The notes under the pieces were generated by a model. The model worked only from the letters and a program-made list of their open reading frames with translations, had not been told where the DNA came from and did no database searches. The position numbers and the translations under genes were made by a program. Shown here in pieces: positions 1-64,000 of a DNA stretch of 64,000 nucleotides. This DNA is from Bacillus sp. AFS059628. Lineage in GTDB: Bacteria > Bacillota > Bacilli > Bacillales > Bacillaceae_G. Each line of letters starts with the position of its first letter. The stretch's first letter is position 1. The stretch lies in contig NZ_NVEC01000073.1 of the NCBI RefSeq assembly GCF_002571225.1, positions 1 to 64,000 on the forward strand, in the 5' to 3' direction.

Positions 1-186
1 CCCATTAAAGCGGGATAAATGAAAAAAATTATTATCATATATTTCTCACATTCTTTTCCTTTGAAATATTTCAGTAGTTAGGTAATTAAATTCCATTAAC
101 CTCTATAAATAACTAGTCCAAAAAAAATCTATATGCATATCATGTTATAGTAAAGAATCCAGGAAATCCTAAAAGGAGGCATTTTC

Positions 187-372
187 ATGTTTGAAGATAA
201 ATCTAAAATAAACTACCCATATGAATTTACTGAAACTACAACAATCCCCCTAAAAAACCCCATCAATAAAAATTTCAAAAACGGCTCTGGTACACATACT
301 TTCCCAATTAAAAAACACTATAAAGAACAGGTGTTATATACGGAAAAAATTAATAATAATAAAAACAAATAA
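187..372 (+). CDS. small hypothetical protein (61 aa)
   Basis: This short reading frame has a strong ribosome binding site, AAAAGGAGG, about seven bases before its ATG, which is the main reason to call it. The product is polar and lysine/asparagine-rich, with no cysteine, signal peptide or membrane segment, and I do not recognise a family. It stands alone on the plus strand. A hairpin with a T-run about 100 bases downstream could end its transcript. It could be a small lineage-specific Bacillus cereus group protein; no function can be given. Confidence 0.5.
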   Translation: MFEDKSKINYPYEFTETTTIPLKNPINKNFKNGSGTHTFPIKKHYKEQVLYTEKINNNKNK

Positions 373-474
373 CCTGATAGGCCTTATAACAATTAATCAA
401 ATAAGTATCTAATATTAGACCTTGCACAGTTATGGGTAATAAATAAATCTTTCTTATACAACTCATGTACTTTT

Positions 475-503
475 AAAAAGTGCTGATATACAGCGCTTTT
501 TTA
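475..503 (+). terminator. intrinsic terminator downstream of the 61-aa gene
   Basis: AAAAGTGCT and AGCGCTTTT form a nine-pair stem with one G-U pair around a seven-base loop. A T-run on the plus strand follows, typical of Rho-independent termination. Confidence 0.65.
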
Positions 504-519
504 TACATAAATAATAGAA

Positions 520-562
520 GAACAAAAAAGGCATGGATAGTTTCCATACCTTTTTTGTTCTT
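520..562. terminator. strong hairpin, probably a bidirectional terminator
   Basis: An 18-bp stem with one G-U pair closes on a five-base loop. Poly-A on the left and poly-T on the right make it work in both directions. It sits between the end of the plus-strand small gene and the minus-strand acylase gene, so it would insulate converging transcripts. Confidence 0.65.
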
Positions 563-824
563 TACTATTTATAAATGGCATACGTCCATTTTTATTTCAC
601 CTAGTAGCAATTTAATGGCACTTCTAAAAAAATTAAAACTAGTTTAATTAAAAATAAGTTTCTTAGCCAATGCTCCTACTAGCATATTTTTACTCGTTGG
701 AGTCATTGAAAAAAGGAGTAACTTTATGATAAATCACAAAGTTAAAGAAGCACCCAAGAATTATATATGTCATTTGCTCTATTATATATATTCAGAAATT
801 CACCAAACATTGTTTCAAAGCTAC

Positions 825-1811
825 TTAGTTTTCATAAAATATTTTTTGTTTTCGTTGGAACGGATAAGCTTTAATCTCATCTGTATCTAAATTTTCATGA
901 AATAAATGAATAGCTATAATTTGTCTACAATCGTAGGTATGATAATAATATGTTCCGGACTCCATACACATTACGCTTGTATATATAGTATTATCTAATG
1001 CCCCTTCTTCTGTTATTACTCCGCCTTTAGGAACCTCACAATTTGATAAAATATGAAAAAGGGCCGTTACTCCCTCTTCTTCGCTATCTATACCTTGAAT
1101 GTTTTGTTTGCCATATGCTGCTCGTACAAACCTTGATGGCGGGGTGAAATCTCCTGGAAGTCCCATTGAGCCCGATCCCTGACCAAAAGCACTTAATGAT
1201 AAGTTACTCCACTCTGTTGGCGCGAATGGCTGCGATTTAAGGCCTATATATTGTCTTAAATTTTGTAAATGCCAATTAAACTCCGGACTATTCGTCATCA
1301 CTCCTAGTGGGTTGTCATACATTTTTAATCCTTCATTTGTCGGCTCCAGTACAATGCAATCTCCCCATTTATCCGCTAAAATCCAATGTAGTGGTGGCGT
1401 AAGTCCTAAATCCGGTAATGGTATATCCAAAAAGGTAAGGCTATCTACAGATTCCTTTAACTCTTTGACAGAGTTGAATTGTGTCAGACTCCAAGTCACA
1501 AAATCAAATGGAGCCAAATTCGTTTTATTGTCATCTACGCTTTGACTATAAGTAGCGAATCCTGGAAAATAGAGTGTCGCACATGTCAAACCCGCTTCAT
1601 TTACTCCGTCCGCCATAATGATCCTTCCTTGATGATTAATACCCATTCCGACCGTAGCATGTTTCGTATTAATGATTTCACCAGTTATATTATTCCACTG
1701 GTAATGTCGAGGAATGATTATTACTTCTTGATTCAAATCTAACGTGAAGTCCATCGTTCTTGCAAAAAGATGCTGACCGTTTTTTGTCTGTAATGTCAAA
1801 CTCGTACACAT
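825..1811 (-). CDS. penicillin V acylase / choloylglycine hydrolase family protein
   Basis: This is an N-terminal nucleophile hydrolase of the linear amide C-N hydrolase family (penicillin V acylase, bile salt hydrolase, acyl-homoserine-lactone acylase relatives). The chosen ATG gives a protein starting Met-Cys-Thr-Ser, so removal of Met exposes the catalytic Cys. GGGGTG lies six bases upstream of this ATG; a GTG nine bases further upstream falls inside that ribosome binding site and is less likely. The FARTMDF motif near residue 20 carries the expected Arg and Asp, and VNEAGL and NSPEFNW match family positions. At 328 aa it has the usual length. There is no signal peptide, so it is probably cytoplasmic. 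The amide substrate cannot be told from sequence. It is monocistronic. Confidence 0.88.
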   Translation of the reverse strand: MCTSLTLQTKNGQHLFARTMDFTLDLNQEVIIIPRHYQWNNITGEIINTKHATVGMGINHQGRIIMADGVNEAGLTCATLYFPGFATYSQSVDDNKTNLAPFDFVTWSLTQFNSVKELKESVDSLTFLDIPLPDLGLTPPLHWILADKWGDCIVLEPTNEGLKMYDNPLGVMTNSPEFNWHLQNLRQYIGLKSQPFAPTEWSNLSLSAFGQGSGSMGLPGDFTPPSRFVRAAYGKQNIQGIDSEEEGVTALFHILSNCEVPKGGVITEEGALDNTIYTSVMCMESGTYYYHTYDCRQIIAIHLFHENLDTDEIKAYPFQRKQKIFYEN

Positions 1812-1965
1812 AAAGAACACCCCGTTTTATGGTTTTATCTACACTTTACATAATTCTGATAAGTCTGTAAATTAAAACCTCTTTCTATGGATTCATATGA
1901 TTTTTCTACACTTAGTATAAATAAAGAATTTATTAACAAAATGAAAAACTTTTAGACTAAATGCA

Positions 1966-2006
1966 AACAAAAAAGAAGCGATGTATTTCATCGCTTCTTT
2001 TTTGTT
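1966..2006. terminator. terminator after mutL (also active from the other side)
   Basis: A perfect 18-bp stem is flanked by A- and T-runs. It lies just downstream of the mutL stop codon and in the leader of the acylase gene, and would stop mutSL transcripts. Confidence 0.75.
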
Positions 2007-2032
2007 AACCCATTTCCAAAATGACAGTATCC

Positions 2033-3976
2033 CTACATAACCCTCTTAAACATCTTCTCCAGCTCATAAGTAGAATGATGCACAAGAATCGGTCTTCCGT
2101 GCGGGCATGTGTATGGGTTTGTTGTTGTACGTAGTTCTTCCAGTAAAGCAAATATTTGATCGTTCGTTAAATATTGATTCGCTTTAATGGACGCTTTACA
2201 GCTCATCATGATGGCTGCTTCTTCACGCAGTTTTTTAATATCCACTTTTTTTAGTTTGACGACTTGTTCCATCATTTCGTCGATAATTTCTGTTTCTTGA
2301 CCTTTCGGGAACCACGTTGGATGGGAGCGGACGATAAAGGATTGATGGCCGAATTGCTCCAAAAATAGTCCAACTTTTTTTAGTTCTTCTAGCTGCTCTT
2401 CGACACGTAAAAATTCAGTAAGAGATAAGTCAATACGGTACGGTACAAGTAGCTCTTGTACTTCTTGCGCTACTCTTCCTACTTTATCACGGAAGTATTC
2501 ATAATTAATACGTTCCTGCGCAGCATGTTGGTCAATCATATATAAGCCTTTATCATTTTGAGCGAAAATATATGTTCCATGCATTTGTCCAATTGGATAA
2601 AGTGGTGGTAAGTCATTACCGTTCATTTCGATCTCTTCTATTTCCTGAACGTCTTCTTCCAATTCCTCTAATTCAAAGTCTTCATCGTTACTGTTCCACG
2701 ATTTCTCTTCTCGAATCGATTCTTCTATTATCGGTTTACTAGATGGTTGCCAACTTTGTTCTTCTCTTACGAGCGACTGTGGTGGTTGCCACTCTTGCTT
2801 CGGCGGTTGCCACAGTTGTGCTGGCTGTTTCACAGCCAGTGGTTCTTCTCGCTTTTCATCCATGCCTGTCGGTAAAATGATTTCCGGCATAGATGGCTCT
2901 TTCGGCTTCGCATGCTCAAACAGGAACTGTTCTTGCACACTTTCATCTTTTTCTTTTTTCTTCGTTGTTACACCTGCATCTGGGATGAGCTGTATTTTTT
3001 TAAATGCTGCTTGCAATGTTTCTTCGATAAGCTTTAGCAATTCTTGTTCTTTACTAAAACGAACTTCTAATTTTGCAGGATGTACGTTAACATCAACAAG
3101 CATTGGATCCATTTCAATCGATAAGAAGCCGATTGGATATCGTCCTACTGGCAATAATGTATGGTATCCTTGCTGAATAGCTTTCATTAATACGAAATTT
3201 CGAACGTAACGACCATTTACAATCGTTGACATATAATTTCGAGATGCTCTCGTTACTTCTGGTAATGTTACATAACCTTTAATTGTGAAATCTAAAGATT
3301 CAGCTTCAATTGGAACAAGCTTCTTCGCAACTTGAATGCTGTAAATCGATGCAAGTACTTGTCTTACATCACCATTTCCTGATGTGTGAAGCAATTTCTT
3401 TTCATTATGAAACAGTTTTAACGATACTTCTGGGTGTGACATTGCAATACGATATACGATATCTGTAATATTCCCAAGCTCTGTATGAATAGTTTTCATA
3501 TATTTAAGACGCGCTGGTGTATTAAAGAATAGGTTTTGTACTGTAATATCCGTTCCTTTTCGGCTCGCTGTTTTTTCCTGCTTTATAATATCTCCACCTT
3601 TAATAATAAGGTGTGTACCAGGTGCATCACCTGTGCTAGTGATTAATTCTAACTCACTAACTGAGGCAATACTCGGCAATGCCTCACCGCGGAAACCGAG
3701 TGTTCTTATGCGAAACAGATCGTTTTCATCTTTAATTTTGCTCGTCGCATGTCGTTCAAAAGCGACGATACAATCTTCTTCTGCAATACCATCCCCATTA
3801 TCAATGATGCGAATTTTCGATAAACCAGCTTCTTCTAAGTGGATTTCAATAGATGTACTATTCGCATCGATAGAATTTTCCACAAGTTCTTTTACGACTG
3901 AGGCAGGGCGCTCTACTACTTCCCCTGCCGCAATTAAGTTAGAGAGTTGGTCATCGAGTTTGCGAATTTTCCCCAT
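2033..3976 (-). CDS. mutL: DNA mismatch repair protein MutL
   Basis: MutL couples mismatch recognition by MutS to strand incision. The N-terminal GHKL ATPase domain (about residues 1-330) shows [14 protein letters not shown] and [11 protein letters not shown] low-complexity, acidic and Gln/Pro/Trp-rich linker covers roughly 340-450. The C-terminal domain carries the endonuclease motif [20 protein letters not shown] and CPHGRPI, so this is a nicking MutL as expected in bacteria without MutH. The 647-aa length is normal. The gene starts eight bases after the mutS stop, so the two are co-transcribed, and a terminator follows. Confidence 0.98.
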
Positions 3977-3984
3977 CTACTTAC

Positions 3985-6663
3985 TCATCCTTTCTTTAAC
4001 TTTTTCTGTAAGCGATACAATTCATTCATCGCTTCTAAAGGTGTCATATCAAGTAAATCAATTTTTTTAATTTGCGTCAGTACTGCCGTTTCTTTTGCAT
4101 CTAAAACTGGCTTGTCTTGTTTTTTCGAAGACTGTTCTCCACCAAAGAATGATAGTTGTGATTCTTCTTCAGTCTCTACTTTCGTCTCTTCGATTTCTAC
4201 TGGTTCTTCTTTTACAACTACAGGCTCTGGAATAACTTCTTGCGCCTGCACTTTTACTTCTACACGCTTTGGAATAATAATTTCTTCCTGTCCTTCTAGC
4301 TGTGCTAACACTTCTTTCGCACGAGCGATCAAGCTATCTGGAAGCTCCGCAAGTTGCGCAACGTGAATTCCGTAACTTTTATCTGCTGCACCGTCTTGAA
4401 TTTTATGAAGGAATACTACTTTTCCGTTCTCTTCAATAGCTGAAACATGTACATTCTTCAGTTGATCTAAACTTTCTTCTAGCACCGTCAATTCATGATA
4501 ATGCGTAGAGAATAACGTTTTCGCACCAATTTGATCGTGAATATGTTCAATGATGGCTTGTGCAAGTGCCATACCATCATACGTAGATGTACCGCGTCCA
4601 ATTTCATCGAATAAAATTAAACTTCTTTCTGATGCGTTTGCAATGGCATTTTTCGCTTCTAACATTTCGACCATAAATGTACTTTGACCTGAAATTAAAT
4701 CATCCGCTGCACCAATTCTCGTAAAGATTTGATCAAATACAGGTAATACTGCTTCTGTTGCTGGTACGAAACAACCAATTTGCGACATAACAGTTACAAG
4801 TGCTAATTGTCTCATATACGTACTTTTACCAGACATGTTCGGTCCTGTAATTAAAAAGACATCCATATTCTCTGGCATAATGCAATCATTCGGTACATAC
4901 AATTTCCCGTTCAATACTTTTTCTACGACAGGATGACGACCATCTTTAATAAAGATTTCGCGCTTTGTTGTTAGTACAGGTTTTACAAACTGTTCTTCTT
5001 CACTAACTGTCGCAAAACTTTGCAGTACGTCTAATTCACTAATTACTTTCGCTAAATGCTGTAATTTCGGAATAAATACTTTTACTTCTTCACGAAGTGC
5101 TGTAAATAAATCATATTCTAGTTGTACAATTTTTTCTTCTGCTTCTAAGATTAATGTTTCTTTTTCTTTTAGTTCATCTGTAATGAAACGCTCCGCATTA
5201 GCAAGCGTTTGTTTACGCTCATAGCGGCCTTCTGGTAATGCTGTGAGGTTCGCTTTCGTTACTTCAATGTAGTAACCGAAAATACGGTTGTATCCGATTT
5301 TTAACGATTTAATTCCTGTAATATCACGCTCTCGTTTTTCAAGCTCAGCAATCCACGTTTTTCCGTTTTTACTAACGTAACGATATTGATCAAGCTTGTC
5401 ATTATAACCGTCTTTAATAATATCTCCATCTTTAATAGAAAGCGGTGGGTTTTCTTGAATACTTCTTCCTAGTAATTCTGTTAAGCTCTCACATGGATCT
5501 GCGCCTTGAATTAATCTCGCTGCATACGCGTTATCTAACAAACTAATTGCTTCTAAAATAGCTGGCACTTGAAGTAACGAGCGTCTTAACTGTAATAAGT
5601 CACGTGCATTGACATTACCAAATGCAACTTTCCCTGCTAAACGTTCTAAATCATATACTTCTTTTAATTTTTCTTTTAAATCTTCGCGTAAGAAGTAATC
5701 ATTTACAAACGTTTCAACCATTTCCAAACGCTCTTCAATTCGCTCTTTCTGTATAAGCGGACGTTCCATCCACTGTTTTAACATACGACCACCCATAGCT
5801 GTTTTCGTCTTATCTAGTAGCCATAATAATGATCCTGTTTTTTCTTTCGTTCGAAGTGTTTCTGTCAGCTCTAAATTTCGCTTTGAATGCACATCAATTT
5901 TCATAAATTGATTCGTATAGTAAATTTCCACTGGTTGCAAATGATCTAATGAACGTTTTTGCGTTCTTATTACATAGTTAAATAAGCGTCCAACTGCTTT
6001 AATTAACTTTGCTTGTGAAACATTTTTCACAAGGTGTTCTAATCCTTCAGGGATTGCTGTTGCATCTTCATATGAAATCGTCATTTTTAACGTTTCAGTT
6101 AACTTGTTTAGTTCATCTTTAGAAAAGGAAGAATCTACAACAATTTCTTTCGAACCAGTTGCATACACTTCTAATAAAATATCTTCTACTGAACCAGTCA
6201 ATAACGTTACTGTATTTTGTCCAGTCGTTAAATCATTACAAGCTAATGCATATGATCCATCTTCAAAATGTGTTAACGCGGCTAAGAAGTTATTTTCTTT
6301 CTCATCAATCGTACGCCCTTCCATCATCGTTCCTGGCGTAATTAATTGTACGACTTCACGGCGCACTACACCTTTAGCTGTTTTTGGGTCTTCTACTTGC
6401 TCACAAACCGCTACTTTATATCCTTTTTCAACAAGCTGTTCAATATAGTTTTTAGCCGCATGATACGGTACACCGCACATCGGTATACGTTCACTACTAC
6501 CACCGTCTCGGCTCGTTAATGTAATTTCAAGTTCGTGGGCTGCTTTAACCGCATCCTCAAAGAACATTTCATAAAAATCACCTAAGCGGAAAAATAAAAA
6601 GGCATCTTGATAGTCTGCCTTAACTTTTAAATATTGCTGTATCATAGGCGTATATTGCGTCAT
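3985..6663 (-). CDS. mutS: DNA mismatch repair protein MutS
   Basis: MutS recognises mismatches and small loops and recruits MutL. The N-terminal mismatch-binding domain shows the Phe-x-Glu wedge in GDFYEMF near residue 30. The ATPase domain has the Walker A GPNMSGKS and Walker [17 protein letters not shown] (about residues 600-700). Near the C-terminus QLSFF matches the beta-clamp binding motif known in Bacillus MutS, which is followed by a final dimerisation helix. The 892-aa length is usual for Bacillus. It is the first gene of a mutS-mutL pair. Confidence 0.98.
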
Positions 6664-6811
6664 ACTTATCCTCCATAATTCTTACATAATAATCTATATT
6701 CATATATGTCACACTTCACGGACATCCATATCTCCTATTTCAGGAGTCTTTCTTCATTATAGCACATTTCATTAGGAATCATGTTCATTCAAGTACCACT
6801 TATGTAAAGTA

Positions 6812-6842
6812 AAAAGCTAGGAAGAACTTCTCCCTAGCTTTC
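6812..6842 (-). terminator. terminator after cotE
   Basis: AAAGCTAGGG and CTAGCTTT arms form a stem followed by a T-run in the minus direction, immediately after the cotE stop codon. It separates cotE from mutS. Confidence 0.7.
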
Positions 6843-6844
6843 TA

Positions 6845-7387
6845 TTACTCTTCTTCTGCATCAACGATAAAGTTCGGATCTAATTCTTCAAACTCATCAT
6901 CGTCAATTTGGAAGGCATCGTCTGACTCTACGCAACCTTCAGGATTTACACTTACACAAATTTTCGTTTCGCCAACTACTTCTGTTACGAATTCACGTTC
7001 TACAGTTACAACAATTTTATTACCATTTGGTGATACAAGAGCTTCTAAACAATTTGGTGGCTGAATGACACGAGCAATAATTTCTAAATCATCACCAGAA
7101 AAGTTTTTATCACGATACCCAATGCTCACTTCATCCGTGTAGTTTACACGCTCTGTTACAACTTCTGTCTTTGTATTACCATCAAATGAATACCAAGTGT
7201 TCACATCATAGAAACCTTCAATTTCCACATGTTTTCCACTCTTTCTTGCTTCGTACGAGTGGTTAATTACCCAGCACCCTAAAATACTCGTTGGCTCATT
7301 ATTCGATTCACATGTATGCGTTGACTTTGTATACTTACGTCCTTTTCCAACCACTGCTTTTGTAATAATCTCTCTAAATTCGGACAT
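6845..7387 (-). CDS. cotE: outer spore coat morphogenetic protein CotE
   Basis: CotE is made in the mother cell and directs assembly of the outer coat; in the B. cereus group it also anchors the exosporium. The 180-aa length, the opening [19 protein letters not shown] and the highly acidic tail ([19 protein letters not shown]) match the family. GAGGAGGG lies just upstream of the ATG. It sits between ricA and mutS as in B. subtilis, with its own terminator. Mother-cell sigma factor control is known for the family, but I could not place the promoter with certainty. Confidence 0.95.
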
Positions 7388-7487
7388 TCGTAACCCTCCT
7401 CAATCACTATTCACTTAATCATATGCGTGACAATAGCGGAATGTGTCATTCTTTTTTTGAGAAGAATTTACGTTTAATCCACTAAAA

Positions 7488-7514
7488 AAAGAGATGTCAA
7501 TTCGACATCTCTTT
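7488..7514 (-). terminator. terminator overlapping the ricA stop codon
   Basis: AAAGAGATGTC and GACATCTCTTT form a perfect 11-bp stem around AATTC, followed by poly-T on the minus strand. It overlaps the last codons of ricA. Confidence 0.75.
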
Positions 7515-7944
7515 AACAACCACAATTTCCTTTTTTACTTTCTACCGCTGCGCCCGTTTCACCCTTCAATACATCGCCATTCGTTGAAATTAATATTTCA
7601 TCTGTTACGTTGTTAGAAATCGTACTTGCAACTAGCTGTAGTAAATCATTTACATATGTTTGTGAAGATTTAAATTCTTGTACAACTGGGATACTATCTA
7701 ACTTATCTTGCAATGCATCAATTTCAGCTTCTACTTTTTTCAAAGCTTCCCATTTCCCGTAATGCTGCAAGTTTACTGCTTGTTTTTGCAATGCTTTAAT
7801 TTCATCAATTGCGCGCTTTACATTTTCATTTTTATGAATTTGCGCCTCTGCTTTCTTAAAGAAATCAACTTCTTCTGTTTCAGAGATCATTTTTGCTAAT
7901 TCTTTCGCTTGCTCAACAATTTCATCTTTCGTATATGCTTTCAT
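7513..7944 (-). CDS. ymcA: RicA (YmcA), regulator of RNA processing, biofilm and sporulation
   Basis: YmcA (RicA) is a member of the YlbF/YmcA helical family. In B. subtilis it forms an Fe-S-containing complex with YlbF and YaaT that works with RNase Y in mRNA maturation and affects competence, biofilm and sporulation. The 143-aa sequence is almost wholly helical and charged. It ends in Asn-Cys-Gly-Cys, the cysteines expected to help ligate the cluster. It starts three bases after the miaB stop, so it is translated from the miaB mRNA. rny, encoding the partner RNase Y, lies 7 kb away in this window. Confidence 0.92.
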   Translation of the reverse strand: MKAYTKDEIVEQAKELAKMISETEEVDFFKKAEAQIHKNENVKRAIDEIKALQKQAVNLQHYGKWEALKKVEAEIDALQDKLDSIPVVQEFKSSQTYVNDLLQLVASTISNNVTDEILISTNGDVLKGETGAAVESKKGNCGC

Positions 7945-7947
7945 CTA

Positions 7948-9477
7948 TTATTCCACCTCAATCGGCTCTTCAACTAATTCTCCGTTAAGAGACCAAGTTT
8001 TTGCGTCCGTTACTTTTACTTTCACAAGCTGACCAATTAAAGATTTTGGAGCAACGAAGTTTACAAGTTTATTCGTACGAGTATAACCTGCAAGTACTTC
8101 CGCGTTATTTTTACTTTCCCCATCAACTAACACTTCTACAATTTGACCTTTGTAAAGATTGTTCTTTTCAATTGCCAATTTATTTACTAATGCATTTAAG
8201 CGTTGCAGACGTTCTTTCTTCACTTCCATTGGTACATTGTCTTTCATTTTTGCAGCTGGTGTACCTTCACGCGGAGAATAAATAAAGGTAAAGGCAGTAT
8301 CAAATCCTACTTCACGATATAACGACATCGTTTCTTCAAATTGCTCGTCTGTTTCATTTGGGAAACCGACGATAATATCAGTTGTTAATACCACGTTTGG
8401 AATTGCTTCTTTAATTTTTCTTACAAGCTCTAAATAATGCTCACGCGAATATTTACGCGCCATAATTTTTAACATCTCTGTGCTTCCAGATTGAACCGGT
8501 AAGTGAATGTGTTCTACTAAACTCCCACCTTTTCCAAGTACTTCAATTAAGTGGTCATCGAAATCGCGTGGATGGCTCGTTGTAAAACGGATACGGGCGA
8601 TATCAACTTTACGGAGTTCGTCCATTAAATCGCCAAGACCGTATTCTATATCTTCAAAGTCTTTACCGTATGCATTTACGTTCTGCCCAAGTAACGTAAT
8701 TTCTTTATAACCATTCGCAGCTAAATGACGAATCTCTTGGATAATATCTTCTGGACGTCTGCTTCGCTCTTTTCCGCGTGTATACGGTACGATACAATAT
8801 GTACAGAACTTATCACAGCCATACATAATATTTACCCAAGCTTTAATATCGCCACGGCGTACTTTCGGAAGATTTTCAATTACGTCTCCCTCTTTTGACC
8901 AAACTTCAACTACCGTCTCCTTCGAGAACATTGCATCTTTTAGAATGTACGGTAATCTATGAATATTATGTGTTCCAAACACCATATCTACATGCTGATT
9001 TTTTTGCATAATTTTATTTACAACAGACTCTTCTTGAGACATACAACCACATACACCAATTAAAAGGTCCGGATTTCTTCGTTTTAGTGATTTTAAATGA
9101 CCTAGTTCACCGAACACTTTATTTTCAGCATTTTCACGAATGGCACAAGTATTCAATAATACTACATCTGCATCTTCAGTTGAAAAAGTTGGTTCATATC
9201 CAAGTGCAGTGAAAATACCAGCCATCACTTCTGTATCATGCTCATTCATTTGACAACCATATGTACGAATATAAAACTTTCTTCCTGTACCAAAATTGCG
9301 AAACTCTTCAGGTAAGCCAAAATCCCGTTCAATTTTAACTTCTTCTTTCCCTCGTTTTTTCGCGTCCTTTAAGGAAGGTGGTTGGTATACACTTTCAAAG
9401 TATTTACTATAATCTTTCTCTTCTTTTTTCGCAGAGGAATTTGCTTGTTGACTTGCTAATCGTTGTTGCTCGTTCAT
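7948..9477 (-). CDS. miaB: tRNA-2-methylthio-N6-dimethylallyladenosine synthase MiaB
   Basis: MiaB is a radical SAM methylthiotransferase that modifies A37 in tRNAs reading UNN codons. The N-terminal methylthiotransferase domain has the cluster cysteines in [15 protein letters not shown] and GVCGCMSQ. The radical SAM core has CDKFCTYC, and a TRAM domain ends the protein. I place the start at MNEQQRL, where GAAAGGAG is eight bases upstream. This gives 509 aa, the length of the B. subtilis protein; an in-frame start 45 bases further upstream lacks that support. It is followed by ricA in one operon. Confidence 0.96.
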
Positions 9478-9905
9478 CGGTAATCTCCTTTCACCCTTAA
9501 CTATACACACTCTATAGTCCATTTTAATGCGCTTAGACCCACCTCAAAAATGGTTAGATAGCTTGAGAGATAACTTGTCCTTTGAAACTTTGAGTAACCA
9601 ATCTAATCATCTATAAGAATGAAGTCTTCCCCACACAAATAGACATTCCCTTTTCGTATTTCTTTTTGTCCTACTAAAAAGCATATTGCTTTATCCCTAT
9701 AAACATTACCATAGTATGAAGCGTTTCGCCAATTTTAACAAAAAATTTGCGCTGTCTTATCTTACATTTTATTAGCAATGAACTTGCCATTCTCATACAA
9801 CGATTTATATATTATTTTACCATTCTGAATTTTCCAAGTAAATATAACTACCTTATATTTACTCATAAAAAAAAGGTTGCCACATGGCAACCTTCTCTTC
9901 TTACA
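9478..9905. other. intergenic region between miaB and korB
   Basis: These 428 bases hold the korB terminator at the right and the presumed miaB promoter and leader at the left. No coding frame with a ribosome binding site and no recognisable RNA element is visible. Confidence 0.5.
9864..9896 (-). terminator. terminator after korB
   Basis: AAGGTTGCCA and TGGCAACCTT form a ten-bp perfect stem, followed by a long T-run on the minus strand just past the korB stop codon. Confidence 0.85.
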
Positions 9906-10772
9906 TTACATAAATTCAGCAACAAGTTCATCAAACATTTTCTGATCCATATTTAAATCAGATTGAACTAAAGGCTTCTCACTATAGCCTTTTACAAGTT
10001 CTTGGTATGAAGGTTGCGCTGTATTTTGATAAATTAAACCTGTTACTAATCCGTTATTTTCCATTAACGTTTGCATAGCCATCATGCGATTAGACGGATC
10101 ATATCCCTCTACTGTACTTAGTTTTGTTAAATTCTCTTTAAACCAATCGTAAGTATTTACTTTATTGTAAGTAACACATGGGCTAAATACGTTAATTAAT
10201 GAAAATCCTTTATGGTTAATACCAGCTTCAATAATTTGTGTTAATTCTTTTAAATCACTTGAAAAGCTTTGCGCCACAAATGTTGCACCAGCTGTTAAAG
10301 CCATTTCCATAACATTTAGTGACGGTTCAATTGAACCTTGTGGTGTACTTTTCGTTTTAAATCCAGCTTCGCTACGTGGTGAAGTTTGCCCTTTTGTTAA
10401 TCCGTAAATTTGGTTATCCATTACGATGTACGTAATGTCGATGTTACGACGAATAGAATGGATTGTATGTCCCATACCGATCGCAAATCCATCACCGTCA
10501 CCGCCTGATGCGATAACTGTTAAATCACGGTTTGCCATTTTTACACCTTGTGCAATTGGAAGGGCACGACCATGAATACTATGCACACCATATGAATTAA
10601 TATAACCTGAAATACGACCTGAACAGCCGATACCAGAAATAACAGCAAGTTCATCTGGATTTAAGCCAACGTTAGCTGCCGCACGTTGAATTGCAGCTTG
10701 CACCGAGAAGTCTCCGCAACCTGGGCACCAGTTTGGTTTTACACTGTTACGAAAGTCCTTAAATGTTGCCAT
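9906..10772 (-). CDS. korB: 2-oxoacid:ferredoxin oxidoreductase, beta subunit
   Basis: This subunit binds thiamine pyrophosphate and oxidatively decarboxylates a 2-oxoacid (2-oxoglutarate or pyruvate) to acyl-CoA while reducing ferredoxin. CPGCGDF near residue 17 and SGIGCSGR carry the cluster cysteines, and GGDGDGFAIGMGH is the TPP/Mg site. The 288-aa length is that of the two-subunit Bacillus type. The gene overlaps the 3' end of korA by 14 bases, indicating translational coupling. The exact substrate cannot be read from the sequence; the symbol follows Bacillus usage. Confidence 0.92.
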   Translation of the reverse strand: MATFKDFRNSVKPNWCPGCGDFSVQAAIQRAAANVGLNPDELAVISGIGCSGRISGYINSYGVHSIHGRALPIAQGVKMANRDLTVIASGGDGDGFAIGMGHTIHSIRRNIDITYIVMDNQIYGLTKGQTSPRSEAGFKTKSTPQGSIEPSLNVMEMALTAGATFVAQSFSSDLKELTQIIEAGINHKGFSLINVFSPCVTYNKVNTYDWFKENLTKLSTVEGYDPSNRMMAMQTLMENNGLVTGLIYQNTAQPSYQELVKGYSEKPLVQSDLNMDQKMFDELVAEFM

Positions 10773-12516
10773 TTAATACAACCCCTTTTTTGCATTCGTT
10801 GTAAATCTCTTTCGGCAAGAATGGGTTCCCATCATATTTTAAAAGACTAGAAATTTTCTCGCCGTTACCAAGATTCATTTTCATAATGTTAGCAAGTTGA
10901 CCTGTTGCATTGTTTTCTACCACTACAACACGCTTCGCATTTTTCACAAGTGGATCGATTTCAGCTGTTGGGAACGGGTGAATTAAACGCACATGAGCAT
11001 GGTTTACTTTCATACCCTCTTGTTCTAAGCGCTCCATTGCTTCTTCGATCGCACCACGTGTTGAGTTAAATCCAACAAGCAATACGTCTGCTTCTTCCTG
11101 CTTAACATTTTTATAAACAGGGGTATTAAACTTCAAGTTCTCCATTTTACGGAAACGTTTGTCCATTTGATCTTTACGGTTTATTGCTGATTCAGATGGT
11201 TTACCAGTTTCATCATGTTCTACACCTGTAACATGGTGAACACCATTTTTCATACCAGGTAAAACACGTGGTGAAACGCCATCTTCTGTTACTTCATAAC
11301 GCTTGAAGTATGCTTTATTTTCACGTTCTGGTAATTCCGCTTCTAAATCAAGTTTACCACGACGAATTTCCACTTTATCTAACTTAAGTGGTTCTACCGT
11401 TTGTTTCCCTAAAGAAAGCTGTAAATCTGTTAGGAAAATAACAGGTACTTGATATTCTTCAGATAAGTTAAACGCTTCTACAATATCATAGAAAGCTTCT
11501 TCTACTGTACTTGGCGCCATTACGATTTTCGGAATTTCACCGTGCGTACCGTAAATCATCGCCATTAAATCAGACTGCTCTTGTTTCGTAGGTAACCCTG
11601 TACTTGGACCACCGCGTTGTGTATCAACAATAACTAACGGCGTTTCTGTAATACCCGCTAAACCGATCGCTTCCATCATTAAAGATAGACCTGGACCAGC
11701 AGATGCAGTTAATGTACGAACACCAGCATAGTTTGCACCGATTGCCATTGTACAAGCTGCGATTTCATCCTCAGTTTGGATTACTGTTCCGCCGACTTTT
11801 GGCAATTTTTTAATTAAGTATTCCATAATTTCAGATGCAGGTGTAATTGGATATGCAGACATAAAGCGAGCACCACCAGCTACTGCACCAAATGCAATTG
11901 CATCGTTCCCAATCATAAACATGCGCTTCTGACCATCAGCTTTTTCAAGCTGCATCATGTTTACTTTCTCACCTAGTAACTCTTTCATATATTGAGAGCC
12001 GCGCTTAATTGCGTCCATATTCTTTTGAACAACTTGCTCTCCTTTACGACCAAAGATCTCTTCAACAACATCTAAATAAGCTGTTTCCTCTAATCCTAAT
12101 ACCGCACTTGAGGCTCCAACAGCAACCATGTTTTTCATTAATGATGTACCTAATTCTGAAGCAATATCTGTAAACGGTATCACATATAGATTTACATCTG
12201 TATTGTCAGGTATTGTCGGATTAAATTTCGCATCTGCAACTACAATCCCGCCCGGACGTAGTTCGTGGAAGTTAAAATCAATTGTTTCTTGATCAAAAGC
12301 AATTAAAATATCTAAATCATCTGAGATCGCGCGTACTTCTGTTGTACTTACACGAATTTTATTATTTGTATGGCCGCCTTTAATACGTGATGAGAAGTGG
12401 CGGTAACCGTATAGATAATAACCTAATCGGTTTAATGCAATACAGAAGATCTCTCCTGTACTTTCAATTCCTTCACCTTGTTGGCCTCCAACTTTCCATG
12501 AAAGTTGACTAATCAT
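10759..12516 (-). CDS. korA: 2-oxoacid:ferredoxin oxidoreductase, alpha subunit (gamma-alpha fusion)
   Basis: Partner of korB. The first roughly 190 residues form the gamma-type domain, with GGQQGEGIEST at the N-terminus. The rest is the pyrimidine-binding alpha domain, with AYPITPASEIMEYL and a C-terminal transketolase-like part. No ferredoxin domain is present, so an external ferredoxin is needed. The 585-aa length is typical of Bacillus and archaeal two-subunit enzymes. It is the first gene of the korA-korB operon. Confidence 0.92.
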   Translation of the reverse strand: MISQLSWKVGGQQGEGIESTGEIFCIALNRLGYYLYGYRHFSSRIKGGHTNNKIRVSTTEVRAISDDLDILIAFDQETIDFNFHELRPGGIVVADAKFNPTIPDNTDVNLYVIPFTDIASELGTSLMKNMVAVGASSAVLGLEETAYLDVVEEIFGRKGEQVVQKNMDAIKRGSQYMKELLGEKVNMMQLEKADGQKRMFMIGNDAIAFGAVAGGARFMSAYPITPASEIMEYLIKKLPKVGGTVIQTEDEIAACTMAIGANYAGVRTLTASAGPGLSLMMEAIGLAGITETPLVIVDTQRGGPSTGLPTKQEQSDLMAMIYGTHGEIPKIVMAPSTVEEAFYDIVEAFNLSEEYQVPVIFLTDLQLSLGKQTVEPLKLDKVEIRRGKLDLEAELPERENKAYFKRYEVTEDGVSPRVLPGMKNGVHHVTGVEHDETGKPSESAINRKDQMDKRFRKMENLKFNTPVYKNVKQEEADVLLVGFNSTRGAIEEAMERLEQEGMKVNHAHVRLIHPFPTAEIDPLVKNAKRVVVVENNATGQLANIMKMNLGNGEKISSLLKYDGNPFLPKEIYNECKKGVVLNGNI

Positions 12517-12743
12517 CTCCTACACCCCTTTTGGCTGCATTCATTGTAGTGTATTTTTTTACAGTAATAGTTTAGCATTTTTTATGCAAATAAACTACAA
12601 TGGACGCAAATTATGCCTCTTCTGATTTCCCTGAATCTTTAGTATAAAGCTATTTTGTTTTTCATTCTAGTATTAGGTCTTAAAAAAAGCAATAATATCA
12701 AATGAATTAATTCTAATTTTTCTGGATTTTTAAAACAAAAATC

Positions 12744-13667
12744 TTAAAAGCCGATATGTTCAACAAAATTATCATATAAAAATCGCTCTACAGTAGATGC
12801 AGCATAGTGTTTACAAAGCTCATTCATTACATTTTCATAATCTCGATACGCTGATACATTTACAACTGTTTCTACTATCCCATCAAAATCCGAACCAAAC
12901 CCTATATTGTTCTCTCCACCTAATGAACAAATATATTCGATATGTCTTACTATATCTGCTACATTCGCTTGTTTTTCATTTGTTAGAAACTGCGGTACAA
13001 AAGTGACACCGATCATGCCATTTCGCTTTATAAGAGCTTTAAGTTGTTCATCGTTTAAATTACGTGGGTGCTTACAAAGTTTCATACAATTTGAGTGGGA
13101 AGCAATAGGATTTTTTGCAATTTCTATAACATCCCAAAAACTTCTTTCATTCAAATGAGACACATCAGTCCATACATGTAACGCATTCAGTTCTTGTACA
13201 ACATGTTTACCAGAAGTCGTTAAACCTGCCCCACGTGTCTCTAGCGCACCATCAGCTAATAGATTGGCATAATTCCATGTTAGTCCAAAAGAACGTACTC
13301 CTAGGCGATACAACAACCGTAATTTCATTGCATCTTTTCCAATTGCTTCGCATCCTTCTAGGGTTAATATCGCTCCAATTTCGTTCTGTTTTAACATGTT
13401 AATATCATCTTTTGTCTGAATAAACTTCACACCTGGTAGGGATAAAATTTCATTATAAAAAATATCTACCATTTGCAATGCTACTTCAAATCGGTTTTCA
13501 TATGCCACTGTTTCTGGCACATATATAGCAAAACATTGTATACTTCCTTTTCTGTTCTTTAACTGTTCAAATGTAATATGTAATTGCGAATCATGTTTAA
13601 AATCCTTTTTCCCTTGTGCACTCCATAACTGAAGAAGCACATCACAATGAGCATCAAAAATTTTCAT
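12744..13667 (-). CDS. membrane-dipeptidase-family (M19) peptidase
   Basis: A zinc-dependent dipeptidase of peptidase family M19 (renal dipeptidase-like). Metal-binding motifs are visible in order: FDAHCD at the N-terminus, the bridging Glu in LTLEGCEAIG, DVSH, ASHSN and GFGSDFDG. I choose the ATG giving MKIFDAHCD because GGAGG lies seven bases before it, whereas an ATG six bases further upstream is too close to that site. The product is 307 aa and cytoplasmic. It stands between korA and spoVS as a single gene. The natural dipeptide substrate is unknown. Confidence 0.9.
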   Translation of the reverse strand: MKIFDAHCDVLLQLWSAQGKKDFKHDSQLHITFEQLKNRKGSIQCFAIYVPETVAYENRFEVALQMVDIFYNEILSLPGVKFIQTKDDINMLKQNEIGAILTLEGCEAIGKDAMKLRLLYRLGVRSFGLTWNYANLLADGALETRGAGLTTSGKHVVQELNALHVWTDVSHLNERSFWDVIEIAKNPIASHSNCMKLCKHPRNLNDEQLKALIKRNGMIGVTFVPQFLTNEKQANVADIVRHIEYICSLGGENNIGFGSDFDGIVETVVNVSAYRDYENVMNELCKHYAASTVERFLYDNFVEHIGF

Positions 13668-13684
13668 TTTCATTCCTCCATTAT

Positions 13685-13722
13685 AAAAACAACCTGTTTG
13701 CATACTGCAAACAGGTTGTTTA
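13685..13722 (-). terminator. terminator after spoVS
   Basis: Two perfect 15-base arms (AACAACCTGTTTGCA and its complement) enclose a three-base loop just after the spoVS stop codon, with T-rich sequence following on the minus strand. Confidence 0.85.
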
Positions 13723-13725
13723 AAC

Positions 13726-13986
13726 TTAACGAGGTTCTACAATTAATTTTATTGCTGTACGTTCTTCCCCATCAATCATGATATCCGTAAACGCTGGGAT
13801 ACAAATCAGGTCCAAACCACTAGGCGCTACAAATCCTCTTGCAATTGCTACTGCCTTTACCGCTTGGTTCAATGCACCTGCACCAATGGCTTGAATTTCT
13901 GCTGTTCCGCGTTCGCGAATAACACCTGCAAGTGCACCAGCTACAGAATTAGGGACCGACGTTGCTTTAACTTTTAATATTTCCAT
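13726..13986 (-). CDS. spoVS: stage V sporulation protein S
   Basis: SpoVS is a small Alba-like protein needed for spore coat completion and affecting septation in B. subtilis. The start MEILKVKATSVPNSVAGALA gives 86 aa, the exact family length. GGAGGA lies upstream, and longer in-frame extensions have no support. The Gly/Ala-rich body is very strongly conserved among Bacillus species. A sigma-H-like promoter is visible upstream (separate entry) and a strong terminator follows, so it is a monocistronic early sporulation gene. Confidence 0.97.
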   Translation of the reverse strand: MEILKVKATSVPNSVAGALAGVIRERGTAEIQAIGAGALNQAVKAVAIARGFVAPSGLDLICIPAFTDIMIDGEERTAIKLIVEPR

Positions 13987-14042
13987 TCCGCGTTTCCTCC
14001 TCGTTTCTATAAAAAGTATTAGCAATTATTTCACTTTAACTT

Positions 14043-14073
14043 ATATTCACGAGGAATGACACGTATTCCTGCT
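14043..14073 (-). promoter_or_regulatory. sigma-H-like promoter of spoVS
   Basis: Read on the minus strand, AGCAGGAATA fits the sigma-H -35 consensus (RnAGGAwWW). GTGAATAT fits the -10 (RnnGAATwW), with 13 bases between. SpoVS transcription is sigma-H dependent in B. subtilis, so the match has functional sense. Position upstream of the spoVS ribosome binding site is appropriate. Confidence 0.7.
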
Positions 14074-14134
14074 AAATTTCTGTAATTTTTCTAAAAAATT
14101 AAAAAATAATAACTTATCTAAATTTTAACAGAGA

Positions 14135-14929
14135 TTACTCAAAAAATGGTTGGTCATCATTAATTAAGATACGCTCAATTTTCTTAGCTTTTCCTGTATT
14201 AGGATCCACATCAATTAGCACTGCGCTTAATTGTGTTCTACCATTTGTCACTTCAAATCGCACTGGTAAGTTTGTTAAAAACTTCTTCAATACTGCTTCT
14301 CGGTCCATGCCTAAAATTCCATCGTACGGTCCTGTCATACCAACATCTGTAATATATGCCGTCCCGCTTGGTAAAATACGATTATCTGCTGTAGGAACAT
14401 GCGTATGTGTACCTACTACCGCTGTAGCACGACCATCTACATACCAACCTAACGCTTGTTTTTCACTTGTAGTTTCCGCATGGAAATCAACAAAGATAAT
14501 ATTCGTACGTTTTTTCGCAATGTTAATTAATTCATCCACTTTACGGAATGGACAATCAATTGGAGGAAGGAATGTACGTCCTTGTAAGTTAATAACTGCA
14601 ACTTCTGTTCCATTACAGTTCACAAAAATAAGCCCTTTTCCTGGAGTTCCTTCTGGGAAGTTAGCTGGTCTTGCAAGATATTTTGCATCATCGATGAATT
14701 CAAATACTTCACGGTTATCCCAAGCGTGGTTTCCAAGTGTAACTGCTTGCGCCCCACACTCTAAAAAGTTTCGATATATTTTTTCTGTAATTCCACGGCC
14801 ACCTGCTGCGTTTTCTCCATTAATGATTGTTACTGTAGGTGTATATTTTTTCTTTAATGCCGGTACGTATTGTTGAATCATACCTCTACCAGGAGATCCT
14901 ACTACATCCCCAACAAATAATATTCTCAT
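14135..14929 (-). CDS. ymdB: YmdB family metallophosphodiesterase
   Basis: YmdB is a dinuclear metal phosphodiesterase that hydrolyses 2',3'-cyclic nucleotides and influences biofilm versus motility states in B. subtilis. Metal-site motifs are visible: FVGDVVGSPGR, NGENAAGG, LGNHAWDNRE, DFHAETTSEK and VGTHTHVPTAD. The start MRILFVGD gives the standard 264 aa; the nine residues upstream in frame are unsupported. It sits directly downstream of rny, as in related genomes, and may be co-transcribed with it by read-through. Confidence 0.95.
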   Translation of the reverse strand: MRILFVGDVVGSPGRGMIQQYVPALKKKYTPTVTIINGENAAGGRGITEKIYRNFLECGAQAVTLGNHAWDNREVFEFIDDAKYLARPANFPEGTPGKGLIFVNCNGTEVAVINLQGRTFLPPIDCPFRKVDELINIAKKRTNIIFVDFHAETTSEKQALGWYVDGRATAVVGTHTHVPTADNRILPSGTAYITDVGMTGPYDGILGMDREAVLKKFLTNLPVRFEVTNGRTQLSAVLIDVDPNTGKAKKIERILINDDQPFFE

Positions 14930-15066
14930 ATGTCTTACCCTTTCTATGTACTGCATTTTTTATTGCTATAGCATTAAGTAAATTCCTTATAATATGTTTA
15001 TTATAAGTTTGTTTCACTTTTATGCTATATAACTAACTGTCTTTATTTTATCCAATTCCAACACAA

Positions 15067-15098
15067 AAAAATAAAGTGGTGTTTCACCACTTTATTTT
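15067..15098 (-). terminator. terminator overlapping the rny stop codon
   Basis: AAATAAAGTGGTG and CACCACTTTATTT pair around TTT, with a poly-T tail on the minus strand. The right arm covers the end of rny. Confidence 0.8.
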
Positions 15099-16654
15099 GC
15101 ATATTCCACTGCACGTGTTTCACGAATAACCGTTACTTTAATATGTCCTGGGTAATCCAGTTCATTTTCAATACGTTTTCGGATATCACGAGCTAAACGA
15201 TGAGCTTCTAAATCATCGATTGTATCTGGTTTTACCAAAATACGAACTTCACGTCCTGCTTGAATTGCAAATGATTTTTCAACGCCTTCATAAGACTCTG
15301 AAATCTCTTCTAACTTTTCAAGACGACGAATATAGTTTTCAAGTGTTTCACTACGAGCTCCCGGTCTTGCAGCTGATAATGCATCTGCTGCTGCAACTAA
15401 AACTGCAATGATAGAAGTTGGCTCTGTGTCTCCGTGGTGAGATGCAATACTGTTTATAACTACAGGATGCTCTTTATATTTCGTTGCGAGTTCAACACCA
15501 ATTTCAACGTGGCTACCTTCTACTTCATGGTCAATCGCTTTACCGATATCATGTAATAGACCAGCACGTCTTGCTAGTTTTTCATCCTCACCAAGCTCTG
15601 CTGCCATAAGTCCAGTTAAATATGCCACTTCCATAGAGTGTTTTAAGACGTTTTGCCCATAACTTGTACGGTATTTCAAACGACCTAAAATCTTAATTAA
15701 ATCTGGATGTAATCCGTGAACACCCACTTCAAACGTTGTTTGCTCTCCGACTTCGCGAATATACTCGTCCACTTCACGTCTTGATTTTTCGACCATCTCT
15801 TCAATACGCGCTGGGTGAATACGTCCGTCCTGTACTAGTTTATCAAGAGCGATACGAGCTGTTTCACGACGAATTGGGTCGAATCCAGATAGGATAACCG
15901 CTTCTGGTGTATCATCGATAATTAGGTCAATACCTGTTAACGTTTCTAACGTACGAATATTTCGACCTTCACGTCCGATAATACGTCCCTTCATTTCGTC
16001 ATTTGGAAGATTTACAACCGAAACGGTTGTTTCAGCAACATGATCAGCTGCACATCTCTGCATTGCAAGAGATAAAATCTCTTTTGCTTTCTTATCTGCT
16101 TCTTCTTTCGCACGAACTTCACTTTCTTTTACCATTACGGCAATTTCATGAGAAACTTCACTTTCTACTTTACCAAGAATAATTGCTTTCGCTTGTTCGC
16201 GTGTCAGATTGGAAATGCGCTCTAATTCTGTTTGTTGCTTTTGAACTAACTCTCCCACTTTGCTTTCCAACTCTTCAATCTGTTGTTGTCTCGCTACAAG
16301 AGAATCCTCTTTCTTTTCTAACTGTAGCTCGCGTTTATCGAGCGTTTCGTCTTTACGATCAAGGTTCTCTTCTTTTTGCATTAAACGATTTTCTTGTTTT
16401 TGTAATTCGCTTCTACGGTCACGAATTTCTAATTCAGCTTCTGTACGAAGTGTATGAATTTCATCCTTTGCTTCTAAAAGCGCTTCTTTCTTAAGTGCTT
16501 CAGCCTCACGATTCGCTTCGTCTAGAATACGTTTCGCTTCATTGGCTGCACCATTAATCTTCGCTTCAGCAATAGACTTTCGAACAAAAAAGCCAACAAC
16601 TGCACCGACTGTTGCAAGCAAAATGGAGATGAGTATCCAAACTGTACTACTCAT
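15092..16654 (-). CDS. rny: ribonuclease Y
   Basis: RNase Y is the membrane-anchored endoribonuclease that initiates mRNA decay. From N to C: a single transmembrane helix (about residues 4-24), a long charged coiled coil (30-190), a KH domain with [15 protein letters not shown], and an HD domain with [12 protein letters not shown]. The start [10 protein letters not shown] gives 520 aa, the family length. The in-frame upstream extension runs into the leader and is not supported. A clear sigma-A promoter lies about 210 bases upstream. The partner regulator gene ricA is in the same window. Confidence 0.97.
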
Positions 16655-17135
16655 GATTTCACCTCCCCTTGCTATGAATGAAAAAAGACTGTCGGCATGT
16701 ACATTGAATACCAACATACAGCAAAGACCGTCGTCCCGCTTTTTTAAGGGACTTTCTTCATTTCACAATTAAAATGTCATATTATTATTTCGGCAAGATT
16801 TAAGTCTTACTCCGAATATTACTTCTCTTCTTGAGAAGAGTGTTTCGTATATAAGAAAAAATATACATTCTCATTGTATCTATCGCAATTTTCATTGTCA
16901 AGCGTTGTCTACTTTTACTTTCTTTACCTTCAGCCCTAATTCATATATGAATTTAAAAAGCAGACAGCATATTATCCTGGAAAACCTTAGTAAATTCCAG
17001 TTTATTCATGTAAAACGTGCATATATCCCTCTTTATACATAATCTTTTAGGTGGATTAAATATTTTACCTCCAACGATATACAACGCTTTCATAATGATA
17101 CAAAAATAAAAGACACGAAGCCGTGTCTTTTATTT
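16655..17135. other. leader of rny and intergenic region to recA
   Basis: No gene is seen here. The left part is the roughly 210-base 5' leader of rny. A sigma-A promoter lies near 16,873-16,901, and the recA terminator is at the right end. The leader has a T-run near 16,684 on the minus strand but no stem good enough to call an attenuator. Confidence 0.5.
16873..16901 (-). promoter_or_regulatory. sigma-A promoter of rny
   Basis: On the minus strand a perfect -35 TTGACA is followed after 17 bases by TACAAT as -10. It is the only promoter of this quality between recA and rny and would give a leader of about 210 bases. Confidence 0.8.
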
Positions 17136-17137
17136 TT
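17102..17137 (-). terminator. terminator after recA
   Basis: Two perfect 16-base arms (AAAAATAAAAGACACG and its complement) enclose AAGC and overlap the recA stop codon. The minus-strand T-run follows directly. Confidence 0.85.
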
Positions 17138-18494
17138 AATCAAGAAGATTTGGATCTTCCATACCTTCAGCACCAGAATCTTCGCTAATTCCGTGATGCT
17201 CACGAATAAAGAAGGCAATTTCTTCTCTTAAATCCGTATTTTCTTTTAAGAACTGCTTTGAATTTTCACGACCTTGTCCTAAGCGTTCTTCATTATAAGA
17301 GTACCAAGCACCACTCTTTTGAACGATATCAAGTTCAGAAGCCATATCTAAGATTTCGCCTTCTCTTGAAATACCTTCTCCGTACATAATATCAACTTCA
17401 GCAACACGGAATGGTGGTGCCACTTTATTTTTAACTACTTTTACTTTTGTTTTATTACCAACGATGTCGTTACCTTGCTTTAATTGCTCCGCACGACGTA
17501 CTTCAAGACGAACAGTTGAATAGAATTTCAACGCACGACCACCTGGAGTTGTTTCTGGCACTATCTATAGATTTTCCATCTCTATAGTCCGGACTATCTC
17601 TTCATCTCTTTACAGAGAGCCTTGCACTTCCAGCAGTAGCCTATCATCTGCCGTACCCTACTCAGTTAACTAAAAGTCCTTTTCGGTAGTCTCTACACCT
17701 TCCCCATATAAATATGGAGCTTGGCACGGTATTACCCTAAATAATGGTGGGCTTCACCGTTAGCAACTATATGAATAGTTACACCCTTAGGCAATAAGGT
17801 TCACAAGGTTTTTTAACATGCTATCACTAGCAAGGGAAACCCATGGTAAACTCCTTAATCTTTACGATTAAGCAACTTGTAGTTGATTTCCGAACATAAC
17901 CCCAACTTTTTCACGAATTTGGTTAATAAAGATTGCGATTGTTTTTGATTTATTGATTGCACCTGAAAGTTTACGAAGTGCTTGAGACATTAAACGAGCT
18001 TGTAGACCTACGTGTGAGTCACCCATGTCTCCTTCGATCTCAGCTTTCGGTACAAGAGCTGCTACAGAGTCAATTACGATAATATCAACCGCACCACTTC
18101 GTACAAGTGCTTCTGCGATTTCTAAACCTTGCTCCCCTGTATCAGGTTGTGATAGTAGTAATTCATCGATGTTAACACCTAATTTTTGTGCATATACAGG
18201 ATCCATTGCATGCTCTGCATCAATGAACGCTGCTTGTCCACCTTGACGTTGTACTTCTGCAATTGCATGTAATGAAACTGTTGTTTTACCTGAACTTTCA
18301 GGTCCGTAAATTTCGATAATACGGCCGCGTGGGTATCCGCCTACCCCTAGTGCCACATCAAGTGCTAAAGAACCACTAGAAACTGTAGAAACTCTACGCT
18401 CCGCTTGTTCTCCTAATTTCATAATTGAACCTTTACCGAATTGCTTCTCTATTTGTTTTAACGCCATATCTAACGCTGCTTGACGATCACTCAT
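17136..18494 (-). CDS. recA: recombinase RecA, gene split by a group I intron
   Basis: RecA catalyses homologous strand exchange and triggers LexA cleavage in the SOS response. Exon 1 is 18494-17886 (203 codons) and exon 2 is 17558-17136. Joining them gives an uninterrupted 343-aa RecA, the usual B. cereus group length. Exon 1 holds the Walker [10 protein letters not shown], the Walker B region and the L1 loop. The junction falls in [17 protein letters not shown], inside the highly conserved segment around L2. Without splicing, translation would run seven codons into the intron and stop. A LexA box and promoter precede it. Gene prediction will tend to call two broken recA genes here. Confidence 0.96.
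17559..17885 (-). ncRNA. group I self-splicing intron in recA (327 nt)
   Basis: The boundaries are set by restoring the RecA frame. The 5' exon ends in T, and the intron ends in G, as group I splicing requires. Core elements are visible on the minus strand: TAATACCGTGCCAAGCT (Q-like), GTGTAGAGACTACCG (R-like) and GAAGAGATAGTCCG (S-like). There is no homing endonuclease frame. A group I intron at this place in recA is known from Bacillus anthracis and relatives, so this is the same element with high likelihood. Confidence 0.95.
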
Positions 18495-18527
18495 TCAAAA
18501 TTCCTCCTTAACTGAATTGCTAATCTT

Positions 18528-18578
18528 ATTATACCTATTTTCAATTCAATTTGCCAACAAAAATCGAACATTTATTCG
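18528..18578 (-). promoter_or_regulatory. recA promoter with LexA (SOS) box
   Basis: On the minus strand the palindrome CGAATAAATGTTCG (18565-18578) matches the Bacillus LexA box CGAACnnnnGTTCG with one mismatch. It is directly followed by a -35-like TTGGCA (18552-18557), an 18-base spacer and TATAAT (18528-18533). LexA bound here would block polymerase at recA, consistent with SOS control. Confidence 0.8.
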
Positions 18579-18620
18579 ATTTTTTTATTTTCCATTAAAT
18601 AAAACTGCATTTAACCATAA

Positions 18621-18658
18621 AAAAAGCTAAAAGAGACTTATATCTCTTCTAGCTTTTT
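18621..18658 (-). terminator. terminator after cinA
   Basis: AAAAAGCTAAAAGAGA and TCTCTTCTAGCTTTTT form a long stem with one mismatch that overlaps the cinA stop, followed by poly-T on the minus strand. Confidence 0.75.
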
Positions 18659-19876
18659 ATACAAATGATAAAACCCATATTTTACTGAGCGTTCTCTAAT
18701 TTGTTGACGACTTCCGCTTAAATTAAGAGGAAAGACTACAGTTGGTTCATCTTTAATTGCCAATCCAACAAATACTGTTCCTGGCTCTTTATGTTCTGAA
18801 GCACCTGGTCCTGCTACCCCAGTGAAACTAATTCCGATATCCGCTTTTAATAATTCTTTAACATTTTCAGCAAGATAACGAGCACACTCTTTACTAACAG
18901 CACCGTCAGTAGACAACACTTCCTCAGGTACATGTAAAACATGTTGCTTCACATCATTATGATAACAAATGACACCGCCTTTAAATATTGAAGACACACC
19001 AGCACTTTCTGTTACTTGATTACCGAAGAGACCACCTGTTAAACTTTCTGCACATGCTAAAGTTAATTCTTTTTTCTTCAATAACTCTATCGCCTTATCA
19101 TGCAGAAACTCTTGGTCATATCCGTAGAAAAATTCTCCTACTCTTTCTAAAATCAAATCTTCTGTATGCTGAATGAGCTTCGCCGCTTCATCAGCCTTTT
19201 GATGCTTGGCAGTTAAACGTAATGTCACTTCTCCATCATTTGCAAGAGGGGCGATTGTCGGATTCGTTTGTCCATCAATTAAATCTTGAACTTTCACTTC
19301 TAATTGAGATTCCCCAATCCCGAAGAAGCGCAGCACACGAGAATAAATGTTTTCTCCTGTTGTAAAGTTACGTAAAAAAGGCTCTACATAACTTACATAC
19401 ATCGGCTTCATTTCTTTCGGTGGCCCTGGTAATAAAATATAAACTTTTCCGTTCTTATTTAACCCCATACCAGGTGCCATACCATGATCATTCGCAAATA
19501 CAGTCGCTCCATCCAAAACGAGCGCCTGCTTTTTATTATTCTCCGTGAACTCGCGACCTGTACGCTTAAAGTAATCGCTTATTGATGCTAATGCCTGTTC
19601 ATCATACACTAGCTCTCCACCCAAACTAGAAGATATCGTTTCTTTCGTCAAATCATCTTTTGTCGGGCCTAATCCACCTGTAAAAATAAGCATGTCCGCA
19701 CGTTTTTCCGCAACTTCAATCGCCTGCTGTAATCGTGTGTTATTATCCCCAACTACAGTATGGCAGTATACATTAATGCCGATTGAAGCTAACTTTTCAG
19801 ATAAAAACTGGGCATTTGTATTTGCAATTTGTCCAAGTAATAATTCCGTTCCAACCGCAATAATCTCCGCATTCAT
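18638..19876 (-). CDS. cinA: CinA family competence/damage-inducible protein
   Basis: CinA-type proteins combine an N-terminal MoaB-like domain (about 1-170; [14 protein letters not shown]), in related enzymes an ADP-ribose pyrophosphatase, with a C-terminal CinA domain. The C-terminal domain is often a nicotinamide mononucleotide deamidase ([16 protein letters not shown]). The 412-aa length is normal. It lies directly upstream of recA in the same direction, the conserved arrangement that gave the family its competence link. A separate terminator means recA is not strictly dependent on it. It starts about 20 bases after pgsA. Confidence 0.93.
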
Positions 19877-19896
19877 CCCAATTCCCCCATAAACTT

Positions 19897-20475
19897 CTAT
19901 TTTGAGTTTACAAAAGCAGCTCTATTTTTCCAGAAATAATCCCATCCTGAAATAACAGTAAAAATTAATGCAATCCATATAAAGATGTCAGCTACCGGAA
20001 TATGGATTAAATTTAAAGGTACATCGTGTAATAAATATGCTGCAATCGCGATAATTTGTGTCCATGTCTTAATCTTACCTAGCTGATTTGCTGCAACTAC
20101 TTCTCCTGTTCCAGCAAGTACTAGACGTAAACCAGTTACCGCAAACTCACGGCTTATAATGATAATAACAATCCAAGCTGGTACGTATTGCATTTCCACT
20201 AACGTGATAAGTGCAGCTGAAACAAGTAATTTATCAGCTAATGGGTCAAGGAACTTCCCTAAATTCGTTACAAGATTATATTTTCTTGCGTAATGTCCAT
20301 CAATCCAATCTGTAGCCGAAGCAACAATAAAGATAAGTGCTCCTACTAAATGTTGAATTGGTAAATCAACATCACCAATTGTGTATGAACCCCAATCAAA
20401 GGGTGCTAACATAATTACCATAAAAATTGGAATTAAGAAGATTCTAGATATTGTAATTTTATTTGGTAAATTCAC
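19897..20475 (-). CDS. pgsA: CDP-diacylglycerol-glycerol-3-phosphate 3-phosphatidyltransferase
   Basis: PgsA makes phosphatidylglycerolphosphate, the committed step to phosphatidylglycerol and cardiolipin, in the cytoplasmic membrane. The CDP-alcohol phosphotransferase signature is complete: [12 protein letters not shown] followed by [10 protein letters not shown]. Several hydrophobic helices cover the rest of the 192 aa. It is in a row with the RodZ-like gene upstream and cinA downstream, with short gaps consistent with an operon. Confidence 0.96.
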
Positions 20476-20538
20476 AGCTATTCCTCCATCATATCAAAAA
20501 CATTTGTTCATTGAAAAAAGTCATCGAAGCGATGACTG

Positions 20539-21465
20539 TTATTGTGCAGGTTGCTCTACCCCTTGGTTTTTTATCACCAATCTTTGGTGAAGTTCTTTTT
20601 CTGGATCCAATGGATAAGCAACCACTTGGCCATTCAGTTTAACTTCAACATTCGTTGCATTTCCAATATTAAGTCGTACTTCTTTTAATGTTGATACATT
20701 ATGTTTTTCTATTTGACCCTCTTGTAATGTAGTGTTTAGAATCTCATTCCCCGCATCATCTTTAACATCTACATAACTCGTACCTTTACCCGATATTTCC
20801 AGTTCTAATGTTTTATTATTATGAATTTCCAAAGTAGATACTTTACCAGTTGTCCCAACTACTTTCACTTCTTCTTGTCCAGTTGGCTGTGATGGTTGTT
20901 CTTCTTTCTTTGGCTCTTCTTTTTTCGGTTCTTCTTTTTTCGGTTCTTCTTTTTTCGGCTCTTCCGCTTTCACTTCATCTTTCTTCGTATCTAACGGAGA
21001 GTTTTCCGCTTTTTTAACTTCAATTTTCTCACTTTGAGTATTCGGAACTTTCTCATCATCTTTTCCAGTTAACGCTTGGAAAACAAACCAAATTACCACT
21101 CCAACTGCGATTACTAACAGCGCAACTAAAATTTTCGGCATGTGATCTGCAATTGGCCATGATGAAGATTTTTGCATTGTTTCTTGCGTTTTTTGCCCTG
21201 TTGATACTTGTGGAACGTCACGTTTTTCAGATTGTGGTATCGTACTCTGATATTCTACAAGCAGTTCCTCTCCATTTAATCCAACCGCATCTGCGTATTG
21301 TTTAATGAATGCACGCGCATAAAAAGCTCCTGGCAATACATCATAATTGCCTTCTTCAATCGCTACTAAATGGCGTTTTTGAATTTTTGTAATCTCATGC
21401 AGCTGATCAATAGACAAGCCTTTCGTTCCTCTTGCTTCTTTCAGCTTTTGTCCTAATTCTGTCAC
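20539..21465 (-). CDS. ymfM: RodZ-like helix-turn-helix membrane protein (YmfM type)
   Basis: This is a RodZ family protein, which links MreB-type cytoskeleton and cell-shape control to the membrane. The N-terminal HTH_25 domain (about 1-75) is followed by a single transmembrane helix near 110-132. A lysine/glutamate/proline-rich linker then has at least four tandem KKEEP units encoded by 15-bp repeats, and a C-terminal DUF4115-like domain closes the protein. I choose the GTG start (GTG-ACA-GAA) because GAGGTG lies six bases upstream, giving 308 aa. The repeat linker could vary in length by slippage. Confidence 0.88.
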   Translation of the reverse strand: MTELGQKLKEARGTKGLSIDQLHEITKIQKRHLVAIEEGNYDVLPGAFYARAFIKQYADAVGLNGEELLVEYQSTIPQSEKRDVPQVSTGQKTQETMQKSSSWPIADHMPKILVALLVIAVGVVIWFVFQALTGKDDEKVPNTQSEKIEVKKAENSPLDTKKDEVKAEEPKKEEPKKEEPKKEEPKKEEQPSQPTGQEEVKVVGTTGKVSTLEIHNNKTLELEISGKGTSYVDVKDDAGNEILNTTLQEGQIEKHNVSTLKEVRLNIGNATNVEVKLNGQVVAYPLDPEKELHQRLVIKNQGVEQPAQ

Positions 21466-21486
21466 TACTAACACCTCAATATTTCT

Positions 21487-22272
21487 TTAAAAGTCAAACA
21501 TAGAGAAATTATTTTGCGTACCTTGCTCAATTTCATCTACTAAATTATATTGAATTTCTTCATCATAATCGTTACGCAACTCAATAATATAATCAAAATC
21601 ATCCAATGTGTATTCTGACTGACTCACAAATACATCAGGATGTTCCACAACTTTCGTTGCAGGCAATCTCATAATTTCACGAACAAGCTGCCAATGCCTT
21701 TCGTTAGCACGCTTTGTTGACACGATTCCATCTAAGATGAAAATATTGTCGTCGCTATACTCGTCTTCAATTAATTGACTACGAACCGTTTGCTTAATAA
21801 GAGTAGATGATACAAATAACCATCTTTTATTTGCGCAAACACTTGCGGCAACAATGGATTCTGTTTTTCCGACACGAGGCATTCCTCGTATTCCGATTAG
21901 TTTATGACCTTCTTTTTTCATTATTTCAGCCATAAAGTCTACAAGTAACCCTAATTCATCACGCACAAACCGAAATGTCTTCTTATCATCTGCATCTCGT
22001 TGTATGTACCTACCATGTCTAACCGCTAGCTTGTCTCTTAGCTTTGGCGGACGATATTTCGTTACCGTTATATTATCCATCGTATTTAAAATTGATTCAA
22101 GTCTAGAGATTTGCTCTTGATTATCACACATAAGGAGTAATCCACGTCGTTCATTATCTACACCATTAATTGTGACAATATTAATGCCGAGCATACCGAT
22201 TAACGAAGAAACGTCACCAAGCAAGCCAGGTCGGTTTTTATGTATTTCATATTCAAAATACCATTCAATCAT
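21487..22272 (-). CDS. ymfK: YmfK family protein (DUF3388)
   Basis: This protein is of unknown function and conserved in Bacillus at this locus. The first about 75 residues resemble an ACT-like regulatory domain (PGLLGDVSSLIGMLGINIVTING). The middle has a P-loop-like GMPRVGKTE, suggesting nucleotide binding. The C-terminus is acidic. At 261 aa it is of usual family length. It sits 21 bases before the RodZ-like gene and may share its transcript. Confidence 0.85.
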   Translation of the reverse strand: MIEWYFEYEIHKNRPGLLGDVSSLIGMLGINIVTINGVDNERRGLLLMCDNQEQISRLESILNTMDNITVTKYRPPKLRDKLAVRHGRYIQRDADDKKTFRFVRDELGLLVDFMAEIMKKEGHKLIGIRGMPRVGKTESIVAASVCANKRWLFVSSTLIKQTVRSQLIEDEYSDDNIFILDGIVSTKRANERHWQLVREIMRLPATKVVEHPDVFVSQSEYTLDDFDYIIELRNDYDEEIQYNLVDEIEQGTQNNFSMFDF

Positions 22273-22376
22273 CCAAGATCACTCCCCTTGCTTACTTTAC
22301 ACCTACGTACTATATTATATGATTTCACCTTAATAGGGAAGCTAAATGTATAATCTATCCTGCGTTATTATTATAC

Positions 22377-22413
22377 AAAAAAAATAGAGAGGAGAATCTC
22401 CTCTCTATTTTTT
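22377..22413 (-). terminator. terminator after ymfJ
   Basis: AAATAGAGAGGAGA and TCTCCTCTCTATTT form a near-perfect stem ending at the ymfJ stop codon, with poly-T on the minus strand. Confidence 0.75.
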
Positions 22414-22660
22414 ACTTATGCTGTACAAACTTTACCATTAAGTTTGCGATTGTATGTTGCTCTTGTTCATCAGCAACTTTCCAAAGCTCAGCTAATAGTT
22501 TCTCTTGATCGTTGCGTGCTTCTACTTCATTTGCTAAATAGTCACCAACACGAAATGCCATATCTGATACAGCACCACCATCAAGACCTTTTCCTTGCGC
22601 CTGTTCTAAACGTTCTCCTAAAAAGCTCTTCCATTGATCAAAATTATCTAAAACTGACAT
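22412..22660 (-). CDS. ymfJ: YmfJ, DUF3243 protein
   Basis: A small acidic helical protein of the DUF3243 family, function unknown, conserved in Bacillus. I choose MSVLDNFDQW as start because GAGGTG lies seven bases upstream; the product is then 82 aa. No membrane segment or cysteine is present. It has its own terminator and lies between ymfI and ymfK as in B. subtilis. Confidence 0.88.
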   Translation of the reverse strand: MSVLDNFDQWKSFLGERLEQAQGKGLDGGAVSDMAFRVGDYLANEVEARNDQEKLLAELWKVADEQEQHTIANLMVKFVQHK

Positions 22661-22735
22661 GTGTAAGCACCTCACTACTTAGTAATAGAATCATGCTTAA
22701 TTTGTACAGTTTTTCATTTTTTATGTAAGAAATTT

Positions 22736-23449
22736 TTAGCAATGCCAACCGCCGTTCACTCCGATAATTTGTCCCGTTATATAAGATGCTCCTGGTGATA
22801 CGAGAAATGACACTGTTTTTGCTACTTCTTCTGGCAATCCCAGTCTACCTAACGGAATCTCTTCAGCAATTTCATTCTTATCCTCTTCTGAAAATACATT
22901 TAACATTTCCGTTTCAATTGCACCTGGCGCCACCGCGTTCACTCTTATTCCACTTAATGAAACTTCTTTCGCTAAAGCTTTCACATATGAATTTTGCGCA
23001 CCTTTTACCATCGAGTACAGCACTTCACATGATGCACCAATTTGTCCCCATATAGATGAAACAAGTACAATATTACCGCTTCTCCGCTGAATCATTGAAG
23101 GCAGTGCCATTGATAATACTTTATATATACTCTTCACTTGAAGTTCTACCATGTAATTCAATTCATCGTTCGTTACATCTGTTACGAGTCCAAATATACT
23201 CTTCCCAGCTGCATATACGATAACATCAAGAGGATGTTCAATTTGGTCCCACAATTGCTCTGCTCCATCAGCAGAAGCTAAATTGGCTTGAACAGGAATC
23301 ACTTCATCCCATTCTTTCTGCAACTCATTCACTTTTTCTACACTGTTATTATAATGAATATATACTGTATATCCATCTTGAATTAATTGTTTTGAAATAG
23401 CAGAGCCAATTCCTCCGCTTCCCCCAGTTACTAATGCATACTTTTTCAT
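22736..23449 (-). CDS. ymfI: short-chain dehydrogenase/reductase (YmfI)
   Basis: An NAD(P)-dependent oxidoreductase resembling 3-oxoacyl-ACP reductase FabG. The Rossmann motif TGGSGGIGSAI is at the N-terminus, followed by VYAAGKS (a variant of NNAG), the catalytic Ser in LVSSIWG, and the Tyr/Lys pair of YSMVKGA. GxxGxxG and PGAIETEM complete the family pattern. At 237 aa it is standard. The substrate is unknown. It lies downstream of the ymfF-ymfH peptidase pair. Confidence 0.9.
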   Translation of the reverse strand: MKKYALVTGGSGGIGSAISKQLIQDGYTVYIHYNNSVEKVNELQKEWDEVIPVQANLASADGAEQLWDQIEHPLDVIVYAAGKSIFGLVTDVTNDELNYMVELQVKSIYKVLSMALPSMIQRRSGNIVLVSSIWGQIGASCEVLYSMVKGAQNSYVKALAKEVSLSGIRVNAVAPGAIETEMLNVFSEEDKNEIAEEIPLGRLGLPEEVAKTVSFLVSPGASYITGQIIGVNGGWHC

Positions 23450-23492
23450 ACAATTCCTCTCTTATCTCAATAAAATCTTTCTCCTACAAATA

Positions 23493-23542
23493 AATAATAC
23501 CCTCATCTTACAATTTATCAATGATAAGATGAGGGTATTATT
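23493..23542 (-). terminator. 18-bp perfect hairpin between ymfH and ymfI
   Basis: Two perfect 18-base arms (AATAATACCCTCATCTTA and its complement) enclose a 14-base loop directly after the ymfH stop. The T-run that follows is interrupted by A, so it may be a terminator or a transcript-stabilising stem. Confidence 0.6.
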
Positions 23543-23552
23543 GTGAAACCTT

Positions 23553-24839
23553 TTATTTTTTCGGTAAAACTTGACAAACACTCATTTTCTCTTCTGATAA
23601 TAATAATTTGGCTACTTCTTGTAAATCTTGAACCGTTAGACTTTCTAATACAGTCAATGCATCAAACAGACTAGATTCATTAAACGCATATCGTGTAAAT
23701 TGATTTGCAATATATTCAGGTGAATTCAAGGAGCGTAAAAAGCCACCTATTTTCTTTTTCTTTACTCGTTCTAATACCGCCTCATCTAATTGATCATAAT
23801 TTGTATTTAATAAAATCCCTTTCAAACGCTCTTCCAGCTCATCAGGTTGCTTCGTATCGCCGCCTACCATTGCAAAACCGAAGTTATTCTCTTCCGTATA
23901 ATCATACGAGAACGAATCATCAATAAGCCCTTCATTATATAAAGATTCGTAATGAACGGAGCTCTTCCCAAATAAATAATCTAAAAGTAACGTAAGCGCA
24001 ATTTCTTGTTTTAAAAGGGCTTTCCCTTTTTCTTTTAAGTTTGTCGCTTTAATACCAACTAAACATTTCGGTGTTTGTACAGGCATTGAAATAATCTTCT
24101 TCTTTTCATTTACCTCATCTGGTTCTTCTTCAAATGAACGTACAATTTCCGACTGATTTTTATAATCTTTTTTCGCTTGATTTTCACGTACTAAATCCAT
24201 TGTTTCCTCTGGATCGATTGCACCCACAACAAATAGTAACATATTGCTCGGATGATAAAACGTTTCATAACATTCATATAATAAGTCTTTCGTAATTTTA
24301 CTAATCGACTCAATTGTCCCTGCAATATCAATTTTAATTGGGTGCTTTACAAACAAGCTATCAATTAACCCAAAGTATAAGCGCCAATCCGGATTATCTT
24401 GATACATTTGAATTTCTTGCCCGATAATCCCCTTCTCTTTTTCAACTGTTTTTTCAGAAAAGTAAGGCTCTTGTACGAAGTTTAACAATGTATTTAAATT
24501 TTGTTCTACATTTGATGTACATGAAAAAAGGTAAGCTGTTCTTGTGAACGATGTGAAAGCATTTGCCGATGCTCCTTGTTTACTAAACAATTGGAAGGCA
24601 TCGTGATCTTCTTTTTCAAATAATTTATGCTCAAGAAAATGAGCAATTCCATCAGGCACACGAATCATTTCTTCTTTGCCTAGTGGTACGAATGTATTAT
24701 CCATAGAACCATATTTTGTCGTAAACGTTGCAAATGTTTTATTAAATCCTTGCTTCGGTAAAATATATACATCTAATCCATTAGGAAGTTTTTCATAATA
24801 GAGCGTCTCTTTTAATTGCTCATAAACAATTTTCTCCAT
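23553..24839 (-). CDS. ymfH: M16 family zinc peptidase (YmfH)
   Basis: A pitrilysin-type (M16) peptidase. The inverted zinc motif HFLEH (HxxEH) is at about residue 68, so this member has the catalytic site. The 428 aa form the two repeated M16 half-domains, with no signal peptide. The ATG directly follows the stop of ymfF, so the two are translated from one mRNA and probably form a heterodimer, as M16 pairs often do. The cellular substrate is unknown. Confidence 0.92.
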   Translation of the reverse strand: MEKIVYEQLKETLYYEKLPNGLDVYILPKQGFNKTFATFTTKYGSMDNTFVPLGKEEMIRVPDGIAHFLEHKLFEKEDHDAFQLFSKQGASANAFTSFTRTAYLFSCTSNVEQNLNTLLNFVQEPYFSEKTVEKEKGIIGQEIQMYQDNPDWRLYFGLIDSLFVKHPIKIDIAGTIESISKITKDLLYECYETFYHPSNMLLFVVGAIDPEETMDLVRENQAKKDYKNQSEIVRSFEEEPDEVNEKKKIISMPVQTPKCLVGIKATNLKEKGKALLKQEIALTLLLDYLFGKSSVHYESLYNEGLIDDSFSYDYTEENNFGFAMVGGDTKQPDELEERLKGILLNTNYDQLDEAVLERVKKKKIGGFLRSLNSPEYIANQFTRYAFNESSLFDALTVLESLTVQDLQEVAKLLLSEEKMSVCQVLPKK

Positions 24840-26114
24840 TTATTCTCCCTCCGTTCCTTGTAAAAAGTAAATTGTATCTAGTTCAATATTTTTAGCAACT
24901 TTCACAATCTCTTCTTTCGTCACACTTTCAATACCTGTAAGCCATTCTTCAACCGGACGCGTACGATCTGAAATAATACCATGATACAGCATTTCCACAA
25001 ATCCGCGTGGTGTATCAATCGCCTCTAATATTTGATTTTGAATAACACTTTTCGTTTGATGCATCTCTTCTTCAGAAAAATCACCATTTTGCATCGCTAG
25101 CATTTGTTCTTTAATAATCTCAACAGCTTTTTCATAATTTTTCGCTTCGATCCCTGACATGACAAACAATAAGCCTTTATGACTTTCAAAGCGGGATGCT
25201 GCATAGTACGCTAAACTATTTTTTTCACGAACGTTAACGAATAACTTCGAATGAGAAAATCCTCCAAATAATCCATTGAACAATTGCAGTGCAAAATAAT
25301 CTTCATCTTTATACGTAATAAACGTACGATAACCGATGTGTAATTTACTTTGTTTTAATTCTTGTTGTTCAACAACTTCTTTTTCTTCATTATTTCTCTT
25401 ATGAAGAAGTACATTTCTTTCTCTCGCAGGACGTGCTGAAATAGAAAAATACTTACTTACAAGATCCACTGCGTTTTCTGAAATATCACCAATAATGTAT
25501 AGATCCATTTCATCTTCTGCTAACACTTTTTGATAATATTGATACAAACTTTCATTTGTAATAGAAGAAACACTCTCTTTTTTCCCATTTGCACTTAAAC
25601 GATACGGTTCTACTTTGCACATTTCTTCAATTAAACGCTCGTTTGCATAGCGCATTTTATCATCGTACGTAGCTTCAATTCGTTGCAAGAGCGCTCTCTT
25701 TTCACTTTCTACGATAGAAGGTAGAAAACCATTCCCCTCTGTTGCTGGGTGCAAAACGATATCCGATAACATAGAAAGTGCTTTTTCAAATAGCGGTGGT
25801 GCATCATGTAAATAAACTTCATTTGCAATATCTACATAAATAGAGATAATATGGTCTTCTCCTTTTTTACTTACATCTACTGCTAAAGAAGATCCATATA
25901 ATTCTTCTAAATATTGACGAAGACGAATTACAGAAGGAAGCTTTTCTGTCGCACTTTGCAATACGTATGGCAATAGGGCACGCTCTGTCACCGTCTCCTC
26001 ATTTAAAGGTGCCTTAAAACGAAATACAAAAGTATTTGTTTTATATTTATCAGTTGGAATAATATGTACTCGCAAACCACCTAACTCATGTAACTGTTGT
26101 TCCATTAGTTTCAT
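24840..26114 (-). CDS. ymfF: M16-like peptidase homologue without the zinc motif (YmfF)
   Basis: Paralogue of the neighbouring ymfH product with the same M16 fold, but the HxxEH motif is missing at the expected N-terminal position. It is therefore probably the non-catalytic partner. The 424-aa length is normal. GGAGG lies seven bases before the ATG. It is the first gene of the ymfF-ymfH pair, whose reading frames abut. Confidence 0.9.
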   Translation of the reverse strand: MKLMEQQLHELGGLRVHIIPTDKYKTNTFVFRFKAPLNEETVTERALLPYVLQSATEKLPSVIRLRQYLEELYGSSLAVDVSKKGEDHIISIYVDIANEVYLHDAPPLFEKALSMLSDIVLHPATEGNGFLPSIVESEKRALLQRIEATYDDKMRYANERLIEEMCKVEPYRLSANGKKESVSSITNESLYQYYQKVLAEDEMDLYIIGDISENAVDLVSKYFSISARPARERNVLLHKRNNEEKEVVEQQELKQSKLHIGYRTFITYKDEDYFALQLFNGLFGGFSHSKLFVNVREKNSLAYYAASRFESHKGLLFVMSGIEAKNYEKAVEIIKEQMLAMQNGDFSEEEMHQTKSVIQNQILEAIDTPRGFVEMLYHGIISDRTRPVEEWLTGIESVTKEEIVKVAKNIELDTIYFLQGTEGE

Positions 26115-26276
26115 TTATAGCCCTCCTTTACGTATGTAGGAATATTCCTCTTCAATATACAGTTTTTAGAAATAAAAAATCAACTTTTCTTCCTCACTAT
26201 ACTTACATTAGTCTCTTTCTAAAAACTTGAATATGTAAGGAAAATAGTAAAATTCCGTATTAAATATAGTCTATGT

Positions 26277-26309
26277 AAAAAAGCCCGCACTAATGTGCGA
26301 GCTTTTTTT
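26277..26309 (-). terminator. terminator after nupQ
   Basis: AAAAGCCCGCAC and GTGCGAGCTTTT form a stem, with one mismatch, around TAAT, followed by poly-T on the minus strand at the end of the transporter operon. Confidence 0.8.
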
Positions 26310-26313
26310 ATAC

Positions 26314-27273
26314 TTATCGTTTTCCTTTTTCATAAGGAGTTCCTAATGCTTTCGGAGCTTCAGAACGACCTACAAAACCAACAAGCGCTAATATTGTGAA
26401 GACATACGGTAATATCGTTAATAAAACACTCGGAATTTGATCTAATACAGGAATTGTTCCACCAGTTACACTTAACGATTGTGCAAAACCGAAGAATAGT
26501 GCTGCACCTAATGCACCTAGTGGATTCCACTTCCCAAAGATCATAGCAGCTAATGCTAAGAAACCTTGTCCAGTAATAGTTGCCCCTGAGAAGTTATTAG
26601 AAATTGACATTGCAAAAATTGCTCCACCAATCCCAGCAAACACCCCTGATATGCAAACGCCAATATAGCGCATTTTATATACGTTAATCCCCATCGTATC
26701 CGCTGCCATTGGATGCTCACCAACTGCACGAAGACGAAGACCGAACGGTGTTTTATAAATAACATACCAAACAACGAATGCTAAAATAATTGCAATATAC
26801 GACGTTATTGGTACGTTAGAGAAGAATATTTTCCCTAAAACCGGAATATCTGAAAGGCCTGGAATGTCAATCTTTTCAATACGGTACTGAATAAAGTCAG
26901 TCTGTCCTTTATCAAAAATCTTCTTAATTGCAAATACCGTTAATCCAAGAGATAAGAAGTTAATCGCTACACCACTTACAACTTGATCCGCTCGGAATGT
27001 AATAGATGCTACCGCATGAAGTAATGCAAATAAACCACTACCAATTGCCGCAAATAATAACGCAATCCACGGAGTCATCGTGCCCCAAGTATCACCCATT
27101 AATAAGTTTGTAACAACTCCAATAAATGCACCAAATAGCATTAGTCCTTCTAATCCGATATTTACAACACCCGATCGTTCACTAAATACACCACCTAGTG
27201 CTGTAAAAATTATAGGTGCCGATGTATATAACGTACCCGTCACAAGAATGGCTAATATATCTAAAAAGCTCAT
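26314..27273 (-). CDS. nupQ: nucleoside ABC transporter permease (NupQ type)
   Basis: Second permease of a branched-chain-transporter-like (BPD_transp_2) importer for nucleosides. The 319 aa contain about eight to nine hydrophobic helices, and the conserved ERSGVVNIGLEGLMLFGA segment occurs near residue 35. Its start codon directly follows the stop of nupP. Together with nupP, the ATPase nupO and the lipoprotein nupN it forms one importer. Guanosine is the known substrate in B. subtilis; the guanine riboswitch ahead of the operon supports that. Confidence 0.92.
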   Translation of the reverse strand: MSFLDILAILVTGTLYTSAPIIFTALGGVFSERSGVVNIGLEGLMLFGAFIGVVTNLLMGDTWGTMTPWIALLFAAIGSGLFALLHAVASITFRADQVVSGVAINFLSLGLTVFAIKKIFDKGQTDFIQYRIEKIDIPGLSDIPVLGKIFFSNVPITSYIAIILAFVVWYVIYKTPFGLRLRAVGEHPMAADTMGINVYKMRYIGVCISGVFAGIGGAIFAMSISNNFSGATITGQGFLALAAMIFGKWNPLGALGAALFFGFAQSLSVTGGTIPVLDQIPSVLLTILPYVFTILALVGFVGRSEAPKALGTPYEKGKR

Positions 27274-28332
27274 TTATTTCCCCTCCTTGCTCATGCGTGT
27301 AAGCGCCCATCTTAACACATAACTACATGCAACAAAGAAGATGATACATGCAATAATTACATTAATAAGCTCTGATGGTACATCTGCCTCAAAGTTCATT
27401 TGAGGGGAAGCACTTTTCAAACCACCAAATAATAAAGCTGAAAGGATAATACCAAACGGATTGTTCCCTCCAAGTAAGGCTACGGCAATCCCATCAAATC
27501 CTACTCCTGTAAACGAAGACATTGCTGTCATACTTTGGAATGTTCCTAATCCTTCCATCGCGCCACCAATCCCCGCAAATGCACCAGCAATTGTCATAGA
27601 GAATACTACATTGCGAGAAACTTTCATACCAGCATATTTGGAAGCATGTTGATTAAATCCTACTGATTTTAATTCATAACCTAAAGTTGTTCGATCTAAT
27701 AAGAACCACATTAAAATAGCGATTAAAATTGCCACAACAATTCCCCAGTGAAGGCGCGAACCGTCAGTAATACTAGCAAGCCAGTCTGAAGATAATGACG
27801 CACTCTCTTTAATGTCATACGTTTTATCATTACCCTCGTGTAAGAAACGCTTAATAATGTCATATGTTACGTATAACGCAATATAGTTCATCATAATTGT
27901 TACAATAACTTCATTAACTTGAAATTTCCCCTTTAAATATCCAGGGATGAAACCCCAAATTCCACCTACTAATGCTGCAAATAAAATTGATAACGGAATG
28001 TGAAGAACAGCTGGTAGCGAGACTGCATAACCGAACCAAACTGCTGCAAGCCAACCCACCAGCAATTGGCCCTCTACCCCAATATTAAATAAACCTGTTC
28101 GAAATGCAAACGCCACTGATAAACCAGCAAGAATAAGTGGTATCATTGTACGAAGCGTTTCACCAATCGCACTCGCGCTACCGAACATCCCTGTCCAAAG
28201 CGCACTATAACCAACAACTGGGTCATAACCACTAACTAGCATTACAATTCCTCCGACAAGTAAGCCGAAAATAACGGATAGTACTGGGACTAAAATATTT
28301 ATCGTTCGTTCTGTTAAAAGTTTTTTAGCCAT
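27274..28332 (-). CDS. nupP: nucleoside ABC transporter permease (NupP type)
   Basis: First permease of the nucleoside importer, 352 aa, with about nine transmembrane segments. It carries the family sequence FRTGLFNIGVEGQLLVGW near residue 80, homologous to the matching segment in nupQ. It overlaps nupO by eight bases, showing translational coupling. Confidence 0.92.
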   Translation of the reverse strand: MAKKLLTERTINILVPVLSVIFGLLVGGIVMLVSGYDPVVGYSALWTGMFGSASAIGETLRTMIPLILAGLSVAFAFRTGLFNIGVEGQLLVGWLAAVWFGYAVSLPAVLHIPLSILFAALVGGIWGFIPGYLKGKFQVNEVIVTIMMNYIALYVTYDIIKRFLHEGNDKTYDIKESASLSSDWLASITDGSRLHWGIVVAILIAILMWFLLDRTTLGYELKSVGFNQHASKYAGMKVSRNVVFSMTIAGAFAGIGGAMEGLGTFQSMTAMSSFTGVGFDGIAVALLGGNNPFGIILSALLFGGLKSASPQMNFEADVPSELINVIIACIIFFVACSYVLRWALTRMSKEGK

Positions 28333-29857
28333 TTGTACCCACCTGCTCCTTCTTTGTTCCTCCAGCCATTAACAACCCAAGCTGTTGTTCATTCGTTTCT
28401 TTCGCATCAACAATTGCTACGATTTCCCCTTCATAAATAACAGCAATTCGGTCACTAACATTTAAGATTTCATCTAACTCTAGCGATAAAAGTAATACCC
28501 CTTTTCCTTTATCCCTTTGCTCTATTAATCTCTTATGAATAAATTCAATTGCTCCTACATCTAAACCACGTGTGGGCTGTGCCGCGATTAGTAAATCTGG
28601 ATTTCGGTCTACTTCACGTGCAATAATTGCTTTTTGTTGATTCCCCCCAGATAAAGCGCGTGCTAACGTTTGCTCACTAGGTGTACGTACATCAAACTGT
28701 TCAATAAGCGCCTTTGCTTTTTCTGTAATTTTACTGAAATTCAAAATCCCTTTCTTTGAAAACGGGTTTTTATAGTACGTTTGCAGCACTATATTATCTC
28801 TAACAGAAAAGTCAAGAACAAGGCCGTGTTTATGACGATCTTCTGGAATATGACCAATTCCTTCTTCTGTTATTCTTCTAACAGGCCAATTTGTTATTTC
28901 TTTTCCTTTAATTGCAATAGAACCTGACTCAACTTTTCGTAAACCAGTAATTGCTTCTATTAATTCACTTTGTCCATTTCCATCAATCCCTGCAATTCCA
29001 ACAATTTCTCCCGCACGAACAGTTAAGTCAAGGCCTTTTACAGCAGGTAGTTGACGTGCATCGTGAACAACAAGGTTTGCAATTGAAAGTACCTCTTCTT
29101 TTGGTTTCGCGTCTATTTTTTCTGTTTTAAAATTCACTTGACGTCCGACCATTAATTCTGCAAGTTTATTTTCATCCGTATTTGCAACGTCAACCGTTCC
29201 AATCCCTTTTCCTTTACGAATAATCGTACAACGATCGCAAACTTCCATAATTTCTTTCAACTTATGTGTAATAAGAACAATAGATTTTCCTTCTTGCACA
29301 AGCTTTTTCATAATTTGAATGAGCTCATGAATTTCTTGTGGTGTTAACACAGCTGTTGGCTCATCAAATATTAAAATTTCCGCACCACGATAAAGAGTTT
29401 TCAAAATCTCAACTCGCTGTTGCATACCAACTGAAATATCCTGTATTTTCGCATATGGATCTACAGCTAAACCGTATTGTTCAGACAGTTTTTGAATTTC
29501 TTTAGCAGCTTCGTCAACAGCAATTTTCCCTTTTTTCTTTGGTTCATTTCCGAGAATAATATTCTCTGTAACTGTAAAATTATGAACAAGCATAAAGTGC
29601 TGATGAACCATTCCAATACCAAGGTCATTTGCTATATTCGGATTTGTGATTTTTACAGGCTTTCCTTTAATTTTAATTTCACCTTGTTCTGGTTGGTACA
29701 AACCAAATAGTACATTCATCAATGTGGATTTCCCTGCACCATTTTCTCCAAGTAAAGCATGTATTTCTCCTTGCTTTACTTGCAGCGTAATATCATCATT
29801 CGCTACAATGCCTGGGAATACTTTCGTAATGTTATTCATCTCAATTACGTATTCCAT
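28325..29857 (-). CDS. nupO: nucleoside ABC transporter ATP-binding protein (NupO type)
   Basis: A 510-aa ATPase with two ABC domains in tandem, as in sugar and nucleoside importers of this class. The first domain has Walker A GENGAGKST, signature SVGMQQR and Walker B LIFDEPTAVL. The second has a degenerate Walker A (GIDGNGQSE) but an intact signature LSGGNQQK. The start MEYVIEMNN is chosen because AAGGAGG lies close upstream; the in-frame extension reads through that site. It acts with nupN, nupP and nupQ. Confidence 0.93.
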   Translation of the reverse strand: MEYVIEMNNITKVFPGIVANDDITLQVKQGEIHALLGENGAGKSTLMNVLFGLYQPEQGEIKIKGKPVKITNPNIANDLGIGMVHQHFMLVHNFTVTENIILGNEPKKKGKIAVDEAAKEIQKLSEQYGLAVDPYAKIQDISVGMQQRVEILKTLYRGAEILIFDEPTAVLTPQEIHELIQIMKKLVQEGKSIVLITHKLKEIMEVCDRCTIIRKGKGIGTVDVANTDENKLAELMVGRQVNFKTEKIDAKPKEEVLSIANLVVHDARQLPAVKGLDLTVRAGEIVGIAGIDGNGQSELIEAITGLRKVESGSIAIKGKEITNWPVRRITEEGIGHIPEDRHKHGLVLDFSVRDNIVLQTYYKNPFSKKGILNFSKITEKAKALIEQFDVRTPSEQTLARALSGGNQQKAIIAREVDRNPDLLIAAQPTRGLDVGAIEFIHKRLIEQRDKGKGVLLLSLELDEILNVSDRIAVIYEGEIVAIVDAKETNEQQLGLLMAGGTKKEQVGTNG

Positions 29858-29933
29858 TTCGTTCCTCCTTTTAACAGGGAACATTCCCTATTACACTATT
29901 AACTTATTAAGCAATTTGGAAGTTTTATACATA

Positions 29934-29962
29934 CAAAGGTTAGTTCTATGAACTAACCTTTG
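29934..29962 (-). terminator. hairpin between nupN and nupO
   Basis: CAAAGGTTAGTTC and its complement form a 13-bp stem around a three-base loop. The following T-run is weak, so it probably gives partial termination or 3' protection. That would allow more of the binding lipoprotein than of the ATPase and permeases. Confidence 0.6.
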
Positions 29963-29974
29963 CTATTTCTCTAT

Positions 29975-31051
29975 TTATTTTTTTAGAGAAGCTTCATATT
30001 CTTTATACTCTTTATCTGTAGCCGGTACTTTAATTTCACCATCTGTAATTTTCTTTTCAAACTCTTCTACTTTTGTTAAAATTTCAGGGTTAACCTTTTT
30101 CACGTTATCAGTTGTTTTTGAAATACCAATACCGTCATCTTTTAAACCAAACGCTTCAATTTTTCCACCTTTTAATTTTCCATCTTTTGCTTCTTTAGCT
30201 ACTTTTTCTACAGCTACATCCACACGTTTAATCATTGAAGTTAATGTTACATTTTCAGGCATACCTTCTTGATGTTGGTCACGGTCAACACCGATTACCC
30301 AAACATTTTCACCTTTTTTCTTACGGTTTTTCGCTTCAGTGAACACACCGTTACCTGTACCACCAGCAGCATGATAAATTACATCTACACCTTGACCATA
30401 CATTGCTGATGCAAGAACTGTACCTTTTTCAGGTTTATCAAATGCTTCCGCATATTCAGATACGATTTCAATGTTTGGATTTACTGCCTTTGCACCAGCT
30501 TTAAATCCATTTTCGAATTTACTAATTAAATCACTTTTCATTCCACCAACAAATCCTACTTTATTCGATTTTGTTGACATAGCTGCTACCGCACCCACAA
30601 GGAATGATCCTTCATGATCTTTAAATGTAATACTTGTTACGTTCGGTGCATCTACAACAGTATCAACGATTGCGAATTGTTGTTTTGGAGATTCTTTTGC
30701 AACTTCTTTAATTGCACCTTCTAATTTATAACCGATTCCGAAAGATAAATCATACTTATCTTTTGAAAATTTCTTTAAGTTTGGAATATAATCTGCTTCT
30801 TTTTCAGACTGTAGGTAGCGATAATTTGTCTTTTCCTTTAATCCATTATCTTTACCAAACTTTTTCAAACCTTCCCAAGAAGATTGGTTGAATGATTTAT
30901 CATCCACGCCCCCAACATCCGTTACCATACCAACTTTGAAGTCTTTATCTTCTTTCTTGTCACTGCTCGCCTTATCGGAGTTACCACATGCACCTAACAC
31001 CGTGCTTGCTGCTAATGTTAATGATAATAAAAGACCTGTTTTTTTCTTCAT
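29975..31051 (-). CDS. nupN: BMP family nucleoside-binding lipoprotein (NupN type)
   Basis: The substrate-binding lipoprotein of the importer, of the Bmp/PnrA family. The signal peptide ends in a lipobox, Leu-Gly-Ala-Cys, at about residue 21, so the mature protein is lipid-anchored outside the membrane. The Bmp motifs VGGVDDKSFNQSSWEG and HAAGGTGNGVF are present, and the 358-aa length is usual. It follows the GntR gene and precedes nupO. Confidence 0.93.
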   Translation of the reverse strand: MKKKTGLLLSLTLAASTVLGACGNSDKASSDKKEDKDFKVGMVTDVGGVDDKSFNQSSWEGLKKFGKDNGLKEKTNYRYLQSEKEADYIPNLKKFSKDKYDLSFGIGYKLEGAIKEVAKESPKQQFAIVDTVVDAPNVTSITFKDHEGSFLVGAVAAMSTKSNKVGFVGGMKSDLISKFENGFKAGAKAVNPNIEIVSEYAEAFDKPEKGTVLASAMYGQGVDVIYHAAGGTGNGVFTEAKNRKKKGENVWVIGVDRDQHQEGMPENVTLTSMIKRVDVAVEKVAKEAKDGKLKGGKIEAFGLKDDGIGISKTTDNVKKVNPEILTKVEEFEKKITDGEIKVPATDKEYKEYEASLKK

Positions 31052-31141
31052 ACTAGAAACCCCTCCTGAAATGATTTGTCTATTTTTTTATACGCTGCTG
31101 TCCCTAACTTCTTGCTGTCACCTCCCTAAAAAGGAACTCAC

Positions 31142-31867
31142 CTACATACGTTTTCTTAGTACGTGGAAGCTAAACTTATCAGCTCTAAAATAATTGATAG
31201 AATATAAGATTGGCTCATCATTTTGATCATAGTGCATTTGTTTTAATACTAGCAGTGCTGTCTCTGGTTCACATTCTAAAATCGGTGAGATTTTCGGATG
31301 ATAGCCAATTGGCTCAATATGAGCAACTGCGTATGTGATACGTTTGTGCGTATTATTATGTATCACTGTAAGCAATGATTCTTCGTTGTATCCCGATAAA
31401 TCCGGCAAGATTTCTTTTGCAAGTTTATCGATACAATATACAACAGGTTCCCCATCTGCTGTACGCACACGCTCGATCATCACTGCATTAAAACCATCTT
31501 CACTATTAAACTTCTCTTTTTCTTCTTCTGTTAGACTTGTTGTAGATGATGATAGAAAGATAGTTCCTGGTGTTTTCCCCACACTAGAAATCATATCTGT
31601 AATACTAGAAAGTTGTTCAATTCCAGAAGAGAATAACGGCTTAGCATTTACAAACGTCCCTACACCATGTCTACGAATGACAACATTTTCTTCTTCTAAA
31701 ATACGTAGCGCTTCCCTTAAAGTCGCTCTACTTACGCCAAGTTCTTTCGCTAAATCAAACTCTGATGGTAACTTTTGTCTTTCTTTGTAAGCTCCATCTT
31801 TAATTTTTTCTTTGATGTGATCAATCACCCGTAAATATAGGTGACGACTATCGGATTTTACTGACAT
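31142..31867 (-). CDS. GntR family transcriptional regulator (HutC/UTRA type)
   Basis: This corresponds in position to ymfC of B. subtilis. The N-terminal winged helix domain (about 1-70) has [26 protein letters not shown], and a UTRA effector-binding domain makes up the rest. I choose the start MSVKSDSRH, with GGGGGAG upstream, giving 241 aa. The first gene after the purine riboswitch, it probably regulates the transporter genes or its own operon; the effector is not known. Confidence 0.88.
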
Positions 31868-32027
31868 AAGACTCCCCCGCATTTCAATTATTCGACCTCT
31901 GATGTAAGACTTCTTTTCTCTTTTTTCAACTTACAACATAATAAAAATTACTAAACACTAAAAACAAGCGCAATTGTCGAATAAATATTAATAATTTTTC
32001 AAGATGAAATTTTCACTCTTTACTGCA

Positions 32028-32084
32028 TAAAAAAAACTTTGCACCATAAACATTCCTCATTTCGAGAAAAAGTTCGGCACAAAG
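32028..32084 (-). terminator. riboswitch-controlled terminator
   Basis: On the minus strand CTTTGTGCC and GGTGCAAAG pair (with G-U pairs), followed by eight T residues. It lies between the purine aptamer and the GntR gene, which is the layout of a transcription-terminating riboswitch. Confidence 0.75.
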
Positions 32085-32111
32085 ATCTCTTACATCCTTT
32101 GTTACACACTT

Positions 32112-32188
32112 TTCCCCTCATAGTCCAGCAATTCATGGTTGCCGGGTAGAAACTTATGGACCTTATCTCCAAGATTATATGAGGCAGT
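32112..32188 (-). ncRNA. purine riboswitch aptamer, guanine type
   Basis: The minus strand shows the conserved purine aptamer core in order: CCTCATATAATC, the first hairpin, AAGTTTCTACC, the second hairpin, and GACTATGAGG closing the P1 stem. The specificity base in the GACTATG segment (near 32,123) is C, which in characterised aptamers selects guanine over adenine. A promoter lies just upstream and an intrinsic terminator downstream. Guanine excess would therefore stop transcription of the GntR-nupNOPQ genes. Confidence 0.92.
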
Positions 32189-32204
32189 GATTCTTTTCGA
32201 AGTA

Positions 32205-32233
32205 ATCTTACCACTTGCTCCCATACGTGTCAA
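32205..32233 (-). promoter_or_regulatory. sigma-A promoter of the riboswitch-GntR-nup operon
   Basis: A perfect -35 TTGACA is followed after exactly 17 bases by TAAGAT. It places the start of transcription about ten bases before the purine aptamer. Confidence 0.8.
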
Positions 32234-32370
32234 CAAAATTTAACATTTTTCTACATTGAATATCGAACATTTATAAAAAACTACACCAAAGTATTCGTAT
32301 TCTAAAGAACCACTTTAAATGTAAGCCCTTTCTTTACCGGTGAATATAGTATATAACAAAACCAGCATAT

Positions 32371-32407
32371 AAAAAAGCCTAATTGTAAAAACAATTAGGC
32401 TTTTTTT
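32371..32407 (-). terminator. terminator after spoIIIE
   Basis: Two perfect 16-base arms (AAAAAAGCCTAATTGT and its complement) enclose a four-base loop at the spoIIIE stop codon, with poly-T on the minus strand. Confidence 0.85.
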
Positions 32408-34787
32408 ATGAACTTTTTTCTTGTACATCATTAATGAGCACTTCTCGTGGTTTACTACCTTCATACGGACCTACTACACCATTCATTTCCATTGCATCAA
32501 TTAAACGGGCAGCTCGCGTATAACCAACTCTAAACCTACGTTGCAACATAGAAACAGATGCTGTTTGCATTTCCACTACGAGCTGAACTGCTTCATCATA
32601 TAATTCATCTTCTACTTCCTGCTTCGTATCAGGAACATCTTGCGGAATCATATCTTCTTGATATTGCGCTTTTTGCTGACCAATAACATATTCTACAACT
32701 CTCTCAACTTCATCATCTGATAAAAACGCACCTTGTACACGTACAGGCTTCGATGCACCAATTGGTATAAACAGCATATCTCCACGACCTAGTAGTTTCT
32801 CTGCACCACCACCGTCAAGAATTGTACGAGAATCTGTTTGAGAAGATACAGCGAATGCAATACGCGATGGAATATTCGCTTTAATAACTCCCGTAATAAC
32901 ATCAACTGATGGACGCTGCGTTGCGATAATTAAATGAATACCAGCCGCACGAGCCATTTGCGCTAGACGCATAATCGCATCCTCTACATCCGATGAAGCA
33001 ACCATCATTAAATCTGCTAACTCGTCCACAATTACGACAATATAAGGTAATTCCGGTTGTTTCGCTTCTGATTGATTATTATGCTCTTTTATATAGTCAT
33101 TATATCCTTCAATATTTCGCGTACCACTATGAGCAAATAACTCATAACGGCGCTCCATTTCACTCACAACTTTTTTCAATGCTTGTGATGCCTTTTTCGG
33201 ATCCGTTACAACTGGTGTTAATAAATGAGGCACACCGTTATATACGTTTAACTCTACCATTTTCGGATCAATCATCATTAATTTTACTTCATGTGGTTTT
33301 GCACGCATTAAAATACTAACGATAATACCGTTAATACATACACTTTTCCCGCTACCTGTCGCACCGGCCACTAGTAAATGGGGCATTTTATTTAAGCGGG
33401 CTAATACAGCTTCACCTGTAATATCTCGTCCAAGACCAATTAACAACTTCTCTTCTGGATGATTATTAGCTTTAGAATCAAGAACTTCTCTAAGCGTTAC
33501 CATAGAGACTTCTGAGTTCGGAACTTCAATTCCTACAGCTGATTTCCCGGGAATAGGTGCTTCAATACGAATGTCTTTCGCAGCTAAAGCAAGCGCTAAA
33601 TCATCACTTAAACCGACGATTTTGCTTACCTTTACTCCCATATCAGGATACACTTCATATTTTGTAACTGCAGGACCTCTATGTACTTTTGTTACTTTAG
33701 CTTTCACTCCAAAGCTTTGGAAAGTACGTTCTAATTTACGAGCATTCTCATAAATTTCCGCGTTTTCATTTGTAACTTGCTTATTCTTTGGAAATTTCAA
33801 TATATCAAGTGCAGGTAGCTTATAATCTTTATTTTCTACATTTGAAAATTGCATAGGAGGAGCTTGTGTTTCTCCCTCTAGCGATTCAACGATTTTTTCT
33901 CCACGCTTTTTCTTCGGCTCTTCAATTGGCGGAGCTTCTTCGACAAATGGTGAAGTGATTAACTCTTCTTCCTCTACTTCAATTCGTTTATCCTCTTCTT
34001 CATTTGCCGGATAATTTTCAGTGAAATTTGAAATAATCGGAGGATCAATTGAGATTTCTTCCATCGGCTCCACAACTTCTTCTTGTTCTGCAGCACGTTT
34101 ACTCCTTGTGCTTCTCGTGGTTTTTTTCTTTTCTGTTTGTTCAGCCGTTCTTTTCGCTCTCCAGTCTTTATAGTCCCCTTGCATCACTTGAAATTGACTT
34201 CTAAGGATTCTACCAACTGGAGCTAATACTTCTCCAATATGCTTATTTGTTATACAAAGTATACCGAGAATAACTAAAATAATACCAATAATATAAGCTC
34301 CTACTTCGTCAAATAAGAAGTAACAAGTCGCGAACATAAGCGCACCAAACATGCCACCACCTAAATGAACACTATCTGGTCCTTTTTTCATTTCAAGAAA
34401 GAAATTATCTTTTGTACTCACAATAACAGAAGTATTTTGCACTGCTCCATCTTTCGTAAGAAGGTTAAATAATGTAATATGACTAAACATTAATATCGCC
34501 AATACTATTAAATAAAAACCGATTAGCCGTTTATTTAAAAGGTTCGGCCATCCACGTTTTATAACGAATGAAACTGATAAAGCTATTACACCTAACACAC
34601 CAATTATGTACCACTCACCAAAGAAGAAGCGAAAAAATAACACAAACGATTTTCCTACAACACCTAGCTGTAAAATCGTAATGATTGAAAGTGCAAAAAG
34701 AGTTAAACCGACGATTTCATAATACAAAGTTGGCTTTATCGTACGTCTTGCCTTTGCCTTCGTCCCTCTTTGCTTTTGTTTTGCCAT
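32406..34787 (-). CDS. spoIIIE: DNA translocase SpoIIIE/FtsK
   Basis: SpoIIIE pumps the chromosome into the forespore through the division septum. The N-terminus has four or so transmembrane helices (about residues 20-185). A charged, acidic linker covers about 200-320. The alpha/beta ATPase motor has Walker A GATGSGKS and Walker [15 protein letters not shown]. The C-terminal gamma winged-helix domain has [18 protein letters not shown] and reads KOPS/SRS sequences. At 793 aa and next to ylzJ and tepA it is the SpoIIIE orthologue rather than the vegetative SftA. Confidence 0.96.
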
Positions 34788-34919
34788 TTCTTCACCTCGT
34801 GTTCTACATATATGTAAAGCCTCCTAAAAACTCTACTTATATGTCTGTTTTCTCTATTTTTTCAGGTCTCTATATCTTCTATTTTTACACTTCTTGTAAA
34901 ATGTTAAATAAACAGAAGA

Positions 34920-34943
34920 AAGCAGCCCTCTCATGGCTGCTCA
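34920..34943 (-). terminator. possible terminator after ylzJ
   Basis: AGCAGCC and GGCTGCT form a seven-bp GC-rich stem between ylzJ and spoIIIE. The T-tract on the minus strand is short (TTTCTTC), so termination may be incomplete. Confidence 0.45.
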
Positions 34944-34997
34944 ACCGTCTTGTTTTTTATATTATACCATAGCTTCTAAACAAAATCCTTCTTTTTG

Positions 34998-35201
34998 CTA
35001 AAAGGTTATTTTCTGTCCAGGCTCAAACTCTAAGTAGTGAAACGGATCCGTACTTAGTACACGCACAATCGAATAATACCCATGTTCTTCTTCTGAAACC
35101 ATTAATTCAACACCATTTATATTTACGACTTTTTGACTTTCACATTGCGAATAATCGGCTGGATACACGAGTTGCTCTGGCATAATTGTATATAAAATCA
35201 T
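34998..35201 (-). CDS. ylzJ: YlzJ-like small protein
   Basis: A 67-aa protein of the YlzJ family, function unknown, conserved next to tepA and spoIIIE in Bacillus. It opens with [14 protein letters not shown] and has no cysteine-rich or membrane segment apart from the short hydrophobic start. Its start codon overlaps the tepA stop by four bases (ATGA type), so it is translated with tepA. Confidence 0.85.
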
Positions 35202-35947
35202 TGTAACATTTTCCCTTCTGCACTATCACCCACGCGACCATCTATTAATTCGTTTAATTTTCGAATCGCATTTCCGATACCACCGACATCATCTATAAGG
35301 CCATACTTCACTGCATCTCCACCAATTACATTCGTACCAATATCTCGCGTTAAATTCCCTTTCGCAAACATAAGCTCTTTAAAACGATCTTCCGTTACTT
35401 TCGAATGCTTCGTCACAAATCGAATGACTCTTTCTTGCATTTTATCTAAATACTCAAATGTTTGTGGCACACCTATAACAAGACCTGTTAGACGAATCGG
35501 ATGAATTGTCATCGTCGCAGTTTCCGCAATAAATGAATAGTCCGTAGAAACGGCAATCGGTACACCAATAGAATGCCCTCCGCCTAAAACTAAAGATACT
35601 GTCGGTTTTGAAAGTGAAGCGACCATCTCAGAAATTGCTAGCCCAGCTTCAACGTCACCTCCAACTGTATTTAACACTAAAAGCAAGCCTTCAATTTTCG
35701 GATTTTGTTCAATCGCAACAATTTGCGGAATTATATGCTCATATTTCGTTGTTTTATTTTGCGGTGGCAACTGAACATGACCTTCCACCTGTCCAACAAT
35801 TGTTAAACAATGAATACGTGATTCATTCATTTGTGGTACATTCGTTTGTCCAAGCTGTTGAATTTTTTCCACTATTGAAGCTTCTTTTCCAGTTTCTTTC
35901 GGTTCAGCCTCTTTCTCTTCATTTGTATAACGATCACGTTCTGTCAT
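35198..35947 (-). CDS. tepA: ClpP-like translocation-enhancing protein TepA
   Basis: TepA is a cytoplasmic ClpP-fold serine protease linked in B. subtilis to protein secretion and spore germination. The catalytic Ser lies in GGGHSIG (about residue 130) and the His in TMTIHPIR. The segment [13 protein letters not shown] forms the oxyanion region. The N-terminal 50 residues are charged and probably disordered. At 249 aa it is of family length. It begins an operon with ylzJ. Confidence 0.92.
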
Positions 35948-36020
35948 ATCGCATCCCCTTTCACTCGTATATCACTATTATTTCTTAAGTTATAAATTTC
36001 ATTCGATAGAGTTTAAAAAG

Positions 36021-36052
36021 AAAAAAGATCACCCGTAAAGGTGATCTTTTTT
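36021..36052 (-). terminator. terminator after rnjB
   Basis: AAAAAAGATCACC and GGTGATCTTTTTT form a perfect 13-bp stem around CGTAAA, overlapping the rnjB stop codon. Confidence 0.85.
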
Positions 36053-37721
36053 ATACTTCCATAATAATCGGTAAAATCATAGGTTTTCTCTTTGTCTCTT
36101 CGTACAAGAACTGTCCTAATAATTCACGAATATTTTGTTTTAACATAGACCATTCAATTGAATATTCTTTAATTGATTGCTCAACAATCATACGTACAAT
36201 CTCTGTAGAGCGGTCAATTAACGCTTCTGATTCACGTACATATACAAATCCACGTGAAATGATTTCTGGACCAGAGATAATTTTCTTTTCATCTTTACCA
36301 AGTGTTACAACAACTACTAATATTCCATCTTGAGATAACATTTTTCTATCTCGAAGAACGATATTACCAACGTCACCTACACCTAATCCATCAATTAACA
36401 CATTGCCAGCTTGTACTTTGCCAACTAAGTTCGCTTCATCGTCACCAAAACCAATTACATCGCCTTTTTCTACGATAAAGATATTTTCTCTTGCAATACC
36501 TACATCTTCAGCTAAGTATGCATGTGCTTTTTGCATACGGAACTCACCATGTACGGGTACAAAATATTTCGGTTTCATTAAATTTAACATTAATTTTAAT
36601 TCTTCTTGGCTACCGTGACCTGAAACGTGAACTTTTCTTTCACCGTAATAAACAACTTCAGCTCCCGCTCTAAATAACAAATCAATAATTTTCGATACAG
36701 ATATTTCATTACCTGGAATTGGAGATGCCGCGATAATAACCGTATCACCTTTACGAATTGAAATTTGTTTATGAGCTTGCTTCGCCATTCTAGAAAGGGC
36801 CGCCATCGGTTCACCTTGACTACCTGTCGTTAAAATAGCTACCTTTTTCTCTGGGAAATTGTCTACTTCTTGTAGTGAAATAACCATACCTTCTGGAACA
36901 TCTAAATAACCAAGACGTCTTGCGATATCTACTACCTTCACCATACTACGTCCTACAACCGCTACTTTTCGTCCTGTTTCTGCAGCTGCATCAAATACTT
37001 GTTGAATGCGATGTACATTCGATGCAAATGAAGCAACGATAATACGTCCTTCTGCGCCGTAGAACACTTTAGAAATTTCTACACCAACTTCTTTTTCAGA
37101 ACCTGTATAGCCTGGACGCTCAGCATTTGTACTATCAGATAATAAACATAATACGCCTTCATTTCCGATTTGAGCCATTTTCCCAAGGTCTGCCCCACTA
37201 TTTCCAATTGGGGTTTGATCGAATTTAAAGTCTCCTGTATATACGATCGCACCTTTTGATGTATGGAAACAAACACCAACAGAATCTGGAATACTATGTG
37301 TCGTTCCAAAGAATGACACCGTTGTAGTATTAAACTCTACTGTTGAATTTGAATCGATTGTTTTTAAGTCTACACGGCCTAACATACCCGCTTCGCCAAG
37401 TTTTTCTTGTATAAGTCCTACTGTTAATTTCGTTGCATACACTGGAATAGATAATTTACGAAGTACGTAAACAATACCACCAATATGATCTTCATGACCG
37501 TGAGTAATAAATAAACCTTTAACTCGCTCTTGGTTTTCCACTAAATATGTAATATCAGGAATAACGATATCAATTCCAAACATCTCATCTCCTGGGAACA
37601 TTAACCCTGCATCCACAATAAAGATTTCAGAATCAATTTCAACACAGTACATATTTTTCCCGATTTCACCTACTCCACCAAGAGCAAATACTTTAACAGA
37701 CTCATTCTCTTTTCTCTTCAT
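36051..37721 (-). CDS. rnjB: ribonuclease J2
   Basis: RNase J2 is the partner of RNase J1 in mRNA decay and processing. The metallo-beta-lactamase motif is THGHEDHIGG (about residue 75), a full active-site motif, whereas the B. subtilis J2 has a variant here. The beta-CASP domain and C-terminal domain (MRKPMI-like end TKRKPMILPIIMEV) match J2. At 556 aa it is normal, and its position after tepA-ylzJ in reverse and before dapA matches B. subtilis. No strong ribosome binding site is seen ahead of the ATG (only AGGCAACAAC), and the leader lies in an unusual inverted-repeat element. Confidence 0.95.
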   Translation of the reverse strand: MKRKENESVKVFALGGVGEIGKNMYCVEIDSEIFIVDAGLMFPGDEMFGIDIVIPDITYLVENQERVKGLFITHGHEDHIGGIVYVLRKLSIPVYATKLTVGLIQEKLGEAGMLGRVDLKTIDSNSTVEFNTTTVSFFGTTHSIPDSVGVCFHTSKGAIVYTGDFKFDQTPIGNSGADLGKMAQIGNEGVLCLLSDSTNAERPGYTGSEKEVGVEISKVFYGAEGRIIVASFASNVHRIQQVFDAAAETGRKVAVVGRSMVKVVDIARRLGYLDVPEGMVISLQEVDNFPEKKVAILTTGSQGEPMAALSRMAKQAHKQISIRKGDTVIIAASPIPGNEISVSKIIDLLFRAGAEVVYYGERKVHVSGHGSQEELKLMLNLMKPKYFVPVHGEFRMQKAHAYLAEDVGIARENIFIVEKGDVIGFGDDEANLVGKVQAGNVLIDGLGVGDVGNIVLRDRKMLSQDGILVVVVTLGKDEKKIISGPEIISRGFVYVRESEALIDRSTEIVRMIVEQSIKEYSIEWSMLKQNIRELLGQFLYEETKRKPMILPIIMEV

Positions 37722-38225
37722 GTTGTTGCCTGGTTTAAAAATCTTTCAAACACTGATTTCACTAAAATTGCAGAGACACCAGGGGAAACTCTACAACCAC
37801 CATATATTCACCGTCCAAGACGAATGTCCTTACCGTTATGCGATATCATGTCCTTGTTTATTTTTTAAACCAGGTTTCACCTCTCTTTCATTATATAAAT
37901 CAAATATCTTATTCGATATGATATGAAAATGTAATCAAATTATAATTTTTACCAATTTTGCTAAGCATACCCGTACTAAGCTACTTAGCCATATTATACC
38001 TGATACAAGAAATAGAACACAAGTTAAATCGTGCGAAAGAATAGGTAAAAGAACGGAATTATAACAAAAGTATTGAACGTATTTCCTTTATATTTGCTTC
38101 GATTTTATACTCCATATTATTTTGAAGAAATAGCCATAATTACACTAAATTAATTTCATAATATGTGTTTTCAAGACTTATTTTCCTAGAATTGAACAAA
38201 AACACTTACAAAATGGAGTTTTTTT
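37722..38225. other. rnjB leader and intergenic region
   Basis: About 500 bases without a gene. The left 150 bases form the inverted-repeat element listed separately. The remainder (37,880-38,220) is AT-rich with no frame, stem or promoter that I can support. Confidence 0.45.
37729..37874. repeat. 146-bp element bounded by 13-bp inverted repeats
   Basis: CCTGGTTTAAAAA (37729-37741) is repeated in perfect inverted form at 37862-37874. The left end lies only eight bases from the rnjB start codon, so the element forms almost the entire proximal leader of rnjB. The inside is more GC-rich than the flanks and has smaller complementary pieces (e.g. GGTAAGGACATTC... CTTGGACGG). It may be a structured 5' UTR or a copy of a short non-coding repeat of the B. 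cereus group (bcr type); I cannot verify the family from memory. Confidence 0.5.
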
Positions 38226-38416
38226 ATGAATTACGTCACATTTGAGGGGATTTTTCTAAAAAAACAGAAGCGGTGGTTTATTACGTTTGTACAAATGTTT
38301 ATTCTATAACCACTTTCGTTTTTGCTTCATTTCAAGAGGACGATTATTTTCTTATACATGTTGCAATTCATAATGAAGAAACAGTTAATGATCTAAATAA
38401 GAACACATATAGGTGA
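38226..38416 (+). pseudogene. small gene broken by one base in a poly-A run
   Basis: An ATG with TGGAG seven bases upstream opens a frame reading MNYVTFEGIFLKK, then reaches CTAAAAAAACAG. In the current sequence (seven A) the frame stops 14 codons later. With one more A it continues to residue 63 as TEAVVYYVCTNVYSITTFVF and onward to KNTYR, using plausible coding content. The arrangement suggests a single-base deletion in a 63-aa gene, or a slippage-controlled gene. I do not recognise the protein. Confidence 0.45.
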
Positions 38417-38436
38417 GAAAAGATTTTCATCCTATA

Positions 38437-38471
38437 AAAAAATGACCTAGTTCTACACTAGGTCATTTTTT
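38437..38471 (-). terminator. terminator after dapA
   Basis: AAAAATGACCTAGT and ACTAGGTCATTTTT form a perfect 14-bp stem around TCTAC, with poly-T on the minus strand, just after the dapA stop. It ends the asd-dapG-dapA unit. Confidence 0.85.
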
Positions 38472-38472
38472 A

Positions 38473-39351
38473 TTAACGAGGGATAGATTGCATAACAGAT
38501 TGTAACGTTACTCTTTCTTCTTCTGTTAATGGAAGAAGTGGTAAACGTACAGAACCTACATCTAATCCAACCATTTGTAATGCCGTCTTTACTGGTGTTG
38601 GGCTTGGCGCCATAAATAATGAATCCGTTACTCTTACAAGTAATTGATGTAATTTTTGCGCCTTCTTAAATTCACCTGCTTGGAATGCTGCAATCATTTC
38701 TTGCATTTCATTTCCGATAACATGAGATGCTACAGAAACGATACCTTTCGCTCCAACTGCCATAGCTGGTAACGTTAAACCGTCATCACCGCTGTATACT
38801 GCAAAGTCGTCCGCTGTTTTTTCAATGATTTCTGTCATTGTTAACACATCGCCGCCTGCATCTTTAATCGCAACAATGTTTTCTATTTCTGATAAACGAA
38901 CAACTGTATCAACAGAGATTTGTACAATAGATCGTCCTGGAACGTTATATAGCATAACCGGAAGTGGCGTGCTTTCAGCAATTGCTTTAAAGTGCTGATA
39001 CATTCCTTCTTGACTCGGTTTGTTATAATACGGTGCTACTAGCATTACTGCATCAACACCAGCTTCTGTCGCCTTTTTAGTTAAGTCAATAGAAGCATGC
39101 GTATTATTGCTACCTGTTCCAGCGATTACGGGCACCCCTTTATCGACAACAGATACGACATGGCGATATAACGCTACTTTTTCTTCTGAAGTTAATGTAG
39201 GAGATTCTCCTGTCGTTCCTCCTACCACGATTGCTGTTGTACCGTTATCTATTAAATAATTTACCAATTTCGTTGTCTTTGCAAAATCGATATTTCCGTT
39301 TTTATCAAACGGAGTTACCATCGCGGTTGCAATTGTCCCAAAATCTATCAT
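38473..39351 (-). CDS. dapA: 4-hydroxy-tetrahydrodipicolinate synthase
   Basis: DapA condenses pyruvate with aspartate semialdehyde, the branch step to lysine, diaminopimelate and (in sporulation) dipicolinate. The Schiff-base Lys is in IVAIKDAGGD, with the Tyr in LYNVPGRS and the Thr pair in GGTTGESPT. At 292 aa it is standard. It follows dapG by eleven bases and ends at a terminator. In intact genomes the operon is dpaA-dpaB-asd-dapG-dapA, so all enzymes feeding dipicolinate are co-expressed. Confidence 0.97.
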   Translation of the reverse strand: MIDFGTIATAMVTPFDKNGNIDFAKTTKLVNYLIDNGTTAIVVGGTTGESPTLTSEEKVALYRHVVSVVDKGVPVIAGTGSNNTHASIDLTKKATEAGVDAVMLVAPYYNKPSQEGMYQHFKAIAESTPLPVMLYNVPGRSIVQISVDTVVRLSEIENIVAIKDAGGDVLTMTEIIEKTADDFAVYSGDDGLTLPAMAVGAKGIVSVASHVIGNEMQEMIAAFQAGEFKKAQKLHQLLVRVTDSLFMAPSPTPVKTALQMVGLDVGSVRLPLLPLTEEERVTLQSVMQSIPR

Positions 39352-39362
39352 GGTCTCACTCC

Positions 39363-40595
39363 TTATTGTTCCAGTTGCTTTTCTTTTGAAAGCTCAAACG
39401 CACTATGTAATGCATTTACAGCCTCCACTAAATCCGTTTCTTTTACAAGAACCCAAATTGTCGTATGACTATCTGCTGATTGCAGAATTTGAATACCTTT
39501 TTCAGCTAAAGCTGTAACGATTTTCGCAGTAACCCCTGGGTATCCTGCCATTCCAGCTCCTACAATAGATACTTTTGCACAATGTTCTGTCACAATTGGC
39601 TCGTATCCAAGGTTTTGTAATAATTCAACTGCACGATTTGCAACATTATCACTTACCGTATAAGCTACCCCAGTAGGTGAAATGTTAATTAAATCGACAC
39701 TGATTCCTTCATTCGCCATTTCTTTAAACACATGCTGCTGCAAATCATATGCTGTTTCTTTTGCAAGCACTTTAATTTGCGTCACATTTGATACATGTGC
39801 GATACCTGTAACAGGACGTTCTTCTACATCACGACCTTTTGTCGCACCGTCAGATGCTGAAATAAGCGTACCTTCACTATCAGAATACGTAGAACGTACA
39901 CGAAGTGGCACTTTCGCATGCATCGCAATTTCAACTGCACGTGGATGAACCACTTTTGCACCTTGGTAAGCCATGTTACAAATTTCGTTATACGTTACAG
40001 TTTGAAGATGACGTGCATCTTTTACAATGCGAGGATCCGCAGTCATAACACCTTCTACATCTGTGAAGATATCAATAAATTCAGCATGAAGCGCAACACC
40101 TAACGCTGAAGCTGAAGTATCGCTACCCCCGCGTCCAAGTGTTGTCGTATCACCTTTTTTCGTTTGCCCTTGGAATCCTGTAACAACGATTACATCTACA
40201 TTTTCTAGCTCTTCATGTATACGATCGCAATTCATTTCAATAATCTTAGCATTTGTAAAATCATCATTTGTTACAAAACCAGCTTGTGCACCATTTAATG
40301 CCGCTGCTTTTATACCGTTCTCATTTAACATGTTAGAGAAAACGATTGCTGAGATTAATTCTCCGCATGATAATAACAAATCTTGCTCACGATTAGAAAT
40401 GTGAGATTCCTCTTGATTTACAAGGCTCAACAAAGTATCCGTTGCATATGGTTCACCTTTACGACCCATAGCAGATACGACAGTAACTACTTTATAACCC
40501 ACATCTAGCGATTTTTTTATATGATGAAGCGCATGCTTACGTCCATTTTCATCACGTACAGATGTGCCACCAAATTTTTGAACAATAATTTTCAT
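39363..40595 (-). CDS. dapG: aspartate kinase I (DapG type)
   Basis: Phosphorylates aspartate at the start of the diaminopimelate/lysine pathway. The N-terminal kinase domain opens KIIVQKFGGTSVRD and includes GRGGSDTSASAL. Two C-terminal ACT domains (from about residue 265) bind the feedback effector, diaminopimelate in B. subtilis DapG. The start MKIIVQKF is chosen because GAAGGTG lies six bases before it, giving 410 aa. It lies between asd and dapA in one operon. Confidence 0.95.
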   Translation of the reverse strand: MKIIVQKFGGTSVRDENGRKHALHHIKKSLDVGYKVVTVVSAMGRKGEPYATDTLLSLVNQEESHISNREQDLLLSCGELISAIVFSNMLNENGIKAAALNGAQAGFVTNDDFTNAKIIEMNCDRIHEELENVDVIVVTGFQGQTKKGDTTTLGRGGSDTSASALGVALHAEFIDIFTDVEGVMTADPRIVKDARHLQTVTYNEICNMAYQGAKVVHPRAVEIAMHAKVPLRVRSTYSDSEGTLISASDGATKGRDVEERPVTGIAHVSNVTQIKVLAKETAYDLQQHVFKEMANEGISVDLINISPTGVAYTVSDNVANRAVELLQNLGYEPIVTEHCAKVSIVGAGMAGYPGVTAKIVTALAEKGIQILQSADSHTTIWVLVKETDLVEAVNALHSAFELSKEKQLEQ

Positions 40596-40618
40596 ATTTT
40601 GCACCTTCTCTTAGCCGT

Positions 40619-41665
40619 TTACACTAATTGTAATTTTACTAAGCGCTCTGCAATTTGAACAGAATTCCATGCAGCGCCTTTTAATAAGTTATCAGATACG
40701 ACCCAAAGATGGAATCCTTTATCGTTATTTAAATCTTTACGGATTCTTCCAACAAATACTTCGTTTTTACCTACTGCAGTAGCTGGCATTGGATATAATT
40801 GCTCTTCTGGGTTATCTTGCAGAACGATACCTTCCGCATTTGCAAGTAAGTTCTTTAATTCTTCTACTGTTACGCCTTCTTTTTCTACTTCGATGTAAAC
40901 AGACTCAGAGTGACCTGATACAACTGGTAAACGTACACATGTTGCTGCTACTTCTAATTCAGGCATATGCATAATTTTTTTCGTTTCATTAATCATTTTC
41001 ATTTCTTCAAATGTAAATCCATTATCTTGGAACTTATCAATCTGTGGAATCGCGTTGAAAGCGATTGGGAAATGTTTCTTATCACCTGATACAGGTAAAA
41101 CATTCGCCTTCACTTCTTCACCATTTAAGATTGCTTGTGATTGTTCATGAAGTTCTTCAATCGCTGCCGCACCAGCACCTGATACAGCTTGATATGTGGA
41201 AACGATTACTCGTTTTAAACCATATTGCTGACGAACTGGCTCAAGAGCTACTACCATTTGAATTGTAGAACAGTTTGGATTTGCGATAATACCATTATGT
41301 TCTTTTAAGTCATTTTCATTTACTTCAGGTACAACAAGTGGCACGTTTTCTGTCATACGGAATGCACTTGTATTATCAACAACAATCGCACCGCGCTTTG
41401 CTGCTTCTGGCGCTAATTGTTTTGATACAGATCCACCAGCACTAAATAGTGCGATATCTACTCCTTCAAAACTTTCAGGAGTTGCCTCTTGAACTGTAAA
41501 TTCTTCGCCTTTAAATACAAGTTTCTTACCTGCAGATCGTTTAGATGAAAGTAACGTTAATTTCCCGATTGGAAATTCTCGTTTCTCTAAAGTATTTAAC
41601 ATTTGTTCACCAACTGCGCCGGTTGCTCCAACTACAGCGACATGAAAAGTTTTTTGCTTTTCCAT
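40619..41665 (-). CDS. asd: aspartate-semialdehyde dehydrogenase
   Basis: Reduces aspartyl phosphate to aspartate semialdehyde with NADPH. The N-terminus has the nucleotide-binding [11 protein letters not shown], and the catalytic Cys is in NPNCSTIQM (about residue 130). The ATG is favoured over the GTG just before it because GGGGC lies at better spacing; the product is 348 aa. It normally lies directly behind dpaB. Here the upstream gene is only a 3' remnant because of the prophage, so its vegetative or sporulation promoter may have changed. Confidence 0.96.
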
Positions 41666-41815
41666 CACTATGCCCCTTTCTAGATACCAATCCTTCTATA
41701 ACTTAGAATCAGAAGGAGTATACAATACCCCTTCTAATCTTAATAACGTTAATTTTATCATATTCTACAGTAAGAATGATGGTTTCATCAAAAATTGTCC
41801 GTTTTTTTTCGTTTC

Positions 41816-42004
41816 TTAATTCATATATCTGAATTTTTCTACGACAACCGGTTGCAATTGCTTCCCTTGCAGCGCTTCTAACACTGTATCTTCCAGTAGC
41901 TCCATGCGAGCTACCATTGAGTTCGGTTTTTTCTCTGGTGCATCTTGACCGAATGGAACGAAGTAGATGTTTTTTGTTGCCATTAGGCGCATGAGGTTGA
42001 CTCC
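41816..42004 (-). pseudogene. dpaB: 3' part of dpaB (spoVFB), dipicolinate synthase subunit B, cut by prophage
   Basis: The minus-strand frame encodes the last 62 residues of DpaB, from GVNLMRLMATKNIYFVPFGQ through KPNSMVARMELLEDTV to the C-terminus EKFRYMN and a stop. About 135 N-terminal residues are missing. Upstream of Gly the reading frame continues only as unrelated, AT-rich prophage-end sequence with no start codon or ribosome binding site. DpaA-DpaB make dipicolinate in the mother cell, so the gene must be rebuilt by excision for normal spore DPA. The rest of the gene should lie at the far prophage end outside this window. Confidence 0.88.
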
Positions 42005-42010
42005 AACAGG
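41990..42010. other. prophage attachment junction within dpaB
   Basis: Homology to DpaB ends around the GGAGTC codons (42004-41999, minus strand), so the recombination core must lie at or just left of this point. The core length cannot be fixed without the other junction. Confidence 0.7.
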
Positions 42011-42199
42011 GTGATAACAAAAGAAGGAATTTTTTATTTCTTCTATTATATATAAATCATGCTTAGTTAAATTGTTATAACTTCATAATATGGAAGCAAA
42101 AATTCCAAAGTATATATTTTATTATTTCATAAACAACCCTAACATCTCTAAAGTTTGATATAATAATATCGTTATTATTTCATCTAGGAGGTTTTTTAT

Positions 42200-42841
42200 T
42201 TGTTTAGTGCATTAACATTTTTATTTTTACTATTATCAGTGCTAGCAATAATTGCATTGATTATAGGTCTAATTAAACCAGGGAAAGTAATTCGTTTTGG
42301 CAACAAAAAAACAAGAGGTCTAGTTATATTAATTTTCTTACCGATATTATTCATTTCGTTTATTTTAACAGGTGTATTTGCTAATAAGTCAATAAATCCA
42401 GAAGAAAGAGCTGCAATTGATAAAAAAAGAACTGAAGAAAAAGTATTAAAAGAAAAACAAGAGCAAGAGAAGAGTGAAAAGGAAAAAGAAGAGCAGGAAA
42501 TAAAAGCTAAAGAAGAGAAAAAGGCTGCTGAAGAAAAACGTAAACAAGAAGAAGCTCAAAAACAAGAGGAACAACGTAAACAAGAAGAAGCTCAAAAACA
42601 AGAGGAACAACGCAAACTTGAGGAAGCTCAAAAACAAGAGGAACAACGTAAACTTGAGGAAGCTCAAAAACAACAGGAATCTACTAGTAAATCTACCATT
42701 AATAACAGCGATGCTAGTGAAAGTTTCTCAAATTGTACAGAATTACGAAAAAAATACCCGAATGGAGTACCATCTTCTCATCCGGCATACAGCGCTAAGT
42801 TAGATCGTGATAAAGACGGATTTGCTTGCGAAAAAAAATAA
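42200..42841 (+). CDS. membrane protein with Excalibur calcium-binding domain
   Basis: A 213-aa protein with two hydrophobic segments at about residues 2-24 and 33-56. A long, charged, helical Glu/Lys/Gln stretch follows (about 75-160), containing four tandem 12-residue units. The C-terminus is an Excalibur domain with SNCTELRKKYPNGV and the calcium loop DRDKDGFACE. The start is TTG with AGGAGG eight bases upstream. The domain is typical of cell-surface proteins of Gram-positive bacteria and their phages; its job here is unknown. It is the first gene inside the attachment junction. Confidence 0.8.
   Translation: MFSALTFLFLLLSVLAIIALIIGLIKPGKVIRFGNKKTRGLVILIFLPILFISFILTGVFANKSINPEERAAIDKKRTEEKVLKEKQEQEKSEKEKEEQEIKAKEEKKAAEEKRKQEEAQKQEEQRKQEEAQKQEEQRKLEEAQKQEEQRKLEEAQKQQESTSKSTINNSDASESFSNCTELRKKYPNGVPSSHPAYSAKLDRDKDGFACEKK
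42539..42682 (+). repeat. four tandem 36-bp repeats
   Basis: Each unit encodes RKQEEAQKQEEQ or a close variant. The first two copies are identical at DNA level, and the last two carry a few changes (CTT for CAA). Copy number may change by slippage without breaking the frame. Confidence 0.85.
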
Positions 42842-42967
42842 TCTAATACAATTGCATCGTTACAACAGATAGAGCAATTCAGGCAAGCTGAAGCTGATTC
42901 CGGAAACACATTGATCCTAAAAGGAACAGGTACTAAATTCTACAGAAAAAATATAACTAGTACATAA
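42842..42967 (+). pseudogene. in-frame remnant directly after the Excalibur gene stop
   Basis: After the TAA the same frame stays open for 41 codons, with coding-like content (SLQQIEQFRQAEADSG, then TLILKGTGTKFYRKN), until a second TAA. No start codon with a ribosome binding site precedes it. It looks like the C-terminal stub of another gene joined here by deletion; the parent family is not recognised. Confidence 0.35.
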
Positions 42968-43446
42968 AAAGTAGGTGTTTAAAATAAAAAGAAATTCTAC
43001 CTCTATGAAAGTCACTCGTTCAATATTTAACGCATTTCGTTTGTTGAGTAGAATAATAAATCCAATATTAAAAGCATTATCCAAAAGTAAATTTTAAATC
43101 TCATAAATATTAAAATCCCCTTCTGCATATAGGTGCAAAAGGGGATTTTTTCAAATTATTCTATTCGTTCTACAGACAGTACTCATAGATAAATAAGAAA
43201 CGGTGTATATTTACACTAACATTTATAAAGATGAAAATCAATATATAATTATCTACATATAGAACCAGATAATAATTTTGTTCATAAAACTATTCTTTTG
43301 TAAGAAAATATTTAACATATATAGACTTCATTTACAATTAAGCAGATTCTATTTCACGCGAATATTATTATATTAATCTAAAGTTTCCGTATTTACATTT
43401 TTTTCTTTTTATCTCATAATTTTAATTGGGGAAAGGGAGGAAAAAA
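42968..43446. other. non-coding stretch in the cargo region
   Basis: This contains a terminator at 43,112-43,151 and the likely promoter of the toxin gene. A possible 30-codon frame at 43,005-43,097 would give a short, basic, amphipathic peptide (RSIFNAFRLLSRIINPILKA), but no ribosome binding site supports it. Confidence 0.35.
43112..43151 (+). terminator. terminator in the cargo region
   Basis: AAAATCCCCTT and AAGGGGATTTT form an 11-bp stem around a 16-base loop, followed by a T-run on the plus strand. Confidence 0.75.
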
Positions 43447-44364
43447 ATGGTCCAAATCAAAGTAACACCTGAAATGCTAGAAGAAGTTGCTAATCGTGCA
43501 AATAATACCAGAATCGCATTAGAATCTATACATAATAATTTATGTAATGAAATTGATCAATTGTGTTTTCAATGGATTGGTGCCTCTAATCAACAATTCG
43601 TTCAAATGTTCAATGATGCGAGACCAAAAGCTTTTACATCTATCAATTCAATTATACAAGTGGAAGAAGATTTAAAACGAATTGCTGAAAAATTCCGTAA
43701 CACAGATAATCAAGATGTTACAATGGAAGAAGGGGCAATGTGTGGTAAGCCTTCTTCTGAAGAAAAAGGCTTTGATAGCGGTAAACTAGCTCGAGATATT
43801 ACTGGTGAATTAACTGGTGAGTATGATATTCGACGTGCTTGGGATGGTGTCGATCCATCTACTGGCGAAAAACTTTCAACCTGGGATAGAATTTTTGCAG
43901 GCGGAATGGCAGTAGCTGGAATCACACCTCTTGGAAAACTCGCTAAAGTTGGAAAAGGTGTAAAAATGACTGCGGATGCAGCTCAAGCTACTAAAGCTGC
44001 TAAAACTGCTAGAGCTACTGAAAATTATAAAGCTCATCTTGAGAGACAAGACAAATTATTAACTAGTAATGGCGCATATCGTAAAGCTAGACGTAACGCC
44101 GGAATCCCAAACTCTACTCCACGCCAAAAACCTACTCAAATCTTTGATGGAACTAGCGAACATAGGTGGGTAGAAGAATATTCTAATATTAAGAATGAAA
44201 AAGTATATATAATTGAGCATAGAGAAGATAAAATGGGAAGGGGTTCCCATTTCCATACTGCAGACGATGAAAAAGGAAGCCCCCTGGAAAAAGGAAGATA
44301 TAATCAACACCCTGGACATTACCCGGAAGATTTTGAAGGATACAAGAAAAAAGGAAAAAAATAA
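43447..44364 (+). CDS. WXG100/pre-toxin polymorphic toxin
   Basis: A 305-aa protein built like a type VII-secreted toxin. The first about 95 residues are a WXG100-type helical hairpin with the Trp-x-Gly turn in FQWIGAS. Residues about 115-185 match a pre-toxin linker (YDIRRAWDGVDPSTGEKLS, then AGITPLGKLAKVGKG). The C-terminal about 100 residues start with ARRNAGIPNS and end in a His-rich block (HFHTADDEKG, RYNQHPGHYPEDF), suggestive of a metal-dependent nuclease. The start is the ATG with AGGGAGG six bases upstream. The following gene is probably its immunity protein. The exact toxin family is not certain. Confidence 0.8.
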   Translation: MVQIKVTPEMLEEVANRANNTRIALESIHNNLCNEIDQLCFQWIGASNQQFVQMFNDARPKAFTSINSIIQVEEDLKRIAEKFRNTDNQDVTMEEGAMCGKPSSEEKGFDSGKLARDITGELTGEYDIRRAWDGVDPSTGEKLSTWDRIFAGGMAVAGITPLGKLAKVGKGVKMTADAAQATKAAKTARATENYKAHLERQDKLLTSNGAYRKARRNAGIPNSTPRQKPTQIFDGTSEHRWVEEYSNIKNEKVYIIEHREDKMGRGSHFHTADDEKGSPLEKGRYNQHPGHYPEDFEGYKKKGKK

Positions 44365-44386
44365 GAAACTAAAGGTGTGAAAAGCT

Positions 44387-44887
44387 TTGAGTAATATGAA
44401 TAAAAGCCGAATCGAAATTCTAAAAATGAAGGCAAAAAGAAACGCTAGTAGAAAAGAACTGATAGATGAACTTTCTAATATTGTTACGATTTCTATGGAC
44501 TCATTTATGGATGCAGAATCTAATGATTTATTTTGTAAAGAATTATTTAATACGCTAGAACAAAATTCAAACATAAAAAAATTTGGTAGCACTGATTATG
44601 AAGAAAACGGAAGACTATCAATAGCGCTGTTAAAAGAAACAGCTAAAACCATTAAATTTCCAGTTAACCAAGGGAGACTCTTTTTCTCTAAGGGTGGTAA
44701 AATTGAAGCAGTTAAGCTAAACATTGCTGAAGTATTTGATAATTTAGAAGAGTTATCAACCATATCAAGATTTCTAACTGGGTATGCGGATTTTGTATTA
44801 GTTGGTGATGATTTAGAATTCGGCGTATGTATCGAAAGAACGGAATATCATTATGAATTCAGTATGTGGGGAATAACGAAAATCTAA
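44387..44887 (+). CDS. putative immunity protein for the adjacent toxin
   Basis: The call is mainly from context: a 166-aa soluble protein starting 22 bases after the toxin stop, on the same strand, with AAAGGTG nine bases before a TTG start. The sequence is acidic, with no signal peptide or membrane helix. The C-terminal FVLVGDDLEFGVCIERTEYH resembles small beta-rich immunity proteins in style, but I do not recognise the family. It would bind the toxin's C-terminal domain in the producing cell. Confidence 0.6.
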   Translation: MSNMNKSRIEILKMKAKRNASRKELIDELSNIVTISMDSFMDAESNDLFCKELFNTLEQNSNIKKFGSTDYEENGRLSIALLKETAKTIKFPVNQGRLFFSKGGKIEAVKLNIAEVFDNLEELSTISRFLTGYADFVLVGDDLEFGVCIERTEYHYEFSMWGITKI

Positions 44888-45018
44888 ATTATGAAAATAA
44901 TCCACCTTCAGATGATGTAAATCCAATCCTATTGGATGAAAACAATTGGCTTGTATCTAAAAATAATCAATTAGAAGGAATTAGGGTACCTGCTGCTACT
45001 TTGATTCAGATGATATAG
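44866..45018 (+). pseudogene. gene remnant after the immunity gene
   Basis: A different frame from the immunity gene is open across its end and for 43 codons more (NNPPSDDVNPILLDENNWLV, then EGIRVPAATLIQ), ending in TAG. It lacks a convincing start with a ribosome binding site. It may be the 3' end of a second, degenerated immunity-type gene, or a frameshifted tail. Confidence 0.35.
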
Positions 45019-45037
45019 AATGGCGTTGAAGATAGAT

Positions 45038-45069
45038 AAAAAGGTTCTCTTAACTGAGAGCCTTTTTTC
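45038..45069 (+). terminator. terminator after the toxin-immunity genes
   Basis: AAAAAGGTTCTC and GAGAGCCTTTTT pair (one G-U) around a short loop, with a T-run on the plus strand. Confidence 0.75.
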
Positions 45070-45152
45070 ACTTTACCTCACATACACATAGGCTTTATTT
45101 GCTGTTACATAGTTAGAGTACCCTATAAAAAATAATACAGGAGTAATAAACA

Positions 45153-45542
45153 ATGAATGTAAAAATAGTAGATATATCAGAAAAGTTATTAGATGGATAT
45201 AAAGTATTAGTTCAAGTTGATAGCAGTCAATTTATCGCTGAGTGGGATGGCGATAAACCAGAAAAAAATGAAAACTATAATGTCGAAATAGATATAGATG
45301 ATGAATTTATATGGAATACAAATATAGCCTTTTCAGATGAAAATGCAAATGCAATAATTCAGAATGAGGAAGGCTTTAAAGTCATCGCTAAGCTAGATTA
45401 TAACAGTGAGGATAACTTAGCAACACTAAATGTCTATGATAGTATAGTACTAATTGATATAGAAGGAATCGAGCAAGATATAGCAAATGAATGGGTAGAA
45501 ATGCAATGCACTTCAATTAAATTATTTAATACCAATTTATAA
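45153..45542 (+). CDS. hypothetical acidic protein in prophage cargo
   Basis: A 129-aa, strongly acidic protein with AGGAG close upstream of the ATG. It has no cysteine-rich motif apart from a single Cys near the end, no signal peptide and no membrane segment. Alternating short hydrophobic and acidic stretches suggest a compact beta-rich fold. It sits after the toxin-immunity genes with its own transcription unit, so an additional immunity or anti-phage role is possible, but nothing in the sequence proves it. Confidence 0.6.
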   Translation: MNVKIVDISEKLLDGYKVLVQVDSSQFIAEWDGDKPEKNENYNVEIDIDDEFIWNTNIAFSDENANAIIQNEEGFKVIAKLDYNSEDNLATLNVYDSIVLIDIEGIEQDIANEWVEMQCTSIKLFNTNL

Positions 45543-45607
45543 TAGAAACCAAATACAATAACTATGTCATAGTCGTTATAATGTAGTAAGATATAGCAAA
45601 AGTAAAC

Positions 45608-45650
45608 GTGTATAAAAAAGCCGTTCAATTAGGGCGACTTTTTTATACAC
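45608..45650. terminator. bidirectional terminator between cargo and lysis genes
   Basis: A perfect 13-bp outer stem (GTGTATAAAAAAG with its complement) has T-runs in both directions. It separates the plus-strand cargo from the minus-strand late operon. Confidence 0.8.
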
Positions 45651-45667
45651 CAAACTATTCTTTTGTT

Positions 45668-46477
45668 TTATTTTTTAATGTACTCGTACCACCAGTTTCT
45701 TTCATCCATCCAAGCTGTAATCTTATCAAGCTCGCCATTAGGTAGTATTTCAGTTTGTAAGTACGCTAAACCAGTTAATGGATCAGAGACGACCTTCCCT
45801 TTTGTTCCACGCTCATTCATAGCATTTACGACTTCCTGAACCAATGAAATACCAAAACCACCAGATTTAACATATTGATAGCCACCATTGGCAATAGCTT
45901 GTTCTGGTTGTTTCTCTCCTGTAAACCAAGATAATGATTTACTACCAATTAATTTGTTCAAATCACACTTTCCGATACCTGGTACATTTCCTGTCTCGGT
46001 GTATTGCCAAATATCGCATGGATAAGCTGGCTTGTTACCGCCATAACGAGGAATCCAAACAAAGTCAGATTTTACATTTGCCATACCAAACGGAGCATAC
46101 ATATGATGACCAACGTATAAACCAACTTTCTGAGCACCTAATCGGCGTAATTCATCAATAAATGCTTGTGTGCCCGCTCTCATATCATTCATTGTTTTTA
46201 CTTCCACATCCGCAACCCATACTGTCGCGCTCTTGTCTCCACGATTCCAAAAGTCACGAGCTTCTATTCGTGCATCATTTTCAGAAACGAAGCGACAGAA
46301 TGCATAGTTACCAAAAGGAATACCATGTTGCTTCATGGCTTGTACATATCCTTTATACAATGGATCTACATAATTTGAACCATCTTGTACACGAGCGATG
46401 ATGAAATCAATATATTGCTTTGCTACATCCCAATTAATGTTTCCATTCCATTTTGAAATATCTATAATGTGTCCCAT
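45668..46477 (-). CDS. phage endolysin, GH25 lysozyme
   Basis: A peptidoglycan muramidase for host lysis. The N-terminal glycoside hydrolase 25 domain (about 1-190) shows [10 protein letters not shown] and the catalytic acidic pair in WVADVEV. The C-terminal about 70 residues ([20 protein letters not shown] to the Trp-rich end [11 protein letters not shown]) resemble the wall-binding domain of B. cereus group endolysins (amidase02_C type). There is no signal peptide, so the holin is needed for export. Its ATG overlaps the holin stop. Confidence 0.93.
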
Positions 46478-46689
46478 TACTTATCCTCTCCTTCGTTATG
46501 ATTATCAGCAAACCATTTACCAGCTGACGGGTTAGAAATAACACCCGCAGCAGCTAAAATGAATAAGATTATATCTACATATTCCTGATATCTTCCTAAA
46601 TTAAAATGAGGGATAGTATCCATTAATACCATCCCTAACAAAGCAAATAGAGCAACCCATAACCCTCGATTTTTAAGTTTTTCTTTCAT
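46477..46689 (-). CDS. phage holin (phi LC3 family type)
   Basis: A 70-aa protein with two hydrophobic helices (about 10-26 and 37-53) and a charged C-terminal tail. SAGKWFADN is the conserved end of this holin family. It overlaps the endolysin start by one base, the usual holin-endolysin coupling. Confidence 0.88.
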
Positions 46690-46691
46690 GT

Positions 46692-46973
46692 TTAATTAGC
46701 CTCCTTTTCTAAATTATCAAGACGTTTATGCGCTTGTTTAGAACTTTCTTCTACTCGTGTTACACGCTCTCCAAGAGCGATCATTTGTTTCTCACTAGCT
46801 TTTAAATCGATACGGATATCATCAACACCTTTACGGATATATCCTAATTCCGCTTTCATTTCCGCACTTTGTTGACCATCAGATTTGATGGACTTTGTTT
46901 TGTTTAAAGAATACGCCAAGTAACTAATCGCAAGGGATAACACCGCAATTAGCACACCAATTTCAATCGTCAT
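46692..46973 (-). CDS. XhlA-like membrane protein of the lysis module
   Basis: A 93-aa protein with one N-terminal hydrophobic helix (about 4-22) and a long coiled-coil-like charged part. This is the design of hemolysin XhlA proteins, which assist holins in Bacillus phages. AGGAG precedes the ATG, and the holin follows two bases after the stop. The topology here is N-terminal membrane segment first, unlike classical XhlA, so the name is approximate. Confidence 0.7.
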   Translation of the reverse strand: MTIEIGVLIAVLSLAISYLAYSLNKTKSIKSDGQQSAEMKAELGYIRKGVDDIRIDLKASEKQMIALGERVTRVEESSKQAHKRLDNLEKEAN

Positions 46974-46998
46974 TGGTTCAACTCCTTTTCTAAAAATA

Positions 46999-47032
46999 AA
47001 AAAGCCTGCTTCTGCACGCTTTGGTTTGTTGT
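46999..47032 (-). terminator. hairpin upstream of the lysis genes
   Basis: AAAGCGTGC and GCAGGCTTT pair with one mismatch around AGAA, followed by TTTTTT on the minus strand. It could lower read-through from the tail genes into the lysis genes or work as an attenuator. Confidence 0.5.
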
Positions 47033-47065
47033 AAAAGCCGTATTTTGTTCAAAACAAAAAACAAC

Positions 47066-47443
47066 TTATAGCTGCTCCTTCTCTATTTGTATTGTATTTT
47101 CATTAGTTGGTGGTTTTTGTGATGGATAATTCCCCGTAAGCGATGTATAACATTCTATACAAATGTGCTTTTTCGCAAATCCCATATCTAGTTCATATAC
47201 ACGTGCACCACGTTTACATATTTCGCATTTTGTTGCAATTCTCAGGCAAACAGTTCCATCCCATTCCCTCCATACTTCAACCGTATTCATGCCATTTGCA
47301 AGTCCCGCGTTATCCAATATATTGATTGGAATATTTACGAAGACTCCATTATCTGATCTTTCTAAGTCTACTAGATAGCCCATAAACTGCGTTACATCCC
47401 CAGGTTGAGGAGGTGCAACAGGTGAATTTTGATTCTGATTCAT
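47066..47443 (-). CDS. hypothetical phage protein with four-cysteine zinc-binding motif
   Basis: A 125-aa protein whose middle contains CEICKRG and, 20 residues on, CIECYTS. These two CxxC pairs suit one zinc ion. The N-terminus is Pro/Gln-rich. It lies between the large tail protein and the lysis genes, a place where phages often keep small tail or accessory proteins. I do not recognise a function. Confidence 0.6.
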   Translation of the reverse strand: MNQNQNSPVAPPQPGDVTQFMGYLVDLERSDNGVFVNIPINILDNAGLANGMNTVEVWREWDGTVCLRIATKCEICKRGARVYELDMGFAKKHICIECYTSLTGNYPSQKPPTNENTIQIEKEQL

Positions 47444-47459
47444 GTACTATTACTCCTTT

Positions 47460-50400
47460 CTATCCGAGAGCATTGAAATGCCATCCATTAGAGTTGCAGA
47501 CATAGAACCCTAACCCTCGATTTCCTTCTACAAAACGAATATGCCCCCATTGTTGGAATCCACCGCCACCTAAATTAATTCCTTGCATTGCTCTTATATT
47601 AGAATAAACCTTTACATCCTTTTCTGTACTTATATCAAATGTTTGGCCGTCTGCTGATGGAGCTATATTATTATTTACACCACCTATAGCAAGTGCGTTA
47701 AACGGCTGAATGCCATCTGCTCTTTCTGCTGCAGCACGATCCCAATTATACATAGATGCATATTTGCCACTGTATAGCGTTACACCACTTACACAAATTG
47801 CTGTCCCTTTACTTATATCAGCACTTCCAGAATAAACTTTAATAATCAATGCGTGTTCTTGCGGTATATAGTTTGTTGGTACTTTGAAAGTGAATGAATA
47901 TCTCCTAATTTCACCATAGAAAGTACTTGGTTCGGGGAAGTCCATTTTCTGTTCATTCCATATATCATAGGAAACATTATCTCTAAACTTCACACAGCAT
48001 ACATGTAAACGTGGTTTCCCTGTTTTACGTACACCATTTATCATAGATGTTCTAAAGTGAGCAGAAACTGTATATTCGTTACCAGGATGAATTCCATTGT
48101 TTACAATAGCTTCTGGATAGTTATACATATCTACCCTTGCAGCATTCACCATTTGCTCGTAATCAAATATAGATGTATTCTTTTCTATTACGACATTACC
48201 CCACGACTTCCAAGTAAGACCATATCCACCTTCAAACCCATAATAATCGGGATGATTAATGTTTTTCTTTTTAACACTAGAAAAGTCTGGATCTGCTATT
48301 AAGTTTCGTCTTGATACTGCGGTTGTTTTCGTTCCCCATTCATCTTGGAATAGGAAATCTAGCATTTTAACAGTTACACCGTTTTTATCGATGGTTATTT
48401 TATCACCATTAATTCTAATAAGATTCGTATCAATACCTTTTGCAGTTAGCCACTTCACCATTGTATCGGCATTAATATTCAGCTTATCGGCATCAATTGT
48501 AATCTTACCAGGTGACATATTGATAGAAGTAATGATACCATCCTTTAAAATCTGCGCTAGAATCCCTTCATCTAAAACTTCTAACCTAGATTCTGTTTTC
48601 GTTACATAAGCTTTATAAGTCTCATTTATAAACGTTTCTTGTTTTCCAGAGATAATTGAAACGCCATCTTTATTTGCACTGATACTTCTTTCTAATTCTG
48701 TTACTTTTTTAGTATAATCTTCAGTTGCTATCTTGTCGGCCAATTCTTCCATGATTTTATCTTTATCCACAATATCAACAGGATTCTCCATAAATGAAGA
48801 AGGTTTATCGCCTGATTGAAACAGCGGTTGAGCCCCCCATAAACGACCGTTTCGTCTAAGCCAATGTTTTGCTTGTATTGATTTTGTACCCGCCACAACT
48901 TGTCCTGTTACAAACGAACGAGCCCATACACCTTGCACCAAAGTTATTTCTTGTTGATAGGTTTTCAATCTATTTCCGTTTCCATCCAGACAAATAACTT
49001 CGATCATTGCTCCTTTATCAACGCTAGCTTTGTTATCTGTATAAAAATAGGCAGAATAAACGAAGTCCCAGTTATCTCCGTTATTTATGATTGTTTGAGT
49101 TGCACCTTTATACGAATCAACTGTAAGACCAGAAGCAATCGTTCTAAATGAAACAGCACCTTTATAAAGAACTGAAACGTCTCTGATTGTTTCTGTTGGT
49201 ACATACCAGTGTTTTATATTTTCTTTTAATACAGAGTTAAGAATTAAGTTTATATAATTAAGACCACCTACATATTCCTCCACATCTTTCATTTCCAGCT
49301 GAAATTTCAACGCTTCAGAATGTTGTTCTATTGTTGAAGTAGCTTCGCTCAGCTGCTTTCCTTGTTGCGTTTGTGTTTCCTGTAATTTTTTCACACTTGC
49401 AGTTGTTCCTTCAGCATTCTTTTCTACAGTGTTAACACGTTCATCAAAAAAGGTTTGTGTTTTTTCTACCGTTTTAATGCTTTCTTTAATACCATCCACA
49501 CTTTTTTCAATCTCGGTTGTTTTAGATTGAAAAGTACCTTGTGTTACTCCATCCTCAGGAGCAAGATTCCAAGATTCAAGTAAGTCTCCGAATGTAACCA
49601 TTATTCCTGTAAACGTTGCATCTACAGTTGTTGTATTGGCAGTCGCTATATTTACACGTACCTCTTTCAAAGTACCTGTATATTTAGTCGTATCAAATTT
49701 AACTGAAATTCGTTTCCAACCATTTGTTACCTCTTTTTGTGGAAAAATAGAATAATAGTTTTGCTCTTTTCCATTTTGGTCATAAGTAAACCGCATGTAC
49801 AAACGCGGATACTCAGATGTAGAGGTTACTGTTTTTACATCCACATAGCAGGAAGCAACCCCTTTTTTATTTATAAAAGGCTCTGTCTGTAAAATCTGAG
49901 TGACAAAAGCGCCATTACTTGTTAACTGCAAACCTTTCTTGATTTCTGGAACACCTGGTACTGTAACATCGACAATTTTAGTAGTAACCGCATTTGTGAT
50001 TCCGTTCCATCCGTTTTTATCATTCGAAAAATCCGAGTTAATTGCATAGTTTCGGACTTTAACTTCTCTTGTCTCTAAACTTGTAAGTTTTTCGGTGATT
50101 TTTCCAGCCTTCTCTTCTATTTCAGTTGTTGTTTTCTTAAGCTCACTTGTTGTTTGCTGCACCTCAGAGATTTTCTTTATTGTACCTTCGGAAGTCTCTA
50201 CTACTGTATTTAATTTCTCAGTGATCTCACCATCTTTTTTTGTTAATGCTTCAATAGATTTATTGAAACCTTCGTTAGTTTGCTGCAAGCTAGTAACTTT
50301 TTTATCTATTTCACCTTGAGAGTTTTGTACATTTTTAATAGTTAGAGAAACTTCCTGAAGATTTTCTGTTACTTCCTTGAATTGTCCATTTGTCTCTTTT

Positions 50401-51902
50401 TGAGCTTCTTCTACTTTTTTATCTAATTCTTCTTTTGTAGATTGAATATCCTTATTAACCTGCTCCAGTGTTTCTTTTTTTATTGATTCCACATCAGGAA
50501 TAAGAAGCTCCCAACCTTCTCCGTTCCATACTTTTAAAATACCAGGTTTACCGTTACTAATATCTCGCCATAATGTCTTACCTACTATAAGGTTATCGGT
50601 TGGTGGATTTTTAGATTCAATAATATTTACCGTATTATTTTTTAAATTTTCCTGGACTTTTTCAGCTAACTCTTTAACTGCTTTAGACTCTTCTCGGATG
50701 GTCTCAATCGTTTTTTCATTCTCTTCCACCAATTTTTCTAGTTGTTCTAACAGTTCCTTATTAGCCTTATTTCCTAAAGAACCAAGAATTTTATTGTATA
50801 ACTTCCTTAATTCTTCATTCGAATCAACAATTTCACGATAATCACCAAATACGTATTTATCCTGTTTAGGGTCAGTAAAGGATTCATCACCGGCGATAGT
50901 CCGTGCTTCAAGGTATAGCTTAGGTGTAAAATCCGTATCTTTAATTCGAATTGTGTCGCCCTCATTAATCAATTCATGCGCCAATCCAAATACACGCCCT
51001 ATAGATTCAGCTTCTACTTCATAAGAAACAGATGTATTTACACGCTTTTTAAACTCTGTTTTCATCAAAGTCATAAGTCGCTCAGGAGACATATTCTGGT
51101 CTTCTGTTTCCGGTGTGTAGAATCCGAATTTATGTTTCCCACTTTCATTCCAACGCTGGAATGCATCACTATCTGTAATATAAGGAAGGCCGTTATTAAT
51201 TTTCTCTATCGTAATAATGTTATCGCCTTCTCCTTTAACAAAACCTACTAGAGCTGTACAAACGTCTCGTGAATGTTCGATTCGTCTCACACCAACTAAG
51301 TCCTTGCCTAAAACTACTTCCTTACCGTTTTCCCTACCACGTTTCTTTATCATATCAACGTACCAACCAGTAATCCTAGAACTAACTACCTCTACACGAT
51401 ATTGAATTTCCAAATTAAATAATGCGGAAATTTTCTTCAAAAATGTAAGCGGATCTATAATTTCGTCAATTGTCATCGTGTGGAATCCAGCGTACTCTGT
51501 TATTCCGCGCTCCCATTTCATCCCTACGAGAGCCATATCGATAAACTCATTAACGGTTTTACCTTCTATACGTTGCGGCATAATATAACCGTCTTTCGCT
51601 ATTTGTACCCACGCACCAGATGCATGAACTGTAATCGACCGATCGTTAGAGTCTTTTTCCACTTCATTGTTGATCACGTATGGAACCATTCGACCATCAC
51701 GGACCTCTTTTACAATTAAATTCTGTTGTTGCAAAGCAATGGCGTGAGGCGTTCCGTCAAATACTTTAAATTCTAATGTGTCTATATTATTTTTAAGTTC
51801 CCAATGACGAATATCATCCCAATAGTCTTTCGGTTGAATAGCTGATATGATTTGATCTGTTTTAAAATCTACGACATGCAAAATTCCGCTTGGTGTTCTC
51901 AT
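47460..51902 (-). CDS. tail-associated protein / prophage endopeptidase tail protein
   Basis: A 1480-aa minor structural protein at the tail tip. The first about 380 residues match the prophage tail/endopeptidase family (phage minor structural protein N-terminal region) used for baseplate attachment. About 385-640 is a long coiled coil (many KETLEQVNKD-like heptads). The later part has beta-rich carbohydrate-binding-like segments (NYAINSDFSNDKNGWNG) and a receptor-binding C-terminus. It overlaps the distal tail gene by four bases. Confidence 0.88.
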   Translation of the reverse strand: MRTPSGILHVVDFKTDQIISAIQPKDYWDDIRHWELKNNIDTLEFKVFDGTPHAIALQQQNLIVKEVRDGRMVPYVINNEVEKDSNDRSITVHASGAWVQIAKDGYIMPQRIEGKTVNEFIDMALVGMKWERGITEYAGFHTMTIDEIIDPLTFLKKISALFNLEIQYRVEVVSSRITGWYVDMIKKRGRENGKEVVLGKDLVGVRRIEHSRDVCTALVGFVKGEGDNIITIEKINNGLPYITDSDAFQRWNESGKHKFGFYTPETEDQNMSPERLMTLMKTEFKKRVNTSVSYEVEAESIGRVFGLAHELINEGDTIRIKDTDFTPKLYLEARTIAGDESFTDPKQDKYVFGDYREIVDSNEELRKLYNKILGSLGNKANKELLEQLEKLVEENEKTIETIREESKAVKELAEKVQENLKNNTVNIIESKNPPTDNLIVGKTLWRDISNGKPGILKVWNGEGWELLIPDVESIKKETLEQVNKDIQSTKEELDKKVEEAQKETNGQFKEVTENLQEVSLTIKNVQNSQGEIDKKVTSLQQTNEGFNKSIEALTKKDGEITEKLNTVVETSEGTIKKISEVQQTTSELKKTTTEIEEKAGKITEKLTSLETREVKVRNYAINSDFSNDKNGWNGITNAVTTKIVDVTVPGVPEIKKGLQLTSNGAFVTQILQTEPFINKKGVASCYVDVKTVTSTSEYPRLYMRFTYDQNGKEQNYYSIFPQKEVTNGWKRISVKFDTTKYTGTLKEVRVNIATANTTTVDATFTGIMVTFGDLLESWNLAPEDGVTQGTFQSKTTEIEKSVDGIKESIKTVEKTQTFFDERVNTVEKNAEGTTASVKKLQETQTQQGKQLSEATSTIEQHSEALKFQLEMKDVEEYVGGLNYINLILNSVLKENIKHWYVPTETIRDVSVLYKGAVSFRTIASGLTVDSYKGATQTIINNGDNWDFVYSAYFYTDNKASVDKGAMIEVICLDGNGNRLKTYQQEITLVQGVWARSFVTGQVVAGTKSIQAKHWLRRNGRLWGAQPLFQSGDKPSSFMENPVDIVDKDKIMEELADKIATEDYTKKVTELERSISANKDGVSIISGKQETFINETYKAYVTKTESRLEVLDEGILAQILKDGIITSINMSPGKITIDADKLNINADTMVKWLTAKGIDTNLIRINGDKITIDKNGVTVKMLDFLFQDEWGTKTTAVSRRNLIADPDFSSVKKKNINHPDYYGFEGGYGLTWKSWGNVVIEKNTSIFDYEQMVNAARVDMYNYPEAIVNNGIHPGNEYTVSAHFRTSMINGVRKTGKPRLHVCCVKFRDNVSYDIWNEQKMDFPEPSTFYGEIRRYSFTFKVPTNYIPQEHALIIKVYSGSADISKGTAICVSGVTLYSGKYASMYNWDRAAAERADGIQPFNALAIGGVNNNIAPSADGQTFDISTEKDVKVYSNIRAMQGINLGGGGFQQWGHIRFVEGNRGLGFYVCNSNGWHFNALG

Positions 51903-53386
51903 CTATATCTCTCCCTATAACTAACTGTTGCATTTACATCTGGTGGTACGATATCGATACGATTCTCACCTCGTATTACTGTCGGAAAATTACTAAAAAA
52001 ATCTTTTAAGTTAATCGCGTCTATTCCATTGATCGTAACTAAGCTTCTTTCTGTATCGATAACAATTTTATCTCCGGCTTCGAAAATATAAGGTTTCGTA
52101 TTAGATGGTACTTTATTAACTTTCCATATCTTTAAATCATCTATTTGCATTGTATAAACGGGCGTATTTCTGTCCCATCGACAAATAGCAATCATAACTT
52201 GTGCAACTTTACGGCCTGTCATTGGGTTTCCTACTTCATCAATCCAACGTTCAACTAGTGATGCATCATCAATTTCTGTTCCATCTCGAAATCTCGCAAC
52301 ATAAACCGACCATTCATTTCCTCTTCGTGCAATACGTAACCTTCCATAAAAATTATTAAATGTATTTGGATGCGCACCACTTGTCTCGACTAATAGGCGT
52401 CTACTTCCTGGAACTGCATTATCACCAATTGTTGCATGCGCTTTAGTAATTTCGGCATCCCAATATAAATCGCTCATATTAATCTGCGCTACCATATTGC
52501 TCGTTTCATCAAGCAAAATGATTTCCACACGTCCCATTTGATCTGCATTTTTAGATTGTAAATGCACCCAGGCTTCTAACTCAAAATCTTGCAGTGGACC
52601 ACCAGGGATATTTTTTTTAGCAAGGCCACCATGAAACCCTGCTGTTCCTTCCGGCCCATAATATGGACAGTAAAGTGCTGTTCCATCTTTTACTTTAAGT
52701 TCACCTGTTCCTTTCATATCATCGAATTGTCCAGTAACAGGAGTCCATCCTATAGTTGTTGACATATCGTCCCACATTACACGTTCCCGCTCTTGTACTG
52801 GTGTTTCATTAATTGTTTGAGGATAACCAATGCGGAAATAATCCCGTTCATTTGGATATGGACCATACCATACATCTAAAAATGTGCTCGGTTCCAATGC
52901 TTCAATTTCAATTAAAGCAGGTGCATCTACGCTCCCTTTATTTACGAAATAAGAAGTAACCTCTGTAGTTGCTTCTCTTTTAAATGCATGAATCTGTACT
53001 TTTCCTAATTTATAAGGCATAGGACAAATGAATTTTAAAGTCCCTTGTCCAATATCTACAAATTTATCAATATCAAAATCTTCGTCTATAATTGCCATAT
53101 ATGTTCTATCTGGTGTTACATCAAAAATCAGTTCTGCTGGATTTTCAGTAATAAGCCACTCCGTTATTTCTTCTTTTAATGTTTCTAGATTTGTCCCATT
53201 TGGAACAATAATTCCCACAGGTACAGGAAGAGGACGAGGTTCAGTATCTGTACTTAATAGCCTTGCACCTGGATACCCAGGGGTCTTCAGAAAATTCCTC
53301 CTTAAAGGCGCCCATGTCGGTGGACTCCATCCTCTTTTGATGTGAATATAACTTTTTCGTTCCCCATTAAATACAAAAGAACTCAT
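51899..53386 (-). CDS. distal tail protein (Sipho_tail / Dit type)
   Basis: A 495-aa phage tail component that links the tail tube to the tip. The N-terminus (MSSFVFNGERKSYIHIKRGW) and the GYPGARL segment match the Dit/Sipho_tail family, and the C-terminal half contains an inserted beta-sandwich, making it longer than minimal Dit proteins. The start is the ATG with GGAGG six bases before it. It lies between the tape measure and tail-associated genes, the canonical position. Confidence 0.88.
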   Translation of the reverse strand: MSSFVFNGERKSYIHIKRGWSPPTWAPLRRNFLKTPGYPGARLLSTDTEPRPLPVPVGIIVPNGTNLETLKEEITEWLITENPAELIFDVTPDRTYMAIIDEDFDIDKFVDIGQGTLKFICPMPYKLGKVQIHAFKREATTEVTSYFVNKGSVDAPALIEIEALEPSTFLDVWYGPYPNERDYFRIGYPQTINETPVQERERVMWDDMSTTIGWTPVTGQFDDMKGTGELKVKDGTALYCPYYGPEGTAGFHGGLAKKNIPGGPLQDFELEAWVHLQSKNADQMGRVEIILLDETSNMVAQINMSDLYWDAEITKAHATIGDNAVPGSRRLLVETSGAHPNTFNNFYGRLRIARRGNEWSVYVARFRDGTEIDDASLVERWIDEVGNPMTGRKVAQVMIAICRWDRNTPVYTMQIDDLKIWKVNKVPSNTKPYIFEAGDKIVIDTERSLVTINGIDAINLKDFFSNFPTVIRGENRIDIVPPDVNATVSYRERYR

Positions 53387-53424
53387 TGTTTGCCTCCTTT
53401 TACAAAAAGAAAAGAAACCCAAAT

Positions 53425-56400
53425 CTAAAAGACTGAGTTTCTTGCTTGTGCCCTATTTTGATATTCAGTTACATACGGATGACTTACACGCGCTATTTCC
53501 CTACCTTCTAGTATGACGGGAATTTCAATATAAGTAGGTTCTGATTTTGTATATGGCTGTTTATCAGGATTATCATTGTCAGGTCTATATTGAATAACAT
53601 TAGGATTGTCAGATAACACTTCTCTCCATCTAGAAAGGTTGCCAACATCATGAATTGAAAGTCCTTCAAATCGTTCCATTTGACGCCCGATTTCTCTCAC
53701 CGCATCACGCATACTTTCAGGGATATGTGTAATCCAATCGTTTAGATAATCACCATCCACAAAGATAGCATTAAAATACTTTGTTAATGGATCATCACCT
53801 TGGAAACTAAATATTTCTTCTGGTTTTATAGAACGAATACTATCAATAGCTCCAGATACTGTATTTTGTAATGCATCCCGTACAACAGAATATTGCGTTT
53901 TAATCCCTTCTGCAATTCCGCTTGCCATTTGAACGCCTGTAAATAGCATTTTATTTGAACTGCTACCTAACGCTAATTCATTTACTAAAGCATTATTTGC
54001 CCTTGAACCAAGCGTACGACTCTCACGTTCAGCCATATAAGATCCTTTTTGAATCCCTAGAGCAAACCCTTCACTAAAAGGTTTACCTCCTTGATCCCTA
54101 GTTAACTTTGATGGAGAGTTCACATTTAATGTAGCTTTTAACGCTTCAAATGCCCCTCGTGCTAAACTAGACGCTACAGTTTGTACATTCCATTCACCAT
54201 TAGAAATACCTTTAGCAAATCCACTCGCAAACGCTTCACCAGGACTAACCGAACTAACGCTTTTCAGACCAGAATTACCGCTTTCTGCTACATTAGAACC
54301 ACTTGATCTCGCTTGCCCTTTTGTATTTTCCATACCTTGTGCAAACTGGCTACCACCTTTTTGACCTTGTGGAGTACCATTGACTGTATTAAAACCAGCA
54401 TGAGCCGAAGCTACAGCTTCTAGAGCACTTCCTCTGATATATCCTTTTTGATTAACAATGCCACTTCCCACACCTTGTCCACCTTGATTACCTGCTGGGT
54501 TACCATTGATTGTGTTAAAACCGGTATGAGCACTAGCAACCACTTGCAAAGCGCTCCCCCTGATATAACCATCTTGACTTATAATACCTTGCCCTAGTTC
54601 GCTTCCACTCTTACTTCCACCACCACCATCTGTAGTACTTCCCATGATACCCTCTACGGCTTGTTTCTTTCCTGTTGCCGCATTTTCAGGAGCTGTATTA
54701 CCAGCAATACCATTAGCCTGCGTTTGACTGATATCAAATCCAACTTGCGTTAAATCTAACTTCGCTCCATTTTCAACTAGTAAAGCAATTGCTTTCGCTG
54801 CTAATTCAGCGTTGATGGAACCGTTTTGCATACCTTGAACAAGTGTCTGTACATTAAATTGTCCAGCTTCACCAAGATCCACTTGAACATTACTTTTAAT
54901 ATCTAGCCCCATAGTCTGTGCGACTTGTGGTAAAGATAATGCCCTAATTTGCATTCCATTAATTAAAGTTTGAATGTTATTCTGACCTTCTTGAGTAGCA
55001 TCAACATTCATTCCATTTTTAACGTTTTGTTGAAAGAATTGGAATACAGTATCAAAAGATAAAGTCCCTGTTTGAAGTCCTGTAATCCACGAGTCCATTG
55101 TCATTTTCCCGTAGATTCCTAAATCGATTGTGGTATTACCTTGCATATTTTTACTTAGGAATTCTCTTACTTCACCAGTATCTTTTGTTTTAATACCATC
55201 AATCCATTTTTGCATGGATTCAATACCACTTTGTGATAAATCCACTTTATAAACTTCTTTTAATTTATTAGCATTTGCGGTTGCTACAGCTGAAGAATCC
55301 AGTTCACCCTTTTGAAGCTTCTGTAAAAATGTATCAATTGTGAATTGTCCAGCTGGTCCCAAATCAATTTTCATTTTGCCATCAATTTCTTTTGCCATTG
55401 ATTCGGCTAACAATCTAGATGACTCTGTACCCTTTTTTAATTCAGAAAGATACATTCCTATGCTTTCAATTTTAGATTTACCATATTGCAACTCATACTG
55501 AAGTAATTTATCTTGATAATCTTTTTCTGCCTTTTCTTGATCACTTCTAAATCTTTGCTCTATATCAGCTGCTTTTTCTCGAAATCCATATGCTGCTTTA
55601 AATCGTGCGCTCCACCCTTTATCCTCCGCTTCAATCCTTTTGGCTTGTGACGCTAAGACTTCAGCATCTTCTTCCTTCATATGTTGCTGCAACACTTTAA
55701 ATCCATCATTTCTAATAGTCTGCAAGTCATTTACATGTTTTGATTCATAAAGTGCAATAGCATCTAATGTCGCTTTTCTTTCTTCCGGTTTAATTTCACC
55801 TAATTTAAACGCTTTTTCTACATTTTCGCGCCAACCTTTGGTTTGCTTTTCTAAAGATTTAACACCATCTTCATATACCTTTATGATGCTTTCAAACCGT
55901 TTTTTTCCAGCATCTAAAGAAAGCATACCGCCAGCTTCGATTTCTTTCGAAATAGACGTGATTTCCTTTGCTTTTGTGTAAAATTGTTGAACGTTTTTAT
56001 CAGCAACCTGTAAGGCTTGTTCGAATTTTTGAGCGAAATCTTTCGGCATTTTCATGGTATCACCTTGATACCTTTTAATACCCTCTTCTAAAATCTTTTC
56101 CGCTTGTGTAGCAACTTCAATCTCTTTATTAATGGACTCAATGACATTATTTTTCACCTGTTCTAAGGTTTGTTTTGCGCTCTCAGGGACAGTCCCCATT
56201 AACTGACTAAACATTTTATTAAATTCGCTTTTCTTTCCTTCTAATTCTTTAATGACTTCATTAGTCATTCTTTGAAAAGCTTTAATGGTTTCGTCCGCTG
56301 CTTTATTCGCTTCTTCACCTGTTTTAAGTTTTAAATCCATCATGTTATTGATAGCTTTATCCTTTAAATCCACATAGGCACCAGCTGCTTTACTCGTTGC

Positions 56401-58700
56401 GTCACTTACTCTTTGACCAAACTTATCCATATCATTTTGTGCCTGTTTGGATTTTTCGTTCAGATCAACTATTGCTATACCTAGCGCCCCCACAGCAAGA
56501 ACAGCTCCAGTAATAGCTAAAGCAATCGGGTTTGCTAATAAAGCACCTATCCCCATTGCTAAAAACCCTACAGCTGTTGTTACCCCTGCTATCCCAAAAG
56601 CCAATAAAGCACTTTTTGCAATCATTTGTTGTGTTGATTCGTCTAAATTATTAAACCAATCTACGACCCCCTGAACACCAGATACTACATCAACCAAAAT
56701 AGGCAATAACGCATCACCAAATGACTTTTTAAGAGTATCTACAGCACCACTTAATTCTTCGATTTTTCCTTTTGTTGTATTCATCTTTGTCTCAGCAACT
56801 TCTAATGCTGTTACCTTAGACATTTCTGTATACATGTTTTTAACGCCATTTGCACCCTCTTTATAAAGAATATTTGCTGCACGAATAGCATCTGATCCAA
56901 ACAATGTATACATATATGATTGTCTTTGCTCAGCCGTTAATCCTTGCATCGCCATTTGAAGAATTTCAGCAATATCGGACATTTCTTTCAAATTACCATT
57001 TGAATCGAAAAAGGCATTTGTCATAATACCAGTTTCAAAAGTCAACTTTTGGAACGCCTTCTCTGCTTTTTCAGATCCAACCTTCACACCGGCTTGTTTT
57101 GCAGCGTATTCAGATAAAGCACCAGTTACATCTTTAAATGAATTTGAAGTTGGTTTAATACCTTTTTCTCCAAGAAACTGCATTGCTTTTCCAGTATCAA
57201 TTGTTATTAATCCCAAATCACTAAACATATCGTATGCTTCGTTAGATTTAGGAATTAAGTTTGCTAGCATGGTTTTTAATGAAGTACCTGCATCAGAACC
57301 TTTTACATTCGTTATATATGAGCTCTTTATCTCATATTCTCCAACTTTCATTGGAGTATCGGACTATATCATCATCCTCGCCTTTTACGTTAGGATGGAA
57401 CGCGCTCGTGGAGGTTTCGACGGTTCTCGTTTACTCCCTCTAGTCTCTACACCTTCTGAATATTCCTATCCAGCTTGGCTCGGTATTAGCATAGCTTTCG
57501 CCTTAGCTTCCACCGAATTCACGTCCTTTACGCTGCGAATCTCTCCACAACGGGGCTATATGTTAACCCGTTCTGTGCAAATAAGGCTAATGCTGTTGTT
57601 GTATCTTTAAAACTAAGTCCCACACCAGCTGCAACCGCTGAAACCATTGATAACCCAAACTTCATTTCTCCAACACTAGTTGCTGAAGCATTTGCTGCAC
57701 CAGCTAATAGATCGGCTGCTTGTGCTACCGATAAGTTATCATCCTTAAATGCATTTAGAGCTGTCGAAGCAATTTCTGCTGCATCTCCCAATTCTAATTC
57801 CCCTGCTGTCGCTAAGTTTAAAGCTCCTTCCAAACCGCCATTAATAATGTCAGTGAGGCTTACCCCTGCTTTAATTAGCTCTTCAATACCTTGCCCTGCT
57901 TCCACAGATGAATATTTTGTTTTTTCTCCCATCTGTACTGCAAGTTCGCTAATTTTCTTCATTTCATCGCCAGTTGCACCAGAAACTGCTTGAATATCAG
58001 CCATCTTCTGCTCGAAATTCATAGATTCCTTTACAGCCATCGCAAGTCCAGCACCAATAACTCCAGTCATGGCTGCAAAGGTAGTACCAACCTGTCCACC
58101 TACATCTTGCATTTTATTTCCTGTATCGTGCATCCGTTCCCCGGTACGGTGAAAACGATTTTGTTGCTCGGCTAATTCACGATTCGTTTCTCTTATTTCA
58201 TTTTGAATCCGCTCTTGAGCTGTTTCAGCACGATTCATAGCAATCGTATTGTTATCGATTTGCGTATTTAATCGTTGAAGTGCTTGACCGTTAGATGTGT
58301 ATTCAGCTTGAAGTTGTTTTAATTCTTGCTTTAATTGTTTGGCTTCTTGGGAATTACGTCCGAAATTTTGTACAGCCTGATCATACTGTGTTTCAAGACG
58401 TTCCATAGATGCCGCCAATGTTAAATTTGAAGCTTGTAATTGTTCTTGTTTTTGTCTTGCTTGTTCAATCTTTTGGCGGTAATGTTCTACCTTTTGTCCT
58501 TGTAATGTGAATTTTTCATTCAAATGAGTTAACTTATTTTGTAACTGTTCAACAGAATTACCAAGTAATCTAGCTCTTTCACTCGTTAAATTGAACTCTG
58601 AATCTAATAAACGTAAACCACGATTAATTCCTGCTACTCCATTTTCAAAACGTTGGGTATCCAACGTGACTCGTGCGCCAATTTCCATATCTCCAGCCAT
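53425..58700 (-). CDS. tail tape measure protein, gene split by a group I intron
   Basis: The tape measure sets tail length and helps DNA entry. Exon 1 is 58700-57566 and exon 2 is 57305-53425. Joining them restores one frame of 1671 aa, with AQNGL|KGSDAGTSLKTMLANL at the junction. Exon 1 is mostly coiled coil (about 20-190), then the TP901-type core (MTGVIGAGLAMAVKESMNFEQKM). Exon 2 adds hydrophobic helices, further coiled coils and several degenerate repeats of about 45 residues (e.g. GQFNVQTLVQGMQNG). The second part alone seems to start at an ATG inside the intron, so standard annotation gives two incomplete genes. Confidence 0.92.
57306..57565 (-). ncRNA. group I intron in the tape measure gene (260 nt)
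   Basis: The boundaries restore the tape measure frame. The 5' exon ends ACGGGT, with T at the splice site, and the intron's last base is G. Early in the intron GCCCCGTT can pair with the exon end, with a U-G pair at the splice site and one bulge (P1). Core motifs on the minus strand: TAATACCGAGCCAAGCT, AAGGTGTAGAGACTA and GATATAGTCCG. These are nearly the same as in the recA intron. No endonuclease frame is present. The intron is 67 bases shorter than the recA one. Confidence 0.9.
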
Positions 58701-58715
58701 TTATCTCACCTACCT

Positions 58716-58925
58716 TTACAACCAATCTGGTGCTTGATTTGCTGTACGGACTACATTTTTATCTTCTTGCTTTTTCTTATAAGCTAACGTTTTAAAGAAA
58801 AGTACTAGATCCATCTGATTAATATCCGCTTGGGACATGCCAGAATCTTGTAACATACTATATATCCCAAACATCATTTCTGTAGGTTTGAACGGTTCTT
58901 TCTGTTCCTCTGTCTCTTTTTTTTT
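58716..58925 (-). CDS. tail assembly chaperone T part, made by -1 frameshift (GT)
   Basis: Downstream of gene G a frame without its own start encodes about 67 residues: KETEEQKEPFKPTEMMFGIY, then DSGMSQADINQMDLVLFFKT, ending APDWL. It joins the G frame through the run of nine A at 58917-58925 (GCAGC-A9-GAGAC), a classic slippery site for -1 slippage. The resulting GT fusion is a conserved device in siphophages to make a minor tape-measure-binding chaperone. The tape measure gene starts 16 bases after its stop. Confidence 0.85.
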   Translation of the reverse strand, partial: KKKETEEQKEPFKPTEMMFGIYSMLQDSGMSQADINQMDLVLFFKTLAYKKKQEDKNVVRTANQAPDWL

Positions 58926-59269
58926 GCTGCATTAGTCTTTGAATCAATAGCATTAATAACTGCCACAGCCTCAGCAATACGACCTACAATCGCTAAACAA
59001 ATTGCATAGATAGTTGATGTTAAAAACCAAATGTGTACTCCTTCAAGAAACTCTTCCACTGTAAATCGATTCCCAAACACTTTAACAACAAAATGAGTAG
59101 CTTCTTTTAGTACATCAAAGTGAACATTCTCAACACTCAATTTCTCTGTCCATTCAGCTGCTTCAAAACCGTCAGTAGACGAAATGTATGTTGGTAAAAA
59201 GAAAGTTTTTTTACCAGTGGGTAGATTTAAAACCAATTTAAACGATTCTGTCTTTTGATTTTCTTGCAT
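58874..59269 (-). CDS. tail assembly chaperone G
   Basis: A 131-aa protein in the position and size range of siphophage G chaperones, between the major tail protein and the tape measure gene. The C-terminus is very basic (KKKRQRNRKNRSNLQK) and is replaced by the T sequence after frameshifting. The start MQENQKTES is chosen because GGGAGA lies seven bases upstream. It helps tape measure folding and tail tube growth and is not part of the virion. Confidence 0.85.
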   Translation of the reverse strand: MQENQKTESFKLVLNLPTGKKTFFLPTYISSTDGFEAAEWTEKLSVENVHFDVLKEATHFVVKVFGNRFTVEEFLEGVHIWFLTSTIYAICLAIVGRIAEAVAVINAIDSKTNAAKKKRQRNRKNRSNLQK

Positions 59270-59328
59270 AATTGAATCTCCCTTCATAAATAAAGGACAC
59301 AGCATTGAGCTGCACCCTTTTTATAATT

Positions 59329-59913
59329 TTATTTGCTTAATGCTGGTGCTGTTTCTGTTGGTGGTGCTGGAACTGTCTTAAACCAATTCGCTGCAACGGT
59401 TGCATCATATCCTGTTTCTTCTTCATCTAAACGATGTCTCCAGTTTCCATCTGAACGTTGGATCGCTTTGCATTTAATTTTAGCCGATTGGAAAGTTGGT
59501 TTATCTTCAGCTGTCTTGTGCTCATCTTCAGGAATTTCAAATTTCGTTTTGTAGTAGCAATAAAAACGGTTTTTCCCATTGTCTTTTGGTAAACGGTATA
59601 ATAACGCTACATATGGAGCAACATCATTTACATTATCGATTACCTGACCTTTAATTAGTTTCTTTCCTAATAGTTCAGCGTAAGTAGATAATGAAATATC
59701 CGCTGTTTCTAATTCGATTTCTACACCACCAAAGGCACTTGCTGTTGCTAGCGGCCCTCCTTCTGCATAGAACGTTACGGATTCATTTTTAGGTGAAGCC
59801 TTGCCACTTACTGCATCTCCAATTTTCTTAGGTGCTGCATACGTAAACTTACCATCTGGTGTTTCTGTCAAAATCGCATAATGTAAATCTCTAAAATCGA
59901 CTGCAATTGCCAT
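59329..59913 (-). CDS. major tail protein
   Basis: A 194-aa tail tube subunit. The start MAIAVDFRDLHYAILTETPD and the pattern of beta strands fit the phi13-type major tail protein family. The position just before the G chaperone gene is canonical. AGGAGG precedes the ATG. The C-terminal TVPAPPTETAPALSK is a Pro-rich end. Confidence 0.88.
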   Translation of the reverse strand: MAIAVDFRDLHYAILTETPDGKFTYAAPKKIGDAVSGKASPKNESVTFYAEGGPLATASAFGGVEIELETADISLSTYAELLGKKLIKGQVIDNVNDVAPYVALLYRLPKDNGKNRFYCYYKTKFEIPEDEHKTAEDKPTFQSAKIKCKAIQRSDGNWRHRLDEEETGYDATVAANWFKTVPAPPTETAPALSK

Positions 59914-59926
59914 ATTTGTTTTCCTC

Positions 59927-60286
59927 CTAAATTTTTAATTCTGTACGAAACCTCATACCATAATGATAGATTTTCGTATCTGGTTCATATAAATTTGCTG
60001 TTGTAATACGCTGAAATCCTATATTTTTCATAGAAGTGTTTACCGCTTCTTTTAAATCACCCTTCACAGGGCTAAAGGACCAAATATCTACTTGAAATAA
60101 AATAGTGCTAGTAGATTCCGCACCCTCCGCGTATCTGCTAGCACTATTATCTAACTCAGAATAAGTAATCCATGTTTTTCCGTTATCGTCACCACGAACC
60201 ATATTGTAGATATATTCTCCACCAATTTTTTCTACAATAAAAGGCGTTGTAAGTGCACGTAACACATCTTTTTCTAAAAATCTCAT
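59927..60286 (-). CDS. tail completion / tail terminator-like protein
   Basis: A 119-aa protein between the HK97 gp10-like gene and the major tail gene, the usual place of the tail terminator that caps the tail tube. The LFQVDIWS strand and the FRTELKI end resemble DUF806-type minor tail proteins. Its ATG overlaps the upstream stop by four bases. Confidence 0.75.
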   Translation of the reverse strand: MRFLEKDVLRALTTPFIVEKIGGEYIYNMVRGDDNGKTWITYSELDNSASRYAEGAESTSTILFQVDIWSFSPVKGDLKEAVNTSMKNIGFQRITTANLYEPDTKIYHYGMRFRTELKI

Positions 60287-60720
60287 ACAATATGCAACGC
60301 TGCTGCAAAGACATTTCGCATCTCATGAACTGCCTTTACTTCCGTGTGAGTTACTGTCTTCTCTATAAACCCTTTATGTGGTGGATATGGCATTTTACTG
60401 GTCCCCCAGTTTTGGAATTTCATATAAAAGTGGGGGGAATTATCATCTCTTTCCCACCCCACACTAATTGATTTGACTCCATTCCGAGTTTTTATTTTTC
60501 CAACAAAAACCTCGTCCTTTGCATGTTTACCTGTTCTCCATGATTCTTTTGGTGAAGGTGGTTTCGGATGTGCACTTACTGGACTTTCTACCTCCAGAGC
60601 ATCCCTTACTACCTCAGCACCTTTCTTTAATGCTGAGTTTTCAATTGTTTTTACACTTCTTCCTAAAGCTTCAAAACGTTGAATAGCTTCTTGTATCCCA
60701 AAGGTTGTTACTTCTGCCAT
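60283..60720 (-). CDS. HK97 gp10-like head-tail/tail component
   Basis: A 145-aa protein of the HK97 gp10 family. The segment PKESWRTGKHAKDEVFVG and the aromatic NSPHFYMKFQNWGTSKMP pattern near residues 100-115 are typical. The start MAEVTTFG is chosen, with GAGGAG eight bases upstream. It overlaps both neighbours slightly, as expected in the head-tail joining cluster. Confidence 0.85.
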   Translation of the reverse strand: MAEVTTFGIQEAIQRFEALGRSVKTIENSALKKGAEVVRDALEVESPVSAHPKPPSPKESWRTGKHAKDEVFVGKIKTRNGVKSISVGWERDDNSPHFYMKFQNWGTSKMPYPPHKGFIEKTVTHTEVKAVHEMRNVFAAALHIV

Positions 60721-61055
60721 ATAGATCGCTCCTCGCACACCAAGCATGTCTCTTTATGTTGCTCATCAACATCTACAACAGCTTTTATTTCAAAGAGTCG
60801 GTCATCATACAAAACTCGCATTTTCGAATCAATTCCCCTACGAAATCGCATAAAAAAATTCACTGTACGTACCGCATTTTCGGTATTTCCAGCGAATATT
60901 TCATAGTTAAATCCCTTTCCAAATGGTGTTTTTGCTCTTGCCCAAACAGTGACAACATCTTTCCATTCTGGTGGAATTGGATTCCCTTCTTCATCTTTTT
61001 TATTTGTGATTTCCTGTTGAATTGTTATTCTTTTATTTAATTTACTTGGATTCAT
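60708..61055 (-). CDS. head closure / head-tail joining protein (SPP1 gp16 type)
   Basis: A 115-aa phage head-tail joining protein. The opening MNPSKLNKRITIQ and the WARAKTPFGKGF region match the family. The start is ATG rather than the GTG nine bases before it, as that GTG is within the GGTG Shine-Dalgarno. It overlaps the connector gene before it and gp10 after it. Confidence 0.82.
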   Translation of the reverse strand: MNPSKLNKRITIQQEITNKKDEEGNPIPPEWKDVVTVWARAKTPFGKGFNYEIFAGNTENAVRTVNFFMRFRRGIDSKMRVLYDDRLFEIKAVVDVDEQHKETCLVCEERSIWQK

Positions 61056-61317
61056 GATTATCACCGTTATTATAGTCCCTTAATTGTAATATGGTAGTTT
61101 CTAATGACTGTTTTAACGCAGGGACATTTAATGATTTATCTTGATTCTCATAGTTTAATAAAACATGCGTAATTACCGCTATTTTGTAAAGGGCCTTGTC
61201 ACTTTCAGGAACACCAGAACCTAGTAAGACTTCTTTTGCTCCATCAATTAGAAGTTGGATAATTATATCCTCTTCATTCCCATCAATTTTTAATTTTCCT
61301 TTTATAAGCTCCAGCAT
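61042..61317 (-). CDS. head-tail connector protein (gp6/gp15 type)
   Basis: A 91-aa, helical protein at the first position after the capsid gene, where the DNA-packaging adaptor (HK97 gp6 or SPP1 gp15 type) is encoded. It forms the ring beneath the portal. The pattern EEDIIIQLLIDGAKEVLLGS with the following helices fits the family. It starts nine bases after the end of the FN3 extension. Confidence 0.82.
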   Translation of the reverse strand: MLELIKGKLKIDGNEEDIIIQLLIDGAKEVLLGSGVPESDKALYKIAVITHVLLNYENQDKSLNVPALKQSLETTILQLRDYNNGDNHESK

Positions 61318-61325
61318 GGTATCAC

Positions 61326-61607
61326 CTACGATCCTGAAGCACTTGTTTTCGCTGATAATTCAACGCTTAACGTTGAACTTAATCCGTTATTCCCAACAGC
61401 TTTCACTTGATAAGAATATGTTGTATCACCTGTTAACCCTGTATCTTTATAAGTTGTTGCTACTGACGTTCCTACTTGTTTGCCATTACGTAATATTTGA
61501 TATTCTTTAATGCCCCCATCATACACAACAGGAGACCAACTAATGTTGGCCGTTGTTACTGTTGCAGAATCAACTTTTAATCCTGTTGGAGTTTGGGGCG
61601 GATTAGG
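61326..61607 (-). CDS. fibronectin type III domain, +1 frameshift extension of the capsid protein
   Basis: In the +1 frame relative to the capsid gene, a frame of 93 residues begins exactly at its CCC-TAA stop. It reads PNPPQTPTGLKVDSATVTTA, then ISWSPV and YQVKAVGNNGLSS, a full FN3 domain. There is no ATG, GTG or TTG before the domain starts; the first in-frame GTG lies in the middle of it. It can therefore only be made whole by ribosomes that shift from CCC to CCT at the stop. The result would be a capsid protein with a surface FN3 domain on part of the subunits. Confidence 0.8.
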   Translation of the reverse strand, partial: PNPPQTPTGLKVDSATVTTANISWSPVVYDGGIKEYQILRNGKQVGTSVATTYKDTGLTGDTTYSYQVKAVGNNGLSSTLSVELSAKTSASGS

Positions 61608-61608
61608 G
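61603..61608 (-). promoter_or_regulatory. +1 translational frameshift site (CCC-TAA)
   Basis: The last sense codon of the capsid gene is proline CCC, followed by the stop TAA. A proline tRNA on CCC can re-pair with CCT one base on while the stop is slow to be decoded. The next codons in the +1 frame enter the FN3 domain. Such shifty stops are known for Listeria phage PSA structural genes. Confidence 0.7.
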
Positions 61609-62745
61609 CGTAACTTTAACTTCTGCGATACGGAATGCAGAGTTTAAAGAACGTTTTTGATCATACCAAGCTGTTAATACAAATAGATATTCTCCTGAAT
61701 CCACATTCTTATCCGTGTCATATGTCATTGCATCATAGTTGATACGGAAAAAGTTAAAGTCTCCTACAATCGGTTTTACTGCCGCGTCAACGAATTCTAC
61801 AGGTTTACCCATTACTTTTTCAGGTGGTGTATCAAAGAAATTTGTTGTTCCGTTAGATAACGATTTAACAATTTTTAAATAGTCTGCATATCGCATAACA
61901 ACCTTAGCATTTTCACGATAATCTTCATGTAAGTCCGCAATTGCATTAGTGATAGATTCAAATAAATCTTCACCTGACACACGTTTTACATCAGATCCAT
62001 TATAGAATGACATATGCCCTAAACCAGATTTCGGTGTAACTGCTAGTGCATCCTTCTTCTCTTTCGCGGCTAATCCTGAACGTAATGCATTTTCTACATA
62101 TTGTGTGAGTTCAACATCGGTACCATGAATAACTGTATCAGAAATTTTTACTTTCACCTTAAATTTATTACGCCCAAATGCCACAGTATCACCTGTAAGC
62201 TTCATTTCTTTCGCTGTTTCTTCATCTGTAATGAAATCATCATCATCAAGTGTGTATGAAATTTTAGGTAATTCTAAGCCTTTAATCGCACTTACTTGAG
62301 AAACTTCTCGTAATTGATTTTTCGCAAAAGGCTCATGTACCAATTCCTTTTGCATATTTGTTGGGAAAAACTTATCGCCTCCCGTTGAATTACCAGCTGG
62401 TAAAGCAATTAAAGCCTTAACATCATCTGATACTGCTCGACCTTGTACTGCCGCACGAATAAATTCTGCTTTTGCCGCTACTTCTTTTTGTTTCGGATCT
62501 TCAATACCAGTAATAACATTTTTCTGTTGAGCAAATTTAGCTGTTTGTTCTGCTTCTAGTTGATCATGTTGTTGTTTTACAACATCAAAGCGAGCTTGTA
62601 AGTCTGCTTTTGATGTTTGCAATACTTTGATATCATTTAACGAAGCTGATGGATCCATAGCCTTTGTAGCCAGTTCATTTTCTGTTTTCGCCAATTGTTG
62701 GCCAATTGTTGCCATTGCTTGTTTTAACTCATAAATGGTTTTCAT
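61603..62745 (-). CDS. major capsid protein (HK97 fold)
   Basis: A 380-aa phage capsid protein. The first about 100 residues are a charged coiled coil (delta/scaffold domain), expected to be cut by the neighbouring protease. From about 115 on the HK97 fold begins (GGDKFFPTNMQKELVHE), with the A-domain near the C-terminus (EYLFVLTAWYDQKRSLNSAF). The stop codon is the shifty CCC-TAA discussed separately. It lies between the protease and connector genes. Confidence 0.93.
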   Translation of the reverse strand: MKTIYELKQAMATIGQQLAKTENELATKAMDPSASLNDIKVLQTSKADLQARFDVVKQQHDQLEAEQTAKFAQQKNVITGIEDPKQKEVAAKAEFIRAAVQGRAVSDDVKALIALPAGNSTGGDKFFPTNMQKELVHEPFAKNQLREVSQVSAIKGLELPKISYTLDDDDFITDEETAKEMKLTGDTVAFGRNKFKVKVKISDTVIHGTDVELTQYVENALRSGLAAKEKKDALAVTPKSGLGHMSFYNGSDVKRVSGEDLFESITNAIADLHEDYRENAKVVMRYADYLKIVKSLSNGTTNFFDTPPEKVMGKPVEFVDAAVKPIVGDFNFFRINYDAMTYDTDKNVDSGEYLFVLTAWYDQKRSLNSAFRIAEVKVTP

Positions 62746-62766
62746 AAAATTAATTCCCCCGTTTTT

Positions 62767-63519
62767 TTAAAATATTGTTTCTAAATAGGCAAGATTTGCT
62801 TTTGAATCTGCAACGATTTTTTCTCGTAATTCCTTTTCTTCTATGCTCATAATTGATTTATCGGATTGCATTTGTAATAGTTGTTGTGGCACATTCTGAT
62901 ATTGTTTCGCCCACTTGTCATCAAATGCATATGCAACAGCTTGGTTAGCTTCAACAATTTCATCACAAAGCCCTAATTCTAAGCATTGTTCGGCTGTTAA
63001 CCATGTATCTTCTTCAAGCATTTCGTATAACATTTCTTCTGACATTTTTTCACCAGATCGATCAAGATAATACTGGCACATTGCCTGGCTAATACGTTCC
63101 ACATCATCAGCCGCTTTTCTTAATTGCTTAGCATTACCCCAAGCTCCTGTCATTGCATGGTGAATCATCATTAATGAATTATTTGGCATAATAATACGTT
63201 TTGAAATCATTGGTAAAACAGATGCACAAGATGCCGCTACCCCATCAATATGCGATATAATATCGGCTGGATGTCGTTTTAACATAGCGATAATAGCCAT
63301 TGCTTCAAACACACTACCTCCAGGACTATTAATGTATAGATTGATAGTCTCAATGCCATCACCCAATGCTTCCAATTCGTTTTTGAAAGTAATAGATGAC
63401 ACCTCGCCATATTCTTCCCATGCATATTTTGTAATTTCTCCATAAATAAAAACATCAGCCGTTTTACCATTCGCCGATGCTTTCATTTGAAAAAACTTAT
63501 TCTGTTTGTTCTTTGCCAC
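62767..63519 (-). CDS. ClpP-like head maturation protease
   Basis: A 250-aa serine protease of the ClpP (S14) fold that trims the capsid during head maturation. The catalytic Ser is in DGVAASCAS (about residue 100), the His in MMIHHAMTG, and the Asp further on. INSPGGSVFEAMAI is the oxyanion strand. The C-terminus is a charged extension. It overlaps the portal gene by 23 bases, normal in the portal-protease-capsid order. Confidence 0.92.
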   Translation of the reverse strand: MAKNKQNKFFQMKASANGKTADVFIYGEITKYAWEEYGEVSSITFKNELEALGDGIETINLYINSPGGSVFEAMAIIAMLKRHPADIISHIDGVAASCASVLPMISKRIIMPNNSLMMIHHAMTGAWGNAKQLRKAADDVERISQAMCQYYLDRSGEKMSEEMLYEMLEEDTWLTAEQCLELGLCDEIVEANQAVAYAFDDKWAKQYQNVPQQLLQMQSDKSIMSIEEKELREKIVADSKANLAYLETIF

Positions 63520-64000
63520 CGTTTTTCACCCCCTTCCGTTGAGTTGGGTCCATATCAATTGGATATAAATCACCACTTACCCAAAGTTTTGAAGCATTAC
63601 CACCCACAGGCGGTTCATCTTCTTTTTGACGAACATCATCTTGTGATAACCATCCACTCCTAATTGCGGCTTGATAATAAGCTGTTCTTGAAGCTGTATC
63701 ACCTCTTAACAGTCCTCCAAGATTGAATTTAAAGTAATGGCCTTCTTGTCGTTCTTTTTTATTCAGCAACTTACGATTCATTTCTTGCTCATACTGACGA
63801 ACAATAGGGGTTAAAGTCATTTGAACAAACTGAATCATCAGCTGTTCATTACTGCTATAACTCTGTCCTTCCGTGTCATTTAAAAATGTAACCGGAACAT
63901 TAAAAACGTTAGCAACCCGTGAACGTGTAATTCGTTCGGATGCTAACGTGTCTGAAGCGAAGTATTTCCGCTCCATCTCTTCTATATTGACACCTGGTTC
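63497..64000 (-). CDS. phage portal protein, C-terminal part (cut by the window edge)
   Basis: The last 167 residues of an HK97-type portal protein. Recognisable is the helical segment ITRSRVANVFNVPVTFLND with SYSSNEQLMIQFVQMTLTPI. The Pro/Gly-rich end (DEPPVGGNASKLWV and DMDPTQRKG) is usual. The frame is open to the last base of the window, so the start lies outside. The portal forms the DNA entry ring of the head. Confidence 0.9.
   Translation of the reverse strand, partial: EPGVNIEEMERKYFASDTLASERITRSRVANVFNVPVTFLNDTEGQSYSSNEQLMIQFVQMTLTPIVRQYEQEMNRKLLNKKERQEGHYFKFNLGGLLRGDTASRTAYYQAAIRSGWLSQDDVRQKEDEPPVGGNASKLWVSGDLYPIDMDPTQRKGVKNGGKEQTE

What the first reader, a model, noticed from the sequence alone, without database searches (positions are those of the whole stretch)
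61326..61608. Capsid protein likely extended by an FN3 domain through +1 frameshifting at CCC-TAA
The capsid gene ends CCC-TAA. The +1 frame entered by slipping from CCC to CCT encodes a complete fibronectin type III domain that has no usable start codon before it. Listeria phage PSA is known to extend capsid and tail proteins by +1 shifting, and Ig-like/FN3 domains on virions are often appended by frameshifts. Here the same logic is visible in a B. cereus group prophage: a minor fraction of subunits would carry a surface domain that could bind host polymers.
Basis: partly seen in the sequence, partly recalled or inferred. Interest (0 to 1): 0.85.

Follow-up and report, generated by a model that had tools for sequence, protein, structure and literature searches.

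The report
Frameshift adds FN3 to phage capsid
A phage shell gene ends in a slippery stop that probably lets some ribosomes add an FN3 domain, and related phages appear to use the same trick to add half a domain that a second protein completes.

Summary
Observation confirmed. On the minus strand the major capsid gene (62745-61603) ends ACG-CCC-TAA. Slipping CCC to CCT opens a +1 frame of 92 further codons encoding an FN3 domain (Pfam E 2.5e-9; AlphaFold pLDDT 96), with no ATG, GTG or TTG before it.

Programmed +1 frameshifting is strongly supported. Of 97 non-redundant capsid loci, 42 end CCC-stop and 41 of those continue in +1. The FN3 frame is under purifying selection, and the ~105 nt after the site fold better than synonymous recodings in 14 of 14 complete-FN3 loci (mean z about -3; capsid controls average near 0).

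The window is a new member of a known kind (SPP1, PSA). Its relatives look new. In 28 split loci the +1 extension is only a 21-24 aa half FN3, and a separate gene supplies the rest in 27 (the 28th contig ends early). In 18 of 28 a second such tag follows another gene, a tail protein in 10 of 10 tested. Three longer stretches hold two tags and one partner each. A second tag (IGxAxIG) with a collagen-like partner repeats the plan. There is no protein evidence; all is inferred from sequence.

The parts
61603..62745 (-). major capsid protein gene (HK97 fold, 380 aa), zero-frame product
   Evidence: PF05065 E 1.2e-11; phrog_10 major head protein 1.9e-51; solved relative 7rwz_B E 1.7e-148
61603..61608 (-). 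slip site CCC-TAA (CCC to CCT, +1)
   Evidence: CCC-stop in 42 of 97 non-redundant capsid loci, 41 with a +1 extension
61326..61607 (-). +1-frame extension, FN3 domain (93 residues counting the shared Pro, plus stop)
   Evidence: PF00041 E 2.5e-9; dN/dS about 0.15-0.23 against L001, L066, L097, L115; differences by codon position 0.151, 0.123, 0.401; AlphaFold2 pLDDT 96.2, pTM 0.85, seven strands
61497..61602 (-). region predicted to fold as a 3' stimulatory RNA, overlapping the FN3 code
   Evidence: MFE -34.4 against mean -22.3 for synonymous recodings, z -3.16; control averages near 0
61594..61598 (-). 5' arm of the consensus outer RNA helix (CCCCA)
   Evidence: RNAalifold on 14 loci: 5 pairs, 2 with changes on both sides
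61514..61518 (-). 3' arm of the same helix (TGGGG)
61581..61588 (-). inner stem 5' arm CAACAGGA (pairs with 61526-61533)
   Evidence: stem list; like stems listed in L001, L066, L097, L115
61526..61533 (-). inner stem 3' arm TCCTGTTG
62767..63519 (-). ClpP-like head maturation protease next to the capsid gene (context)
   Evidence: PF00574 E 6e-29
61042..61317 (-). head-tail adaptor gene directly after FN3 (context; no separate decoration gene here)
   Evidence: phrog_40 E 2.6e-14
59329..59913 (-). major tail protein gene, without CCC-stop and without a visible +1 extension
   Evidence: phrog_88 E 6.8e-53; frames after its stop

Best explanation
Window: ribosomes pause at the last capsid codon CCC before UAA; peptidyl-tRNA-Pro re-pairs one base on (CCC to CCU) and a fraction read on in +1, making a capsid subunit with a C-terminal FN3 domain. 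A folded RNA over the first ~100 nt of the FN3 code probably stimulates the shift. Shown by computation: the junction, the frame, selection on it, the unusual folding, and the same junction in distant capsids. Inferred: that the shift happens, its rate, incorporation into heads, and display of FN3 outward for adhesion. In relatives the same recoding site carries other C-terminal modules, including a half FN3 that a separate decoration protein would complete.
For: Junction and frame; FN3 by profile and by predicted structure (pLDDT 96.2). CCC-stop with a +1 extension in 41 of 42 non-redundant CCC-ending capsid loci; 14 of these are complete FN3. Purifying selection: dN 0.065, dS 0.437 against L001; ratios 0.20-0.23 against L066, L097, L115. 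FN3 of L001 is 88% identical while its capsid is 58%, so the module has moved between capsids. Folding z -3.16 in the window and negative in 14 of 14 loci (-1.73 to -3.99); repeat mean -3.00, control windows averaging -0.48 to +0.59, next 105 nt of FN3 -0.18. Consensus helix with double changes. SPP1 precedent at the same CCCUAA.
Against: No protein or ribosome data. dN/dS is higher against the most distant relative tested (L035, 0.646/1.560) and against L044 (0.010/0.030, few changes). Single control windows vary widely (z -3.81 to +3.20). The test of the outer helix alone has p above 0.05 in 5 of 14 loci, the window included (0.082). That helix is short and 4 of its 5 pairs are broken in 1-3 of 14 rows. 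Two of six relatives' genomes also carry a GGG proline tRNA (G002, G005), so a missing cognate tRNA is no general condition; the window's own tRNA set is unknown (own assembly not held).
Confidence: 0.92

Rival explanations
1. The FN3 part is translated from its own start as a separate small protein.
For: In TS-12 (L001) a 111-nt hypothetical gene is annotated inside FN3. 8 of 14 complete-FN3 loci have an ATG, GTG or TTG in frame near the junction.
Against: None in the window before FN3 residue 28 (GTG 61526); positions are not shared among relatives; strong folding begins right after the junction.
Confidence: 0.03
2. The FN3 frame is a decayed in-frame fusion cut off by an indel, without function.
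For: Ig-like domains move often between phage genes, so out-of-frame landings happen (argued in PMC5009743, passage seen).
Against: Low dN/dS against four relatives, open frame in 14 loci, the same CCC-stop before FN3 parts in other capsids and in tail genes, and strong folding.
Confidence: 0.03
3. Another recoding event (stop read-through, transcriptional slippage, -1 shift) joins the parts.
For: 7 of 97 cousin loci are typed as A-run with a -1 frame, and L023 has a complete FN3 in the -1 frame.
Against: Read-through keeps the zero frame, which closes again at 61572; only three Cs are present for slippage; the window's -1 frame is open for 9 codons.
Confidence: 0.02
4. For the split relatives: the two FN3 halves end up in one polypeptide through a second recoding event, or each half pairs with something else.
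For: The halves are close (8-50 nt between the tag's stop and the next start in 11 loci) and in one frame in several.
Against: The partner gene lies in all three frames relative to the capsid (0 in L060, L015, L024; 1 in L055, L003, L083, L110, L041, L117; 2 in L056, L011) and its start has a purine-rich leader by eye. The tail copy of the tag has no partner gene of its own in the stretches scanned.
Confidence: 0.1

Closest known systems
SPP1 gp17.1/gp17.1* (Bacillus subtilis phage tail tube protein)
   Same: +1 shift at CCC-UAA adding an FN3 domain to a major structural protein, 3:1 (passages of PMC6316719; PMC9022992)
   Different: there on the tail tube; here on the capsid, while this window's tail protein has no visible extension
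Listeria phage PSA cps and tsh
   Same: +1 shift at a CCC codon in both capsid and tail genes, with a pseudoknot or stop as stimulator (passages of PMC5009743; record AJ312240)
   Different: the capsid site is CCC-UCC and its extension is a short, helical-looking domain (my reading), not FN3
Frameshifted Ig-like domains in phages (Fraser et al. 2006, known here only as cited in PMC9022992 and PMC5009743)
   Same: Ig-like or FN3 domains on structural proteins, some by frameshifting; major capsid proteins are among the classes named
   Different: half-domain tags completed by a second protein are not mentioned in the passages seen
Bacillus phage 268TH003 major tail protein (PV504776)
   Same: annotated as a two-piece joined CDS carrying an FN3 related to the window's (42.9%)
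   Different: tail, not capsid
phi29 gp8 / gp8.5 head fibres and T4 Hoc
   Same: separate decoration proteins on capsids, with Ig-like parts on one side or the other (passages of PMC7602432)
   Different: no frameshifted half-domain tag; that review's held text has 0 uses of 'frameshift', 'fn3' or 'split'

Membership tests
Programmed +1 frameshift of the CCC-stop kind (SPP1, PSA tsh) | CCC codon followed by a stop, able to re-pair at CCU | tested here: met
   CCC-TAA at 61608-61603
Programmed +1 frameshift of the CCC-stop kind (SPP1, PSA tsh) | long +1 frame under coding selection, without its own start | tested here: met
   8 of 14 complete-FN3 loci have unshared start-like codons
Programmed +1 frameshift of the CCC-stop kind (SPP1, PSA tsh) | site conserved among relatives with an extension | tested here: met
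   41 of 42 CCC-ending loci have the extension
Programmed +1 frameshift of the CCC-stop kind (SPP1, PSA tsh) | two products in a fixed ratio in virions | not testable with these tools
   needs protein data
FN3 domain (PF00041) | profile match above gathering score over the whole domain, and FN3 fold | tested here: met
   37.6 bits against 25, profile 2-79 of 84; seven strands at pLDDT 96.2 (this model was not searched against a fold library)
HK97-fold capsid (PF05065) | profile match above gathering score | tested here: met
   45 bits against 24.2; relative 7rwz_B solved
Split FN3 docking (relatives, proposed here) | tag covers the first FN3 strands, partner covers the rest, and both are present together | tested here: met
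   18 short SW-type peptides match profile 1-22 of 91; 15 of these 18 loci have a downstream ORF matching about 30-89 at E up to 1e-3 (not L086, L091, L057). 24 of 26 loci found from the partner side have the tag
Split FN3 docking (relatives, proposed here) | physical assembly of the two parts | tested here: inconclusive
   a single-chain surrogate folds as FN3, pLDDT 89.5; no two-chain model or experiment
Split FN3 docking (relatives, proposed here) | present in the window | tested here: not met
   the window has a complete FN3 followed directly by a head-tail adaptor

The most novel reading that the evidence does not exclude
Relatives of this capsid gene use the same +1 site as a docking system: a fraction of both major capsid and major tail protein subunits receive a 21-24 aa tag that is strands A and B of an FN3 domain, and one separately encoded decoration protein, which starts at strand C and mostly carries Big_2 domains, completes the fold and so decorates head and tail alike. 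A second, unrelated tag (IGxAxIG) paired with a collagen-like protein follows the same plan. The window's complete FN3 would be the one-piece form of this system.
Probability: 0.78. Interest if true: 0.9.

Novelty: new variant of a known kind. Interest (0 to 1): 0.82.

Why it matters
If true, ribosomal frameshifting in these phages does more than append a domain: it sets how many docking points a virion carries, and one partner protein can dress both head and tail. It would be a natural split-domain tag and partner, testable with short peptides and of use for particle display. It would also explain short unannotated +1 tails after capsid and tail genes, and gives a sequence rule (CCC-stop, +1 tag, structured RNA) to find them.

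Tried and rejected
Looked for in-frame starts for the FN3 part: none in the window, unshared ones in 8 of 14 complete-FN3 loci. Looked for an extension on the window's tail protein: none seen. Looked for plasmid relatives of the module: no match by megablast. Asked whether a missing GGG proline tRNA explains the site: not in general, 2 of 6 relatives' genomes have one. Asked whether the tag travels with the partner rather than the capsid: weak and mixed (Mantel, 25 loci: tag-partner r 0.24, p 0.017; tag-capsid r 0.26, p 0.013; partner-capsid r -0.006, p 0.48; partial tag-partner r 0.25, p 0.014; not corrected for descent). Dropped: that PSA's capsid carries the same kind of domain, and that a pseudoknot is general in the split group (stems of that kind are listed for 6 of 13 loci by my reading; the nested structure is the one counted).

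Literature: ten searches and passages of nine papers; no paper was read whole. Half-FN3 tags were not met there; most subscription papers are not held.

Full report
1. The observation. The capsid gene (62745-61603, minus strand) ends ACG-CCC-TAA. Moving one base on at CCC enters a frame that stays open for 92 further codons (stop 61328-61326) and encodes PNPPQTPTGLK... The frame is closed 12 codons upstream and has no ATG, GTG or TTG before GTG 61526, residue 28 of the domain. Pfam gives Phage_capsid (E 1.2e-11) and fn3 (E 2.5e-9, above its cut-off). AlphaFold2 with 11 relatives gives seven strands, mean pLDDT 96.2, pTM 0.85. Neighbours are portal, ClpP-like protease, head-tail proteins and a major tail protein. 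The capsid's nearest solved relative is 7rwz_B, E 1.7e-148, from an entry that also holds Ccm; I take this to be the phi12/SaPIbov5 work (PMC8569155, passages), a link that is mine.

2. Relatives. Scans with the capsid gave 40 genome and 80 viral loci, the latter a capped list of 140. With TS-12 (L001) and the window this is 122 capsid loci with a stop, 97 after removing near-copies (L002, a tail stretch, has no capsid). Of 97, 42 end CCC-stop and 41 of these continue in +1 for at least 15 codons; the exception, L082, is near its contig end. CCC is 42 of 65 terminal but 38 of 1154 internal proline codons. By type: 14 complete FN3, 13 half FN3, 7 IGxAxIG peptide, 4 P/E-rich, 1 Big_2 (L062), 2 others (L034, HeH-like by my reading; L063), 1 CCC without extension, 7 with an A-run and a -1 frame, 48 without either. 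The last class still hides cases such as L023, a complete FN3 in the -1 frame. The -1 cousins were not studied.

3. Selection and RNA. Against L001, L066, L097 and L115 the window FN3 has dN 0.065-0.216 and dS 0.437-1.062; against L035 0.646 and 1.560. Differences by codon position in five window-like sequences are 0.151, 0.123 and 0.401. L001 has 88% FN3 but 58% capsid identity. With codons resampled synonymously from pooled capsid usage, the ~105 nt after the stop fold better than the mean in 14 of 14 complete-FN3 loci (z -1.73 to -3.99, mean -2.87; window -3.16; repeat mean -3.00). Six control positions in the same capsid genes average -0.48 to +0.59, single windows ranging from -3.81 to +3.20, and the next 105 nt of FN3 average -0.18. 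RNAalifold on the 14 sequences returns one helix, in the window CCCCA starting at the fifth base after the stop with TGGGG about 75 bases further on; 2 of 5 pairs show double changes, 4 of 5 are broken in 1-3 rows. The pairing of these two arms alone is significant at 0.05 in 9 of 14 loci, not in the window (0.082). For 13 half-FN3 loci the 85 nt after the stop fold with z -3.4 to -6.3 against dinucleotide shuffles. A two-helix structure there has 79.2% paired cells and a covariation score not reached in 500 shuffles, while two of the five measures are reached in 80 and 108 of 500, and slid versions score lower (related sequences can beat such shuffles without structure). In 8 IGxAxIG loci a hairpin test gives p 0 to 0.054, and whole-region folding is unremarkable in three.

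4. Half-FN3 tags. A profile from the 14 complete extensions was searched against the short +1 peptides. The 18 SW-type peptides (13 non-redundant) match only positions 1-22 of 91 (E 8e-8 to 6e-3; next peptide E 0.25). In 15 of these 18 loci a separate ORF downstream matches only about positions 30-89; L086, L091 and L057 are not listed at that cut. The partner of L086 and L091 scores 14.9 on their contigs (L142, L143); L057's contig ends early but shows the start by eye. Partner genes printed for 11 loci have 119-252 residues, their own start and a purine-rich leader by eye, in any of the three frames. Pfam finds fn3 in 11 of 11 (in the first member profile 32-83 of 84) and Big_2 in 10 of 11.

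5. A search from the other side. A viral scan with the partner alignment gave 79 loci. 26 have an ORF whose early part matches the FN3 rest, and 24 of these carry the tag upstream, each at CCC-TAA or CCC-TAG; eight of the 24 are contigs already in hand. Of the other two, L135 lies at a contig edge; L171, GC-rich, has A-B-like letters in frame just upstream and no CCC. The gene before the tag was tested in ten (nine split loci and the complete-FN3 locus L187): phrog_10 major head protein in eight, phrog_544 major head protein in L147, phrog_2729 virion structural protein in L131; Pfam finds a capsid family in 9 of 10. None of these ten matches the window's capsid by blastp at E below 0.1, though 22 of 25 capsids fall into one linked cluster when compared with each other. 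In 298 genomes related to Lederbergia, 22 match the partner half profile at 1e-10. Of the loci taken, six are split, all six with CCC-TAA and the tag (L226-L231; L226 and L228 were already in hand and L230 looks like L160). The others print as complete FN3s, several after CCC-stop, or as parts of long proteins, or fell under my print limits.

6. A second tag on the tail. Among 934 CCC-TRA words in the loci then held, 72 peptides look like the tag: 46 are followed by the FN3 rest, 5 are at contig edges, 21 are not (duplicates included; one of the 21, L229, is a first tag whose partner my pattern missed). Most of the 21 are a second tag in split loci, 2.4-3.0 kb after the first. By locus, 18 of 28 split loci have one (L133/L134 and L158/L160 are close pairs). 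Of the ten without, L057 has only 207 nt of sequence, and L137 has two tags 300 nt apart, excluded by my 600-nt rule; the other eight (L024, L117, L086, L056, L131, L132, L139, L147) show none in 2.9-3.8 kb. The gene in front is a tail protein in 10 of 10 tested of the 18 (phrog_88 major tail protein best in eight, phrog_238 and phrog_11502 in one each). In longer stretches of three genomes (29.7, 39.8 and 19.9 kb; two of them the L110 and L003 loci) there are two tags and one partner each and no other FN3 match above my print limits. The IGxAxIG group repeats the pattern: L005/L064, L008, L051/L052/L068 and L104 have a second such tag 2.4-2.7 kb on, L076 does not, and L053, L069 and L223 are too short (L058, at a contig end, was not in that call). 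The gene in front is phrog_88 in 4 of 4, and one partner with a collagen-like stretch is found in each of these four. Of ten complete-FN3 relatives with about 3 kb after the site, nine show no second extension and L035 has a different, 227-codon one after its tail protein; the window shows none. L234 and L239 hold two complete FN3s after CCC-stop each (not followed).

7. Structure of the split form. For seven loci in which tag and partner share a frame, the stretch from tag to the end of the FN3 rest was translated with stops read as residues, so that the gap between the genes serves as a linker. This is a modelling device, not a claim of read-through. AlphaFold2 on L117 with this alignment gives mean pLDDT 89.5 and pTM 0.78: strands 5-12 and 16-22 from the tag, five strands from the partner, and linker residues 27-30 below 50. 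Foldseek against the PDB lists mainly FN3 domains, for example 1k85, TM 0.80/0.82 (top 50 of 482 at E up to 0.001). A chain that resembles FN3 in sequence is expected to fold so; this shows compatibility, not binding.

8. What is known. CCC-UAA +1 with FN3 is reported for the SPP1 tail tube, and +1 at CCC in capsid and tail for PSA. Ig-like domains on capsids, some by frameshift, are a known theme. So the window is a new member of a known kind. Half-domain tags shared by head and tail with one partner were not met in ten literature searches or in the passages read. The partner's family exists in PHROGs as phrog_341, labelled major tail protein. In 50,697 phage records the L110 partner has 179 partial matches, none covering 80% of it. 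I rate the whole as a new variant of a known kind.

9. Limits. All is sequence inference. Shift rates, incorporation and function are unknown. The tests treat related sequences as if independent.

Noticed in passing
window 57339-57575 (-): Group I intron (Rfam RF00028, 86.5 bits) lying across the border of two tape-measure-like ORFs (58700-57528 and 57351-53425), which would explain why that gene looks cut in two.
   Followed up: partly
window 32101-32202 (-): Purine riboswitch aptamer (RF00167, 78.9 bits).
   Followed up: no
window 59305-58716 (-): Tail chaperone gene followed by an overlapping ORF, with a run of nine A followed by G near the end of the first, the kind of place where G/GT-type frameshifts occur (recalled).
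   Followed up: no
L001 (MW302330): 'Stenotrophomonas phage TS-12' carries a head module 73% identical to the window whose other matches there are Gram-positive phages; the stated host looks doubtful.
   Followed up: no
L171 2930-3060: GC-rich viral contig with FN3 A-B-like letters in frame at the end of a small ORF, an overlapping ATGA, and the FN3 rest in the next ORF: a split at the same place without CCC.
   Followed up: partly
L017, L021, L022, L023, L029, L031, L118, L119: Cousin capsids end in or near an A-run (L023 not typed so) with a -1 frame carrying Ig-like or short extensions.
   Followed up: no
L137 2571 and 2868: Two tags about 300 nt apart before one partner, the second on a 57-aa ORF.
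   Followed up: no
L256 (phi 12): Capsid ends CCC-AGC-TAA; the +1 frame gives a short tail ending KSAVISAE, similar to L065, perhaps a remnant of the tag.
   Followed up: no
L110 4253-4708 and phrog_341: A PHROG family labelled 'major tail protein' matches the decoration partner over nearly its whole length (E 1e-32); the label may be wrong.
   Followed up: no
L234, L239: Two complete FN3s after CCC-stop words within one fetched locus each.
   Followed up: no
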